Positions 1 through 56,265 of a stretch of DNA of 56,265 bases are shown one piece after another (position 1 is the first letter of the stretch; each line of letters starts with the position of its first letter). The stretch lies in the NCBI RefSeq assembly GCF_000227585.1, contig NZ_CAFB01000041.1:1-56265 (forward strand), read 5' to 3'. The notes under the pieces are model-generated. The model was not told where the DNA came from and did not search any database. It saw only the letters and a program-made list of their open reading frames with translations. A program made the translations under genes and the position numbers. This DNA comes from Candidatus Glomeribacter gigasporarum BEG34. Lineage in GTDB: Bacteria > Pseudomonadota > Gammaproteobacteria > Burkholderiales > Burkholderiaceae.

Positions 1-1
1 T

Positions 2-340
2 GAAATCAGCCGGTGCATGCAGAATGCCCCTGGCTTTGGCAAAGCGGACGGAGCGCACTTTAATGCCCTGCTCTCTGGCATTCTCCAGAATGGCCAATCC
101 CTGGACAGGCAAATCGCGCCAAATCTGGATCGGGCCATTGATGCGCTCTCGCCCGTCGAGCACGCAATATTGTTGATTGGCGCCTATGAACTGATACACT
201 ACCCGGATATTCCCTACCGGGTCGTCATTAATGAGGCGGTTGAACTGGGCAAAACCTTTGGCAGCGCGGAGGGATATAAATACGTGAATGGGGTGCTGGA
301 TAAGCTGGCTGCGCGCGTGCGCGGCTGCGAAAAGCGATGA
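2..340 (+). CDS. nusB: Transcription antitermination factor NusB, 5' end cut by window edge
   Basis: C-terminal ~112 codons of NusB; the reading frame is open to the left edge, so the true start lies outside the window. NusB is an all-helical RNA-binding protein that binds boxA with S10 (NusE) in antitermination complexes on rRNA operons. The C-terminal signature is clear: [16 protein letters not shown], then [17 protein letters not shown] and [12 protein letters not shown], which match beta-proteobacterial NusB closely. In Burkholderia nusB normally follows ribH; what precedes it here is not visible. The stop codon TGA is at 338-340 and the next gene starts 4 bp later. Confidence 0.95.
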
Positions 341-344
341 CTGT

Positions 345-794
345 ATGCAATCTCTGACCGCCCTGCTTGAGCGCGATACCGCATTTGCCCGGCTCGCGCC
401 GGGCGTTGAACAAATGGCGCAGCTGGCAGCGGATGTGTCCCGTCTGCTTCCAGACGGCCTTGCGCCCCATATTTTTGCTGGTCCGGTTCGGGAAGGGACG
501 CTAACTCTGTTTGCAGCGCATGGCGCGCTTGCCGCGCGGCTGCGCCATCTTGAGCCTCATCTGGCGCAGAACCTGCAACGGCGCGGCTGGGCCATTCACG
601 CGCTCAGAATCCGGATTCGCCAGCGCGCGCCCGTGGTTCCACCCGCGCCTAAAACAGCGCGCATTTCGCCCGCCGGCCTCTCTTGTCTGGATCAACTGCG
701 CCGGCAACTCGCGCCTTCGCCGCTGCAGATGGCGTTGGCCCGCTTTATTGACCGTCATCTTCCACTCCTTACTCACTCATCCCCAGAATCATGA
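345..794 (+). CDS. DUF721/DciA-like protein
   Basis: 149-residue protein with the DUF721 pattern in the middle: LLPDGLAPHIF, a short strand, then a GTLTLF...AARLRHLEPHL segment followed by an IRIRIR strand. DUF721 includes DciA, the replicative-helicase (DnaB) operator of bacteria that lack DnaC, so a role in replication initiation is likely but inferred. Start ATG 345 was chosen because it lies just after nusB and gives the usual family length. In Burkholderia this gene normally sits before secA, so its place after nusB indicates a rearrangement. The 3' end overlaps the ogt start by 4 bp (ATGA at 791-794), implying translational coupling. Confidence 0.7.
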   Translation: MQSLTALLERDTAFARLAPGVEQMAQLAADVSRLLPDGLAPHIFAGPVREGTLTLFAAHGALAARLRHLEPHLAQNLQRRGWAIHALRIRIRQRAPVVPPAPKTARISPAGLSCLDQLRRQLAPSPLQMALARFIDRHLPLLTHSSPES

Positions 795-1438
795 CCGCTT
801 CCATACATTCTGCGCCGCTTGTTTTTTCCGCTGAATTCACGCCATTGGGTTGGATAGGGGCGGTTGCAACGGGACAAGGCCTATGCTGGGTTGCCTTCGG
901 CGCGGATCCACTTTCGCTGCGCGCGCACGCGCGACGCACATTTCAGCCCACGGCTTTAATAGAGGACGCTCAGGCGATTGAGTCATTGATGACGCCAATC
1001 CGTTCGTATCTGCATATGCAATCCAGAACGCTGGAAGTGCCTTTCGATACCCGTGCGAGCGCTTTTTGCGAGACAGTCTGGGGGGCGCTGCGCCGTATTC
1101 CCTATGGACAGACGCGCAGCTATACGGAGATTGCCGCAGCGATAGGCGCGCCGCGGGCCGTGCGCGCGGTCGCGAACGCCTGCGCGAAAAATCCGCTCGC
1201 GCTGATTACGCCCTGCCATCGCGTGATTCAGAAGAATGGCCGACTGGGCGGCTATCGTTGGGGCGTGGCGCGCAAAGCCGCGCTTCTAGCGCTTGAGAAC
1301 AGGGGCAACACTCACGCGCGCGCTCAGAACCTGTTTACGATCTTACTGCGCACCCGTGATACAGGGTCGGGCGGTGCTCGGAATCCTCACATATATCAAA
1401 TATGCTCCGCTTCCTGCGCTCCGTCCTTCCCTGTCTGA
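791..1438 (+). CDS. ogt: Methylated-DNA--protein-cysteine methyltransferase with repeat-derived C-terminus
   Basis: Suicide DNA repair enzyme that moves the O6-alkyl group of guanine onto its own cysteine. The active-site motif PCHRV is present, preceded by the helix-turn-helix region (IPYGQTRSYTEIAAAIG, then RAVANACAKNP) and followed by GRLGGYRWG. Family members end shortly after the RKAALLALE segment (about residue 173). Here the frame runs on into the RepA element that begins at base 1326, so roughly the last 36 of 215 residues are encoded by repeat DNA and the stop TGA (1436-1438) is inside the repeat. The added tail lies beyond the catalytic fold, so activity may be kept. The start overlaps the previous gene by ATGA. 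Confidence 0.92.
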   Translation: MTASIHSAPLVFSAEFTPLGWIGAVATGQGLCWVAFGADPLSLRAHARRTFQPTALIEDAQAIESLMTPIRSYLHMQSRTLEVPFDTRASAFCETVWGALRRIPYGQTRSYTEIAAAIGAPRAVRAVANACAKNPLALITPCHRVIQKNGRLGGYRWGVARKAALLALENRGNTHARAQNLFTILLRTRDTGSGGARNPHIYQICSASCAPSFPV

Positions 1439-1470
1439 CGGGCGCTCGTGACAGATCGTAAACAGGTTCT
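1326..1470. repeat. RepA copy 1 (palindromic element, 145 bp)
   Basis: Perfect 18-bp terminal inverted repeat: left AGAACCTGTTTACGATCT, right AGATCGTAAACAGGTTCT. Compared with the consensus end (GTTCACG) both ends carry the same C-to-T/G-to-A change, so pairing is kept. The inside holds the motif GCGTCGGGCGGTGCTCGG-like sequence and TCACATATATCAAATATGCT, shared with the copies at 3603 and 24438. It overlaps the 3' end of ogt and ends directly at the stop codon of the convergent sctU gene. Confidence 0.9.
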
Positions 1471-2556
1471 TCAGGCGCTCGCATCTTTGGCCGCTTCTTC
1501 TTCCACATCAGCCTCTTCTTCCTCTTCGTCCAGCATAATCAGATTGAGCACCTCGGCCACCGGCTCAAACAGTGGCTCAGGAATGGTCTCATCGACTTTG
1601 GCATCCCGCATCAGCTGCTGCGCGAGCGGGATATTGGCGACAATCGGTACCTGATACTGCTGTGCAATGCCGATCATGCGCAGCGCGTGATGGCCGGCGC
1701 CTTTTTCGGTCACAATGGGCAATGGGGTTTCATCCTGTTTGTAATACAGGCAAACGGCAATATGCGCCGGATTGCGGACAAGCACGCTTGAGCGCGCGAC
1801 GCGCGAGGGCATATCGCTGCGCTGGACTTCTTCGTGCATCGCGCGCATCCGCTGTTTGATGGCCGGATTGCGTTCAATATTCTTGAATTCCTGTTTAATC
1901 TCTTCCTTGGACATCATCAATTGCTTCATCAATTGACGATGTTCAAACAGATAATCGATTGCGCCAAGCACCGTATAAAAAGCAATTAAACTGCCGAGCA
2001 GCCAGCCGCAGAGTTTGGCTAATACGGGAATGGCGCACTGCACGCCGCAATTGGGAAGAAAGACCAGCGATCTGCCGTAACGGCTCAGAATATAAAAAAA
2101 CACCAGCGAGAGCAGCACCACCTTGAACAGAATCAGGAGCAGCGAATACAGCTTTTTCATTGAAAAAAGATTCTTCGCATTGCTGGCCGGGCTCAACGCG
2201 CTGAGCTGCGGCATGAGTTTTTTGGGGATGAATACCACGCCCGTTTGCACAAAGCTGGCGAGCATGGACACCAGCACCAATGCGATGGCCAGAGAACCGA
2301 TAAAGCGGATCAATAATTGAATGCACAGAAGCGCGGTCTGTGTCAGGATTTGATCAAAGGGTAGAGAAATGGAGGCGGTGGCGTGTTTGAAGATGTTTTG
2401 TACGTCTGCCATCAACTTGGGGCCTTCAAGCCGGAACCACAATGCCGATACGATCAATTGGGCGCCATCAACAATCTCGCTGCTGCGCGCAATTTGCCCT
2501 TCTTTACGCGCATCCTGGCGTTTCTTGGGGGTGGGCTGCTCGGTTTTTGCTTCCAT
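1471..2556 (-). CDS. sctU: Type III secretion export-apparatus switch protein SctU (YscU/FlhB family)
   Basis: 361 residues. The N-terminus (EQPTPKKRQDARKEGQIA) and the four hydrophobic segments (about residues 30-50, 75-105, 135-160, 175-205) are typical of YscU/FlhB proteins, which control substrate switching at the inner-membrane export gate. The cytoplasmic autocleavage motif, normally NPTH, reads NPAH at residues 262-265. The chain ends in an acidic tail (EEEEEADVEEE). It resembles injectisome YscU/SsaU more than flagellar FlhB, for example SMKKLYSLLLILFKVVLLSL and MSKEEIKQEFKNIE. No other type III gene is nearby: the gene stands alone between ogt (convergent) and lptM (divergent). Confidence 0.9.
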   Translation of the reverse strand: MEAKTEQPTPKKRQDARKEGQIARSSEIVDGAQLIVSALWFRLEGPKLMADVQNIFKHATASISLPFDQILTQTALLCIQLLIRFIGSLAIALVLVSMLASFVQTGVVFIPKKLMPQLSALSPASNAKNLFSMKKLYSLLLILFKVVLLSLVFFYILSRYGRSLVFLPNCGVQCAIPVLAKLCGWLLGSLIAFYTVLGAIDYLFEHRQLMKQLMMSKEEIKQEFKNIERNPAIKQRMRAMHEEVQRSDMPSRVARSSVLVRNPAHIAVCLYYKQDETPLPIVTEKGAGHHALRMIGIAQQYQVPIVANIPLAQQLMRDAKVDETIPEPLFEPVAEVLNLIMLDEEEEEADVEEEAAKDASA

Positions 2557-2604
2557 GCTTTACTGCTTTATTATTTGAGCTGACACACTTGCACGTCTCT
2601 CCCT

Positions 2605-2760
2605 ATGTTTACCTCCGCCGTTTTTCAGATGCGCCGCCTGTTGCTTGCGACTTCGCTTCTGCTCACCGCGTGCGGGCAGCGCGGGCCTTTGTTTTTGCCG
2701 CAGGCGCTGCCTACCCCGCAGGGAAGCGCGCCTGCAAATACGCAGCAAACTCATCCTTGA
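2605..2760 (+). CDS. lptM: Small LptM (YifL)-like lipoprotein
   Basis: 51-codon reading frame. A short hydrophobic signal (RRLLLATSLLL) leads to a lipobox with cysteine (LLTAC), followed directly by GQRGPLFLP, the hallmark of LptM/YifL. LptM helps the LptD-LptE outer-membrane LPS translocon mature. An alternative ATG at 2629 would give a more usual signal-peptide length. In Burkholderia this gene precedes lysA; here lysA is absent and the last 50 bp overlap, on the opposite strand, the 3' end of galU. The gene is too short for many gene finders, but the conserved motif makes it convincing. Confidence 0.8.
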   Translation: MFTSAVFQMRRLLLATSLLLTACGQRGPLFLPQALPTPQGSAPANTQQTHP

Positions 2761-3586
2761 CTTCCGGATGACGCAACGCGAATTCGACCGTTGCCTTTAA
2801 ATAGCCGAGTTTGCTGCCGCAGTCGAAACGCATGCCTTGATAGCGATAGGCGAGCGCCTGTTCGTCGTTCATCAGAGATCGGATCGCATCGGTCAATTGC
2901 AACTCGCCGCCCGCGCCTGGGCGCAGGGTACGCAGGTGATCAAAAATGCGCGGCTTCAGAATATAGCGCCCGACCACGCCTAAATTCGACGGCGCTTCTT
3001 CCGGCGCGGGTTTTTCAATAATGCCGGACAGATTGATAATATTGTGTTCCCACTCCCGGCCTTCAATGATGCCGTATGAACGTGAATGTTCAGGCGGAAT
3101 TTCCTCAACGCCAATCAGCGAGCTGTGGTAGCGGTCAAAGTGCTCAACCATCTGCTTGAGCACTGGCGGTTCTCCATCCAGCAGATCGTCGGCAAGCACA
3201 ACCGCAAACGGATGATCGCCGATTAATTTCTCCGTGCACAGAACCGCATGACCGAGTCCAAGCGCTTCCGGCTGGCGGATATAGAAGCAATCAATTTCAG
3301 GCGGTTTGATATTGCGCACCAGTTTCAGGAGGTGCTCTTTACCGCGCGCTTCGAGTTCGGCCTCCACCTCATACGATTTATCAAAGTGATCTTCAATCGC
3401 GCGCTTGCTGCGACCGGTCACAAAAATCATTTCCGTAATGCCGGCTGCAATCGCTTCTTCAACCGCATATTGAATCAGCGGCTTATCGACAATCGGCAGC
3501 ATTTCTTTGGGACTGGCCTTGGTCACCGGCAAAAAGCGCGTGCCAAGCCCGGCGACAGGAAAAATGGCTTTGGTTAGTTTGAACAT
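2711..3586 (-). CDS. galU: UTP--glucose-1-phosphate uridylyltransferase
   Basis: Makes UDP-glucose from UTP and glucose-1-phosphate, for LPS and other cell-surface sugars. 291 residues, the usual length. The nucleotide-binding loop near the N-terminus (PVAGLGTRFLPVTKASPKEM) and later EIDCFYIRQPEALGLGHAV, LADDLL and IIEKPAPEEAPSNLGVVGRY are all intact. The start ATG at 3586 lies 16 bp from the RepA element at 3603, which separates galU from valS. The 3' end overlaps lptM by 50 bp in convergent orientation. Confidence 0.97.
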   Translation of the reverse strand: MFKLTKAIFPVAGLGTRFLPVTKASPKEMLPIVDKPLIQYAVEEAIAAGITEMIFVTGRSKRAIEDHFDKSYEVEAELEARGKEHLLKLVRNIKPPEIDCFYIRQPEALGLGHAVLCTEKLIGDHPFAVVLADDLLDGEPPVLKQMVEHFDRYHSSLIGVEEIPPEHSRSYGIIEGREWEHNIINLSGIIEKPAPEEAPSNLGVVGRYILKPRIFDHLRTLRPGAGGELQLTDAIRSLMNDEQALAYRYQGMRFDCGSKLGYLKATVEFALRHPEVKDEFAAYLQARFPAG

Positions 3587-3602
3587 ATCGATCCGTTTCC
3601 TA

Positions 3603-3892
3603 AGAACCTGTTCACGATCTTACTGCGCGCCCGTGAGCCGGCGTCGGGCGGTGCTCGGAATCCTCACATATGATGTATATGCTCCGGTTCCTGCGCTGCG
3701 CCGCGCAGGGCGGAGCAGGTCTGCCTCGCTTTGCGATGGAGGCGACCCCGGAGCGGCGCACTGCCCGCCGGGTTGCCGCGCGGCCTGTGGCCCGCCTTCA
3801 CGGCCCGATCCCGCTTCGCGGGTCCCTCGGGCAGCGTTCCGGCGGGCCCTCCTTGGCTGACCGGCGCTCGTCACAGATCGTGAACAGGTTCT
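3603..3892. repeat. RepA copy 2 (long form, 290 bp)
   Basis: Ends are the perfect 18-bp pair AGAACCTGTTCACGATCT / AGATCGTGAACAGGTTCT. It is twice as long as copy 1. The extra inner part (about 3700-3850) contains GC-rich inverted segments and, read in reverse, the GCTCCGCC/TCCATCGC module also found inside RepB and RepC. It fills the 304-bp gap between valS and galU, where no gene is visible. The last bases form part of the valS stop codon (TAG on the minus strand, 3891-3893). Confidence 0.9.
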
Positions 3893-6890
3893 AAATCCGC
3901 GCGCGTTGCGCAATCAGCGCATCCCGAACCGCCTCATATTCCGAGGCGCGCTTGCGTTCCTGCCCAACAATCACTTCAGGCGCTTTGGACACAAAGGCTT
4001 CATTGCTGAGTTTGACGCGGCATTTGGAAAGCTCCGCCTCGATGCGCCGGATTTCCTTGTCCAGCCGCGCGCGCTCGGCAACCGGATCAGTGTCTGCTTT
4101 CAGCGCCATCTTCAGCGCGCCGGCGAATGCAACAGGCGCGCCGGACGCGGCTTGATTCAGCGCGCTTTCATCCGCGCAGTGCCTCACATCCGAAAGACGC
4201 GCGAGCGCGCGCATATAGGGCGCGAATGCAGTCAGCAGAGCCTCGTCGCCGCTCGCAAAAAGCGGTGCGCGAGCGCCCGGCGGCAATTGTATCTCGCCTC
4301 TGAGCGTCCGGCATGCCTCAATGGCGGTTTTAAGCTGCGCGACCCATCGCTCGGCGTCCGGATCGATTTTTTCCGGCTGCGCGCGCGGATAGGGCTGCAC
4401 CATAATCGAATCTAGAGCTTTTTTCAGTGGCTTGCCCTGTGTCGCTTCTGCGTTTTCGGTATTCGGGATCGCTGCGGGGTCGCATCCATCGCGCTGCACG
4501 CGACGGAACCTGCTCCGCCCGCAGCGATCCCCATACTGTCTTCGCGCTTGCTCCTTGTGCAAGCTCGTCGCAAAAAGCTCTGGACGCTCTCTACAGCGCC
4601 CCACTAGCGGCGCAACGCTTTGCCATAAGGCTTCCGTGATAAAGGGCATCAGCGGATGCGCCAAGCGCAGCGATGTTTCAAGCGCATGCAGCAAAGTATG
4701 GCGGGTGACGCGCTGCTGCGTCTGTGTTCCCGTTTGTAGTTGCACTTTGGCAAATTCAATATACCAATCGCAGTATTCATCCCAGATAAACTGATAAATC
4801 GACTGTGCAATCAGATCAAAGCGGAAATCGGCAAAGTGTTTTTCAACCGCCGCACTGACTCGTTGCAGCGTGGAGAGTATCCAGCGGTCTGCGCGGGATT
4901 GAGCGTTTTGAATGTCGCGCTCATCTTCAGAATTGCGCTCGTCGTCCGAACAATGTATGAATACAAAGCGCGCCGCATTCCAAAGTTTGTTGCAGAAATT
5001 GCGATATCCCTCGCAGCGCGCCAGATCGAAATTGATATTGCGCCCGGGCGTCGCGAGCGATGCACAAGTGAAGCGCACTGCATCGGCGCCGAACGCCGGG
5101 ATGCCATTGGGGAATGTAGTGCGCGTTTCTTTGGCAATCGCCTCGCTCTGCTTCGGGTTGAATAAACCCTGGGTGCGTTTCTCAACCAGAGCATCGCGCG
5201 CAATCCCGTCGATCAAATCAATCGGATCAAGTGTATTGCCCTTCGACTTGGACATTTTCTGGCCATGCGCATCGCGCACCAGTCCATGCACATAGACAGT
5301 TCCGAAGGGGATGCGGCCCGTAAGGTGCAGGCTCATCATCGCCATCCGAGCCACCCAGAAAAAGAGAATATCGAAACCGGTGATGAGTACCGATGAAGGC
5401 AGAAAGCGCGCCAACTCAGGGGATTCGGAAGGCCAGCCCAGCGATGAAAACGGCGCCAGCGCCGATGAAAACCAGGTATCAAGCACATCTTCATCGCGCC
5501 TTAATGCGCCGGCGTATCCGTTCGCGCGCGCCTGTGCATCCGCTTCACCTTCGCTGCGCGCTACATAAATACGTCCCGCGTCGTCATACCAGGCGGGAAT
5601 TTGATGGCCCCACCATAATTGTCTGGAAATGCACCAATCCTGAAGATTGTCCAGCCATTGGCAGTAAATGCGGGCCCAGTTGTCGGGAACGAACCGAATC
5701 TCGCCGCGGCGCGCCGCGTCCAACGCGACCTCCGCCATTGTTTGGCCCGGATAATGCGCGCCCGCTGGCGCGGGCGTATTGACCGCGACGAACCACTGTT
5801 GAGTCAGCATCGGCTCAATCACCGCGCCGGAACGCTCGCCGCGCGGGACGCTCAGCGTATGCGGTTGCGAGGATTCCAGCAGCCCCTGTGCGCTCAGATC
5901 GGCAAGCACCGCGCGGCGCGCGCTCGCGCAATCCAGTCCGCGATAGCGCGCGGGAGCGTTGTCGTTCAGGGTGGCGTCGGGCCTTAGAATTTCAATGCAC
6001 GGCAGCGCGTGCCGCTGGCCGATCTGGTAATCGTTGAAATCGTGCGCGGGCGTGACTTTAACCGCGCCCGTCCCGAATGTGCGATCTACACAGGCGTCGG
6101 CAATGACCGGAATTTCGCGTCCGCATAACGGCAATTGCACTTTTTTTCCGATCCACCTCTGGTAACGTTCATCTTCAGGATGCACCATGACCGCGACATC
6201 GCCGAGCAACGTTTCCGGTCGTGTTGTTGCCGCCACCAAAGCTGCGCCGCCGCCATCGACGAGCGGATAACGGATATTCCAAAGCATGCCCGCTTCTTCC
6301 TGATTAACCACTTCAAGATCGGATACCGCTGTACCGAGTTTCGGGTCCCAGTTCACTAAGCGCTTGCCGCGATAAATCAAGCCCTGTTCGTACAAGCGCA
6401 CAAAAGCCTCGGTTACCGCTTGCGAGCGCGGCGCATCCATTGTGAAGTATTCGCGGTTCCAGTCAATCGACAGGCCCAGACGCCGCATCTGTTGCGTAAT
6501 CGTCGAACCCGATGCCTTTTTCCACGCCCAGACGCGCTTGATAAACCCCTCGCGACCGAGCGCGCGGCGCGTGAGTTGCTGCACCTCCAGTTGGCGCTCG
6601 ACGATCAGCTGCGTGGCAATGCCGGCATGGTCAGTGCCCGGTATCCAGAGCGTGTTTGCACCACGCATCCGGTGATAGCGCGCCAAACTGTCCATCAGCG
6701 TTTGCTCAAATGCATGCCCGATATGCAATGTCCCCGTGACATTCGGCGGCGGCAGTTGCATCGAAAAATCAGGCGCGCCGCGGGCGAAGGTTGGCCGCGC
6801 ATCACCCCGCTTTTCCCTCTCGCCGCGCCATGCGTTTTCAATGGCATGCGGATCAAAGCTTTTATCGAGCGGCGCATTGGAATGAGTCAT
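3891..6890 (-). CDS. valS: Valine--tRNA ligase carrying an in-frame repeat insertion
   Basis: Class I aminoacyl-tRNA synthetase that charges tRNA-Val. It shows the HIGH motif (residues 56-59), KMSKS (about 545-549), the editing domain between them, and a C-terminal coiled coil. Family members are about 945-960 residues; this one is 999. The excess is explained by RepB element 4415-4580: with its TA target copy it adds exactly 168 bp, so residues 771-826 (from ELFATSL to KKAL) are repeat-encoded, followed by the normal [17 protein letters not shown]. The insertion lies in the anticodon-binding domain, between APLVGR and DSIM. The frame is intact, so an active enzyme with a 56-residue loop is likely, since valS is essential. 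Confidence 0.95.
4415..4580. repeat. RepB copy 1 (166 bp) inside valS, in frame
   Basis: Ends are GAGCTTTTTT on the left and AAAAAGCTC on the right. Both differ from the consensus GAGCATTTT in the same position, so pairing is kept. The left flank is TA; the right is TG, one change from TA. The inside contains a 13-bp perfect inverted repeat (GGATCGCTGCGGG / CCCGCAGCGATCC) and the CATACTGTCTTCGCGC module. Element plus a 2-bp target copy is 168 bp, i.e. 56 codons, with no stop in the valS frame. Confidence 0.88.
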
Positions 6891-6958
6891 TAGAACCTTT
6901 ATATTTTTTGAGCAGAGATGGCAAAGCGTTGAAATGCCCTGAATTATAGAGTCTGGCT

Positions 6959-7867
6959 TTAATCCTTCTCCTTTTCAGGCGCTTCAGCCGGAGTTTCTGT
7001 ACGCGCCGGATGCGCAGGTTCTGTACGCTGATACGGGGCGGACGGTTGCGCGGCCATCAGTTGTGCATACCTATTGGCAGACGCGAGCATGGGCACGGTT
7101 TTTTTAGCTTTGAGCGGAACGGGCGCGCGCATGCCGTGGATGGGTCTGGGCGTAAAAGGCTGCACTTCATTGCAAAGCACAGAGAGCTTGCTGAACTGCC
7201 AGCCATTGTAGAGTGCGACGGCGGCGGCGCGATTGGTCGCGCCAAGCAATCTGAATACGCTCGCGAGATGGATTTTGACCGTGCCTTCGCTGATATTAAG
7301 CGCCCGCGCAATCATTTTGTTGGTATTGCCCATATGGACTAAACGCATAATCTGATGCTGGCGCGGTGAGAGCTGCGCCTGGGCCGCATCGGGATGACGC
7401 TCCAGTTCATCTGCAAAACGGGCGCGCCGTTCCGGCACCCGCGCCGTTTTTAAAAAGGCTGGATTCAGGATACAGGCGGGTACATAATGGCCGCCCATCA
7501 ATACGAGCTCCAGCGCTCGCAGAATCACGCGCGGATCAAGACTGCGCGGGATGACGCCAAGAACGCCGGCGCAGAGCAGAGCATCGACGGTCGGTCGGGT
7601 GGCGTCGTCCGTCAGCACCGCAACCGACAGCGCAGGATATTCGCGCAACAGCGGCGACAGATCCGCGGTTTTCATCCAGTGATGTTGCCAGTCAATGACC
7701 AGCAGATCCGGCAGATCGCGCTTTAATGTGAAGTGTATTTGGCGCCAGTCTTTTGCTTCGGAGAATTTCGCACGGCGATCAATTTGACGCAACAGCGCTT
7801 TCAGTCCCTCACGCCGCTCGGATTGATCGTTCAATACAAAACACTTCACCTGAGAGCCCCCCATCAT
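6959..7867 (-). CDS. LuxR/NarL-type response regulator with atypical receiver
   Basis: About 302 residues from ATG 7867. An N-terminal receiver-like domain (VKCFVLNDQ, phospho-acceptor-like Asp in LLVIDWQ) is followed by a LuxR helix-turn-helix ([20 protein letters not shown], then [20 protein letters not shown]) and a proline-rich, low-complexity tail. The conserved switch lysine (usually IPKS) is an arginine here (VIPRS), and the acidic pocket is reduced, so phosphorylation-independent control is possible. An upstream in-frame extension to 8050 has only a TTG start and no family similarity, so it was left out. A GTG at about 7849 is another possible start. The target genes are unknown. Confidence 0.8.
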
Positions 7868-8233
7868 GCTGTATGCCGATAAAAAACGAGCCGCGCACAC
7901 TTGAGCGCATCGGCCATGATTTATCTTGGCAAATTCATTGATCTTTTTCGCCTTCGCCAGAAGCAGTAAGAGAAACAATGGATGAATTAGGGCGCAACGT
8001 AGAAATAGAGGGGGTAAGTGCGTGAAAATGTAAACGCCGTCGAAAGACAAAGGCTTACGTCAATCGATGGGAATCAAAATGGCGCGCGGGACACAAAATT
8101 CCTGGTAGGCGCCGTCGCTCAGAATGCTTGCGATCAATAAAATATCTAGCTTATAATTTGCGGTTTTTGCATATTCCTGTACAGATAGATGGATGCTCGG
8201 CCAATCGTAGTCGAGATTGCAATGGAGAAGAAC
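7868..8233. other. Intergenic region between the LuxR-type gene and rplC
   Basis: Divergent spacer of 366 bp. The only supported content is the promoter described separately (8128-8157) and the rplC ribosome-binding site GGAGAAG just before 8234. I find no trace of rpsJ, which precedes rplC in nearly all bacteria. Reading frames in this stretch lack family similarity. Confidence 0.6.
8128..8157 (+). promoter_or_regulatory. Sigma-70 type promoter of the ribosomal cluster
   Basis: TTGCGA (8128-8133) and a perfect TATAAT (8152-8157), 18 bp apart, about 75 bp upstream of the rplC start. This now appears to head the S10-type operon, which begins with rplC instead of rpsJ. Confidence 0.65.
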
Positions 8234-8896
8234 ATGAGCCTTGGGCTGATAGCTCACAAAGTGGGCATGATGCGGCTTTTTACGGCGGAAGGGGAAGCCG
8301 TTCCCGTCACTGTGCTGAGCGTATCGAATAACCGCGTGACACAGATCAAGACGATCGCTTCCGACGGTTATAGCGCTGTACAGGTTGCGTTTGGAAAACG
8401 CCGCCCGTCACGTGTGACAAAGGCGCTGAAAGGTCATGTTGCGAAAGCGGGGGTCAACGCAGGCCAAGTCCTGCGGGAATTCCGCGTTGACCCTGAGCAA
8501 GTGGCCGGGTTGTCAAATGGCGCTGTGTTAGGCGCTGAGCTTTTCGAGCGTGGGCAAAAAATCGATGTACAAGGCGTGTCCATTGGAAAGGGATACGCGG
8601 GTACGATCAAGCGCCATCACTTTAACTCAGGGCGCACTTCACATGGTAACTCGCGCTCGCATCGCGTGCCCGGCTCGATTGGGCAATGTCAGGATCCAGG
8701 GCGTGTGTTCCGCGGAAAACGCATGACGGGCCATATGGGCGATAGAACAGTGACGGTTCAAAACCTTGTGATTGCAGGGATTGACGTCAAGCGTCAGTTG
8801 ATTTCGGTCAAGGGCGCAGTGCCCGGCGCCAAGCAGGCTTTGGTGCGCATTACGCCAGCGGTCAAAGCGCGGCGGGCCAAGAAGGGAGTGCAATGA
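8234..8896 (+). CDS. rplC: 50S ribosomal protein L3
   Basis: 220 residues. L3 is an early-assembly 23S rRNA binder near the peptidyl-transferase centre. [12 protein letters not shown] is the normal N-terminus and fixes the start at ATG 8234, preceded by GGAGAAG; an upstream ATG at 8189 is rejected. The long rRNA-reaching loop ([20 protein letters not shown]) contains the glutamine usually methylated by PrmB. First gene of the cluster here; its stop overlaps the rplD start (ATGATG). Confidence 0.97.
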
Positions 8897-9525
8897 TGCG
8901 GCTGAAGCGCTTGAGTCCGTCGGGCCTGGAAGGGAATATAACGGATCATATTGAGGTATCTGACGCGGTTTTTGATCGTGCTTATAATGAGGCGTTGATT
9001 CACCAGATTGTCGTTGCCTATCAAGCGAATGCGCGCTCTGGTACGCGCGCTCAGAAGGATCGCGGACAGGTGCGGCACTCCACAAAAAAACCGTGGCGGC
9101 AAAAAGGCACGGGCCGTGCACGCGCGGGTATGGTATCGAGTCCGCTTTGGCGCGGCGGAGGGCGTATTTTCCCAAACTCTCCAGAAGAGAATTTCTCTCA
9201 GAAAATCAACAGGAAAGTGTTCCGGGCTGGATTATGCTCAATACTTTCTCAGTTGGTCCGTGAGGATCGGCTGTTCCTGATTGAGCCGATTCAATTGGAA
9301 GCGCCTAAAACGCAGCTTCTTGCGCGGAAATTTAAAGAGATGGGACTGGATTCAGTGCTGATGATTATGGACCGTGTGGATGACAATCTGTTGCTTGCCT
9401 CGCGTAATTTGCCCCGCGTGGAAGTGGTCGAGCCGCATCATGCGGATCCGTTGTCCCTCATTCATTTCAAAAAGACGGTGATGACTCAGGCGGCGCTTGC
9501 CCGGATGGAAGGGTGGTTGTCATGA
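8893..9525 (+). CDS. rplD: 50S ribosomal protein L4
   Basis: 210 residues. L4 lines the exit tunnel; the tunnel loop is visible ([20 protein letters not shown], then [10 protein letters not shown]). In many proteobacteria L4 also represses its own S10 operon, but the leader it acts on normally lies before rpsJ, which is missing here. ATG 8893 overlaps the rplC stop; ATG 8896 is an equally possible start. The end overlaps the rplW start by 4 bp. Confidence 0.97.
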
Positions 9526-9833
9526 GTGCGCAAGTCAAGCACGGTCATCGTTTGCTGCAAATACTCCATTCCCCGGTGATTTCCGAAAAAGCAACATTAT
9601 TGGCAGATAAGCGTTCGCAAGTCGTGTTCCGGGTGGCGCCGGATGCGAATAAACAAGAAGTGAAAGCCGCGGTTGAATGGCTGTTTAAAGTTGAAGTCAA
9701 CGCGGTTCAGATTTTAAACAACAAAGGCAAAGCAAAGCGCGTCGGGCGTCTGATGGGACGCCGGAAAGATGTTAAAAAGGCCTACGTGTGCCTGAAGCCG
9801 GGGCAAGAAATTCATTTTGAGGCGGAGGCTTAA
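9522..9833 (+). CDS. rplW: 50S ribosomal protein L23
   Basis: 103 residues. L23 sits at the tunnel exit and docks trigger factor and SRP. The conserved [12 protein letters not shown] segment and the [20 protein letters not shown] loop are present. Start ATG 9522 forms an ATGA overlap with the rplD stop. The next gene starts 4 bp after its stop. Confidence 0.97.
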
Positions 9834-9837
9834 CAAG

Positions 9838-10668
9838 ATGACGCTTGTTTACGTTAAACCGACTTCTTCAGGCCGGCGCGGAATGGTGAAAGTCGTCAGC
9901 AAGAATTTGCACAAAGGCAAGCCATTCACTCCATTGTTGGGCGTGCGCCATAAAACTGCGGGACGCAACCATCATGGACGCATCACAACCCGTCACCGGG
10001 GCGGCGGGCACAAGAGGCGTTATCGCATCATCGATTTCCGGCGCAACAAGGATCATATCCCGGCCATCGTTGAGCGTCTTGAATATGATCCGAACCGGAG
10101 CGCGCATATTGCATTGCTGCGTTATGCCGATGGCGAACGGCGTTACATCATTGCGCCGAAAGGACTTGAGGCGGGCCAGTCGGTTTTATCGGGTTTGGAA
10201 GCGCCTATTCAAGTGGGGAATACGTTGCCGGTTCGTAATATTCCGGTCGGTACAACGATTCACTGTATTGAAATGCTGCCGGGCAAAGGCGCGCAAATCG
10301 CCCGTTCAGCGGGCGCATCGGCGATGCTGCTAGCCAGAGAAGGGCGTTATGCGCAATTGCGTTTGCGTTCAGGCGAGATCCGCCGCGTGCATATTGAATG
10401 CCGGGCAACCATTGGCGAAGTAGGCAATGATGAGCATAATTTACGTCAGATTGGCAAGGCGGGCGCGAATCGCTGGCGCGGTATCCGTCCGACAGTGCGG
10501 GGCGTTGCAATGAATCCAGTGGATCATCCGCATGGCGGCGGAGAAGGCAAAACAGCGGCTGGACGCGATCCGGTCAGCCCTTGGGGGACACCGACCAAAG
10601 GTTATCGTACACGCCGCAACAAATGCACAGCGGCGATGATTGTGCAACGCCGCAATAAAAAACGTTAA
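9838..10668 (+). CDS. rplB: 50S ribosomal protein L2
   Basis: 276 residues. L2 is the large-subunit protein needed for subunit joining and peptidyl-transferase assembly. It shows [43 protein letters not shown] and the C-terminal [21 protein letters not shown] with the key histidine. ATG 9838 follows rplW directly. Confidence 0.97.
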
Positions 10669-10690
10669 GGAAAACAGGCAAGGATAGTGA

Positions 10691-10966
10691 ATGTCGCGTT
10701 CTATTAAAAAGGGTCCGTTTTGCGATCTCCATTTGTTGAAAAAAGTCGAAGCAGCGACCGCAAAGAATGATAAAAGACCCATCAAAACTTGGTCGCGCCG
10801 GTCAACGATTTTTCCAGATTTTATCGGTCTCACCATTGCGGTACATAATGGCCGTCAGCACATTCCCGTCTATATTTCAGAAAATATGGTGGGCCGTAAA
10901 CTCGGCGAGTTTGTGTTGACCCGCACCTTCAAAGGTCATACTGCGGATAAAAAAGCTAAAAAATAG
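10691..10966 (+). CDS. rpsS: 30S ribosomal protein S19
   Basis: 91 residues, full length. [15 protein letters not shown] is the standard N-terminus, and [20 protein letters not shown] and [16 protein letters not shown] follow. S19 binds the head of 16S rRNA with S13. It sits between rplB and rplV with short spacers; GGATAG is the likely ribosome-binding site. Confidence 0.97.
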
Positions 10967-10974
10967 AGAGAACC

Positions 10975-11304
10975 ATGAAAGTGAATGCCATTCACCGCAG
11001 CGCCCGCATTTCGGCGCAGAAAACGCGGCTTGTCGCGGATCAGATCCGGGGTTTATCAGTAGACCGCGCTTTGAATATGCTCGCGTTCTCCCCCCAAAAG
11101 GCGGCTGGAATTGTGAAGAAAGTGGTTGAATCTGCAATTGCAAACGCGGAACATAATCAGGGTGCGGACATTGATGACTTGAAAATCCAGTGTATTTGTG
11201 TCGATAAAGCAAAATCATTCAAGCGTTCGAGGGCGCGCGCCAAAGGGCGCGGTCATAGAATCGAGAAGCAGACATGTCACATTGCTGTGACGGTTGGAGA
11301 TTAA
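10975..11304 (+). CDS. rplV: 50S ribosomal protein L22
   Basis: 109 residues. L22 lines the exit tunnel; the beta-hairpin region is [20 protein letters not shown], where macrolide-resistance changes arise in other bacteria. The start at ATG 10975 follows GAGAGAACC, 8 bp after rpsS. Confidence 0.97.
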
Positions 11305-11313
11305 AAGGTTCAC

Positions 11314-12129
11314 ATGGGACAAAAAATACATCCAACAGGTTTCCGTCTGGCGGTCAGACACAACTGGGTCTCGCGCTGGTATGCAGCAAATACGCAGTTT
11401 GCGCAGATGCTGAAAGAAGATATCAATGTGCGTGATTATCTGAGGCAGAAGCTGAAAGCGGCGTCTGTGGGTCGGATTGTGATTGAACGTCCCGCAAAAA
11501 ATGCCCGGATTACGATTCATAGCGCGCGGCCAGGCATTGTCATCGGTAAAAAAGGCGAAGACATCGAGCTGCTGAAAACTGAGCTGCAGCGCAGAATGGG
11601 CATCCCGGTGCATATCAATATCGAGGAAGTGCGCAAGCCAGAAATCGATGCGCAATTGATTGCGGATTCCATTGCTCAGCAGCTTGAGCGGCGCATCATG
11701 TTTCGCCGGGCGATGAAGCGCGCGATGCAAAATGCAATGCGCCTGGGTGCGCAAGGCATCAAGATCAAGAGTTCAGGCCGGCTAAACGGCATTGAAATTG
11801 CGCGTACCGAATGGTACCGCGAAGGGCGCGTTCCTCTGCATACATTACGTTCCGATATTGATTATGCAATTTCGGAAGCCGAAACCACGTATGGCATTAT
11901 TGGGATAAAGGTCTGGGTCTATAAAGGGGATGTACAGACGCAATATCGTGTGCCCCAGGCAGACAGAATGCCCGATGAGAAGCGCTCGCGGCGCGTGCCT
12001 CCAGCAGAGCGCCGTGGAAGACGCCGCAGTGAGGGCGGGGTGAATCATCGCTTGTCCTCGGCGCGCCGTCCAGCGGCGCGTAATGCAGCGGATTCCACCG
12101 CTGAAGGCGCTTCTAAATCAGCAGAATAA
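11314..12129 (+). CDS. rpsC: 30S ribosomal protein S3
   Basis: 271 residues. [13 protein letters not shown]-terminus, a KH RNA-binding domain around [14 protein letters not shown], and a C-terminal domain with [18 protein letters not shown] and [13 protein letters not shown]3 is at the mRNA entry channel. The tail after KVWVYKG is long and rich in Arg and Ser, as in related beta-proteobacteria. Confidence 0.97.
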
Positions 12130-12151
12130 ATACTCTTGCAAGTGAAAAGAT

Positions 12152-12568
12152 ATGCTACAACCCAAACGGAGAAAATTCCGCAAAGAACACAAAGGGCGTA
12201 ACACGGGCGTTGCAAGCCGTGGTACGGCAGTGTCCTTTGGCGAATATGGCTTGAAGTCGATTGGCCGCGGCCGTTTAACCTCGCGTCAAATCGAAGCGGC
12301 GCGCCGCGCGATGACTCGCCATATTAAGCGGGGGGGGCGTATCTGGATCCGTATCTTTCCGGATAAGCCGATTTCCCGTAAGCCAGCCGAAGTGAGAATG
12401 GGAAATGGTAAGGGCAACCCAGAGTATTATGTGGCTGAAATCCAGCCCGGAAAAATGTTATATGAAATGGATGGCGTTCAGGAAACGCTGGCGCGCGAGG
12501 CATTCCGCCTGGCGGCGGCAAAGTTGCCTTTAAGAACAGTGTTTATTGCCCGGCAGTTAGGGACTTAG
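12152..12568 (+). CDS. rplP: 50S ribosomal protein L16
   Basis: 138 residues. [17 protein letters not shown] is the normal start, and the [20 protein letters not shown] loop near the A site is present. The stop codon TAG (12566-12568) is made of the TA target plus the first G of RepB copy 2. The right flank of the element (TAACTGG) shows the ancestral stop was TAA, so the insertion left the protein unchanged. Confidence 0.97.
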
Positions 12569-12635
12569 AGCATTTTTCAGCGGCTTGCCCTGTGTCGCTT
12601 CGCGCTCCTTGGGTAATCTCACTGAAAAATGCTCT
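12568..12635. repeat. RepB copy 2 (short form) in the rplP stop codon
   Basis: GAGCATTTTTCAGCGG on the left and CACTGAAAAATGCTC on the right, flanked on both sides by TA (12566-12567 and 12636-12637). It lies between rplP and rpmC, so it is transcribed in the ribosomal mRNA and could form a hairpin just before the rpmC start region. Confidence 0.9.
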
Positions 12636-12650
12636 AACTGGATACGTAAT

Positions 12651-12854
12651 ATGATGAAAACGACAGAATTGCGCGCGAAAGATCGCGCTGCGCTGAACGC
12701 CGAGTTATCGGCCCTGTTAAAAGCAAGTGTGGGCTTGCGTATGCAATTGGCGACTCAACAACTGACAAATACCAGTCAGTTGAAAAAAACGCGCCGTGCG
12801 ATTGCAAGGGTGAAGACGATATTGACCGAGAAGGCAATCAGCAATGGACAGTAA
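12651..12854 (+). CDS. rpmC: 50S ribosomal protein L29
   Basis: 67 residues from ATG 12651 (ATG 12654 is the other choice, giving the usual [10 protein letters not shown] start). The conserved [20 protein letters not shown] segment is present. L29 sits next to L23 at the tunnel exit. No good Shine-Dalgarno is seen: the RepB insertion ends only 14 bp upstream. An upstream in-frame extension reads through the repeat and is rejected. The 3' end overlaps rpsQ by 11 bp. Confidence 0.95.
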
Positions 12855-13125
12855 TATAAAAGATATGCCGCCGTCGATCAAACGGACCTTGGTTGGTGAA
12901 GTCGTCAGCAACAAAAGAAACAAGACAGTGGCCGTACTTGTGAAGCGTCGTGTAAAGCATCCTCTGTATGGAAAATACGTGGTGCGTGCGAAAAAGTACC
13001 ACGCGCATGATGAGGCCAATGCATACAATGAAGGAGATCGCGTTGAGATTCAGGAAACGCGGCCATTCTCGAAGACAAAATCCTGGGTAGTGTCGCGCTT
13101 GATAGAGACAATACGGGTTGTTTGA
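12844..13125 (+). CDS. rpsQ: 30S ribosomal protein S17
   Basis: 93 residues. The OB-fold protein S17 binds 16S rRNA early. [28 protein letters not shown] and [21 protein letters not shown] are intact. ATG 12844 overlaps the rpmC end by 11 bp. It is the last gene before a 460-bp gap holding a promoter and two repeats. Confidence 0.97.
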
Positions 13126-13169
13126 ATATGATGCAGCTTGAGAAGCGCTACTTTTCGTTTCCGACTTTC

Positions 13170-13197
13170 TTGCAAAAATTCAAGGGTTGTTTATAAT
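13170..13197 (+). promoter_or_regulatory. Sigma-70 type promoter upstream of rplN
   Basis: TTGCAA (13170-13175) and a perfect TATAAT (13192-13197) with a 16-bp spacer, in the 460-bp gap between rpsQ and rplN. It would start the spc-type operon. The start site is about 380 bp before rplN, and that leader now contains RepA copy 3 and RepB copy 3. Confidence 0.65.
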
Positions 13198-13235
13198 GTT
13201 CAGTTTTTTTCATTCGCGCGCGTTTTGTGTCCCTG

Positions 13236-13369
13236 GAACCTGTTCACAAATTGTAGCGAGCGGGCAGCAGGCAAGGAGGGCCCGCCGGAACGCTGCCCGA
13301 GGGACCCGCGAAGCGGGATCGGTTTGTTGCGGCGGGCCAAGCCGCGCGGTAGATTCGTGAACAGGTTTT
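13236..13369. repeat. RepA copy 3 (diverged, 134 bp)
   Basis: Ends GAACCTGTTCAC and GTGAACAGGTT. The inner part (AAGGAGGGCCCGCCGG to GAAGCGGGATCG) is the reverse complement of the inner part of RepA copy 2 near 3800-3850, so it lies in the opposite orientation with a deletion. It lies in the untranslated leader between the 13170 promoter and rplN. Confidence 0.8.
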
Positions 13370-13399
13370 TATACCGGTTGGCAGCCGGTCAGCTAGCTA

Positions 13400-13565
13400 G
13401 AGCATTTTTCACTGATTTTTCCTATGTCGCTTCTGCGTTTTCGGCATTCGGGATCGCTTCGGGGTCGCATCCATCGCGCTGCGCGCGACGGAACCTGCTC
13501 CGCCCGCATCGATCCCCATACTGTCTTCGCGTTCGCTCCTCGGGCAAATCGACTGAAAAATGCTC
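13400..13565. repeat. RepB copy 3 (long form, 166 bp)
   Basis: GAGCATTTTTCA on the left, TGAAAAATGCTC on the right, TA on both sides (13398-13399, 13566-13567). It has the same length as the copy inside valS and the same inner modules (GGATCGCTTCGGG...GATCC, ACGGAACCTGCTCCGCC, CATACTGTCTTCGCG). It ends 18 bp before rplN, in its leader. Confidence 0.9.
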
Positions 13566-13585
13566 TAGATTAACCAAACACCTTT

Positions 13586-13951
13586 ATGATTCAAACCGAA
13601 ACTGAGCTTCAAGTGGCTGATAATACCGGGGCGCGCCGCATTTTGTGTATCAAGGTTTTAGGCGGCTCAAAACGGCGCTACGCTGGGATAGGGGACGTGG
13701 TGAAAGTCACGGTCAAGGAAACTGCGCCGCGCGGGCGCGTGAAAAAAGGGGAAATTTATAATGCCTTGGTGGTACGGACGGCCAAAGGCATACGCCGCAT
13801 GGATGGTTCCCTGATTAAGTTTGATCATAACGCCGCCGTATTGCTCAGTGCCAAGCTTGAGCCAGTCGGAACCCGTATTTTCGGTCCGGTGACGCGCGAG
13901 TTGCGCAATAAATATATGAAAATCGTATCACTCGCGCCTGAAGTCTTATAA
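13586..13951 (+). CDS. rplN: 50S ribosomal protein L14
   Basis: 121 residues, full length. [18 protein letters not shown] is the standard start; [19 protein letters not shown] and DHNAAVLLS follow. L14 contacts L19 and 16S rRNA at an intersubunit bridge. It is the first gene after the spc-type promoter. No clear Shine-Dalgarno precedes ATG 13586, since RepB copy 3 ends 18 bp upstream. Confidence 0.97.
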
Positions 13952-13963
13952 AACGGTGGATTG

Positions 13964-14272
13964 ATGAAAAGAATACGTAAAGGGGATCAGGTCATCGCGA
14001 TTGCTGGCCGTGATAAATCTAAGCGCGGGGTTGTGCTGAAAGTGATGGGCGAAAGAGTCATTGTGGAAGGGCTGAATCTCGTCAAAAAGCATGTGAAACC
14101 CAATCCTGCCAAGGGAACAATCGGCGGGATAGAGCATAAGACGATGCCTATCCATATCTCCAATATTGCGCTCTTGGATGCAAATGGCAAAGCGTCGCGC
14201 GTGGGATTCAAGATTGAAGAGGGTAAAAAGCTCAGGTTTTTGAAAACAACGGGCGCGGCGCTCAATACCTGA
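13964..14272 (+). CDS. rplX: 50S ribosomal protein L24
   Basis: 102 residues from ATG 13964, preceded by [26 protein letters not shown] carries the KOW motif; [13 protein letters not shown] and [15 protein letters not shown] follow. L24 starts assembly at the 5' domain of 23S rRNA. It lies between rplN and rplE, as usual. Confidence 0.97.
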
Positions 14273-14288
14273 TATCGCGAGGATAGGA

Positions 14289-14831
14289 ATGACGCGTTTG
14301 CAGCAGTTTTATAAAGAGAAAGTGGTGCCCGAACTGATTCAGAGGTTTGGTTACCGGTCTGTAATGGAAGTGCCCAGGCTGCGTAAAATCACATTGAATA
14401 TGGGTTTGGGGGATGCGGTTACTGACAAGAAGATCATTGAAAATGCGGTAGCGGATTTAACGCGGATCGCCGGACAAAAACCTGTCGTGACACGTGCGCG
14501 GCGCGCGATTTCAGGTTTCAAGATTCGTCAAGGTTATCCCATCGGCGCGATGGTGACCTTGCGGGGCCGAAGGATGTTTGAATTTCTGGATCGCTTAATT
14601 AATGTTGCGCTGCCGCGTGTGCGTGATTTCCGGGGCGTGTCGCCGCGAGCGTTCGATGCGCATGGCAACTATAACTTGGGCATCCGGGAGCAGATTATTT
14701 TCCCTGAGATTGACTACGACAAAATTGATCAATTACGCGGCATGGATATCAATATCAGTATCGACACGAAAAGCGTCGAAGAAGCGGAAGCGCTTCTGAG
14801 TTGTTTTAAAGTTCCATTCAGGGCAAAGTGA
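14289..14831 (+). CDS. rplE: 50S ribosomal protein L5
   Basis: 180 residues. L5 binds 5S rRNA. It shows [38 protein letters not shown] and [12 protein letters not shown]. The ribosome-binding site is GGATAGG. The stop TGA overlaps the rpsN start by one base (TGATG). Confidence 0.97.
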
Positions 14832-15136
14832 TGGCTAAACGCGCCCTGATTGAACGTGAAAAGAAGCGCGCCCGCCTGGTGCAAAAATATGCCGCAAAGC
14901 GCGCCGCTCTTAAAAAGATGATAGATGACCAAAGCCAGACACAGGAAGCGCGCTATCACGCGCGTCTGAAATTACAGCAATTGCCGCGCAACGCGAATCC
15001 CACCCGGCAACGTAACCGCTGCGCGCTTACGGGCCGTCCGCGCGGGACATTCCGGAAATTTGGCTTGGCGCGCAGCAAAATCCGTGAGATTGCATTCCGC
15101 GGAGAAATTCCTGGCGTAATCAAAGCGAGTTGGTAG
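14831..15136 (+). CDS. rpsN: 30S ribosomal protein S14, zinc-free type
   Basis: 101 residues, the long zinc-free form. Residues [20 protein letters not shown] and [17 protein letters not shown] give the S14 signature; the zinc-binding CxxC pairs of the short form are absent. ATG 14831 shares a base with the rplE stop, so translation is probably coupled. Confidence 0.97.
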
Positions 15137-15161
15137 TGCAGGCGACAAAGGAAAAATATCG

Positions 15162-15557
15162 ATGAGTATGAGTGATCCAATTTCCGATATGTTGACACGC
15201 GTGCGCAATGCACAGATGGTCAACAAGGTATCGGTTGTGATGCCCTCTTCCAGAGTCAAGGCTGCGATTGCGCAGGTTTTAAAAGATGAGGGCTATATTG
15301 AGGATTTCTCAGTCCATACAGAGCGTTCCCATACGCAATTACAGCTATCGCTTAAATATTATGCGGGCCGGCCCGTGATTTCGCGTATCAAGCGTATCTC
15401 CCGTCCCAGCCGGCCGATCTACAAAAGCGCCCGTAATATTCCACAGCTCATGAATGGTCTGGGTACTGTGATTGTGTCGACCACAAAAGGGGTGATGACG
15501 GATCGGCACGCTCGCTCGCTTGGTATCGGCGGAGAAATCATGTGTATGGTCGAATAA
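15162..15557 (+). CDS. rpsH: 30S ribosomal protein S8
   Basis: 131 residues. [18 protein letters not shown] is the normal start; [20 protein letters not shown] and [11 protein letters not shown] close the protein. S8 binds the central domain of 16S rRNA and in E. coli represses the spc operon; no such binding site could be judged here by eye. Confidence 0.97.
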
Positions 15558-15569
15558 AGGTTCAGGCAT

Positions 15570-16106
15570 ATGTCTCGTATAGGTAAAAAGCCGATTGCCT
15601 TGCCAAAGGATGTCGAGGTTTTAATCAAAGAAGGCGCGATTACCGTTAAGGGCGTGTTAGGCGCGCTTTCTTTGGATATCCATCCCCTGATTCAGATTGT
15701 TCATGATGATGAAGGCGCGCTGAAATTTGAAATGGCCCGCGAAGGGCGGCAGGCAAAAGCGATGTTAGGCACAACGCGAGCGCTGGTTGCAAACATGGTG
15801 CAAGGCGTGAAGCATGGATTTGAGCGCAAATTAACGCTTTCTGGGGTGGGTTTTCGTGCGCAGGTACAGGATAACCAGTTGAGTTTATCTGTGGGTTATT
15901 CTAATCCTGTGTTGCATCGGATGCCGGAGGGTATCAAAGTAGAAACGCCGGCCCAGACTGAAATCGTGGTTAAAGGCATCGATAAGCAGCAAGTCGGACA
16001 AGTCGCTGCGAATGTGCGCCGTTCCCGCCCGCCAGGACGGTATAAGGGCGAGGGCGTGCGTTACGCCAATGAGAAGGTGATTCTGAAAGAAACGAAGAAG
16101 AAATAG
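15570..16106 (+). CDS. rplF: 50S ribosomal protein L6
   Basis: 178 residues. [13 protein letters not shown] start, [20 protein letters not shown] in the middle, and [20 protein letters not shown] near the end. L6 lies near the factor-binding site of the 50S subunit. It follows rpsH by 12 bp with AAGG upstream. Confidence 0.97.
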
Positions 16107-16113
16107 GGGCGTG

Positions 16114-16470
16114 ATGGATAAAAAGCAAACTCGCATCCGGCGCGCTGCCCGTACGCGCGCCAGAATTGCCCGGTTGAATGTGCATCGGCTGTCGGTGCAT
16201 CGTACAAATGCGCATCTCTATGCGCAAATATTTTCGCCCTGCGGTACTCAAGTTCTTGCCAGCGCTTCCACGCTGGAAGCAGAGGTGCGTCAGCAATTGT
16301 CTTCCAAAGGCAGCAATATAGCCGCCGCAACCTTTATTGGGCATCGCATCGCCCAGAAGGCGAAGGCCGCCGGCATTGAATCGCTTGCATTTGACCGTTC
16401 CGGTTTCCGTTATCATGGCCGTGTGCGCGCTTTGGCCGAAGCGGCGCGTGAAGCCGGTCTTAAATTTTAG
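16114..16470 (+). CDS. rplR: 50S ribosomal protein L18
   Basis: 118 residues from ATG 16114, preceded by AGGGG; a GTG three bases earlier is unlikely. [15 protein letters not shown] at the start, then [12 protein letters not shown] and [25 protein letters not shown]18 carries 5S rRNA into the ribosome with L5. Confidence 0.97.
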
Positions 16471-16484
16471 GGAAAAAGTCCGTT

Positions 16485-17003
16485 ATGGCAAGGATGCAGG
16501 CGAAAGCGCCGCTCGAAGAGCGTAATGATGGCCTTCGGGAAAAAATGATTTCAGTCAAGCGCGTGACCAAAGTGGTCAAAGGCGGGCGTATTTTAGGCTT
16601 TGCGGCGCTGACGGTCGTGGGCGATGGGGACGGGCGCATTGGTATGGGTAAAGGCAAGGCGAAAGAAGTCCCATCGGCTGTTCAGAAAGCGATGGAGCAA
16701 GCGCGCCGGAATATGTTCAAAGTGTCGTTAAGGAATGGCACATTACAGCATGAAACCCCAGGTAAACATGGGGCGACGACAGTGTTAATGGCGCCTGCCA
16801 AAGAAGGCTCCGGAATCAAAAGCGGCGGGCCGATGCGCGCTGTGTTCCACGTGATGGGATTGCGGAATGTCACGGCCAAGATTCATGGCTCAACGAACGC
16901 ATATAACGTAGTTCGGGCAGCGCTGAATGGCTTGCGCAAGCAGATGACGCCTGCTGAAATTGCCGCTAAGCGTGGAAAATCCGTTGAAGAGCTTAGGGCT
17001 TAA
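16485..17003 (+). CDS. rpsE: 30S ribosomal protein S5
   Basis: 172 residues. [20 protein letters not shown] and [19 protein letters not shown] form the double-stranded-RNA-binding-like domain; [19 protein letters not shown] lies in the C-terminal domain. S5 helps set decoding accuracy. It sits between rplR and rpmD in the usual order. Confidence 0.97.
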
Positions 17004-17011
17004 GGTTTTTT

Positions 17012-17194
17012 ATGTCGAATAAAACAATCCGAATCCAGCTTGTGAAAAGCCTGATTGGCACCCGCCAATCGCATCGAGCCACTGTACGGGGTCTCGGTCT
17101 GCGCCGTTTAAATTCTCAGTGTGAATTACAGGATACGGCTGAAGCGCGCGGGATGATCAATAGAGTGTCCTATTTAGTTAAAATTGTCAGCTAG
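17012..17194 (+). CDS. rpmD: 50S ribosomal protein L30
   Basis: 60 residues. [20 protein letters not shown] and LGLRRLN are the L30 signature. Its TAG stop (17192-17194) is again formed by TA plus the G of a RepB end (remnant 17194-17214). It lies 17 bp before rplO. Confidence 0.96.
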
Positions 17195-17214
17195 AGCATT
17201 TTTATCGAAAAATG
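17194..17214. repeat. RepB remnant that carries the rplO start codon
   Basis: Left end GAGCATTTTT after TA, then directly a GAAAAATG resembling the right end (CTGAAAAATGCTC). Most of the element has been deleted. The ATG in this right-end piece is the start codon of rplO. Confidence 0.65.
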
Positions 17215-17649
17215 GAATTGAATACGCTAAAACCCGCGAGTGGTTCGAAATCTCCGAGGCGCCGCGTGGGGCGGGGAATAGGGAGCGGTCTTGGAAAAAC
17301 AGCGGGCCGTGGCCATAAAGGGCAAAAATCGCGCGCCGGCGGTTTTCACAAGATCGGCTTTGAAGGCGGTCAAATGCCTCTGCAAAGGCGTTTGCCAAAA
17401 CGGGGTTTCACTTCCCTGACAAAAAAATTTATTCAAGAAGTCCGTCTTTCCGAGCTCCAGAAATTAACAGCGGATGAAGTTGACCTCTCCCTATTAAAAC
17501 AAGCGGGTATCGTCAGCGTATTAGCGCGTCAAGCCAAGATTATCGCGACGGGTGAGTTAAAGCGTAAAGTAAGCCTGAGAGGTTTGAGAATGACAAAAGG
17601 CGCGCGCATCGCAATAGAAGCGGCGGGCGGTTCAATTTCTGATTTGTAG
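17212..17649 (+). CDS. rplO: 50S ribosomal protein L15
   Basis: 145 residues. [20 protein letters not shown] with [20 protein letters not shown] is the L15 signature. The start codon lies within a RepB remnant, and no Shine-Dalgarno precedes it, so initiation may depend on coupling to rpmD. L15 is a late-assembly protein of the 50S subunit. Confidence 0.97.
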
Positions 17650-17661
17650 CCGGAGAGTTTT

Positions 17662-18996
17662 TTGGCGACCCGTCCAAATCCTGCAAAAACAGGGCAATCC
17701 GCCCCAAAATATGGCGACCTGTTGAAGCGGGGAATATTCTTATTGCTTGCGCTGGTCGTCTACCGGATTGGCGCGCATATTCCTGTGCCAGGAATTGACC
17801 CTGATCAACTCTCCAAGCTCTTCCAGAGTCAGGCCGGTGGGATTCTGGGTATGTTTAACCTGTTTTCAGGAGGCGCCCTATCACGTTTTACGGTATTTGC
17901 ATTAGGCATCATGCCCTATATCTCGGCATCGATCGTGATGCAATTGCTGACGATGGTCTCTGCGCAATTGGAAGCGCTAAAAAAGGAAGGGCAGGCGGGT
18001 CAGAGAAAGATTACGCAATATACGCGTTATTTTACGTTGGCATTGGCGACATTTCAGGCCTTCGGCATCGCTATGGCGCTGGAAAAACAGGCTGGACTCG
18101 TGATTGATCCGGGGATCATGTTCCGTTTGATGACCGTATTGACGCTTGTCACTGGCACCATGTTTTTGATGTGGCTGGGCGAGCAGATTACCGAGCGGGG
18201 CCTAGGCAATGGTATTTCAATCATTATCTTTGCGGGTATTGCGGCTGGCTTGCCCAATGCAATCGGTGGACTTTTCGAGCTGGTCCGTACCCATTCGATG
18301 AGCATTATCTCAGCTCTGTTGATTATCGTTCTGGTTGCGGCAGTCACGTATCTGGTAGTATTTATTGAGCGCGGCCAAAGAAAGATTCTTGTAAATTATG
18401 CTAAAAGACAAGTGGGCAACAAGATGTATGGCGGACAATCTTCCCATCTGCCATTGAAATTGAATATGGCGGGCGTTATCCCGCCGATTTTTGCATCATC
18501 GATTATTTTATTTCCAGCGACGATTGCGAGCTGGTTCAGCGCCGGCGCAGGCACCCGCTGGTTGCAGCATATCGCAACCCTTCTTGCGCCAGGCCAGCCT
18601 CCTTATGTGATTTTATACGCATTAGCGATTGTTTTCTTCTGTTTTTTCTATACGGCGCTGGTATTTAACAGCCGGGAAACGGCGGATAATCTGAAAAAGA
18701 GCGGCGCTTTTGTGCCAGGCATCCGGCCAGGAGAGCAGACCGCGCGCTATATCGATAAGATTTTGACACGGCTCACGCTTGCGGGCGCTATTTATATTGT
18801 GTTCGTCTGTTTGTTGCCGGAATTTCTGGTGTTGCGCTGGAATGTGCCCTTTTATTTTGGAGGCACTTCTCTGCTGATTATCGTTGTAGTGACGATGGAT
18901 TTTATGGAACAGGCGCGCTCTTATCTGATGTCGCAACAATATGAATCACTGCTTCGCAAAGCGAATTTCAAGGGCGGGAAATTTCCTGTCCGTTAA
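17662..18996 (+). CDS. secY: Protein translocase subunit SecY
   Basis: 444 residues, ten membrane segments, the channel of the Sec translocon in the inner membrane. It starts with TTG at 17662 after CGGAGAG; the aligned N-terminus fits ([20 protein letters not shown], then [14 protein letters not shown]). The cytoplasmic loops [28 protein letters not shown] and [14 protein letters not shown] are present. It joins the ribosomal genes to infA, as in most bacteria. Confidence 0.97.
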
Positions 18997-19005
18997 CTGA
19001 AGAAT

Positions 19006-19227
19006 ATGGCCAAAGACGATGTGATTCAGATGGAAGGAGAAGTGATGGCAAGCCTTCCTAATGCGATGTTCCGCGTAAAACTGGAAAATGGACATACCGT
19101 ACTTGCACATATCTCAGGAAAAATGCGTATGCATTACATCCGTATTTTGGAAGGGGATAAGGTGAAAGTTGAGATGACCCCCTACGATTTGAATCGTGCC
19201 CGGATTGTGTTCCGGGCGAGAGCTTAA
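19006..19227 (+). CDS. infA: Translation initiation factor IF-1
   Basis: 73 residues, an OB-fold factor that binds the 30S A site during initiation. [20 protein letters not shown] and [20 protein letters not shown] are typical. It starts 9 bp after secY with GAAGA upstream. It is followed by a RepB remnant and then rpmJ. Confidence 0.97.
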
Positions 19228-19241
19228 TGCGGTTTGCCCTA

Positions 19242-19254
19242 GAGCGTTTTTCAG
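19242..19254. repeat. RepB left-end remnant between infA and rpmJ
   Basis: TA followed by GAGCGTTTTTCAG, one base off the consensus end. No matching right end is found before rpmJ, so the rest has been deleted. Confidence 0.6.
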
Positions 19255-19279
19255 TCGATTTTTGAATGAGGAATTTAAA

Positions 19280-19396
19280 ATGAAAGTTATGGCATCGGTA
19301 AAGCGAATTTGCCGTCATTGCAAAATTATTAAACGCAAACGTGTGGTGCGGGTGATCTGCCGTTCAGATCAGCGTCATAAACAACGTCAAGGTTGA
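19280..19396 (+). CDS. rpmJ: 50S ribosomal protein L36
   Basis: 38 residues, full length. [20 protein letters not shown] contains the CxxC zinc pair, and the later C and H residues (VICRSDQRH) complete the zinc site. GAATGAGG upstream is a likely ribosome-binding site. It starts the alpha-type group with rpsM. Confidence 0.96.
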
Positions 19397-19440
19397 AGTC
19401 CAGATTTTGACAGGCTCCAAGATCGCGAAGGAACCATAAA

Positions 19441-19806
19441 ATGGCCCGTATTGCTGGCATCAATCTCCCCAACCACAAGCATACCGTCATTGGACTCACG
19501 GCCATTTACGGTATTGGCCGCCCGCGCGCCCAGAAGATTTGTATTGCTGTAGGCGTGCCTTTGACAAAAAAAATCAGAGACCTGGACGATACCGAGCTTG
19601 AAAAACTGCGTGAACAGGTTGGACGGTATCAGGTCGAAGGCGATTTGCGCCGAGTAGTGACAATGAATATTAAACGCTTGATGGATATGGGCTGTTATCG
19701 CGGCGTCAGGCACCGTCAAGGCTTGCCGGTGCGCGGACAGCGGACGCACACAAACGCGCGCACGCGCAAAGGGCCGCGGCGCGCAGCGCAAGCGCTCAAG
19801 AAATAA
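19441..19806 (+). CDS. rpsM: 30S ribosomal protein S13
   Basis: 121 residues. [20 protein letters not shown] and [14 protein letters not shown], then [20 protein letters not shown] and KGPRR at the end. S13 lies in the head of the 30S subunit and touches tRNA and the 50S subunit. It is preceded by GAAGGAACC. Confidence 0.97.
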
Positions 19807-19836
19807 ACAGCCATTGTTATCATCATAGGAACCATT

Positions 19837-20238
19837 ATGGCCAGGACTTCAAATACCGCTGCTCAGCGCGCGCGCAAGAAAGTCAAGAAAAATGTTGCCG
19901 AAGGCGTGGTTCATGTCCACGCATCTTTTAACAATACCATCATTACCATCACTGACCGGTCTGGAAATGTGCTTGTATGGGCGACCTCTGGGGGGCAAGG
20001 CTTTAAAGGATCACGTAAATCAACGCCGTTCGCCGCTCAGGTCGCCGCGGAATCCGCGGGGCGCGCGGCGCTTGAGTGCGGCGTCAAGAGCCTTGAAGTC
20101 AGAATCAAAGGCCCTGGTCCGGGTCGCGAGTCTTCAGTGCGCGCATTGCATGGTTTAGGGCTGAAGATTACGACTATTTCTGATGTGACGCCGGTACCGC
20201 ATAACGGATGCCGGCCGCCAAAACGCCGGCGTATTTAA
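19837..20238 (+). CDS. rpsK: 30S ribosomal protein S11
   Basis: 133 residues. [40 protein letters not shown] and [20 protein letters not shown] are diagnostic. S11 is a platform protein of the 30S subunit near the E site. It is flanked by rpsM and rpsD in the normal order. Confidence 0.97.
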
Positions 20239-20253
20239 AGGAGGAAAGAGGAA

Positions 20254-20877
20254 GTGGCACGCTATCTCGGCCCCAAAGCCAAGCTATCCCGCCGCGAGGG
20301 CACGGATCTTTTTCTGAAAAGCGCGCGCCGTCCGCTGGCGGACAAATGCAGGCTCGATAGTAAACCGGGCCCTCATGGCCGCGCATCGGGAAGCCGTTCT
20401 TCCGACTACGGCAGTCAGCTTCGTGAGAAGCAAAAGGTTAAACGGCTCTATGGCCTGCTTGAACGTCAGTTCCGCCGTTACTTTGCGCACGCAAAGCGCC
20501 GGCGCGGCAACACCGGCGAACTGCTGCTGCAGTTACTCGAATCGCGTCTTGATAATGTGGTCTATCGAATGGGTTTCGGGTCAACGCGCGCAGAAGCGCG
20601 GCAGCTTGTAAGCCATCGCGCTATTTTAGTGAATGGCCGGATTGCCAATATTGCCTCTCTCCAGGTGAAGCCAGGCGATACAGTTACGATACATGATAAG
20701 GCAAAACAGCAAACCCGTATTCAAGAAGCGGTTTCGTTGGCTGAACAGATGAATTTTCCGGGCTGGGTCACGGTCGATGCCAAGCAACTGGAAGGCATAT
20801 TCAAGCAGCCCCCGCAGCGGGACGAAATTGCGGGCGATATCAATGAAAGTTTAATTGTTGAACTCTATTCACGGTAA
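20254..20877 (+). CDS. rpsD: 30S ribosomal protein S4
   Basis: 207 residues, starting with GTG at 20254 after a strong [27 protein letters not shown], then an S4 RNA-binding domain ([37 protein letters not shown]). S4 nucleates 16S folding and in E. coli represses the alpha operon. Confidence 0.97.
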
Positions 20878-20883
20878 AAATCG

Positions 20884-21915
20884 ATGCAGAACAGTTTGCT
20901 CAAACCCAAGATTATCGCGGTTGAGTCGGTGGAAAATCACCGCGCGAAAGTGGTGATGGAACCATTTGAACGCGGTTATGGCCTGACGCTGGGGAATGCG
21001 CTGCGGCGAGTACTGTTGGCGTCAATCACAGGGTATGCGCCAACAGAAGTGATCGTAGGCGGCGTTGATCATGAATATTCAACCCTGGACAGGGTGCGGG
21101 AAGACATCATTCATTTGCTGCTGAACCTGAAAGGGGTTGTCTTCAAACTGCATGGCCGCGATGAAACCACCGTCACCCTGCGCAAGGAAGGCGAAGGCGT
21201 GGTCACGGCGCAAGATATTCAGGTCGCGCAGGACTGCGAAGTGATCAATCCCCCGCATGTGATTGCGCATCTGTCAAAAGATGGCCGGTTGGAATTGCAG
21301 ATCAAGGTGGAAAAAGGGCGCGGTTACGCCGCAGGCAATATGTGTGCATACGGTCAGGAGATCAAGAAAACTGTCGGCCGGATTATACTCGACGCCTCCT
21401 TCTCGCCCGTAAAACGGGTGAATTATACGGTTGAAAATGCGCGCGTCGCGCAGCGGACCGATCTTGATAAGCTGGTGATGGATATCGAGACGAACGGCGC
21501 GATTACGCCGGAGGAAGCAATCCGCAGCGCAGCAGGCATTTTGGTCGAGCAGCTCTCTGTGTTTGCCGAGTTGGAAACGCCCGCCTCCGCGATGGAGGCG
21601 CCAGCGTATTCGCCTCAAATCAATGCGTTGTTGATGCAGCCGGTGGACGATCTTGATTTGACCATGCGGGCGGCGAACTGCCTGAAAGCCGAAAATATCT
21701 ATAGCATTGGCGATTTGATCAGACGGACCGAGCATGAATTGCTGAGAACGCCAAACCTCGGCCGTAAGTCGCTGAATGAGATTAAGGAAGTATTGATGGC
21801 GCGCCATCTGAGATTGGGAATGAAACTTGAGAACTTTTCTCTGGAACAACAGGATATGGAAACAGATCAATCCCAACTTTTTTCCTCTTCCAACGATACG
21901 GCACCCATGTCGTAA
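20884..21915 (+). CDS. rpoA: RNA polymerase alpha subunit
   Basis: 343 residues. The N-terminal dimerisation domain shows [20 protein letters not shown] and the C-terminal domain shows [20 protein letters not shown]. It is somewhat longer than the usual 325-329 residues because of a Gln/Ser/Asp-rich tail after GMKLENF. The alpha subunit dimer starts polymerase assembly and touches UP elements and activators. Confidence 0.97.
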
Positions 21916-21954
21916 GAACTGGTTATTCAACAAACGGCCCTAAGGAAGTTCATT

Positions 21955-22347
21955 ATGCGTCACCGTCATGGTTTGCGAAAGTTGAATCGCACCAGTAGCC
22001 ACCGTCTGGCCATGTTGCGTAATTTGTCCGTTTCTTTGATTGAGCATGAAGTGATTCGAACCACGTTGCCTAAAGCAAAGGAACTGCGCAGAGTGGTGGA
22101 GCCCCTGATTACGCGCGGCAAGCGTGCAACGCTCGCCAACCGCCGCCTTGCATTCGCCCGTTTGCGTCATCGTGAAGCGATGAGCAAACTGTTCAATGTA
22201 TTAGGGCCGCGTTACCAGAATCGTCCGGGCGGCTATCTGCGGATTTTAAAGTGTGGTTTCCGGGCCGGTGATCACGCGCCGATGGCGCGGGTAGAACTGA
22301 TGGATCGCCCCGAAGTTGAAGTCAAACCAGAAGATCAACATCTATAA
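21955..22347 (+). CDS. rplQ: 50S ribosomal protein L17
   Basis: 130 residues. [40 protein letters not shown] and [15 protein letters not shown] are typical. The last 32 bp overlap the start of cysS in another frame, and the C-terminal [11 protein letters not shown] tail differs from relatives. This marks a deletion junction where the end of the ribosomal cluster has been fused to the cysS block. Confidence 0.96.
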
Positions 22348-23740
22348 CACCCTGGCGCGCGAGAAGCAGCCCTTTGTTCCGTTCAGGCCGGGCGAAGTTC
22401 GCCTGTATGTCTGCGGGATCACCGTGTATGACTATTGCCATATCGGACATGGGCGTATGCTGGTCGCGTTCGATGTGGTGCAGCGCTGGCTGCGCGCGCT
22501 CGGTTATCGCGTCCTTTACGTGCGCAATATTACCGATATCGATGACAAGATTATCCGCCGCGCAGTGGAGAATGGGGAAAGGATTGCGGCGCTCACCGAA
22601 CGTTTTATCCGCGCGATGCACGAAGACGCGGATGCGCTCGGCGTCGAGCGTCCTGATATCGAACCGCGCGCAACGGCCTATGTGCCGCAGATGCTCGATC
22701 TGATTGCCGCGCTGGAAAAGAACGGCTATGCCTATCAGGCAGCGGATGGCGATGTGAATTACGCGGTGCGCAAATTCGCCTCTTATGGACGCCTGTCCGG
22801 CAAAACGCTCGATGATTTGCGCCGGGCGGAACGCATCGCCGGGAATGAGGCGAAAGGCGATCCGCTCGATTTTGCATTGTGGAAGCGCGCGAAGCCGGGC
22901 GAGCCTCCGGAGGCGGTTTGGGAATCCCGCTGGGGGCGCGGGCGGCCGGGCTGGCATATTGAATGCTCGGCGATGAGCACCGCGCTGCTCGGCGAACGCT
23001 TTGATATTCACGGCGGCGGTCTGGATCTGCAATTTCCGCATCATGAAAATGAAATTGCACAGAGCGAAGGCGCAACCGGGCAGCCCTTTGTTCATCACTG
23101 GATGCATAACGGCCATGTGCACGTCGGCGATGAAAAAATGTCAAAATCGCTCGGCAACTTTTGCACAATCCGCGACGCGTTCGCCCGATTCGATGCTGAG
23201 ACCGTGCGTTTTTTTATCGTGCGCGCGCATTACCGCAGCCCGCTCCATTACAGCCCCGCGCATCTCGAAGACGCGCATCGCGCGCTCACGCGTTTGTACA
23301 CAGCGCTTAAAGAATCGCCGCCGGATGCAGAAGCGCTCGACTGGCAGGAACCGCACGCGCAGCGTTTTCGGGATGCGATGAACGATGATTTCAATACGCC
23401 TGAAGCCGTTGCCGTGCTGTTTGATCTGGCGGGTGCGGTGAACCGGAGCCGCAACGCGCTGCTTGCCCGTCAGTTGAAAGGGCTGGCGGGAACGCTCGGC
23501 CTGCTGACGCGCAGCCCGCACGCTTTTTTGCGCGGAGATCAATCCGGCGGCGCGGAACTGAACATCCATATGATCAACGCGCGCATCGAGGCGCGTCGGC
23601 TTGCCAAGCGCGCCAAAAACTATATTGAGGCGGACCGGATTCGCGCTGAACTGCTGGAACAGGGCGTGATTCTTGAAGACCGGCCAGACGGTTCAACCGA
23701 ATGGCGGCGCGCGCCGTCTGCGCGGCAGCATACGGAATGA
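22316..23740 (+). CDS. cysS: Cysteine--tRNA ligase
   Basis: 474 residues, class I synthetase charging tRNA-Cys. The zinc-binding [17 protein letters not shown] holds the HIGH motif; KMSKS is in [22 protein letters not shown] is intact. The only usable start in frame is TTG 22316, which lies inside rplQ (32-bp overlap). The normal ATG has been lost, while the conserved [11 protein letters not shown] begins just after it. The end overlaps the next gene by ATGA. Confidence 0.95.
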
Positions 23741-24438
23741 CGAGGTTGCAAAGAGGCCATCATAGCTTTCTGGCCGCTATACCCGTTGCGGCGCGCGCGC
23801 CAAAGACCGCGCCCGCAGGCGCTCCCCCCGCCTATTGGGCGCAGGCGTGCGCAGAACTGAGTGAAAGCGACCGGATTCTGAAAAAACTGATTCCGTTGTT
23901 TGAGCCGGCGGCGGCGCATCAGCGGCGCGATCCATTTATCACGCTGGCGCGCGCGATTGTCGGTCAGCAAATATCGGTCAAGGCGGCGCACGCGATCTGG
24001 ATGCGCATTGAACGCGCGTATCCGGCGCTTACCCCCGCGCAGTTGGCGCAATGCGAGCATGACAGCTTACTGCGCTGCGGTTTATCAAAGCGAAAAACGG
24101 AATATATACTCGATCTGGCGCATCATTTTTCAACCCGCGCGGTACAGGCCGATGCGTGGGAGGCGCTCGACGACGAAGCGATTATCGCCTCCCTGATGCG
24201 AATCCGCGGCATTGGCCGCTGGACGGCGGAAATGTTTTTGATTTTCAATCTGATGAGACCGGATGTGCTGCCGCTCGACGATCTTGGCCTGCTGCGCGCA
24301 ATCAGTCTGAATTATTTTAGCGGCGAGCCGGTCTCGCGTAGCGAAGCGCGCGAAGTCGCTGCCAACTGGCAGCCGTGGCGGTCGGTTGCGGTGTGGTATT
24401 TATGGCGGAGTTTGGATCCGATCCCCGTCAATTATTAA
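23737..24438 (+). CDS. AlkA-like DNA-3-methyladenine glycosylase (HhH-GPD)
   Basis: 233 residues from ATG 23737 (ATGA overlap with cysS). HhH-GPD superfamily base-excision enzyme: [20 protein letters not shown], the helix-hairpin-helix [17 protein letters not shown] and the catalytic Asp region [12 protein letters not shown]. No iron-sulfur cysteines at the end, so closer to AlkA than to Nth/MutY. cysS-alkA-accA is the order in Burkholderia. RepA copy 4 abuts the stop codon TAA (24436-24438). Confidence 0.85.
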
Positions 24439-24580
24439 AGCCTGTTCACGATCTGACTGTGCGCCCGTGATCCTGCGTCGGGCGGTGCTCGGAATCCTCA
24501 CATATATCAAATATGCTCCGGTTCCTGCGCTCCGTCCTCCTTGGCTGACAGGCGCTCGTCACAGATCGTGAACAGGCTCT
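24438..24580. repeat. RepA copy 4 (143 bp)
   Basis: Left end AAAGCCTGTTCACGATCT, right end AGATCGTGAACAGGCTCT. Both carry GCCTG in place of ACCTG, a matching change in the two ends. The inside is nearly identical to copy 1 (TCACATATATCAAATATGCT). It fills the gap between the glycosylase gene and accA. Confidence 0.9.
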
Positions 24581-24589
24581 TAGAGCGTA

Positions 24590-25573
24590 ATGAAAACTAC
24601 CTTTCTGGATTTTGAACAGCCGGTTGCCGAGCTGGAAGCGCGCATCGACGAGCTGCGCTTTGTGCAGGATGATTCTGCCGTCGATATTTCGGACGAAATC
24701 GAGCGCTTGTCGAAAAAAAGCGCGCAGTTGACCAAAGAACTGTACGCTCGCCTTTCTCCCTGGCAGGCCGCGCAGGTGGCGCGGCATCCGCAGCGCCCCT
24801 ATACGCTGGATTATATTCAAGCCATCTTTACTGACTTTCATGAACTGCACGGCGACCGCGCCTTTGCCGACGACGCTTCAATTGTTGGCGGACTGGCGCG
24901 CTTGAACGCTCAGCCGTGCATGCTGATCGGACATCAAAAGGGGCGCGATACCAAAGAGCGCGCGCAGCGCAACTTCGGTATGCCGCGCCCGGAAGGGTAT
25001 CGCAAGGCCGAGCGTTTAATGCGTCTGGCTGAAAAATTCAGTCTGCCGATGTTCACGTTTATCGATACGCCGGGCGCATATCCCGGCATTGGGGCCGAAG
25101 AGCGCGGCCAATCGGAGGCGATTGGCCGCAATTTATATGTGATGACCGGGCTGAGAACGCCGATCATTGCCACTGTGATTGGCGAAGGCGGCTCTGGCGG
25201 CGCATTGGCGATTGCGGTTGCGGATAGTGTGTTGATGTTGCATTTTTCCACCTATTCGGTGATTTCTCCGGAGGGCTGCGCCTCGATTCTCTGGAAAAGC
25301 GCCGCGCAGGCGCCTCAGGCGGCGGAAGCGCTGGGATTGACAGCGCAGCGGCTGAAGACGCTGGGGCTGATCGACAAAATTGTCAGTGAACCCCTCGGCG
25401 GCGCGCATCGCGCACCCGAAGAAATGGCCGCGACTCTGCGCCGGGCGCTGACCGAGGCATTGCGTTCCCTGCAGGCTATGTCAATGGCTGATGTACTCGA
25501 ACGCCGCATTGAACGCTTGATGAAGTATGGCAAGTTCAGGGAAGCGGCGCCTGGCGAGCCCTCCAGACGCTGA
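24590..25573 (+). CDS. accA: Acetyl-CoA carboxylase carboxyltransferase alpha subunit
   Basis: 327 residues. With AccD it transfers the carboxyl group from biotin to acetyl-CoA, the first step of fatty acid synthesis. It shows [56 protein letters not shown] and [15 protein letters not shown]. RepA copy 4 ends 9 bp before ATG 24590, so it probably affects the leader. The tilS start overlaps the end by 47 bp. Confidence 0.97.
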
Positions 25574-26549
25574 GCGGATTCCCGCCGCAATCCAGACGGC
25601 GCTGGATACGCTCGATGCTTCATATGCGGATTCCCCCTGCGCGATTGCTTTCAGCGGCGGACTGGATTCGACGGTGTTATTGCACGCGGCGATCTCCGCT
25701 CTTGGCCGGGCGCGCTGTATTGCATTGCATATCCATCACGGCCTGAATCCCCGCGCGGATTCTTGGTTAGCGCACTGCCGCGCGCTTGCGCAGGACTGGG
25801 GCGTGCATTATGCGGCGCGCCGCATCGATGTGGATGCATGCATCCGGCAACAGCGCGGGACGGAAGCGGCGGCGCGCGAAGCGCGCTATCCGGCATTGGC
25901 GGGACTGTGCGCGGAGCATGGCGCGCGTCTGGCGTTGCTCGGCCATCAGGCGGACGACCAGGCTGAAACAGTGCTTTTGCAATTGCTGCGCGGCGCCGGA
26001 TTGCCCGGTCTGGCGGCGATGCCGCTCCAGAAAACCGAGCCAGCCAGCGGTCTGCGCTATCTCCGTCCTCTGCTCACTATTCCGCGCGCGCTGATTGAGC
26101 GCTATGCAACCCAACACCATTTGCGCTGGATTGAAGACGATTCCAATACGAGCGCGCGTTACACGCGCAATCGCGCGCGCCAATTTTTGATTCCGCCGCT
26201 CGCTGCGCACTTTCCCGCGTATCGCGCCACGCTTGCGCGCGCCGCCCGCCATGCGCAACAGGCGCAGAGACTGCTCGATGAACTGGCCCAGCTGGATTTG
26301 CAGCGGGTGACGCAGGATGATGGGGATCGCCAGACGCTCTCGCGCGCGGCGTTCAGCGCGCTGAACGCCGCGCGCGCTGTCAATTTGCTGCGCTACTGGA
26401 TGCGCGCGCTCGGTTTACCGGCGGCTTCAAGCGCCAGACTTGAAGCGATGCTCAGGCAATTGCGCGATGCGCGCGCCAGCAGAATCACCGCGATGAATCA
26501 TGCGGGCCGTCAGTTGCGTGTATATAAGGGGCAGATATGGTGGGAGTAA
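25527..26549 (+). CDS. tilS: tRNA(Ile)-lysidine synthase, C-terminally shortened
   Basis: 340 residues. TilS modifies C34 of tRNA-Ile(CAU) to lysidine so that AUA is read as Ile. The PP-loop [42 protein letters not shown] and [15 protein letters not shown] are intact. Relatives are about 430-480 residues and carry a C-terminal substrate-binding domain; here the protein stops at GQIWWE, 5 bp before RepC copy 1. The catalytic part is complete, so partial or minimal-type activity is possible. Start ATG 25527 lies inside accA; no better start is in frame. Confidence 0.9.
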
Positions 26550-26554
26550 TGAAG

Positions 26555-26660
26555 TATAGCCAAGCGCATTTAATCCGATACGGCGTCATCGCCGCTTGCC
26601 GTATTTGTATACTGTCTTCGCGGCTGCTTCCTTGTCTCAAATTAAATGCGCTTGGCTATA
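26555..26660. repeat. RepC copy 1 (106 bp)
   Basis: Perfect 20-bp inverted ends TATAGCCAAGCGCATTTAAT / ATTAAATGCGCTTGGCTATA. The inside (GCCGTATTTGTATACTGTCTTCGCGGCTGC) shares the ATACTGTCTTCGCG module with long RepB copies. It lies just after the shortened tilS. Confidence 0.9.
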
Positions 26661-26668
26661 AACTTCTA

Positions 26669-26739
26669 GAGCATTTTTCAGCGGCTTGCACGGCGCAGCG
26701 ATGCGCTCGCGAAAGTAGCAATCTCGCTGAAAAACGCTC
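26669..26739. repeat. RepB copy 6 (short form) in the lysC stop codon
   Basis: GAGCATTTTTCAGCG on the left, CGCTGAAAAACGCTC on the right, TA on both sides (26667-26668, 26740-26741). On the minus strand the TA plus G gives the lysC stop TAG. It sits only 8 bp from RepC copy 1, at the junction where tilS and lysC now face each other. Confidence 0.9.
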
Positions 26740-27989
26740 TAGCCTCTTTCCAATTCAAACGCCTTATGCAACGCGCGCACCGCCAGCTCCATATATTTCT
26801 CATCAATCAGCACGGAAATCTTGATTTCAGAGGTTGAAATCATCTGGATATTGATGCCTTCTTCCGCCAATGTGCGGAACATTGTGCGGGCAACGCCTAC
26901 ATGCGAGCGCATGCCGACGCCGATCACGGAGACTTTTGAAACTTGCGGATCGCCGATGACCTGCCGCGCGCCGATCTGCGCTTTGACGGACGCATTCAGG
27001 ATATCCATCGCGCGCGCATAATCGCTGCGCGCAACGGTAAAGGTAAAGTCCGTGCGTCCTTCAACGCTCTGGTTTTGCACAATCATATCGATGTCGATAT
27101 GCGCGCGCGCCACCGGGCCGAGGATTTGGTACGCAATTCCGGGCGTATCGGGTACGCTCAGCACCGCAATACGCGCTTCATCGCGCTGGTGCGCAATGCC
27201 GGACACCACCACTTGTTCCATCGTTTGATCTTCCTCAAAAGTCATCAAGGTGCCCGAACGCATTTCGTCTTCGAGCGGCATTAAGGGGTCGCTCAGACTT
27301 GAGAGCACGCGCGTTTTCACCCGGTATTTGCCGGCGAATTCGACCGAGCGGGTTTGCAGCACTTTCGAGCCCAGGCTCGCCATTTCAAGCATTTCTTCAC
27401 AAGTGATACATTCCAGCCGGCGCGCCTGATCGACGATACGCGGGTCGGCGGTGTACACGCCATCAACATCGGTATAGATCAAACACTCATCCGCCGCGAA
27501 CGCCGCGGCGAGCGCGAGCGCGGAAGTGTCCGAGCCGCCGCGTCCGAGCGTCGTAATATTGTTTGCGTCATCCACGCCCTGAAACCCGGCAATCACCGCA
27601 ATCCGGCCCGCTTCAAGGTCGCGCCGCACGCGCGCGCCGTCGATCTCAATAATGCGCGCTTTACTAAAGGTGCCGTCGGTTTTGATCGGCACTTGCCAGC
27701 CAGCATAACTGCATGCGCAAACGCCCAGTGCTTTCAGCGCCAGACTTAATAAGCCAATGCTGACCTGTTCGCCAGTCGCGGCGATCATATCGAGTTCGCG
27801 CGGTTCGGGCTGGGCGGAGATAGAGAATGCCAGTTCGAGCAGGCGATTCGTCTCGCCGGCCATCGCGGAGGGCACGACCATCATCTGGTGACCTGCCCGA
27901 TGCCATTTGGCAATGCGCCGCGCAACATTCCGAATGCGCTCAACAGAACCCATCGAAGTGCCGCCGTATTTATGAACAATCAGCGCCAT
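26739..27989 (-). CDS. lysC: Aspartate kinase
   Basis: 416 residues from ATG 27989 (MALIVHKYGGTSMGSVERI). First enzyme of the lysine, threonine, methionine and diaminopimelate pathway. The kinase domain (GFQGVDDANNITTLGRGGSD, TDVDGVYTADPRI) is followed by two ACT domains (SKVSVIGVGMRSHVGVA, MISTSEIKISVLI), the usual site of lysine/threonine feedback. In Burkholderia it follows tilS on the same strand; here it is inverted. Its stop TAG is formed by RepB copy 6. A weak TTGATT-like promoter lies near 28060. Confidence 0.96.
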   Translation of the reverse strand: MALIVHKYGGTSMGSVERIRNVARRIAKWHRAGHQMMVVPSAMAGETNRLLELAFSISAQPEPRELDMIAATGEQVSIGLLSLALKALGVCACSYAGWQVPIKTDGTFSKARIIEIDGARVRRDLEAGRIAVIAGFQGVDDANNITTLGRGGSDTSALALAAAFAADECLIYTDVDGVYTADPRIVDQARRLECITCEEMLEMASLGSKVLQTRSVEFAGKYRVKTRVLSSLSDPLMPLEDEMRSGTLMTFEEDQTMEQVVVSGIAHQRDEARIAVLSVPDTPGIAYQILGPVARAHIDIDMIVQNQSVEGRTDFTFTVARSDYARAMDILNASVKAQIGARQVIGDPQVSKVSVIGVGMRSHVGVARTMFRTLAEEGINIQMISTSEIKISVLIDEKYMELAVRALHKAFELERG

Positions 27990-28186
27990 GCGGGGGATTG
28001 AAAAGAATGAAAAAATACGCAATCGGCACAATGGCACAGATATATATTATCAAGCGTGGAATCAACAGGGGTAAATAAAGGGATAGTAAGCTCAGGAAAA
28101 TCACTCATAATGATTGATCTGCTCACAGGACTGTTGGCAAGCGAGATTTCTGATTCTGAATCATGGATAATTTTTAAGGAGATAGG

Positions 28187-28246
28187 ATGTTCTCTATAAA
28201 TGCAGTGTGCGACACTGGAAACAGTAACAATTTAAGGAGATCGTGA
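28187..28246 (+). CDS. Possible 19-residue leader peptide
   Basis: ATG 28187 after a strong TAAGGAGATAGG, running 19 codons (MFSINAVCDTGNSNNLRRS) to TGA 28244-28246, which overlaps the start ATG of the next gene (TGATG). The two starts share near-identical ribosome-binding sequences (TTTAAGGAGAT). It may couple or tune translation of the GNAT-like gene; it resembles no attenuator peptide I know. Confidence 0.4.
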   Translation: MFSINAVCDTGNSNNLRRS

Positions 28247-29184
28247 TGTTGTCATCTTGTTCTTGTATCACCGATGGAGTTCGGTTTATCTATAATGAAA
28301 TTCAGCATGGGGTGCAAAATTTTCGGGCTCAGAATTCAGTAAACGAAGCTCAGGAAATAGAGGCGGTTGCCACTGAGCGCTTTTATAACAAACCCATGAT
28401 TACGTGGAAGGTTGTTGAAAATGCACGTGGATTTACACAGTTGCGCCCTGAAATTGAGGTTCAAATTCCAGAGGGAGAGAAATTATGGATTAAAGGATAT
28501 CTTCCGGAAGATGAAGCCGACTTTGTGAAGCTCTATACGGATCAAGAGAGTATGAAGGATTACCAGAATGGCGCCTGGACGCCTCAGCGGGCGAGTGACC
28601 GATTCGATCAGTTCCTGGCACGTTTTGAAGGCCGCCGTGATACTGAAAGTGGTCAATACAATGCCTTAAGCGGATATGGCGTTTACAAAGAAGACGGCGC
28701 CTATATAGGGCATGTGAATCTGGGTGATCAGAACATACCGGACACATGGGAAGGAGAAGGGCTGGATGCGTATAGAGAACAGACATTTCTTGGCACGGGC
28801 GCAGCCGGTTTTAAAGCATACTGGGATCATGGTTACGGACAGGCGGCCGGACATGCCGTTGAGATTTGTCTGGTCTATGAGCTACTCAGCGGAAAAGCGC
28901 AGCGGGAACAGCCGAATACTCTGAAGCCGCAATACGACCGGATTCTTCTCACAGCGCACAAAGACAGTCCTGGGCGGAAAATTCTGGAAGCATTAAAGTT
29001 CGAATGTATTTCGGAGAATGCACAGGTGGGTTATCAGGAACCTCGCCATGTGTATCTTTCTCCAAAAATTGACCAGGCTTTATATGACACGCCCATTCCA
29101 GTTGCAAAATCCGGCGCGGAAAGGCAGGCAGCCAGCACTCAGACGTACTCGTATCAGTCGTTGGATAGCCTCCGCGTAGTTTGA
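28246..29184 (+). CDS. GNAT-like N-acetyltransferase domain protein, accessory
   Basis: 312 residues. The central part (about 80-260) has the layout of RimJ/RimL-type GNAT enzymes: LWIKGYLPEDEADFVKLYTD, GVYKEDGAYIGHVNLGD, then HGYGQAAGHAVEICLVYELL and a late DSPGRKILEALKF segment. The glycine-rich acetyl-CoA loop is weak, so function is uncertain. N-terminal ~60 residues and the Ser/Thr/Gln-rich tail are not recognised. The start ATG 28246 follows AAGGAGATCGTG. The gene is visibly richer in A and T than its neighbours and has no counterpart in the normal Burkholderia order, which suggests transfer. A host-directed role is possible but only a guess. Confidence 0.6.
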   Translation: MLSSCSCITDGVRFIYNEIQHGVQNFRAQNSVNEAQEIEAVATERFYNKPMITWKVVENARGFTQLRPEIEVQIPEGEKLWIKGYLPEDEADFVKLYTDQESMKDYQNGAWTPQRASDRFDQFLARFEGRRDTESGQYNALSGYGVYKEDGAYIGHVNLGDQNIPDTWEGEGLDAYREQTFLGTGAAGFKAYWDHGYGQAAGHAVEICLVYELLSGKAQREQPNTLKPQYDRILLTAHKDSPGRKILEALKFECISENAQVGYQEPRHVYLSPKIDQALYDTPIPVAKSGAERQAASTQTYSYQSLDSLRVV

Positions 29185-29275
29185 ACAGCGTATATTCTTA
29201 CACTGCTGGCCGGCCTGGCGCGGCTTGGGGGAGGGGGGATTGATTGACGCCCTCACTCCCAACTTTCAATCGTCG

Positions 29276-29824
29276 TCACAGAGTCGCGCCGCCAATATTC
29301 CGATTGCACGGGCACAATTCGCCCGTTTGCAGACCGTCGAGAATTCGCAATATTTCTTCAGGATTGCGTCCCACATTCAGGTTGTTCACCGACACATGTT
29401 GAATAACGTTGTCGGGATCGACAATAAACGTCGCGCGCAACGCAACCCGCGCTTTTTGATCGCGCACGCCGAGCTGGTCAATCAGGCTGCCTTGACCATC
29501 GCCGAACGCGTAATGATTCAGTTTGTCCAGATCTTTATGCGCGCGCCGCCATGCCAGTTTAACGAATTCATTATCGCTGCTGCCGCCGAGCAGAACGGCG
29601 CCACGCTCGGCAAAGGCGTTCGCCAGACGGCTGAATTCAACAATTTCAGTTGGGCAGACAAAGGTAAAATCCTTGGGGTAAAAATAAATAATCTTCCACT
29701 TTCCGGGAAAAGAGTGTTCCGTAATCGTTTCAAATGCAGACTGGCCGTTCTCTTCCGGTTGGTTAAACCCCGGCTTGGCTGCAGTGACGGTAAAGGCTTC
29801 CAGCGTATCTCCGACGGTTTTCAT
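29276..29824 (-). CDS. ahpC: AhpC-type peroxiredoxin
   Basis: 182 residues from ATG 29824, after TGGAG. Reduces hydrogen peroxide and organic peroxides. The peroxidatic cysteine is in DFTFVCPTEI, and the C-terminal GELCPCNRNIGG carries the resolving cysteines, as in the AhpC class that works with AhpD. The usual partner ahpD is not next to it; the downstream 90 bp hold nothing recognisable before the GNAT-like gene. A longer N-terminal reading frame is rejected because homology begins at MKTVGDTLEAF. Confidence 0.92.
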   Translation of the reverse strand: MKTVGDTLEAFTVTAAKPGFNQPEENGQSAFETITEHSFPGKWKIIYFYPKDFTFVCPTEIVEFSRLANAFAERGAVLLGGSSDNEFVKLAWRRAHKDLDKLNHYAFGDGQGSLIDQLGVRDQKARVALRATFIVDPDNVIQHVSVNNLNVGRNPEEILRILDGLQTGELCPCNRNIGGATL

Positions 29825-29998
29825 TTTGATGACTCCAGACAATATTAAACTTAAACACAGACTGTGCTTAGTATATGCGGATTCTGAAGATGAGATCGGT
29901 TTAACGGTCAAAGGCGCGGTGCGGACGGATGATGTCCGGGGCTTAGGGGCGGAGGCCGGGATGCGCGCTGGACGGATATGGGCGCTGCTGCTGCGCAG

Positions 29999-30565
29999 AT
30001 GAAATCATGCGTGCACATCATCGGCGGTCACTGGAAGCGGTCATTGCTGCCGGCGCCCTCGCTCTCCGGCGTGCGCCCGACTCCCGCGCGGGTGCGCGAG
30101 ACCGTGTTCAACTGGCTCGGACAGCGGCTGGAAGGATATACATGCGTTGATTTATTCGCCGGCAGCGGCGCGCTGGGATTTGAAGCCGCCTCGCGCGGCG
30201 CGGCGCGCGTCACGCTCGTCGAACGGCATCCGCGCCTCGTGCGGCAACTGCGCCAAACTCAGGCAAAGCTGGATGCCCGCGCCATTGAAATTGTACGCTC
30301 TGACGCGATGCAGTTTTTAACAGCGTGCGCGCCACAGCGTTTTGATATTGTCTTTGTTGATCCCCCCTTCAATTCAGCGCTGATTGAACGCGTATTGCCG
30401 CTTTGCCGCGCACGGGCGCGGCCGGAGGGCGTGATCTATATTGAATCGCCCAAGGCGCTCCGCCTGTTTGACGCCCACTGCTTCGGAGATTGGCGCATTG
30501 ACCGGCAAGGCAGGGCGGGGGCGGTGCATTATGCTTTGTTACGGCAAGAAGTGCGAAACTCCTAG
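29999..30565 (+). CDS. rsmD: 16S rRNA (guanine(966)-N2)-methyltransferase
   Basis: 188 residues. Rossmann-fold methyltransferase: [13 protein letters not shown] and [15 protein letters not shown] at the start, the SAM motif [18 protein letters not shown], and the catalytic VDPPF. It methylates G966 of 16S rRNA. Start ATG 29999 gives the conserved N-terminus; ATG 29978 is possible. coaD follows 2 bp later. ftsY and the M16 peptidase gene often found upstream are absent. Confidence 0.94.
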
Positions 30566-30567
30566 AG

Positions 30568-31071
30568 ATGATTACCGCAGTCTATCCAGGCACATTCGAT
30601 CCACTCACGCGCGGTCATGAAGACCTGGTCCGGCGCGCGGCTGGAATCTTTGAGACTTTGATTGTCGGAGTGGCGGATAGCCGCAGCAAAGGGCCTTTTT
30701 TTACGCTGGATGAACGCTTGGCCATCGCGCGCGAAGCGCTCGGGCACTATCCGAATGTCAGAATTGAAAGTTTTACCGGATTGCTCAGGGATTTTGTGCG
30801 CCGTCATCGGGCGCGCGTGGTGGTGCGCGGGTTGCGCGCCGTCTCGGATTTTGAGTATGAGTTTCAGATGGCGGGGATGAACCGTTCGCTGATGCCGGAT
30901 ATCGAGATGATGTTTATGACGCCTTCCGATCAGTATCAGTTCATCTCTGGCGCGATCGTGCGGGAAATCGCGCAAATGGGCGGCGATGTCAGCCCATTTG
31001 TATTGCCGGCGGTCGAGCGCTGGCTGGTTGAGAAAGTGGCGCGCACACGCCAGGAGCGCGCATGCAATTAA
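30568..31071 (+). CDS. coaD: Pantetheine-phosphate adenylyltransferase
   Basis: 167 residues. Fourth step of coenzyme A synthesis: ATP plus 4'-phosphopantetheine gives dephospho-CoA. The nucleotidyl-transferase motif is visible in [20 protein letters not shown], and [20 protein letters not shown] and [20 protein letters not shown] follow. It is translated right after rsmD and before the ferredoxin gene, as in Burkholderia. Confidence 0.97.
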
Positions 31072-31088
31072 AACGCGCAGAGGCTCTA

Positions 31089-31159
31089 GAGCATTTTTCA
31101 GTGAGATTGCATAAGGAGCGAGCGCAAAGCGACGCCGTGCAAGCCACTGAAAAATGCTC
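31089..31159. repeat. RepB copy 7 (71 bp)
   Basis: GAGCATTTTTCAGTG on the left and CACTGAAAAATGCTC on the right pair perfectly over 15 bp, with TA on both sides (31087-31088, 31160-31161). The CAGTG/CACTG pair differs from CAGCG/CGCTG copies, another matched change. It ends 13 bp before the ferredoxin start. Confidence 0.9.
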
Positions 31160-31162
31160 TAA

Positions 31163-31182
31163 ATGGCACTAAATGGCACTAA
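31163..31182 (+). repeat. 10-bp tandem duplication at the ferredoxin start
   Basis: AAATGGCACT occurs twice in a row (31161-31170 and 31171-31180), duplicating the start codon. The first ATG (31163) is out of frame by one base and opens a 10-codon frame ending at TGA 31193-31195; the second (31173) is the real start. Confidence 0.75.
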
Positions 31183-31439
31183 AAATTACCGATGAATGTA
31201 TCAATTGCGATGTCTGCGAGCCGGTTTGCCCCAATCAAGCCATCTCGATGGGTATCGACATTTATGTGATTGATCCGATGCGCTGCACCGAATGCGCGGG
31301 CCATTTTGATCAGCCACAGTGCCAGCAGGTCTGTCCGGTTGAGTGCATCCCGCTGGACCCGGATCATCTGGAGTCCAGCGAACAGCTCTGGAAAAAATAC
31401 CGGCGCTTGAGCGCTTCCAAAGAGAAGAAAATGCCATAA
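31173..31439 (+). CDS. YfhL-type 2[4Fe-4S] ferredoxin
   Basis: 88 residues. Two iron-sulfur motifs: CINCDVCEPVCPNQA at the N-terminus and CTECAGHFDQPQCQQVCPVEC later, where the longer spacing in the second cluster is typical of the YfhL/alvin family. It carries low-potential electrons; the partner is not known from the sequence. coaD followed by this ferredoxin is conserved in Burkholderia. Start ATG 31173 gives MALKITDEC. Confidence 0.93.
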   Translation: MALKITDECINCDVCEPVCPNQAISMGIDIYVIDPMRCTECAGHFDQPQCQQVCPVECIPLDPDHLESSEQLWKKYRRLSASKEKKMP

Positions 31440-31577
31440 CGCCCTTTTGTGCGCATTCCTGCGCTTGCCCGGCGCTGTTTTTCCTTCACCCTATTTTTCA
31501 GTTCATTACCTGATGTCAAGCGGATTTGATTAGCACATAATGCAAGCGGTTTTTCTACGCCTTTATGGATAAAGCTT

Positions 31578-33410
31578 ATGTTGATCACACGATTCGGTGG
31601 CTGCTTGCGCAAGTGCTTGATTGCGCTACTCATGATGACTATGGCGGGCTGCGACACTGGCGCGCAAGGCCCGGCGGGCGCTCAAGGTCCTAAAGGCGCT
31701 CAAGGCGCAACCGGCCCGCAAGGCCCTAAGGGAAATAAAGGAGATCAGGGAAATAAGGGAGATCAGGGGCCTGAAGGCCCCCAAGGCCCCGGGGGAGCGC
31801 CCGGGCCGGGTCAGCCTGCGCCTGGTACGCCGCCGCCTGCGCAGGTCAGCGTTTCAGGCCGTATTACCTATGATCGGGTGCCAGAAGTTGAGCGGCCCGA
31901 GGTCAAGCTCGACTATACACGAACAACGCGCCAGCCAGCGCGCGGGGTGCCGGTCGAGGCGGTTGGTGCGGGAGATAGTCTGAAGGATACGGTGCTCGTG
32001 CAGACGGTCACCGACGAGGACGGCAACTACATGCTGCAAGTGCCTTCGATGACATCGATGAAGCTGCGTGTTCCCGCGCAATTAAAAGGCACGACTCAAG
32101 AGGGCGCAAGCTGGGATTTTGCGGTGCGCAATAATGTGACGGAGGAATATAAAGCCGATCCAAAAACCGCGCCTTTATATGGGATGGAAGGCCGTGTATT
32201 CAATAGCGGCGCAGCGGATAGCGTCCGGGATTTGAATGCCGCCTCCGGCTGGGGCGGCGCGCACTATTCCGCACCGCGTACCGCGGCGCCGTTTGCGATT
32301 CTGGATACGATCTATAAGGGAATGCAGCGCATTCTCAGAATCGATCCAAAATTTAAATTCGAGCCGCTGCCTATTTTTTGGAGTACGGACAACCGGCCTA
32401 CAGACGGCGACAAGGCAATAGGCGAAATTGGCACCAGCCATGTCGCGGGAGGCAAGGAAATGTATATCCTTGGCAAGGAAGATGTCGATATCGATGAATA
32501 TGATGAAGGTGTAATGCTGCATGAATGGGGACACTATTTCGAGCATTTTGCGGGGCGTGCCGATAGCATTGGCGGGTCTCATGGGGGTGGAGACAATTTG
32601 GACATGCGCCTCGCATTTGGCGAAGGATTTGGAAACGCCTTTTCAAGCATGTTGAGAGATGATCCGCGGTATTTTGATATTAGCGGCCCGCGGCAAGCCC
32701 AAGGCATGGTATTTGATGTATCGAAGCTGAAGGAGCCAAATGCTTGGTATGGTGAAGCGGCAGTGCAATATGCCCTTTATCAGCTTTATTTGGCGCGTAG
32801 CATTGGCTTGCCCAAAATCTATGAAACGCTGGTGAGCGATGAATATAAGAAGGGGTCGGCATTTACCAGCATGTTTTCATTCGCGACTGAGTTACGCAAA
32901 CGGCTTGATGCAACAGGCCGAGCCAGTCTGGACCAGGTTCTGTCTCAACTCAATATGGTCAGAGGCGGTCATCTGGATGCGTATGGGACGAATCAAACGA
33001 CCCTGCCGCCCGGTATCGATGAAGCCGATAGAGACTTGGTCTTACCCATTTATACCTCTTTGGCACTCAATGCAGCACGCCCCCGCACCGTTTGCGCAAC
33101 TAAAAAGCTGGACAAGGACAAGGACAGTTTAAATAAATTATCCAACCGCCGGCATCTGCGTTTTACTATTCCGAACCCCGGTAATTATGTGTTCACGTTT
33201 ACAAATAATGCAGACAATACAGTGCGGCCCCGGTTTTCGGCATATAAGCAAGGCAAATCCCTTATAGAAGGAGTATGGATACCGCCGCTGGGCAGACCTT
33301 TGCCAGTCGAGATCAAGGAGGCTGGAGACTACGTTGCCGAAGTGACGCAATATCAGTGGGCGGAAACGGATAACCAAGACAAATGCTTCGGCATTACCTT
33401 AACCCAATGA
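31578..33410 (+). CDS. Collagen-like zinc-metalloprotease lipoprotein
   Basis: 610 residues. A signal peptide (about 1-24) leads to a lipobox cysteine at position 25 (TMAGC), so the protein is probably lipid-anchored. Residues 28-78 are about 17 collagen-like Gly-X-Y triplets (GAQGPAGAQGPKG..., GNKGDQGNKGDQG), then a Pro-rich linker and a beta-type domain (VSVSGRITYD, DEDGNYMLQVPS). The middle has a zinc-protease motif HEWGH (315-319) with a likely third ligand E349 in FGEGFGNAF. The C-terminal part looks beta-rich. Such a stalk-plus-protease layout suggests a surface enzyme. Family beyond the HExxH motif is not recognised. It is followed by a secreted partner gene 1 bp later. Confidence 0.8.
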   Translation: MLITRFGGCLRKCLIALLMMTMAGCDTGAQGPAGAQGPKGAQGATGPQGPKGNKGDQGNKGDQGPEGPQGPGGAPGPGQPAPGTPPPAQVSVSGRITYDRVPEVERPEVKLDYTRTTRQPARGVPVEAVGAGDSLKDTVLVQTVTDEDGNYMLQVPSMTSMKLRVPAQLKGTTQEGASWDFAVRNNVTEEYKADPKTAPLYGMEGRVFNSGAADSVRDLNAASGWGGAHYSAPRTAAPFAILDTIYKGMQRILRIDPKFKFEPLPIFWSTDNRPTDGDKAIGEIGTSHVAGGKEMYILGKEDVDIDEYDEGVMLHEWGHYFEHFAGRADSIGGSHGGGDNLDMRLAFGEGFGNAFSSMLRDDPRYFDISGPRQAQGMVFDVSKLKEPNAWYGEAAVQYALYQLYLARSIGLPKIYETLVSDEYKKGSAFTSMFSFATELRKRLDATGRASLDQVLSQLNMVRGGHLDAYGTNQTTLPPGIDEADRDLVLPIYTSLALNAARPRTVCATKKLDKDKDSLNKLSNRRHLRFTIPNPGNYVFTFTNNADNTVRPRFSAYKQGKSLIEGVWIPPLGRPLPVEIKEAGDYVAEVTQYQWAETDNQDKCFGITLTQ

Positions 33411-33411
33411 G

Positions 33412-33915
33412 ATGGATATGAGGCGCTCTATGAAACGGAAACTGAAAGCGGTGGCCATGTTGATTGCATGTATCAGCGGGTATACGCCGTTGACGATGGC
33501 TACCAAAATGCATGCGCCGGTGGACGTTCGCGCCCTGTCCGGCGGCCGTCTGCAGAAGGCAGGGACAACCGCGCTTGAGCTGGAATTTAAAGCGCCGCGC
33601 GGCGCGCAGGCGCTGGACGTGATGTACACTGTGGATGAAGGTGAGGGTTTAGCTCTGGAGTCTTCGGACAAGGTGAAGTTGGTGACGCAAGGAAGCGGCA
33701 GAGTGAAAGATACGGTCCGGCTGCGCGCGCTGCGTCCTGGGCGGCTTTATCTGAATGTCTTCATGACGATGAACGATCAAGGTCGCGTCGTATCGATTCC
33801 AGTTCAGATTGGTCCGGAGACGCAGCAGGTACAGCGCTCGGCGATGGGCGTTCGGGCCGCCGATTCAAAAGGTCGAGCGATAGAGATTCTGCCCGCGCAG
33901 GAGACTTCACGCTGA
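33412..33915 (+). CDS. Secreted protein of unknown function, partner of the collagen-like protease
   Basis: 167 residues. N-terminal signal: a basic start (MKRKLK) and hydrophobic stretch AVAMLIACISGYTPL. The mature part is beta-strand-like (TTALELEFKAPRGAQALDVM, PGRLYLNVFMTMNDQGRVVS, IPVQIG), as in small periplasmic or surface domains. No family recognised. It begins 1 bp after the protease gene and overlaps the pdxJ start, so the three genes form one transcription unit. Confidence 0.65.
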   Translation: MDMRRSMKRKLKAVAMLIACISGYTPLTMATKMHAPVDVRALSGGRLQKAGTTALELEFKAPRGAQALDVMYTVDEGEGLALESSDKVKLVTQGSGRVKDTVRLRALRPGRLYLNVFMTMNDQGRVVSIPVQIGPETQQVQRSAMGVRAADSKGRAIEILPAQETSR

Positions 33916-34718
33916 CAAAGCTGTCTGTCAACATCAACAAGATTGCCCTGCTGCGCAATTCGCGGGGGCAGAATTTCCCGGATGTTTGTGCATTCGCCGT
34001 GCGTTGCCTGAGCCTGGGCGCGCATGGGATCACGCTGCATCCGCGTCAGGATCAAAGGCATGCCCGTTACCGGGATGTGGAGGCGCTGCAGGCGGTGTGT
34101 GAGGAGCAGGGCGGCGAATTGAATGTGGAAGGCTATCCTTCGCCGGAGTTTCTGGCAGTGGTCAAGCGCGTGCGCCCTAGCCAATGCACCTTGGTGCCAG
34201 ACCGTCCGGACCAACTGACCTCAGATCATGGATGGAATCTAAGAAAGGAATCAGAGCGCCTGCGGAAAGTCATTGGAGAATTAAAGGCGTGCGGCATTCG
34301 GGTGAGTCTGTTCATCGATCATGATGAACCGGAAATTGGAATTGCCAGGGAAATGGGCGCGGACAGGATCGAGCTCTATACAGGGCCCTATGCCCAATAT
34401 GATGGGACTGCGCACGGTGACGCGCTTTTCAATGGTTTTCTCCAGGCTGCAAAGACGGCCCGTCAAGCCGGCCTTGGAGTCAACGCCGGACATGATTTAA
34501 ATTTACAAAATCTTTCGCGCTTTCTGGAAATTCCAGGCATTCTAGAGGTGTCGATTGGTCATGCCCTGATTGTTGAATGTATTTACTTCGGGGTTGAGCA
34601 TGTCATTCGTCAATATCTCGATATAGTCTCCGTGCACAAACGGAACCACATGTGTAGTACAGTCGCGCATCCGTCTGAATTGAATGGACGGATGCGCGAT
34701 TTTTGTTTGCGCCAGTGA
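33912..34718 (+). CDS. pdxJ: Pyridoxine 5'-phosphate synthase, atypical, probable CTG start
   Basis: 268 residues if translation starts at CTG 33912. PdxJ condenses 1-deoxyxylulose-5-phosphate with aminoacetone-phosphate in vitamin B6 synthesis. Homology begins with KLSVNINKIALLRNSRGQNF, which lies upstream of the first GTG (33999), so the gene must start earlier. CTG 33912 overlaps the previous stop (CTGA) and has GGAG 9 bp upstream; no ATG, GTG or TTG is available. LNVEGYPSPEFLAVVKRVRP and LVPDRPDQLTSDHGW recall the Bacteroidetes-type PdxJ rather than the Burkholderia one, so transfer is likely. VNAGHDLNLQN and EVSIGHALI hold the active-site histidines. The last ~25 codons run through a terminator hairpin. 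Confidence 0.85.
   Translation: MTKLSVNINKIALLRNSRGQNFPDVCAFAVRCLSLGAHGITLHPRQDQRHARYRDVEALQAVCEEQGGELNVEGYPSPEFLAVVKRVRPSQCTLVPDRPDQLTSDHGWNLRKESERLRKVIGELKACGIRVSLFIDHDEPEIGIAREMGADRIELYTGPYAQYDGTAHGDALFNGFLQAAKTARQAGLGVNAGHDLNLQNLSRFLEIPGILEVSIGHALIVECIYFGVEHVIRQYLDIVSVHKRNHMCSTVAHPSELNGRMRDFCLRQ
34663..34704 (+). terminator. Rho-independent terminator within the 3' end of pdxJ
   Basis: Perfect 13-bp stem TCGCGCATCCGTC / GACGGATGCGCGA with an 11-base loop, followed by TTTTTG. It ends the collagen-protease/pdxJ transcription unit. It lies inside the pdxJ reading frame, which stops 14 bp after it. Confidence 0.85.
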
Positions 34719-34723
34719 CCGCG

Positions 34724-35431
34724 CTAGCACAACGCTTCTTGTGCCAATTGCTCCGGGGAAATGTGGCGTACATCGGTTCCCTTGACGATATAAATCGTAA
34801 ATTCAGCCAGATTCGTTGCGTGGTCGCCAATCCGTTCAATCGCTTTTGCGGCGGATAGATAATCCAGACCCGTCGAAATCATTTGCGTATCTTCTTTCAT
34901 ATAAGTGATGAGCGTGCGCACAAAGGCGTGAAATGCCTCATTGATCACACAATCGTCGCGCACAATCTGCGCTGTCGCCGCTGTGTCCAGATGCATAAAG
35001 GATTCCAGCGCGCGATGCAGCATCGATATGGCCATTGCACCCGCCTGTTTTAATGCGGAGCCATCCATGAGATGCGGCTGGGCACCCGCCTGTGTCAGCC
35101 GTTGCGTGCATACGGCGATTTTCTCGGCTTCGTCTCCGACGCGCTCAAGATCGGTGATGATTTTGGAAATCGCCATCAGCAACCGCAGATCCCGCGCTGC
35201 GGGCTGACGCCGGACAATGATATTGCTGCATTCCTGATCGATGTCAATTTCCAGTGTATTGATGCGTTGTTCATTCCTCATTACGCGCTGCGCAGCCTGT
35301 GCATCCAGATGGTTCAGTGCATCCATTGCATCTGTGACCTGCATTTTGACCAGACGGCCCATTTCAAGCATCTGCGCGCAGACGGATTCCAGATCGGCGT
35401 CGAATTGGCTGGAGAGGTGTTTGTCGATCAT
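34724..35431 (-). CDS. phoU: Phosphate signalling protein PhoU
   Basis: 235 residues, two three-helix bundles with metal-binding E/D segments (MAISKIITDLERVGDEAEKI and AAKAIERIGDHATNLAEF). PhoU links the Pst transporter to the PhoR/PhoB system. It is the last gene of the pst operon here. phoB and phoR, which follow it in Burkholderia, are missing; instead the pdxJ unit converges on it. Confidence 0.96.
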   Translation of the reverse strand: MIDKHLSSQFDADLESVCAQMLEMGRLVKMQVTDAMDALNHLDAQAAQRVMRNEQRINTLEIDIDQECSNIIVRRQPAARDLRLLMAISKIITDLERVGDEAEKIAVCTQRLTQAGAQPHLMDGSALKQAGAMAISMLHRALESFMHLDTAATAQIVRDDCVINEAFHAFVRTLITYMKEDTQMISTGLDYLSAAKAIERIGDHATNLAEFTIYIVKGTDVRHISPEQLAQEALC

Positions 35432-35441
35432 GGCAGGATTT

Positions 35442-36227
35442 CTAGCCGAAGCGGCCGGTAATATAATTCTCAGTTTCCTGATGCGCCGGCTTCATAAAAA
35501 GCTGCTGGGTTTCGCCAAACTCAACCAGTTCGCCAAGATATAGATAAGCCGTATAGTCTGAGCAGCGGGCCGCCTGCTGCAAATTGTGGGTCACGATCAC
35601 GACGGTGTACTCATGCCCCAGTTCAGAGATTAACTCTTCTATCCGTCCGGTAGAAATCGGGTCAAGCGCTGAGCATGGCTCATCCAGCAGGAGCACTTCC
35701 GGACGAATCGCGATGGCGCGCGCAATACATAGCCGCTGTTGCTGGCCGCCCGACAGACAGATACCGCTCTGACGCAGTGTGTTCTTCACCTCATTCCACA
35801 ATGCCGCCTTGGTGAGCGCCCATTCGACGCGCGCGTCCATCTCCGCGCCTGAGAGGCGTTCAAACAATTTCATGCCAAACGCGATATTGTCGTACACCGA
35901 CATCGGAAACGGGGTTGGCTTCTGAAAAACCATCCCAATCCGCGCCCGCAACAAGGCAATATCCTGTTTGGGGTCTAGCAGGTTTTCCCCATCCATCCAG
36001 ATCTCGCCTTCGGCGCGCTGTTCGGGGTAGAGCGTATACATTTTGTTGAAGGTGCGCAGCAGCGTGGATTTACCGCATCCTGAAGGGCCGATAAAAGCAG
36101 TGATTTTGCGCTCTGGAATGCTCAACTCGATATTCTTGAGCGCCTGCGTGCGCCCATAATAAAAATTGAGACGCCGCACCTGCAGCTTTGCTTTGACGGA
36201 TGAAATCGCATGATCTTGAGCGCGCAT
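35442..36227 (-). CDS. pstB: Phosphate ABC transporter ATP-binding protein
   Basis: 261 residues. Walker [10 protein letters not shown], the PstB-specific [20 protein letters not shown], the ABC signature LSGGQQQR and Walker [12 protein letters not shown]. It powers high-affinity phosphate uptake with PstSCA. It starts 1 bp after the pstA stop. Confidence 0.97.
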
Positions 36228-36228
36228 T

Positions 36229-37188
36229 TCAAGTATCCGTTTTCTTTCTAAATGCTAAGCGGGCGAGCGTATTCAAGCCCAGAATGAAGAGCGTCATCAG
36301 TAGTACGCCGGCCCACGCAAGCTTTTGCCATTGCGCGTAGGGACTCATCGCAAACTGGAAGATCGTCACGGGCAGCGTTGCCATCGGCTGGCGCAGATCG
36401 GCGCTGAAAAAATGGTTGGATAACACTGTGAACAACAGCGGCGCGGTTTCTCCGGAAATGCGCGCAACTGATAGCAAGCATCCGGTCACAATGCCGCTGG
36501 CTGCGGCTTTAAGCGCAATTGCGCCGATCATTTTCCACTTCGGCGCGCCCAGTGCAAACGCGGCTTCGCGCAATGCGTCGGGCACCAGCCTGAGCATATT
36601 TTCGGTAGTGCGCACAATCATCGGGATTTGCAGAATCGCAAGCGCGATTGCGCCCGCCCAGCCGCTGAAATGTTGAAATGGCGCAACAAAGAGCGCGTAC
36701 ACAAACAGACCGATCACAATCGACGGCGCGCTGAGCAGAATATCGTTGATAAAGCGCACGCTTTCCGCCAGCCGGCTGCGGCGCCCATATTCAGCCAGAT
36801 AAACGCTCGCCAGAATACCCAGCGGCGCGCTGATCGCTGTTGCCAGTCCGGTGAGCATCAGACTTCCGGCGATGGCATTGACCAGTCCGCCCCCGTCTGC
36901 ATTTGGAGGCGGCGTGCTTGCGGTCAACAATGACGCAGACCATCCGCTGATCCCCTGTTGGATCGCGGTGATCAATATCCACGCGAGCCATAGCAGGCCG
37001 AATGCCATCGCTGCCCAAGACAGGGCGAGCGCAATGGTATTGCGCCAGCGCCGCGCGCGCACGCGCGCATTAGAGCATTTTTCAGCGGTTTGCACTGTGT
37101 CGCTTCGCGCTCGCCGTATTGCGCATACTGTCTTCGCGCTTGCTCCTTGTGCAAGCTCGCTGCAAAATGCTCTAGGGCCTGTGCTCAT
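36229..37188 (-). CDS. pstA: Phosphate ABC transporter permease PstA with repeat-encoded N-terminal insert
   Basis: 319 residues. Inner-membrane permease with about six membrane segments and the EAA-type loop ([18 protein letters not shown]). The start overlaps the pstC stop (ATGA at 37185-37188). After the first five residues (MSTGP) the frame enters RepB copy 8, which adds exactly 102 bp, i.e. residues 6-39; normal sequence resumes at [11 protein letters not shown]. Removing it joins P5 to N40 with the TA target restored (CCT AAT). The insert precedes the first membrane segment, so it would lie in the cytoplasm and may be harmless. Confidence 0.94.
37073..37172. repeat. RepB copy 8 (100 bp) inside pstA, in frame
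   Basis: GAGCATTTTTCAGCGG on the left, GCTGCAAAATGCTC on the right, TA on both sides (37071-37072, 37173-37174). The inside holds the GCCGTATT-GCGCATACTGTCTTCGCGCTTGC module. Element plus 2-bp target copy is 102 bp (34 codons) without a stop in the pstA frame. Confidence 0.92.
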
Positions 37189-38156
37189 CGCGCATTGCGG
37201 CGCGCCATCCGCGCCGTCATCATTTTCGAGAAAGCCAGCACGGCCAGGGTAATTAAAAAGAGCATCAGCCCAAGCGTCATCAATGCCGAGGTATGGAGTC
37301 CAGAACCCGCTTCAGCGAATTCATTGGCCAGCATCGATGTGATGCTATTTCCGGGGGAGAAAAGCGAGAGATCGTTCAGTGCATTGCTATTGCCAATCAC
37401 AAAGGTCACGGCCATGGTTTCGCCTAGCGCGCGTCCGAGTCCGAGAATAACGCCTCCCATTACGCCGGACTGGGTATAGGGCAGGACGACATAGCGCATC
37501 ACTTCCCAGGTGGTGCAGCCGATCCCATACGCCGATTCCTTAAGCATGACTGGCGTGAGTGCAAATACTTCACACATCACGGATGCGATATAGGGGATGA
37601 TCATGATCGCCAGAATGATGCCAGCGCACAGCAAACCGATGCCAATTGGCGGTCCCTGAAACAGGAGACCGATCAATGGGAGCGGCCCCAGAAATTGGCC
37701 AAGTGGCTGTTGAATATACTCGGCAAAGACGGGGGCAAATACCATCAAACCCCACATCCCGTAGACAATCGATGGAATGGCCGCCAGCAGTTCAATGGCA
37801 GCGCCCAGCGGACGGCGCAGCCATGCAGGCGAGAGTTCAGTCAAGAAAAATGCGATGCCAAAACTGATGGGCGCTGCAATCCATAAAGCAATGAGGGCGG
37901 TAATGAGGGTGCCGTAAATCGGCGCCAGTGCGCCGAAAGCATCAGAAGGCGGATCCCAGCGATGACTCCATAAAAATTCCGCGCCAAAAGCGTGGATCAC
38001 CGGCCATGACTCCGCCAGCAACGAGACGATCAGCCCGCCGAATAAAAACAGAATGATCGATGCCGCCAGTCGCGCTGCAGCGGCAAGGACAAGGTCGCCG
38101 ATAGGATGGGATGAGGAGCGCAATGCGCTGAATGCCGTGCGGCCAGGTTCTGGCAT
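37185..38156 (-). CDS. pstC: Phosphate ABC transporter permease PstC
   Basis: 323 residues. Six predicted membrane segments; conserved [38 protein letters not shown] and [19 protein letters not shown]. Forms the channel with PstA. It lies 3 bp downstream of pstS and overlaps pstA by ATGA. Confidence 0.97.
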
Positions 38157-38159
38157 GCT

Positions 38160-39176
38160 CTAATTTTCAAGGCGTATTGGCCATCGTATACGCACCTGAT
38201 CGATGGCTGTTGCGGGCAGCATTATATAACCGAGATCGCTTGCGAGCTGTGCGCCGTTTCTGAAAGACCAGTCAAAAAATTTCAAAGCCTGCGCGGCGTT
38301 CTGGGAGACCGGCTGCGTCGCATGCAGGAGCGCAAAAGTAAGGCCCACAATCGGCCAGGCGTTTTGTCGCGGAATCGGGGCCATAGGTTCAGAGGATTTT
38401 GTCCAGTCTATGCGCTCCAAGGCCGCTTTAAAGGTATGCACGTTGGGCGCCACGATCGCGCCCTCCGGATTGCGCAGCCTGACATAGGATATCTTGTTTT
38501 GCTTGGCATAGGACCACTCGATATAACCGATTGCGCCTTTCAGACGCCCAACGAAGGCGGCGACGCCGTCATTTCCTTTTCCCCCGATGCCCGCCGGCCA
38601 GCTGACGGTTGCGCCTTCGCCAACGGTCTTTTTCCATTGCGCGTTGGTCTGCGATAAATAATGGGTCCAGAGCGCGCTGGTGCCCGAGCCGTCCGCGCGC
38701 CGCACCACGGCAATCGTGAGATCGGGCAGCCGGGCGCGTGTGTGCAGCGCCGGATTGAGTTTGATGATTTCAGGGTCGTTCCATTTTGTGATTTTGCCCA
38801 GATAAATATCGCCTAATACCTGACCGCTCAGAACCATTTCGCCTGGCTGGATACCAGGAACATTCACCACCGGTACAACGCCGCCGGCGATGGTCGGAAA
38901 CTGAAGCAGACCGGCCTTGGATAATGCATTCGCCGTCAAGGGCGTATCGCTCGCCGCAAAATCAACGGTTTTTGCGATGATTTGCTTGAGGCCAGCGGAT
39001 GAGCCGATTCCCTGATAATTCACTTTGACGCCGCTGGCTTTCCGGTATGCGTGCGCCCATTGCGCATAGACCGGGGCGGCGAAAGTACTGCCCGCGCCAG
39101 TAATCTCAGCCGTGTGCACGGGCAGGGTATAGCAGGAAGCGGCAAAGCCGATGGCCAGCGTTTTGAACAGATTCAT
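38160..39176 (-). CDS. pstS: Phosphate-binding periplasmic protein PstS
   Basis: 338 residues with a signal peptide (TLAIGFAASCYTLPVHTA). ITGAGSTFAAPVYAQW, NYQGIGSSAGLKQI, DFAASDTPL and RRADGSGTSALWTHYLS are the phosphate-binding loops. It begins 30 bp after the glmM stop, in a spot holding a RepB remnant; no Pho box is visible, so expression may depend on the upstream genes. Confidence 0.97.
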   Translation of the reverse strand: MNLFKTLAIGFAASCYTLPVHTAEITGAGSTFAAPVYAQWAHAYRKASGVKVNYQGIGSSAGLKQIIAKTVDFAASDTPLTANALSKAGLLQFPTIAGGVVPVVNVPGIQPGEMVLSGQVLGDIYLGKITKWNDPEIIKLNPALHTRARLPDLTIAVVRRADGSGTSALWTHYLSQTNAQWKKTVGEGATVSWPAGIGGKGNDGVAAFVGRLKGAIGYIEWSYAKQNKISYVRLRNPEGAIVAPNVHTFKAALERIDWTKSSEPMAPIPRQNAWPIVGLTFALLHATQPVSQNAAQALKFFDWSFRNGAQLASDLGYIMLPATAIDQVRIRWPIRLEN

Positions 39177-39185
39177 CGGGGAATT

Positions 39186-39207
39186 CCAAGCTCACTGTAA
39201 AATGCTC
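39186..39207. repeat. RepB end remnant in the glmM stop codon
   Basis: On the minus strand TA plus GAGCATTTTACAGTGAGCTTGG; one end only. The TAG so formed (39207-39209) is the glmM stop codon. It lies between glmM and pstS. Confidence 0.7.
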
Positions 39208-40550
39208 TAAATAGCGGCAGCGATTGACTGCGCTATCCGCGCTGCCGTCCGCATATCCGCGGCTTCTACCATAATCCGCAATACGGGTTCAGTGCCTGAG
39301 GCTCGAATCAAAACGCGGCCTTCTTCTCCAAGGGCGGCGCGCGCCTGGTCTACCGCCGAGTGCAGCGAAGCGCTATGACGCCAATCCAGGCCGGGCGGCA
39401 GAGGCGCATTCACCAGTTTTTGCGGAAGGAGTTGCACATCCTGAAGGATTTCGGCGAGCGTTCTGCCGCTGCGCTTTAAGGCCGCCAGAACCAGCAAGGC
39501 GGAAATAATACCGTCCCCCGTCGTATGATGGTCCAGCGATACAATATGCCCGGAACCTTCGCCGCCCAGCGGCCAGTTGCGTTCGCGCAGTTTTTCGAGC
39601 ACATAACGGTCGCCGACCGCAGCGCGCTCAAACTCAAGACCCAGCGCCTTCAGCGCGATTTCCACGGCTAGATTGGTCATCCATGTGCCGACTACGCCCG
39701 CGATCTGACCGCGCGCTGAAATCCAGTTCGCCGCAAGGACATACAGCAATTCATCGCCGTTATAAAGCCGCGCGGCGCCGTCGGCCATCTGAACGCGGTC
39801 TGCGTCTCCGTCAAGCGCGATTCCAAAATCGGCGCGATGTTCGCGCACTGCCTGCGCCAGCATTTCCGGCGCGATCGCGCCGCAGCCCTCATTGATATTG
39901 AAACCGTCCGGCTGCACGCCGAGCGCAATCACTTCTGCGCCGAGTTCATGGAAGACGTGCGGCGCAATATGATAGGCCGCGCCATGCGCGCAATCGACCA
40001 CCAATCTGAGGCCATGCAAATGACACTGGGCCGGAAAGGCGCTTTTGCAGAATTCGATGTAACGGCCAGCCGCGTCATCGAGCCGGCGCGCTTTCCCCAA
40101 CTGTCTGGAGGGCGCGCAATCGAGCGCGCGTTGCAACTGCGTTTCAATGGCGCGTTCGACTTCATCCGGCAGCTTATTGCCATCCGCCGAGAAAAATTTG
40201 ATTCCATTGTCATCGTATGGATTATGCGAAGCGCTGATGACCACGCCGGCTGAGAGACGCAGCGTGCGCGTCAGATAGGCGACGCCCGGGGTGGGTATTG
40301 GACCCGCCAGCGTTACATCAACGCCCGCGGCGGAGAATCCGGCCTCAAGCGCCGCTTCCAGCATATAACCGGAGATGCGCGTGTCTTTTCCAATCAATAC
40401 GGTCGGATGGCCACCGCTTTGCGTGTGCTGTTCGCCATGCGCAAGCACCTTGCCCGCTGCATATCCCAGACGCAAAACGAAATCGGGCGTCACCGGCGCA
40501 ACGCCGACCCTGCCGCGAATTCCGTCAGTGCCGAAATAGGTGCGGGTCAT
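39207..40550 (-). CDS. glmM: Phosphoglucosamine mutase
   Basis: 447 residues. Converts glucosamine-6-phosphate to glucosamine-1-phosphate for UDP-GlcNAc, cell wall and [23 protein letters not shown] start, active-site serine in [20 protein letters not shown], metal loop [11 protein letters not shown], sugar loop GGEGSGHIV and [16 protein letters not shown]. Start overlaps the folP stop (ATGA). The TAG stop is provided by a RepB end. Confidence 0.97.
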
Positions 40551-41380
40551 GGATGTTCTTTTTTCTGGACTTCATACCCTATTTTCAGCGCATCGACGGT
40601 TGGCCCGACATCGTGTACGCGAATAATGCGAGCGCCGCGCTGCGCGGCACATACGGCCGCCGCAATACTCGCCGCAAGCCGTTCCCTGGGCGCGCGGCCC
40701 GTCACCGCGCCCAAGGTTGATTTGCGGGAAAGGCCAGCGAGCAGCGGAATATCCGGTAACGCGAGCTCAGGCAGCCTTGCAAGAAGCGTCAGATTATGTT
40801 CGATGGTTTTTCCGAACCCAAAGCCGGGGTCAATCGCGATGCGCGCGCGCGCAATGCCTGAGGCTTCAAGCGTCTTGACCCGTTCACGCAGAAAACCCGC
40901 CACTTCAGTCACCACATCCTGATACGAGGGCGCGCGCTGCATCGTCTGCGGCGCGCCCAGCATATGCATCACGCATACCCCGCAGTGGCTGGCGCGCACC
41001 GCGTCAAGCGCGCCGGGCTGGCGAAATCCCTGGACATCGTTGATCAAATCCGCGCCCGCATCCAGCGCGGCGCGCATGACCTCCGGCTTATACGTATCGA
41101 CTGAAAGGGGAATGCCGAGATTGCGCAGGACGCGCACCGCCGGTATCACGCGCCCAATTTCTTCAGGGGCGGATACCGGAATTGCGCCGGGGCGCGTGGA
41201 TTCGCCGCCGATATCGATCAAATCGGCGCCTTCTTCGACCATGCGCTGCGCGCGCATGCACGCAGCCTCAAGCGTTGGATAACGCGCCCCGTCGAAAAAA
41301 GAATCCGGCGTGAGGTTGAGAATGCCCATCACCAACGGGCGCGTGAACGGGAGACGGAAGCGTCCGCATTGAAAATACAC
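40547..41380 (-). CDS. folP: Dihydropteroate synthase
   Basis: About 277 residues from GTG 41380 ([20 protein letters not shown]). Makes dihydropteroate in folate synthesis; the sulfonamide target. [38 protein letters not shown] and [15 protein letters not shown] are present. Upstream of the conserved region the frame enters RepB copy 10 (NLTEKGSK), and a TTG at 41416 inside the element is another possible start. The start region therefore seems to have been changed by the insertion. Confidence 0.93.
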
Positions 41381-41390
41381 GGAGTTTTTA

Positions 41391-41491
41391 GAGCCTTTTT
41401 CAGTGAGATTGCACAAGGAACGAACGCGAAGACAGTATGAATAATACGGCGAGCGTGAAGTTGACGCAGTGCAAGCCGCTGAAAAAGGCTC
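41391..41491. repeat. RepB copy 10 (101 bp) in the ftsH stop codon
   Basis: GAGCCTTTTTCAG on the left and CTGAAAAAGGCTC on the right: both ends carry the same change from GAGCATTTTT, so pairing is kept. TA on both sides (41389-41390, 41492-41493). On the minus strand the ftsH stop is TAG made by TA plus G; the other flank shows the ancestral stop was TAA. Confidence 0.92.
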
Positions 41492-43407
41492 TAGGCGGCT
41501 TGGGTAATGCCCCCGCTCTCAGGTTCCGCAGGCGATGCGCTGTCATTGCTCTGGCGACCGCTTGCGCCGCCGTCCGATGTATCGTCCTCTGGGGGCTTGA
41601 CTTTAGGCGGGCGCGGCGGACGGCCTGACATGATGTCATTGACCTGATAGGCGTCCACGGTTTCCCATTCAAGCAATGTCTTGACCATCGCCTCCACTTT
41701 GTCACGGTTTTTTTCAAGCAGCGCGCGCGCCCGCGCATACTGCGCATCCAGGATAAGGCGGATTTCGGCATCGACTTTTTGCTGCGTCGTTTCGGAGACC
41801 GTCGAGGCCATCCTGCCCAAGAGGGTGTCCTGTTCCGTGTTGACGTACACCATTGTTCCGAGAGAATCCGACATTCCATAACGCGTGACCATATCGCGCG
41901 CCATTTTGGTCGCGCGTTCAAAATCATTGGAAGCGCCGGTTGACATTGAATTCAGGAATAATTCCTCGGCAACGCGGCCGCCAAAAAGAATCGCAATCTC
42001 TTCCAGCATCTTGTCCCGGTACAGATTGACGCGGTCGTATTCGGGCAATTGCCAGGTCAGGCCCAGCGCCGCGCCGCGCGGCATGATTGTGACTTTGTGC
42101 ACGGGGTCCGCATGCGGCAACAGTTTGGCAACCACGGCGTGACCGGATTCGTGATACGCGGTATTGCGCCGCTCTTCTTCGCGCATCAACGCGGACTTGC
42201 GTTCCGGCCCCATATAGATTTTGTCCTTTGCGTCCTCGAATTCATGCATATCGACGACGCGCTTGTTCCTGCGGGCGGCAAATAGCGCCGCTTCATTGAC
42301 CAGATTGGCCAAATCAGCGCCGGAAAATCCAGGCGTGCCGCGCGCGATGACGGACGCATCGACATCGTCTGCAATCGGCACTTTGCGCAGATGGACTTTG
42401 AGAATCTGTTCGCGGCCCCGGATATCCGGCAGGTTGACATGGACGCGCCGGTCGAAACGGCCTGGCCGCAGCAGCGCCTGATCCAGTACATCCGCGCGGT
42501 TGGTGGCGGCAATCACAATCACGCCGGAATTGGGTTCAAAACCGTCCATCTCGACCAGCATCTGATTGAGCGTCTGCTCGCGCTCATCGTTTGCGCCGCC
42601 TGCGCCCGCGCCGCGCTGACGGTGGCGGCCCACCGCATCAATTTCGTCGATAAAAATAATGCACGGCGCATGCTTTTTCGCCTGGCTAAACATATCGCGC
42701 ACGCGCGCCGCGCCGACGCCTACAAACATTTCAACAAAATCCGAGCCTGAAATGCTGAAGAAGGGCACTTTCGCTTCCCCTGCGATGGCGCGCGCCAGCA
42801 ATGTTTTTCCGGTGCCTGGCGGCCCGATCAACAACACGCCGCGCGGAATCTGACCGCCGAGCTTCTGGAATTTCTGAGGATCGCGCAAGAATTCAACCAG
42901 TTCAAAAACTTCTTCTTTTGCTTCATCGCAACCGGCCACCTCGCTAAAATTCACTGCATTATTATTTTCGTCAATCAAGCGCGCGCGCGATTTTCCAAAT
43001 GAGAAAACGCCGCCCCTGCCGCCGCCCTGCATTTGCCGCATGATGTAGAGCAAAAAGATGGGCAACAACAGCACAGGCCCAAAGACATAGAACATTTGCA
43101 AAAGCGGACTTGGCTTTTCTTCAGGCTTGGCGCTGACCGCCACGCCGTATTTCATCAAGTCATCCACCATCCAGGGGGTTCGGGGCGCGGTCAACTGATA
43201 TGGATTGCCCACAGCCGGCGTGACGGTCAGATGATTGCCCTGAATGACGACGCTTTTAATATTTCCGGCGCGCGCCTCATCCATGAATTGTGAATAGGTC
43301 ACGCTTTCCTGGGCTTCAGGTTTTTCAAACTGTTTGAAGAGAAAAAAGAGCGCAAGCGCGAGCACAATCCACACGGCTGCTTTGGAAAAGGCTGAATGAT
43401 TTTGCAT
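41491..43407 (-). CDS. ftsH: ATP-dependent zinc metalloprotease FtsH
   Basis: 638 residues from ATG 43407 ([20 protein letters not shown]). Membrane-bound AAA+ protease that degrades misfolded membrane proteins and regulators. Two N-terminal membrane segments flank a periplasmic domain; Walker A GPPGTGKT, Walker [35 protein letters not shown] and zinc site HESGH follow. An upstream start at 43455 would read into RepB copy 11 and is rejected. The C-terminal tail is rich in Asp, Ser and Pro. Confidence 0.97.
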
Positions 43408-43433
43408 CTGGACGCGCCTCGATAGGGTATCTA

Positions 43434-43500
43434 GAGCATTTTTCAGCGAGCTCATACGGCAAGCGCATCGTTGCGCAGTGCAAGCCGCTGAAAAATGCTC
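43434..43500. repeat. RepB copy 11 (67 bp) in the rlmE stop codon
   Basis: GAGCATTTTTCAGCG on the left and CGCTGAAAAATGCTC on the right, TA on both sides (43432-43433, 43501-43502). On the minus strand it supplies the TAG stop of rlmE; the far flank (TAG) shows the ancestral stop was already TAG. Confidence 0.92.
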
Positions 43501-44129
43501 TAAGCGGATTTTAATGATTTTCCAAGAATAAATACTTCGGATGAGCCGCTGCGCGAGGCTTTAGGCTTGCGCACTGCGACGGACTGAAAGCGCCGACGGA
43601 ATCGCTCGACCATTTGACTATAACCGCTGCCATGAAAGTATTTGGCCAATAGCGCCCCTTGCGCATGCAAGGCGCGCTGTGCAAACTCCAGCGTCAATTC
43701 GCCTAAATGTTCAATACGCGCAGCATCTGCAGCGGCGATGCCTGATAAATTGGGCGCCATATCGGAAAGTACAAGGTCCGCCCTGCGCGCGCCAAGCGCT
43801 TTCTCAAGTTGCGCCCCAACCGCCGCTTCCCGAAAATCGCCCTGGATGAACAGAACGCCCGCAATCTCTTCCATTGGCAGCAGATCAAGCGCAATCATGG
43901 CGCCATTGAGACCGCCGCCAGCGATCCCCCGCGCGAGCCTGTTGCGCACGTATTGACTCCAACTGCCGGGCGCAGCGCCCAAATCGATTACGCGCAATCC
44001 TGGGCGGATCAGTTTGTCCCGCTGATCAATTTCCTGAAGCTTATAGACGGCGCGGGACCGGTACCCTTCGCGCTGCGCGCGTTTGACGTAAGGATCGGAA
44101 AGATGGCCGCGTAGCCAGGCGTGCGTCAC
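43500..44129 (-). CDS. rlmE: 23S rRNA (uridine(2552)-2'-O)-methyltransferase
   Basis: 209 residues from GTG 44129, preceded by GGAG. Methylates U2552 in the A loop of 23S r[26 protein letters not shown] motif [27 protein letters not shown] and FHGSGYS are conserved, with the K-D-K-type catalytic set apparently intact. First gene of the rlmE-ftsH-folP-glmM-pst series on this strand. Confidence 0.95.
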
Positions 44130-44155
44130 GGGAATGCTCCAGAACAGGCATTATA

Positions 44156-44219
44156 AAGCTTTTCCTCGCAGAATATGGCGAACGCATCGTTGCGCCGCGC
44201 AGGCCGCTGGAAAATGCTC
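44156..44219. repeat. RepB copy 12 (diverged)
   Basis: Right end GCTGGAAAATGCTC is clear and followed by TA; the left end (AAAGCTTTTCCTCGC after TA) is eroded. It shares the GAACGCATCGTTGCGC-type inner part with copy 11. It lies between nlpD and rlmE, 4 bp beyond the nlpD stop. Confidence 0.65.
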
Positions 44220-44223
44220 TAAA

Positions 44224-45084
44224 TTATGGTTTTGGCAAATACAGTAATGGATCCACCGGCTTGCCCTGTTTGCGCACTTCAAAATGCAGCATGACGCGAT
44301 TGGCATCACTATCGCCCATTTCCGCAATTTTCTGGCCTTGCGCCACGGTCTCGTTTTCTCTTGCAAACAGCTTGCGGTTATGCGCGTATGCAGTTAGAAA
44401 AGTGGCATTGTGCTTCACGATGATGAGATGACCGTAGCCCCGCAGTCCGTTGCCTGCATAGACCACCCGACCGGCCGCGGACGCCTGGATGGGCGCGCCC
44501 GCCTCGCCGCCAATATTGATCCCCTTGTTTTTTGTTTGGTCAAAGGACTCCAGAACAGGGCCGCGCACCGGCCATGCAAGCGCGATGCCACCTGGAGCGG
44601 CAGGCGCCGACGGCTGAGTCTGCGGACGCTCGGCGGGCGCGTCCGCGCGCGCCGCCTCCGGGCCGGGCTGAGCCGGGCTGGATAGCGTCAGCGGCGTTCC
44701 TGGCGCCGCGGATACGCCATTTAGCGGCTGAGTCTGCGCCGCGGCGCGATCTGCATCTGCGATGCTGGTTTGCGCCGGCGCATTGGCTTCGTCTGCTGGA
44801 GGCACAACCCGCAGGAGTTGATTGACTTCAATTTGGTCGGGATTTGGCAAATGATTCCAGCGCGCCACATCAAGGTAATGCTGGCCATGATCCAAGGCAA
44901 TCCGGTACAGGGTATCGCCAGGTTGCACCCGATAATAGCCAGGCGGGACGGTCTGTAAGACAGGCGGGTGAAGCAGGGCGCCTGACGGGCGGGAACGATC
45001 CACAACCGGCGCGTTGGAAAGCCGCGTCGAGCACGCGCCCAGCGCAACGGATAGCACAATACACAAGCTGCGCAACGTATTCAT
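44224..45084 (-). CDS. nlpD: NlpD-like lipoprotein with LysM and M23 domains
   Basis: 286 residues. Lipobox with cysteine in VALGACS, a LysM peptidoglycan-binding domain (YRVQPGDTLYRIALDHGQ, NPDQIEVNQLLRVV), a Pro/Ala-rich linker and a C-terminal LytM/M23 domain (WPVRGPVLESFD to LHFEVRKQGKPVDPLLYL). The first zinc histidine is missing (KGINIGG), as in NlpD/EnvC proteins that activate amidases rather than cut the wall themselves. pcm lies 6 bp upstream. Confidence 0.94.
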   Translation of the reverse strand: MNTLRSLCIVLSVALGACSTRLSNAPVVDRSRPSGALLHPPVLQTVPPGYYRVQPGDTLYRIALDHGQHYLDVARWNHLPNPDQIEVNQLLRVVPPADEANAPAQTSIADADRAAAQTQPLNGVSAAPGTPLTLSSPAQPGPEAARADAPAERPQTQPSAPAAPGGIALAWPVRGPVLESFDQTKNKGINIGGEAGAPIQASAAGRVVYAGNGLRGYGHLIIVKHNATFLTAYAHNRKLFARENETVAQGQKIAEMGDSDANRVMLHFEVRKQGKPVDPLLYLPKP

Positions 45085-45090
45085 CCTTTC

Positions 45091-45780
45091 TTATATCACT
45101 CCAGATTCCAAAGGAACAAAGAAAACTCGGTCAAGGCGGGACTCGCGCCACTGTTTTGCCGCGGTGCGCTCAATCAACGTCAATACCTGCGTGTCTCCGC
45201 CAACGGGCGCTACCAAATGCCCGCCGATGTCGAGTTGATCCAGCAGCGCATCTGGAATTTTCATGCCCGCAGCCGCAATGACAATGGCATCGAAAGGCGC
45301 CGCCGCTGCCAGACCCAAGCGGCCATCACCGTAGTGTAGTCTCAGATTCAGAAGAGGTAACCGTTTTTCAGTATGCGCAACCTGGCGCAGATTGTTTTTC
45401 GCCTGTTCACACAATGCTTTAATGCGCTCGACTGAATACACTTCATCCGCCAATTGGCTTAACACCGCCGCCTGATAACCGCAGCCGGTGCCAATTTCAA
45501 GCGCTTTGCGCAGCCTGCGCCCTGAGGCAACCAGTTCAATCATCCGTGCCACGACAAAGGGCTTGGAAATCGTCTGGCGATCACCAATCGGCAGCGCGTC
45601 TTCCTGATACGCGCGCGCCGCAAATCCGGCATCGACAAATAAATGCCGCGGAATGGCCCGCATCGCGTCCAGTACGCGCGCATCACGCACCCCATTGGCA
45701 TTCAGACGCTCGACCATGCGCGCGCGAACGCGCGCCGAAGCCAATGCGGCGTCCGGATGTGAGCCGGAATTTCCTTGCAA
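45091..45780 (-). CDS. pcm: Protein-L-isoaspartate O-methyltransferase
   Basis: About 229 residues from TTG 45780; ATG 45717 is an alternative. Starts repair of isoaspartyl residues in aged proteins. [14 protein letters not shown], the SAM motif [19 protein letters not shown] and [20 protein letters not shown] are typical. surE-pcm-nlpD is the standard order. Confidence 0.95.
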
Positions 45781-45792
45781 TTCCAGCCTACA

Positions 45793-46551
45793 TCAAAAGA
45801 GCAGGGCAGCGGCGTGCGCCCACTCGCTCACCGTGGCCAGCATTGGCTGATCTGTCAGGTCGAGCTGCAACGGCGTAATCGACACTTCACCGCGTTCAAC
45901 CGCATGAAAATCCGTTCCGTCGCTCCGGTCCCGGACATCGCCTGACGCGCCAATCCAGTAAATGGGCTGGCCGCGCGGATTTGTCTGAGGAATCACGGGC
46001 TGCGAGGGATGACGCTTGCCCAGACGGGTGACCCGCCAGCGACCCATTTCATGGTAAGGCCGGTTGGGGATGTTAATGTTGAGCAGGAACGGCGCAGGCA
46101 GCGGCATTTTAAGATAATGCGCGATGATATCGGCTGCCGTGCGCGCAGCCGCATCCAGATGCGCCCAGCCTTTATCGGCCAGCGAGAACGCGAACGCCGG
46201 AACGCCAAACATAAAGCCTTCGGTTGCCGCAGCCACTGTGCCTGAATAGAGCGTATCTTCTCCCATATTCTGCCCGTCGTTGATTCCGGAAATCACCAGA
46301 TCAGGCTGGGTATCGAGCACGCCTGTTAATGCAATATGCACGCAATCGGTGGGCGTACCGTTTAGATAGCGGAAACCGTTTTCCGCCGTCCAGATGGAAA
46401 GCGGACGCGATAAGGTCAGCGAGTTTGACGCGCCGCTGCAATTGCGTTCCGGCGCAAACACCAGAACCTCGCCCAAGGGTTGCAGGAGTTGATAGAGCGC
46501 AGCCAGGCCGGGGGCAAGATAGCCATCATCATTGCTTAATAGAATTCGCAT
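45793..46551 (-). CDS. surE: 5'-nucleotidase SurE
   Basis: 252 residues. Metal-dependent nucleoside monophosphate phosphatase and survival protein. [20 protein letters not shown] has the two metal-binding aspartates; [29 protein letters not shown] and [20 protein letters not shown] follow. It is 12 bp upstream of pcm. Confidence 0.97.
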
Positions 46552-46557
46552 CGGGCC

Positions 46558-46911
46558 CTATTTTTTCAATACCAGATCGCCCGGCAGCGATTCAATATAC
46601 GCGGCGATATCGCGCAAATCCCGTTGTGAAAAATTCTGCATTTGCGCGGCCATAATCGGGTTTTTACGGCCAATGATTGAATTGCCGCCGTTTTGATAGG
46701 CACGCATCGTGATATATAGATAATCCGCGTGCTGGCCCGCGAGTTTTGGATAGTCCGCGCTGATCGGTGTGTTTAAATCCTTGCCGTGACAGGCGGCGCA
46801 GGTGCTGCGCTCAACCAGCGCGCGGCCGCGGGCGGGATGAGCGGCATGGACTGGATGGGCGGAAAGTGCGCTCAGCGCTGCAGCGGCGAATACAAATGAA
46901 CCGGTACGCAT
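46558..46911 (-). CDS. Small periplasmic c-type cytochrome (class I)
   Basis: 117 residues with a signal peptide (FVFAAAALSALSAHPVHA). One haem-binding CAACH and a later methionine in KNPIMAAQM as likely axial ligand. With the next gene it forms a split version of the dihaem cytochrome c4 layout. Probably carries electrons from the bc1 complex to an oxidase. Confidence 0.88.
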   Translation of the reverse strand: MRTGSFVFAAAALSALSAHPVHAAHPARGRALVERSTCAACHGKDLNTPISADYPKLAGQHADYLYITMRAYQNGGNSIIGRKNPIMAAQMQNFSQRDLRDIAAYIESLPGDLVLKK

Positions 46912-46920
46912 CTAGATCAT

Positions 46921-47304
46921 TTATTTATCGGGATTATTCCGGCTTGAGGGCGCTTGCGCAGCGTAATACGCGGCAATATCCGCGATATCCTGATCGCTGA
47001 GCGAGGTGGCAATAGCGCGCATCGTGGCATATTTACGGTTCCCCTTTTTGTAATCGTGCAATGCGATTTCAATATATTTTGCATTCTGCCCGCCGATCAT
47101 GGGCACCCGGTACACTTCCGGAAAAGCCGCGCGGTAACCTTCAATGCCGTGACATCCGATACACATCGCAACCTTGCCCGCGCCTGCCTGCGCATTGCCC
47201 GCCGCATCCGCGACGCCCACGGCATGCGCGGTAACGGACAATTGTGATGCGGCTAGCCATATGAGACCCAGCGCGGCTGTGCGAAACTCCGGTCTCTTCA
47301 TCAT
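46921..47304 (-). CDS. Small periplasmic c-type cytochrome (class I)
   Basis: 127 residues with a signal peptide (ALGLIWLAASQLSVTAHA). Haem motif CIGCHG, then PMIGGQNAKYIEIALHDYKK and a methionine in YATMRAIA as likely ligand. Only 9 bp from the second cytochrome gene, so co-transcribed. ATG 47304 and 47301 are equivalent starts. Confidence 0.88.
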   Translation of the reverse strand: MMKRPEFRTAALGLIWLAASQLSVTAHAVGVADAAGNAQAGAGKVAMCIGCHGIEGYRAAFPEVYRVPMIGGQNAKYIEIALHDYKKGNRKYATMRAIATSLSDQDIADIAAYYAAQAPSSRNNPDK

Positions 47305-47349
47305 GCAAGGCGCTTGCTTCTGTCTGATTGAATAAAAATTCAGCGTATT

Positions 47350-47868
47350 TTAAATGGGAATCTCGCGCCATCGCTCCAGTTTTTGCTCAAATGAGCGGGC
47401 CGCATGCGCCGGACTGGACGATGGCAGAATCAAGGTTTGATACCCGGCGGCGCGCATCATCGGTGCGAGCCGCCCGGCTGTAGCGCCATTAAAACAGATT
47501 TTTCCAAGTCCAGGCGCGCATTGCCGTAACTGATCCAGTCCATTGAGCGTTGCATTGCGGATCGCCGTATCAAGACTGCCTTGCCGTTCACATGCGGCAA
47601 CGATATCCCAGAGTCCAATCCGATGCGCAAGCATACGTTCGAGGCGCGCAGCGTAATCCAGTTGCGCCAGCGGCACATTCAACGCGGCGCCAAGCAGCCG
47701 CCAGAACTGATTGCGCGGATGCGCGTAATACTGCGCCGCAGCAAGCGATGCTTCGCTTGGGAAGCTGCCGAGAATCAGTACCCGTGAATCGGACGTGATG
47801 ACGGGCGGAAAACCATGTAATCTCTGCATCTCTTTGAACTGCGCATCTATCTTTTGCAAATGGCGCAT
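47350..47868 (-). CDS. Hypoxanthine/uracil DNA glycosylase, UDG family 6
   Basis: 172 residues. LILGSFPSEASLAAAQYYAH, PRNQFWRLLGAAL and LPSSSPAHA are the marks of the HDG (family 6) uracil-DNA glycosylase fold, which removes deaminated adenine (hypoxanthine) from DNA. ATG 47829 (MQRLHGFPPV) would also fit. It lies alone between the cytochromes and rpmG. Confidence 0.85.
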   Translation of the reverse strand: MRHLQKIDAQFKEMQRLHGFPPVITSDSRVLILGSFPSEASLAAAQYYAHPRNQFWRLLGAALNVPLAQLDYAARLERMLAHRIGLWDIVAACERQGSLDTAIRNATLNGLDQLRQCAPGLGKICFNGATAGRLAPMMRAAGYQTLILPSSSPAHAARSFEQKLERWREIPI

Positions 47869-47907
47869 GCGCTCGGAGTGCGCGGATTTCGATCAAAACG
47901 CTCCGGG

Positions 47908-48081
47908 CTATTTCAGCTTCGTTTCCGTGTACAGCACATGCTTGCGTACATCAGGGCTTGGATCGAACTTCATCAGTTTTAATTTATCCGGCTTGATGCG
48001 CTTGTTTTTTGTCGTGGTATAGAAATGACCACTGCCGGCGCTGGATTCCAGCTTGATTTTTTCGCGTCTGCCTTTTGCCAT
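47908..48081 (-). CDS. rpmG: 50S ribosomal protein L33
   Basis: 57 residues from ATG 48081. [20 protein letters not shown] and [17 protein letters not shown] are the L33 signature; no zinc cysteines, the zinc-free form. It follows rpmB by 10 bp, as usual. Confidence 0.97.
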
Positions 48082-48091
48082 GCATGACTCC

Positions 48092-48325
48092 TCAGATTTC
48101 GCCGCGCGCGCGCAGACTGGCCAGTACAGCATCGGCGCCTTTCTTGTCAATCAAACGGAGTGCAGCATTTGAAATACGCACTCGAATCGCACGGTTTTCA
48201 CTCTCGATCCAAATGCGGCGGACATGTAAATTGGGCAAATAACGGCGCCTGGTTTTATTGTTTGCATGGGAAACATGATGGCCAACCATAGGCCGTTTTC
48301 CAGTCACTGGACATCTGCGCGCCAT
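48092..48325 (-). CDS. rpmB: 50S ribosomal protein L28
   Basis: 77 residues. [20 protein letters not shown] and [20 protein letters not shown] are typical. AGGAG precedes the start. The rpmB-rpmG pair is probably read from the promoter at 48369-48376. Confidence 0.97.
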
Positions 48326-48368
48326 GACGCACTCCTGAATTTTTAAGATCTAAAAACTAAAACCGACA

Positions 48369-48377
48369 ATTCTAGCA
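48369..48377 (-). promoter_or_regulatory. Possible extended -10 promoter for rpmB-rpmG
   Basis: On the minus strand TTTGCTAGAAT: TAGAAT (48369-48374) with an upstream TG in the extended -10 position, 44 bp before the rpmB start. No good -35 box is seen. Confidence 0.35.
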
Positions 48378-48421
48378 AAAGTAACTGCGAGAATACGGAT
48401 CATATCGTCGAGGTGATCTTC

Positions 48422-48541
48422 ATGCACCTCGAAGCCGAATGCTTTGCGATCCGGTTTATAGACCCCGCGCAGTCTCTTTGGCGCCAGTGCATCAAAAATC
48501 CTGTATCACTGTTTGAAAGGCTCGACCAGGTTTCTGCATGA
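48422..48541 (+). CDS. Small unrecognised frame overlapping tatC
   Basis: 39 codons (MHLEAECFAIRFIDPAQSLW ... RLDQVSA) ending in TGA that overlaps the tatC start (ATGA). The frame is open further upstream, to about 48350, without a clear start. It occupies the place where tatB would be but does not resemble TatB. It may be a remnant or may only supply translational coupling. Confidence 0.3.
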   Translation: MHLEAECFAIRFIDPAQSLWRQCIKNPVSLFERLDQVSA

Positions 48542-49272
48542 ATGATCAACACACAACATCCGCGGACTCTTTTATTTCTCATCTGGTCGAACTGCGCCGG
48601 CGTGTAATTCGCGCCTTGCTCGCGGTGGCGCTGGTATTTCTTGGCTTGGTCGGATGGGCGGCGGATATTTTCCGCTGGCTGGCGCGCCCGCTGCTGATGA
48701 ATTTGCCGAAGGATGGCAAGATGATTGTGACCGATGTGACTGGCTCGTTCTTCGTTCCGGTCAAAGTCACGCTGCTGCTGGCGCTGGTGATTGCGCTGCC
48801 ATTTGTGCTGTACCAACTGTGGGCCTTTGTCGCGCCGGGCTTGTACCGGCATGAGAGAAAGTGGATTGCGCCGCTGGTCGGGAGCAGCTATGCCCTGTTT
48901 CTGGCGGGCATGGCGTTTGCGTATTTTGTCGTGTTTCCGACGGTGTTTCGCATCATGGCGCATTACAACGCGCCGCTGAATGTGCAGATGACAACGGACA
49001 TCAGCCATTATCTGAGCTTTGTATTGACTTTATTCGTTGCGTTTGGAATGGCGTTTGAAGTGCCGGTCGCGGTGGTGCTGCTGGTTCACACCGGCGCATT
49101 GACCGTTGAAAAGTTGAAGAAAAGCCGGCCATATGCGGTTGTCGGCGCTTTTATCGTCGCGGCCATCGTGACGCCGCCAGACGTGATCTCGCAACTGATG
49201 CTCGCGGTGCCGCTGGTCGCGCTGTATGAAGCGGGCTTGTGGGCGGCGCGAGTCATCACGCGCCGTTTATAA
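48538..49272 (+). CDS. tatC: Sec-independent protein translocase TatC
   Basis: 244 residues, six membrane segments. SFISHLVELRRRVIRALLAV with the conserved twin-arginine-receptor region, then FALYQLW-type FVLYQLWAFVAPGLYRHER and SFVLTLFVAFGMAFEVPVAV. Docks folded precursors such as the Rieske protein encoded nearby. tatA and tatB, which normally precede it, are not in the window, so they must be elsewhere or lost. Confidence 0.96.
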   Translation: MNDQHTTSADSFISHLVELRRRVIRALLAVALVFLGLVGWAADIFRWLARPLLMNLPKDGKMIVTDVTGSFFVPVKVTLLLALVIALPFVLYQLWAFVAPGLYRHERKWIAPLVGSSYALFLAGMAFAYFVVFPTVFRIMAHYNAPLNVQMTTDISHYLSFVLTLFVAFGMAFEVPVAVVLLVHTGALTVEKLKKSRPYAVVGAFIVAAIVTPPDVISQLMLAVPLVALYEAGLWAARVITRRL

Positions 49273-49281
49273 CAGACAAAA

Positions 49282-50490
49282 TCATTCGTTCAGTTCGGCA
49301 TCGTCACGATTGATCGGCGCCTGCGGCGCTGGACGCTTGGCGATTTTGACGGGCAGCTTCAGCGTTTTGTTTTTACGCACAATATGCAGCATGGCGCGTG
49401 CGCCTGGCTTGAGTTGCGCAATCACATTCATCAGTTGCGTTGTATCGTGAATCTCCTCATTGTTCACGCGGATCAGAATATCGCCCGGCTGCACGCCGGC
49501 GCGCTGCGCCGGACTGTTGCGCAATACGCCCGCCACAATCGCTCCGGAAGTGCGTTTCAGATCAAAGGATTCGGCAATTTCAGGCGTCAGCTCCTGCGGC
49601 TGGATGCCGATCCAACCGCGGGTGACTGTGCCGGTGGCGATAATGCTCTCAAATACGGCGCGCACAGTCGAGACGGGAATCGCAAAACCGATGCCCAACG
49701 AGCCGCCATTGCTGAGCGATGAATAGATCGCCGTATTGATGCCCAGTAAATGACCCTCGATGTCTACCAGCGCGCCGCCCGAATTGCCGGGGTGAATCGA
49801 GGCATCCGTCTGGATAAAATTTTCAAATTTGCTGATCCCCAGATGATTGCGTCCGAGCGCGCTGATAATACCCATCGTGACGGTTTGCCCGACCGCATAC
49901 GGATTGCCAATTGCCAGCACCACATCGCCGACGCGCGCCTGTTCGATATGGCCCAGGGCGATGCTGGGCAAATTGTTCAGTTGAACTTTCAGAACGGCGA
50001 GGTCGGTTTCGGGATCGGCGCCGATCACCTTGGCGGAAGCGGTGCGCCCATCGGCGAGTGCAACCTCGATTTCATCGGCGCTATTAATCACATGTTCGTT
50101 GGTCAGAATATAGCCTTGCGAACTGACAATGACGCCGGAACCCAGCGTAGAGGCGGGCTGTTCGCGCGGCAACTGGTCGCCGAAGAAAAAGCGGAATAGA
50201 GGATCGTCCGTATCCAGGCCGTGCGGACGCGCAACAGACGCGCTTGAAAATATATTGACCACCGCAGGCATGGCCTTGTGCGCGGCCTCCGCATAGGAAA
50301 GGCCCGGCGGCGCGCGGGGGGTATCGGTTCCGGGCGGCGCTTCATGCAGCGCAATGCCCGGCGCAAACAGGCGCAGATTCGATAATCCGTGCTTCTGTAA
50401 CCATTGCGGCTTGAGCGCCGCGATGATGAACAGAAGCGCGAGGAGCACAGTCACCGATTGCGCGAACAGCAGCCAGAAACGTTTGAGCAT
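49282..50490 (-). CDS. degQ: DegQ/DegS-like serine endoprotease
   Basis: 402 residues from ATG 50490. An N-terminal membrane anchor (VTVLLALLFIIAALKP), then the trypsin-like domain with H in LTNEHVINS, D in DPETDLAVLKV and S in HPGNSGGALVD, and a single PDZ domain (GAIVAGVLRNSPAQRAGVQP). One PDZ and an anchor point to a DegS/AlgW-type envelope-stress sensor protease. An upstream extension into nif3 is rejected. Convergent with tatC. Confidence 0.93.
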   Translation of the reverse strand: MLKRFWLLFAQSVTVLLALLFIIAALKPQWLQKHGLSNLRLFAPGIALHEAPPGTDTPRAPPGLSYAEAAHKAMPAVVNIFSSASVARPHGLDTDDPLFRFFFGDQLPREQPASTLGSGVIVSSQGYILTNEHVINSADEIEVALADGRTASAKVIGADPETDLAVLKVQLNNLPSIALGHIEQARVGDVVLAIGNPYAVGQTVTMGIISALGRNHLGISKFENFIQTDASIHPGNSGGALVDIEGHLLGINTAIYSSLSNGGSLGIGFAIPVSTVRAVFESIIATGTVTRGWIGIQPQELTPEIAESFDLKRTSGAIVAGVLRNSPAQRAGVQPGDILIRVNNEEIHDTTQLMNVIAQLKPGARAMLHIVRKNKTLKLPVKIAKRPAPQAPINRDDAELNE

Positions 50491-50538
50491 AGAGGACAGG
50501 CGCTTGAGGAAAAGTAAAGAAAAAGGAAAGGGAAAAGG

Positions 50539-51285
50539 ATGAGGCACACAAAGCTTGAATTGTACGTAAACCCTCTCCTTGAGGTAGACCGTTTCCGGGA
50601 TTATTGCCCGAATGGTTTGCAGGTGGAAGGACAGCGGGACATCAGAAAGCTCGCGACCGGCGTAACGGCGTCAAGGGCGCTGCTTGAAGCCGCGCTTGCC
50701 TGGGGCGCGGATGCAGCGCTGGTACATCACGGTTTCTTCTGGAAAAATGAGCCTTTGCCGATCCGCGGCTGGAAATATCAGCGTCTTCGCTTATTGCTGG
50801 CGAATGGCATGCACCTGTTTGCCTACCATCTGCCGCTCGATGCGCATCCAGAGCTCGGCAATAACGCGCAGCTTGGGCAACGGTTGGGCGTGTGCGCGGA
50901 AGGCCGTTTTGGCGATCAGGAACTGGGATGGATTGGAACCTTGCCTGAGCCAGTCACGCTCGCGGCCTTCTCGGCGCAGGTGAACGACGCGCTTGGCCGC
51001 GCGCCGCTCGCGCTTGGCGATGCAAAGCGCTCGATTCGCCGCGTGGCGTGGTGCACGGGCGCGGCGCAGAGTTTTTTCAGCGACGCCATTCAGGCGGGAG
51101 CTGATCTGTACTTAAGCGGCGAAGTCAGCGAGTCCACCACGCATCTGGCGCGCGAGTCGGGCGTTGCCTATCTGGCGGCCGGGCATCATGCCACCGAACG
51201 CTACGGCGTGCAGGCGCTCGGCCAGCATCTGGCCGATCGATTTGGTTTTGAGCATCGCTTTATTGATATCGACAATCCAGTGTAG
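50539..51285 (+). CDS. Nif3-like dinuclear metal-centre protein
   Basis: 248 residues. [13 protein letters not shown] and [13 protein letters not shown], then [17 protein letters not shown] and the C-terminal [14 protein letters not shown] match the NIF3/YbgI family (GTP cyclohydrolase 1 type 2 annotation). Metal-binding histidines are present. The precise role is not settled in the family. Divergent from degQ, upstream of the petABC genes as in Burkholderia. Confidence 0.92.
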
Positions 51286-51291
51286 GGCCGA

Positions 51292-51476
51292 TATAGCCAA
51301 GCGCATTTAGAGCATTTTTCACTGATTTTCCCTATCTCGCTTCTTTGCTTTCCGTTATTTGGGCTCGCTGCGGGGTCGCCTCCATCGCTTCGCGATGGAG
51401 CCTGCTCCGCCTGCATCAAGCCCTATACTGTCTTCGCGGCTGCGTCCTTGTTTCAAATTAAATGCGCTTGGCTATA
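51292..51476. repeat. RepC/RepB hybrid element (185 bp)
   Basis: Outer ends are RepC (TATAGCCAAGCGCATTTA at 51292-51309, ATTAAATGCGCTTGGCTATA at 51457-51476). At TA 51308-51309 a RepB left end begins (GAGCATTTTTCACTGATTTT), matching copy 3, but no RepB right end follows: the inside passes back to RepC (ATACTGTCTTCGCGGCTGCG). A short perfect hairpin CTCCATCG-CTTCG-CGATGGAG lies inside. RepB seems to have inserted at a TA inside RepC and then recombined. Confidence 0.88.
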
Positions 51477-51482
51477 TGATGT

Positions 51483-51519
51483 GCTGACGGGCGCTCGTCA
51501 CAGATCGTAAACAGATTTT
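51483..51519. repeat. RepA right-end remnant
   Basis: GCTGACGGGCGCTCGTCACA followed by GATCGTAAACAG matches the right end of RepA copy 1 almost exactly; the left part is gone. It ends 14 bp before petA, and its last bases adjoin the GGAGGGG ribosome-binding site. Confidence 0.75.
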
Positions 51520-51532
51520 GAACGGAGGGGCA

Positions 51533-52153
51533 ATGCAGGGCAAACAGAAAAATGGCATTGACCGCAGCCGCCGGAGGTGGCTGATTGCCACTTCAGTCGC
51601 AGGCGGGATGGGCGGCGTTGCGGCGGCGATGCCCTTCGTCGGCTCTTTAGCGCCGTCCGAACGCGCGCGCGCCGCGGGCGCGCCGGTCGAAGCCGATATT
51701 GGCGCGCTCAAAGCCGGCGAGATGATGACAGTGGCGTGGCGCGGCAAACCGGTCTGGGTGATTCGGCGGACTGATCAAATGCTGGCCGAGGTGCGCAGGG
51801 CGGATGCGCAGGTCGCCGATCCACAGTCTCAGCATCCGTTTTCCATCCCGCTGCCCGAATATTGCCGTAACCCCTATCGCGCGCGGACTGAACATCCCTA
51901 TCTGCTTGTGTTGATCGGCATCTGTACGCATCTGGGCTGCTCGCCGGTCGCGCGCTTTCAGCCCGGCCCCCAACCCAATCTGCCCAATGACTGGCCGGGC
52001 GGCTGGCTGTGCCCATGTCATGGTTCCACATTTGATTTGGCGGGCCGCGTCTTTAAAAACAAACCGGCGCCGCAAAATCTCGACGTGCCCCGCTATATGT
52101 TTCTGTCGCCCACGCGGATTGTGATTGGCAAGGATGAACAGGGAGAAGCGTAA
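51533..52153 (+). CDS. petA: Ubiquinol-cytochrome c reductase iron-sulfur subunit (Rieske)
   Basis: 206 residues from ATG 51533 after GGAGGGG. N-terminal Tat-type anchor (RSRRRWLIATSVAGGMGGVA); the [2Fe-2S] cluster is bound by CTHLGC and CPCHGS. Passes electrons from ubiquinol to cytochrome c1. petB starts directly after the stop. A RepA remnant lies just upstream. Confidence 0.97.
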   Translation: MQGKQKNGIDRSRRRWLIATSVAGGMGGVAAAMPFVGSLAPSERARAAGAPVEADIGALKAGEMMTVAWRGKPVWVIRRTDQMLAEVRRADAQVADPQSQHPFSIPLPEYCRNPYRARTEHPYLLVLIGICTHLGCSPVARFQPGPQPNLPNDWPGGWLCPCHGSTFDLAGRVFKNKPAPQNLDVPRYMFLSPTRIVIGKDEQGEA

Positions 52154-53545
52154 ATGGCGAATGGAAAACCACTGAATGCACCCGCGCACACAACGGGATT
52201 TGCAGCCTGGATTGACCGCCGCTTTCCAATCGCCTCTTTCTGGAAAACGCATATCACCGGCTATTACGCCCCCAAAAATTTCAACTTCTGGTATTTCTTC
52301 GGCTCGCTCGCATTGCTGGTGCTGGCGATTCAAATCGTGACCGGCATTTTTCTGGCGATGAATTACAAGCCGGACGCGGCGCAGGCTTTTTCCTCGGTCG
52401 AGCGCATCATGCGCGATGTGCCGTGGGGCTGGTTGCTCCGTTATCTCCATTCAACCGGCGCGTCGATGTTTTTCGTCGTGGTCTATCTCCATATTTTCCG
52501 TGGGTTTTTATACGGCTCCTATCGCGCGCCGCGCGAACTGGTCTGGATATTCGGCTGCATGATTTTTCTGTGCCTGATGGCCGAGGCGTTTTTTGGCTAT
52601 CTGCTGCCGTGGGGACAAATGTCGTACTGGGGCGCGCAGGTGATCACGAATCTCTTTTCGGCGATTCCAGGGATTGGCCCCGACCTGGCGCTCTGGATCC
52701 GCGGCGATTATGTAGTCAGCGATGCAACGCTCAATCGTTTCTTCGCCTTGCACGTGATCGCCATCCCGCTGCTATTGCTTGCGCTGGTTGGTATCCATTT
52801 GATCGCGTTGCGCACGGTCGGATCGAATAATCCGGACGGGATCGAGATCAAAGCGCAGACAGACGAAAACGGCATTCCATTGGATGGGATTCCATTCCAT
52901 CCTTATTACACGGTGCACGATTTATGGGGCGTTGCCGTGTTTCTGCTGGTGTTTTGCGCGATTGTATTTTTTGCGCCGGAAATGGGCGGCTATTTTCTGG
53001 AAGCAAATAATTTCATTCCGGCCGACCCGATGAAAACCCCGACCGAAATCGCGCCTGTCTGGTATTTCACTGCCTTTTATTCGATGCTGCGCGCGACCAC
53101 GGACACGTTCAAAATCGTGCTGATGGCTGCACTGGGCGCAATCAGCGCATTCGGCATGCTGCGCGCGCGGCGCTTGAAACACAAACTCGCGATTGCGCTT
53201 GGCGCGGCGCTTGCTTTGGCGGCAATGGCGGTCACGCAAGCCAAATTCTGGGGCGTGGTCGTGATGGGCGGCGCGGTGCTGATTCTGTTTTTTCTGCCGT
53301 GGCTCGACCGCAGTCCGGTCAAATCCATCCGTTACCGTCCTTCCTTTCATAAAGCGTTGATCATGCTCTTCGCATTGAACTTTATGATGCTGGCCGCGCT
53401 CGGTACGCACGCGCCGTCGCCGCTTTTAAACGCGCTGGCGCAAACCGGCACCGTCCTGTATTTCGCATTCTTTCTGGCGATGCCGTTCTGGAGCCGGCGC
53501 GGGCGGTTTAAACCGGTTCCCATGCGGCTGACGTCTTCGCATTAG
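52154..53545 (+). CDS. petB: Cytochrome b of the bc1 complex
   Basis: 463 residues, eight or more membrane segments. Haem-b histidines in RYLHSTGASMFFVVVYLHIF and FALHVIAIPLLLLALVGIHL; quinol-site PEWY-type segment reads APVWYF; GYLLPWGQMSYWGAQVITNL is conserved. Core of the complex in the inner membrane, between petA and petC. Confidence 0.97.
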   Translation: MANGKPLNAPAHTTGFAAWIDRRFPIASFWKTHITGYYAPKNFNFWYFFGSLALLVLAIQIVTGIFLAMNYKPDAAQAFSSVERIMRDVPWGWLLRYLHSTGASMFFVVVYLHIFRGFLYGSYRAPRELVWIFGCMIFLCLMAEAFFGYLLPWGQMSYWGAQVITNLFSAIPGIGPDLALWIRGDYVVSDATLNRFFALHVIAIPLLLLALVGIHLIALRTVGSNNPDGIEIKAQTDENGIPLDGIPFHPYYTVHDLWGVAVFLLVFCAIVFFAPEMGGYFLEANNFIPADPMKTPTEIAPVWYFTAFYSMLRATTDTFKIVLMAALGAISAFGMLRARRLKHKLAIALGAALALAAMAVTQAKFWGVVVMGGAVLILFFLPWLDRSPVKSIRYRPSFHKALIMLFALNFMMLAALGTHAPSPLLNALAQTGTVLYFAFFLAMPFWSRRGRFKPVPMRLTSSH

Positions 53546-53554
53546 ACCCCACCG

Positions 53555-54307
53555 ATGAAAATCCGTCTGCCGCTTCTGCTGTTACTCATCGCGCTGCTTG
53601 CGCCGTTTGCCCGTTGGGCGCATGCGGAAGAACCCGCGATTCCGCTGGACCGCGCGCCGGACCGCAGCAATGATCTCGTCGCATTGCAGCGCGGCGCGCG
53701 GCTCTTTATCAACTATTGCCTGAACTGTCATAGCGCGCGCGAAATGCGCTATAGCCGGTTGCAGGCGCTCGGTATTCCCAAACAGGCGATTGAAGACCAG
53801 TTGCTGTTTACCGCGGACAGGATTGGCGACACGATGACCGTGGCGCTGCGCGCGGAAGACGCCAATGAATGGTTTGGCACCGCCGCGCCCGATTTGTCCG
53901 TCATTGCGCGCGCGCGCGGGGCGGACTGGCTCTATACCTATTTGCGCAGCTTCTACCGCGACGACACCAGACCCACCGGCTGGAATAACCGCCTGTTTGA
54001 GAATGTCGCAATGCCGCATGTGTTATGGGAACTTCAGGGGCAGCGCGTGCTCGATCATCCGGAAGGCGCGCAGGCAGCGCAGGGGCAAATGCCCGCCCGC
54101 TACCGGCAACTCACGCCGGGCGCGCTCACGCCGCTTGAATATGATTCGGCGATGGCCGATCTGGTGTCTTATCTCGTCTGGATGGCGGAGCCGACCCAGC
54201 AACAGCGCAAGCGGATTGGCGTATGGGTCGTGCTGTTTCTGGGCATATTCAGCGTATTGGCATGGCGTTTAAATGCGGCGTACTGGCACAGAATCAAAGC
54301 CGATTAG
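53555..54307 (+). CDS. petC: Cytochrome c1 of the bc1 complex
   Basis: 250 residues. Signal peptide (LLLLLIALLAPFARWAHA), haem motif CLNCH, and a C-terminal membrane anchor (VVLFLGIFSVLAWRL). ARGADWLYTYLRSFYRDD is typical. The stop TAG (54305-54307) is formed by a RepB-type end, as at six other genes. sspA/sspB, which follow in Burkholderia, are absent. Confidence 0.96.
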   Translation: MKIRLPLLLLLIALLAPFARWAHAEEPAIPLDRAPDRSNDLVALQRGARLFINYCLNCHSAREMRYSRLQALGIPKQAIEDQLLFTADRIGDTMTVALRAEDANEWFGTAAPDLSVIARARGADWLYTYLRSFYRDDTRPTGWNNRLFENVAMPHVLWELQGQRVLDHPEGAQAAQGQMPARYRQLTPGALTPLEYDSAMADLVSYLVWMAEPTQQQRKRIGVWVVLFLGIFSVLAWRLNAAYWHRIKAD

Positions 54308-54337
54308 CGCTTTTTCAGCGAATCGTGAACAGTCTCT
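54305..54337. repeat. RepB/RepA hybrid remnant at the petC stop
   Basis: TA plus GCGCTTTTTCAGCGA (RepB-type left end) runs straight into ATCGTGAACAGTCTCT, a RepA-type right end. Two families are joined in 33 bp, and the petC stop codon is the TA plus G. Confidence 0.65.
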
Positions 54338-54833
54338 CAGACAAAGTCATCGACGCTCACTTCAAAATCACGCTCAGTTTCTCCGTACGGAGAATTGAAA
54401 TCATCTATTTCTTTCTGGGAAAAGGCTGCCTGAATATCTGCATACTCAAATCGTACGAAGTCCTCTTTGGCAAATTCATAGGTTCTCGGCGGCATTTTTT
54501 CATAGATTTGATTGACGTTAGGGAGAGTAAATTCCTCCTTATATTTTGGATCATTCAGCATAATCTTCCTGCATGCTTCATTTCTGACGGCGATGGCAAT
54601 TCGATCCTCTTTTGAAAGAAGAGACAAAAGATGCGGGTTTTCAAATATCATTCGATCGAAATGAAAGTCTTTTAAATAAAGCTTGTCATTGACGATTTTA
54701 ATGAGTGTCTCCCTGTTCCATTGATCTCTTAAATCTGGATGGTCCAGAATCGCTTTAAAATCTCTTTGTTCGGCAAGCTTAAATGACGCCGCTTTTAATC
54801 GGCGGTCTTCAGACAGGTTTTTGATATGAAGAA
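54337..54833 (-). pseudogene. AT-rich gene remnant lacking a start
   Basis: An open minus-strand frame of about 165 codons runs from a TAA at 54834-54836 to the stop at 54337. The only ATG in frame is at 54651, but coherent protein-like sequence continues upstream (LKAASFKLAEQRDFKAILDH, DKLYLKDFHFD), so the 5' part is missing. The protein is charged and helical (SLLSKEDRIAIAVRNEACRK) with an acidic end (ERDFEVSVDDFV). No family recognised. Base use is much richer in A and T than petC and the next gene, suggesting acquired DNA. It could be the tail of a lost effector-like gene. Confidence 0.6.
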
Positions 54834-54944
54834 ATTATTATTTTTTTTCTTTATCAGCGCTATGTAATAAATTCAGTCTGAATATGATAAAAAGTAAAAA
54901 GTGACAGCGCGGAATGCGCCTGATCAGGAAGGAAGCGCCGCGCG

Positions 54945-56156
54945 CTACAAAGCCGGCGTCATGCTCACCGGCAAAAATGCCTCCGCCAGGCGAACCCAAT
55001 AGGTTGCGCCGAGCGTCAGGATGTCGTCGTTGAAATCGTAGCTGGGGTTGTGCAGCATGCACGGCCCCGCGCCGTGCCCGTCGCCGCGATGATCGCCGTC
55101 GCCATTGCCGATAAAGGCATAGCAGCCCGGCTTTTCGCGCAGCAGATAAGAGAAGTCCTCTGCGCCCATCGTGGGTTCTATCGCGCGGTTTACATTCTGT
55201 GCGCCGACGATTCCCGTCATCACGTCCGCGGCCAGTTCCGCTTCCGCCGCGTTATTGATGACCGCGGGCGATTCGCGTCTAAAACTGAATTCAGCAATTT
55301 CGCAATCGTAGGCGGATGCGGTGGCCTGCGCGATGCTGCGCATCCGCGTCTCAATCAAATCCAGCGCCTCAGGCGCAAAGGCGCGCACTGTACCGCCGAG
55401 CCGCGCGGTTTCTGGAATGACATTCAACGCATCGCCGGCGTGAAATTGGGTGATGGATAACACCGCCGTATCGAGCGGTTTTTTATTGCGCGTGATCATG
55501 CTTTGCAGCCCGTTGGCAATTTGAACCGCAGCAAAGACAGGGTCGCGTCCCATATGCGGCATCGCCGCGTGCGCGCCCACCCCTTTGACGAGAATCTCAA
55601 ACTCGCAGCTCGCCGCCATCACTGGCCCGCTGGCCACGCCAAAAGTGCCTGCCGGAAGCCCTGGCCGATTGTGCAGGCCGAAGACCGCGTTCACCGGGAA
55701 TCGCCTGAATAAACCGTCCTCGACCATCGCGCGCGCACCGGCCCCGTCCTCTTCAGCCGGCTGGAAAATCAGATGGACGGCGCCGTCAAAATCACGCCGC
55801 CGCGCAAGATAGCGGGCCGCGCCGAGCAGCATCGCGGTATGGCCGTCATGCCCGCACGCATGCATTTTTCCGGCGTTCTGTGAACGATGCGCGAAGGCGT
55901 TCTGTTCCTGTATGGGCAGCGCGTCCATATCTGCGCGCAGTCCAATCGCGCGCGCCGATGCGCCCGCGCGCAGCGTGCCGACGACGCCGGTTTTGCCCAG
56001 TCCGCGATGCACCTCAATCCCCCATTCGGTCAGCGTATGCGCGACCAGCTCGGCGGTGCGGTGTTCTTCATAGCGCAGTTCGGGATGCGCATGGATCGCG
56101 CGCCGTATCGACTGGATTTCTGCGCGCGCTTGTTCGATTTCGGATAGGATGTTCAT
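54945..56156 (-). CDS. M20 family amidohydrolase (hippurate hydrolase-like)
   Basis: 403 residues from ATG 56156 (MNILSEIEQARAEIQSIRRA). Zinc-dependent amidohydrolase of the M20D type: RRAIHAHPELRYEEHRTAEL, GLRADMDALPIQEQN, the metal-binding KMHACGHDGHTAMLLGAARY, FQPAEEDGAGARAMVEDGLF and MGAEDFSYLL. Likely cleaves an N-acyl amino acid; the substrate cannot be told from sequence. A longer upstream frame to 56237 lacks similarity. Confidence 0.93.
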   Translation of the reverse strand: MNILSEIEQARAEIQSIRRAIHAHPELRYEEHRTAELVAHTLTEWGIEVHRGLGKTGVVGTLRAGASARAIGLRADMDALPIQEQNAFAHRSQNAGKMHACGHDGHTAMLLGAARYLARRRDFDGAVHLIFQPAEEDGAGARAMVEDGLFRRFPVNAVFGLHNRPGLPAGTFGVASGPVMAASCEFEILVKGVGAHAAMPHMGRDPVFAAVQIANGLQSMITRNKKPLDTAVLSITQFHAGDALNVIPETARLGGTVRAFAPEALDLIETRMRSIAQATASAYDCEIAEFSFRRESPAVINNAAEAELAADVMTGIVGAQNVNRAIEPTMGAEDFSYLLREKPGCYAFIGNGDGDHRGDGHGAGPCMLHNPSYDFNDDILTLGATYWVRLAEAFLPVSMTPAL

Positions 56157-56265
56157 GGGGTTAAGCTCACTCGGAATCAGGCTGAAAACGAATAAAATTC
56201 TAGCTTTTTTCGGCGTGAACCGTGCGCTTGCGTTCAATCAAACTGGCGGGTTTTAAATCCTTTGT

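Follow-up and report, generated by a model that had tools for sequence, protein, structure and literature searches.

How does mobile DNA survive inside an indispensable gene? The question is raised by the valine--tRNA ligase gene (valS) of Candidatus Glomeribacter gigasporarum BEG34, which lies in a stretch of 56,265 nucleotides (contig NZ_CAFB01000041.1; this whole stretch is hereafter the window) belonging to a 1.73-Mb genome in 124 contigs. The locus has the following features, in window coordinates:

3891..6890, minus strand: valS, valine--tRNA ligase with insert, 999 aa, recognised by two NCBIfam models
4413..4582, minus strand: long palindromic element in valS, with an intact TA at its left end and TG (a decayed TA) at its right end
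4413..4427, plus strand: left terminal inverted repeat of the valS copy (family consensus TAGAGCATTTTTCAG)
4568..4582, minus strand: right terminal inverted repeat of the valS copy, diverged

The insert in valS

The 999-residue product scores above the cut-offs of both NCBIfam valine--tRNA ligase models. The net insertion amounts to 168 bp, or 56 codons, and is read in the valS frame as residues 771–826, in agreement with a sequence-only reading of the locus that had placed a palindromic element in frame within this essential gene. That reading had resolved the insert into a 166-bp element plus a 2-bp TA copy. The insert does consist of a 166-bp palindromic element and a 2-bp target copy, and the lengths and the left TA hold; the right end departs from the claim in reading TG.

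The valS of a genome of the same genus (G001) encodes an uninterrupted protein of 945 aa that lacks the insert. In a 45-row ValS alignment, the columns of residues 772–818 are empty in all 44 other rows, which are matched protein stretches of 925–964 residues. Both comparisons show that normal ValS sequence resumes on either side of the insert and that the protein is longer than its relatives, as had been proposed. A ValS-query search gave matches in 61 of 61 genomes, and among the matches listed residues 772–818 are uncovered outside the window's own genome; the search for the same segment in the ValS of other genomes, suggested with the earlier reading, was therefore negative within this set. 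No second full valS of the window's genome was among the matches listed, and the named relatives found in this way are Burkholderiales. The alignment with the ValRS of T. thermophilus (1gax) breaks at residues 759 to 838, around the insert, and the insertion site is a length-variable linker.

A model of ValS was built by AlphaFold2 with 45 sequences. The confidence per ten-residue block is 26–34 over residues 771–820, and averages 79–95 in the flanks (residues 661–760 and 831–900). The model is weak overall, with a mean of 67.8 and blocks of the catalytic core down to 31, so that the insert is not alone in its low confidence. The 56-residue loop, which is presumably translated, is predicted to be unstructured, with a well-folded part of the C-terminal region on either side.

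Other repeats were observed in the window. An inverted pair (3788–3891 and 13236–13339; 104 nt, 84% complementary) has one arm that abuts the 3' end of valS. A second repeat family is represented by three copies of 98 nt (1330–1427, 3607–3704 and 24441–24538) that are 84–92% identical. The first of these, at 1330, overlaps an open reading frame (791–1438), presumably one resembling methylated-DNA--cysteine methyltransferase, at its 3' end, and the repeat therefore seems to supply the C-terminus of the product. The core of this second family occurs at five sites in 246,531 bases of the window's genome; 835,518 bases from the valS surroundings of other Burkholderiales contain none.

The element family

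The repeat at 4413–4582 was matched 47 times in the window's genome, at many unrelated loci. A local search of the window and of 38 stretches fetched around the genome matches yielded 40 alignments of at least 140 bp (the long copies), whose identity to the valS copy ranges from 75 to 92%. The terminal repeats TAGAGCATTTTTCAG were counted 171+183 times with up to two mismatches, against 0+2 for the reversed control. At up to one mismatch they occur 139+140 times in the window's genome, 23+15 times in G001, and 0 to 2 times in each of 198 other genomes of the bacterial family; the element family comprises about 140 elements. It is restricted to one genus: of 200 genomes of the bacterial family, two exceed the background, and both belong to that genus. 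A search with the element in 41 genomes, in which at most 20 candidates were scored per genome, returned 23 weaker matches in G001 and nothing in the remaining 39. At E 1e-3 the element had no counterpart in plasmid or phage collections, and a literature search of titles and the beginnings of abstracts, with most subscription journals outside its range, returned no report of this family.

The elements in the fetched stretches fall into size classes of 54, 71, 74/75, 102/104/105 and 164/167/170 bp, with a few odd ones, a series suggestive of palindromes expanding from their centre. The counts per class do not constitute a census because the stretches were picked for containing copies. All 11 copies of exactly 75 bp, which have a net length of 73 bp and would shift the frame, lie outside frames that stay open for 35 aa to either side. 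One form of 230 bp (L071:1526-1755) shows an apparent duplication of the element's centre. The further copies in the window are:

13398..13567, plus strand: second long copy, 170 bp, its main coding frame interrupted by a stop, outside any recognised gene
51308..51475, plus strand: diverged long copy, with a poorly conserved right end
37071..37174, plus strand: copy of the 104-bp class adjoining a transport permease gene (Pfam BPD_transp_1), which we take to be pstA
41389..41493, plus strand: copy of the 105-bp class
12566..12636, plus strand: copy of the 71-bp class
43432..43502, plus strand: copy of the 71-bp class
26667..26741, plus strand: copy of the 75-bp class, net 73 bp, which would shift the frame
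31087..31161, plus strand: copy of the 75-bp class, net 73 bp, which would shift the frame

Target site and mobilisation

TA is present at both ends of 33 of the 40 long copies. With the flanks left and right of each copy read together as one target site, 32 of these 33 lie at YTAR, compared with 13.8% of the 1752 TAs in the window (p=8e-27), and 13 of the 33 sites are CTAG. The left and right target bases vary independently, and YTAR therefore appears to reflect the choice of target and not the sequence of the element itself. The family also displays the remaining characters of MITEs: its members are short, carry terminal inverted repeats, duplicate the target and contain no transposase. Together, the ends and the sharply defined YTAR target suggest a MITE mobilised by a transposase, which would act in trans.

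No autonomous parent with the same ends was found among three transposase families (PF13358, PF13586 and PF01609). The IS630-type transposase PF13358 has no match in the genome. PF13586 has one and PF01609 has six; no pair of TAGAGCATTTTTCAG ends flanks these loci, where only scattered degenerate matches to the element ends appear at up to five mismatches. Perfect inverted ends at two of the PF13586/PF01609 loci were considered as those of the parent and rejected, as they are other sequences. A 1.4-kb terminal-repeat pair on contig C34, considered as a full transposon, was likewise rejected, since it consists of an incomplete short copy and an independent copy of 104 bp. The family thus fits a MITE, except that the parent was not found among the three transposase families searched.

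Copies inside genes

Twelve of the 40 long copies, which were found by DNA similarity and hence blind to frame, occupy in-frame positions within recognisable genes: valS, alaS, carA, tpiA, glmS, sucB, arcC, hemX, yhdP, bamC, cobN and a methyltransferase gene. Such copies would lengthen the proteins by loops of some 55 residues, a behaviour known best from the distantly related Rickettsia. Homology extends to both sides of the insert in 11 of the 12. It is seen by alignment in valS, tpiA, carA, alaS, glmS, arcC and cobN, and PDB alignments of the last six place the insert at a break between aligned stretches. In sucB, hemX and yhdP one profile stretch runs across the insert (for hemX and yhdP the NCBIfam scores are below the model cut-offs and the Pfam scores above), and in bamC separate Pfam stretches cover positions 50–188 before the insert and 223–320 after it. 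The methyltransferase is matched only upstream of the insert, with nothing matched downstream.

These 12 derive from 17 long copies with an open frame of at least 35 aa on both sides, five of which were set aside since no gene match extended across the copy. Three of the five (L053, L055 and L057) have no Pfam match, a fourth (L056) has a match that lies wholly downstream, and the fifth (L070) was dropped because the copy lies at the gatB 3' end on the other strand. Copies that read into the starts of three genes, presumably hda, rmlA and mlaF, were left uncounted, a position upstream of the genes being the simpler reading.

Terminal fusions were excluded from the frame test, namely those at the N-terminus (purA, a BON-domain gene and lpdA of G001) and at the C-terminus (gatB, pyrC and a threonylcarbamoyl-AMP synthase gene). 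The N-terminal in-frame copies of purA and the BON-domain gene, both in the window's genome, use the favoured frame described below. In gatB (L070:1499-3169) and pyrC (L232:430-1626) a copy in the favoured frame follows a complete protein, the profile reaching positions 474/475 and 340/341, and the frame closes at the very 3' end with a stop that lies in the element; both genes seem to have gained C-terminal tails that end within the element copy. Genes found via frame- or size-biased routes were also excluded: rsmB, where the match downstream of a long copy is firm and that upstream very weak; mutS, where a 104-bp copy lies at an alignment break; a truncated bamB copy; and a response-regulator gene, where a 71-bp copy lies 3' of the sole matched domain.

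Three further arrangements were observed. The dihydrolipoyl dehydrogenase gene of G001 (lpdA, L082:202-1737) has its own in-frame copy just past the first codons, in the favoured frame. The threonylcarbamoyl-AMP synthase gene (L228:386-1684) is fused in frame with a copy at its C-terminus. At L080:1151-3010, which encodes 4Fe-4S domains (Fer4_5), the frame crosses adjacent long and 104-bp copies at the gene start.

Strand, frame and coding constraint

Reading follows the same element strand in all 12 in-gene copies (two-sided P 4.9e-4). Ten are in minus-strand phase 1, two (cobN and the methyltransferase) in minus-strand phase 2, and none in a plus frame. With equal strands and phases as the null, the probability of at least 10 of 12 in the favoured frame is 3.8e-5, and four times this value is fairer because the frame was named after the fact. 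The five dropped copies are in minus-1 twice, minus-2 once and plus-2 twice, and with these included the favoured frame accounts for 12 of 17 copies (P 1.0e-4).

Any YTAR placed in codon phase 0 would include a stop codon, which leaves phases 1 and 2 for coding sites. The 12 host genes have, within their open frames, 35 YTAR sites in phase 1, 35 in phase 2 and one in phase 0; the last is probably upstream of the start codon, since frames were taken from stop to stop. The net length is divisible by three in 36 of the 40 long copies, which reflects few ancestral length changes and not 36 events. In one copy, the mean hydropathy is -1.33 and -0.88 for the used frames, and +0.21 and -0.11 for the unused frames, which have four cysteines each. 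Four open frames are present in 18 of 36 real copies, in 728 of 5000 random perfect palindromes and in 23 of 5000 plain shuffles. The palindrome control indicates that palindromy by itself accounts for part of this feature, which makes four open frames less special.

Private substitutions were counted in 37 of the 40 copies, with three irregular ones left out. At codon positions 1, 2 and 3 they number 3, 4 and 6 in the in-gene phase-1 copies, and 11, 18 and 5 outside genes. Third-position changes thus make up 6 of 13 in the former and 5 of 34 in the latter (p=0.049), a marginal signal that hints at coding constraint.

Age of the insertions

The orthologous sites of valS, alaS and carA are empty in G001, that is, in 3 of the 3 testable cases. 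The tpiA search in G001 matched only element copies, and hence was of no use for the empty-site comparison. The two parts of tpiA adjoin without insert in two other genomes (G008 and G020), and only the part after the insert was among the matches listed in two more (G002, with one TGA, and G012). The insertions are young, and the family has spread recently through the genome.

Origin and retention of the inserts

We consider it highly probable that the valS insert belongs to a genus-restricted family of MITE-like palindromes that enter YTAR sites, can be read through genes and are kept by selection in the most hydrophilic frame. A trans-acting transposase would move a small nested palindrome into YTAR sites, with duplication of the TA. 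The long form is mostly open in phases 1 and 2 on both strands, with a net length that is usually a multiple of three, so that a copy landing in a gene can be read straight through. Selection would then keep mainly those copies whose reading frame is the most hydrophilic one and which lie in domain linkers or where homologues show a gap. The pattern of frames and sites was observed in the copies, and we infer that selection accounts for their retention. The outcome in ValS would be an added 56-residue loop in the C-terminal region, predicted to be unstructured. More tentatively, a layout that genes can tolerate (a target that rules out the fatal codon phase, triplet net length, permitted frames mostly free of stops, and a hydrophilic product) may now be adding a closely similar disordered loop to the essential proteins of this small-genome member of the Burkholderiales.

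The element might instead be excised from the RNA or the protein, like an intron or an intein, leaving a normal cellular ValS. Precise removal would restore the host genes, and the gene-strand RNA of the element folds unusually well (-86.8 kcal/mol, z -8.1), a strong fold that may burden translation. Excision, however, needs neither an open frame nor a triplet length nor a preferred strand and frame, all of which were observed, and the element ends resemble those of DNA transposition. Rfam has no match in the window at gathering thresholds, and the stop-bearing copies of gatB and pyrC stand at the very ends of these genes, where removal is unneeded. Excision is therefore a very unlikely account of the inserts.

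It is also unlikely that the inserts are kept for their usefulness, either as a functional peptide or as an mRNA hairpin that tunes translation. A closely similar peptide does occur in many central enzymes, and the third-position excess of private changes in genes (p=0.049) could be read in this sense. The insertions are, however, young, scattered and absent from the tested G001 orthologues; the host genes share no one pathway, and the insert is predicted to be disordered in ValS. Loss of harmful insertions alone gives the same pattern. That the 168 bp were already part of ValS in an ancestor and lost elsewhere, or result from faulty assembly, has a negligible probability, even for a draft genome in 124 contigs. 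The same element recurs in unrelated genes and elsewhere, the segment is missing from 44 of 44 homologues and from G001, and G001 carries related elements at other sites. An assembly error had been named at the outset as a possible flaw; besides the related elements in G001, the end-repeat counts against the reversed control and the many unrelated loci speak against it.

Comparison with known systems

IS630 prefers CTAG as its target. The present family resembles MITEs derived from the IS630/Tc1-mariner group in its terminal inverted repeats, in the TA duplication at a TA target and in the lack of a transposase inside, and has CTAG at 13 of 33 sites; it differs from this group in that no PF13358 transposase was found in the genome. 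The RU-1, RU-2 and RU-3 elements of enterobacteria are described as MITE-like units of 103–168 bp that provide open frames within annotated genes (PMC2759123). Compared by description, the family reported here has many central enzymes as hosts, one strand and a preferred frame. Palindromic repeats in protein genes are also described for the palindromic amphipathic repeat coding sequence (PMC2996958) and for the Nematomorpha (PMC6649704); by these descriptions the former shows a tandem pattern and the latter is mitochondrial, unlike the present family.

The closest likeness proposed by the sequence-only reading was to the Rickettsia palindromic elements (RPEs), and as a mode of working it is borne out by the many host genes, the one strand and the one preferred frame. 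Its view that the repeat is unrelated to the RPEs is plausible; at gathering thresholds Rfam has no match in the window. RPE-1 takes a single preferred strand and frame in most of its host genes; here, one frame is used by 10 of 12 copies and one strand by 12 of 12. As with RPEs, and RPE-1 to RPE-3 especially, in-frame copies occur in otherwise intact protein genes. RPEs are described as palindromes of 100–150 bp that are present in many copies, often reside in genes with the frame preserved and lie in exposed regions in the models shown (PMC3767692, PMC10969869), and each rickettsial orthologue is described as carrying the insert at the same locus (PMC3767692). By contrast, the orthologous valS, alaS and carA sites are empty in G001, the present elements show a TA duplication and a YTAR target, and the host belongs to a distant lineage, the Burkholderiales, rather than to Rickettsia or Wolbachia.

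In-frame fusions by single MITEs are held to be not unusual, and for fusion at high frequency the same passage names only Rickettsia, the same course being conceivable in other prokaryotes (PMC10969869). Here, in-frame insertion is frequent in a lineage distant from Rickettsia, follows a readable target rule and is still young, which makes the old question of how mobile DNA survives inside indispensable genes testable. If our reading is correct, filled and empty versions of one enzyme could be compared within one genus, and it could be tested whether proteins gain from such loops or merely bear them. Because two RPE features, the lineage and the shared sites, are not found here, the family is not classed as an RPE; by analogy it may be called RPE-like in its mode of working, a likeness that leaves sequence kinship to the RPEs aside.
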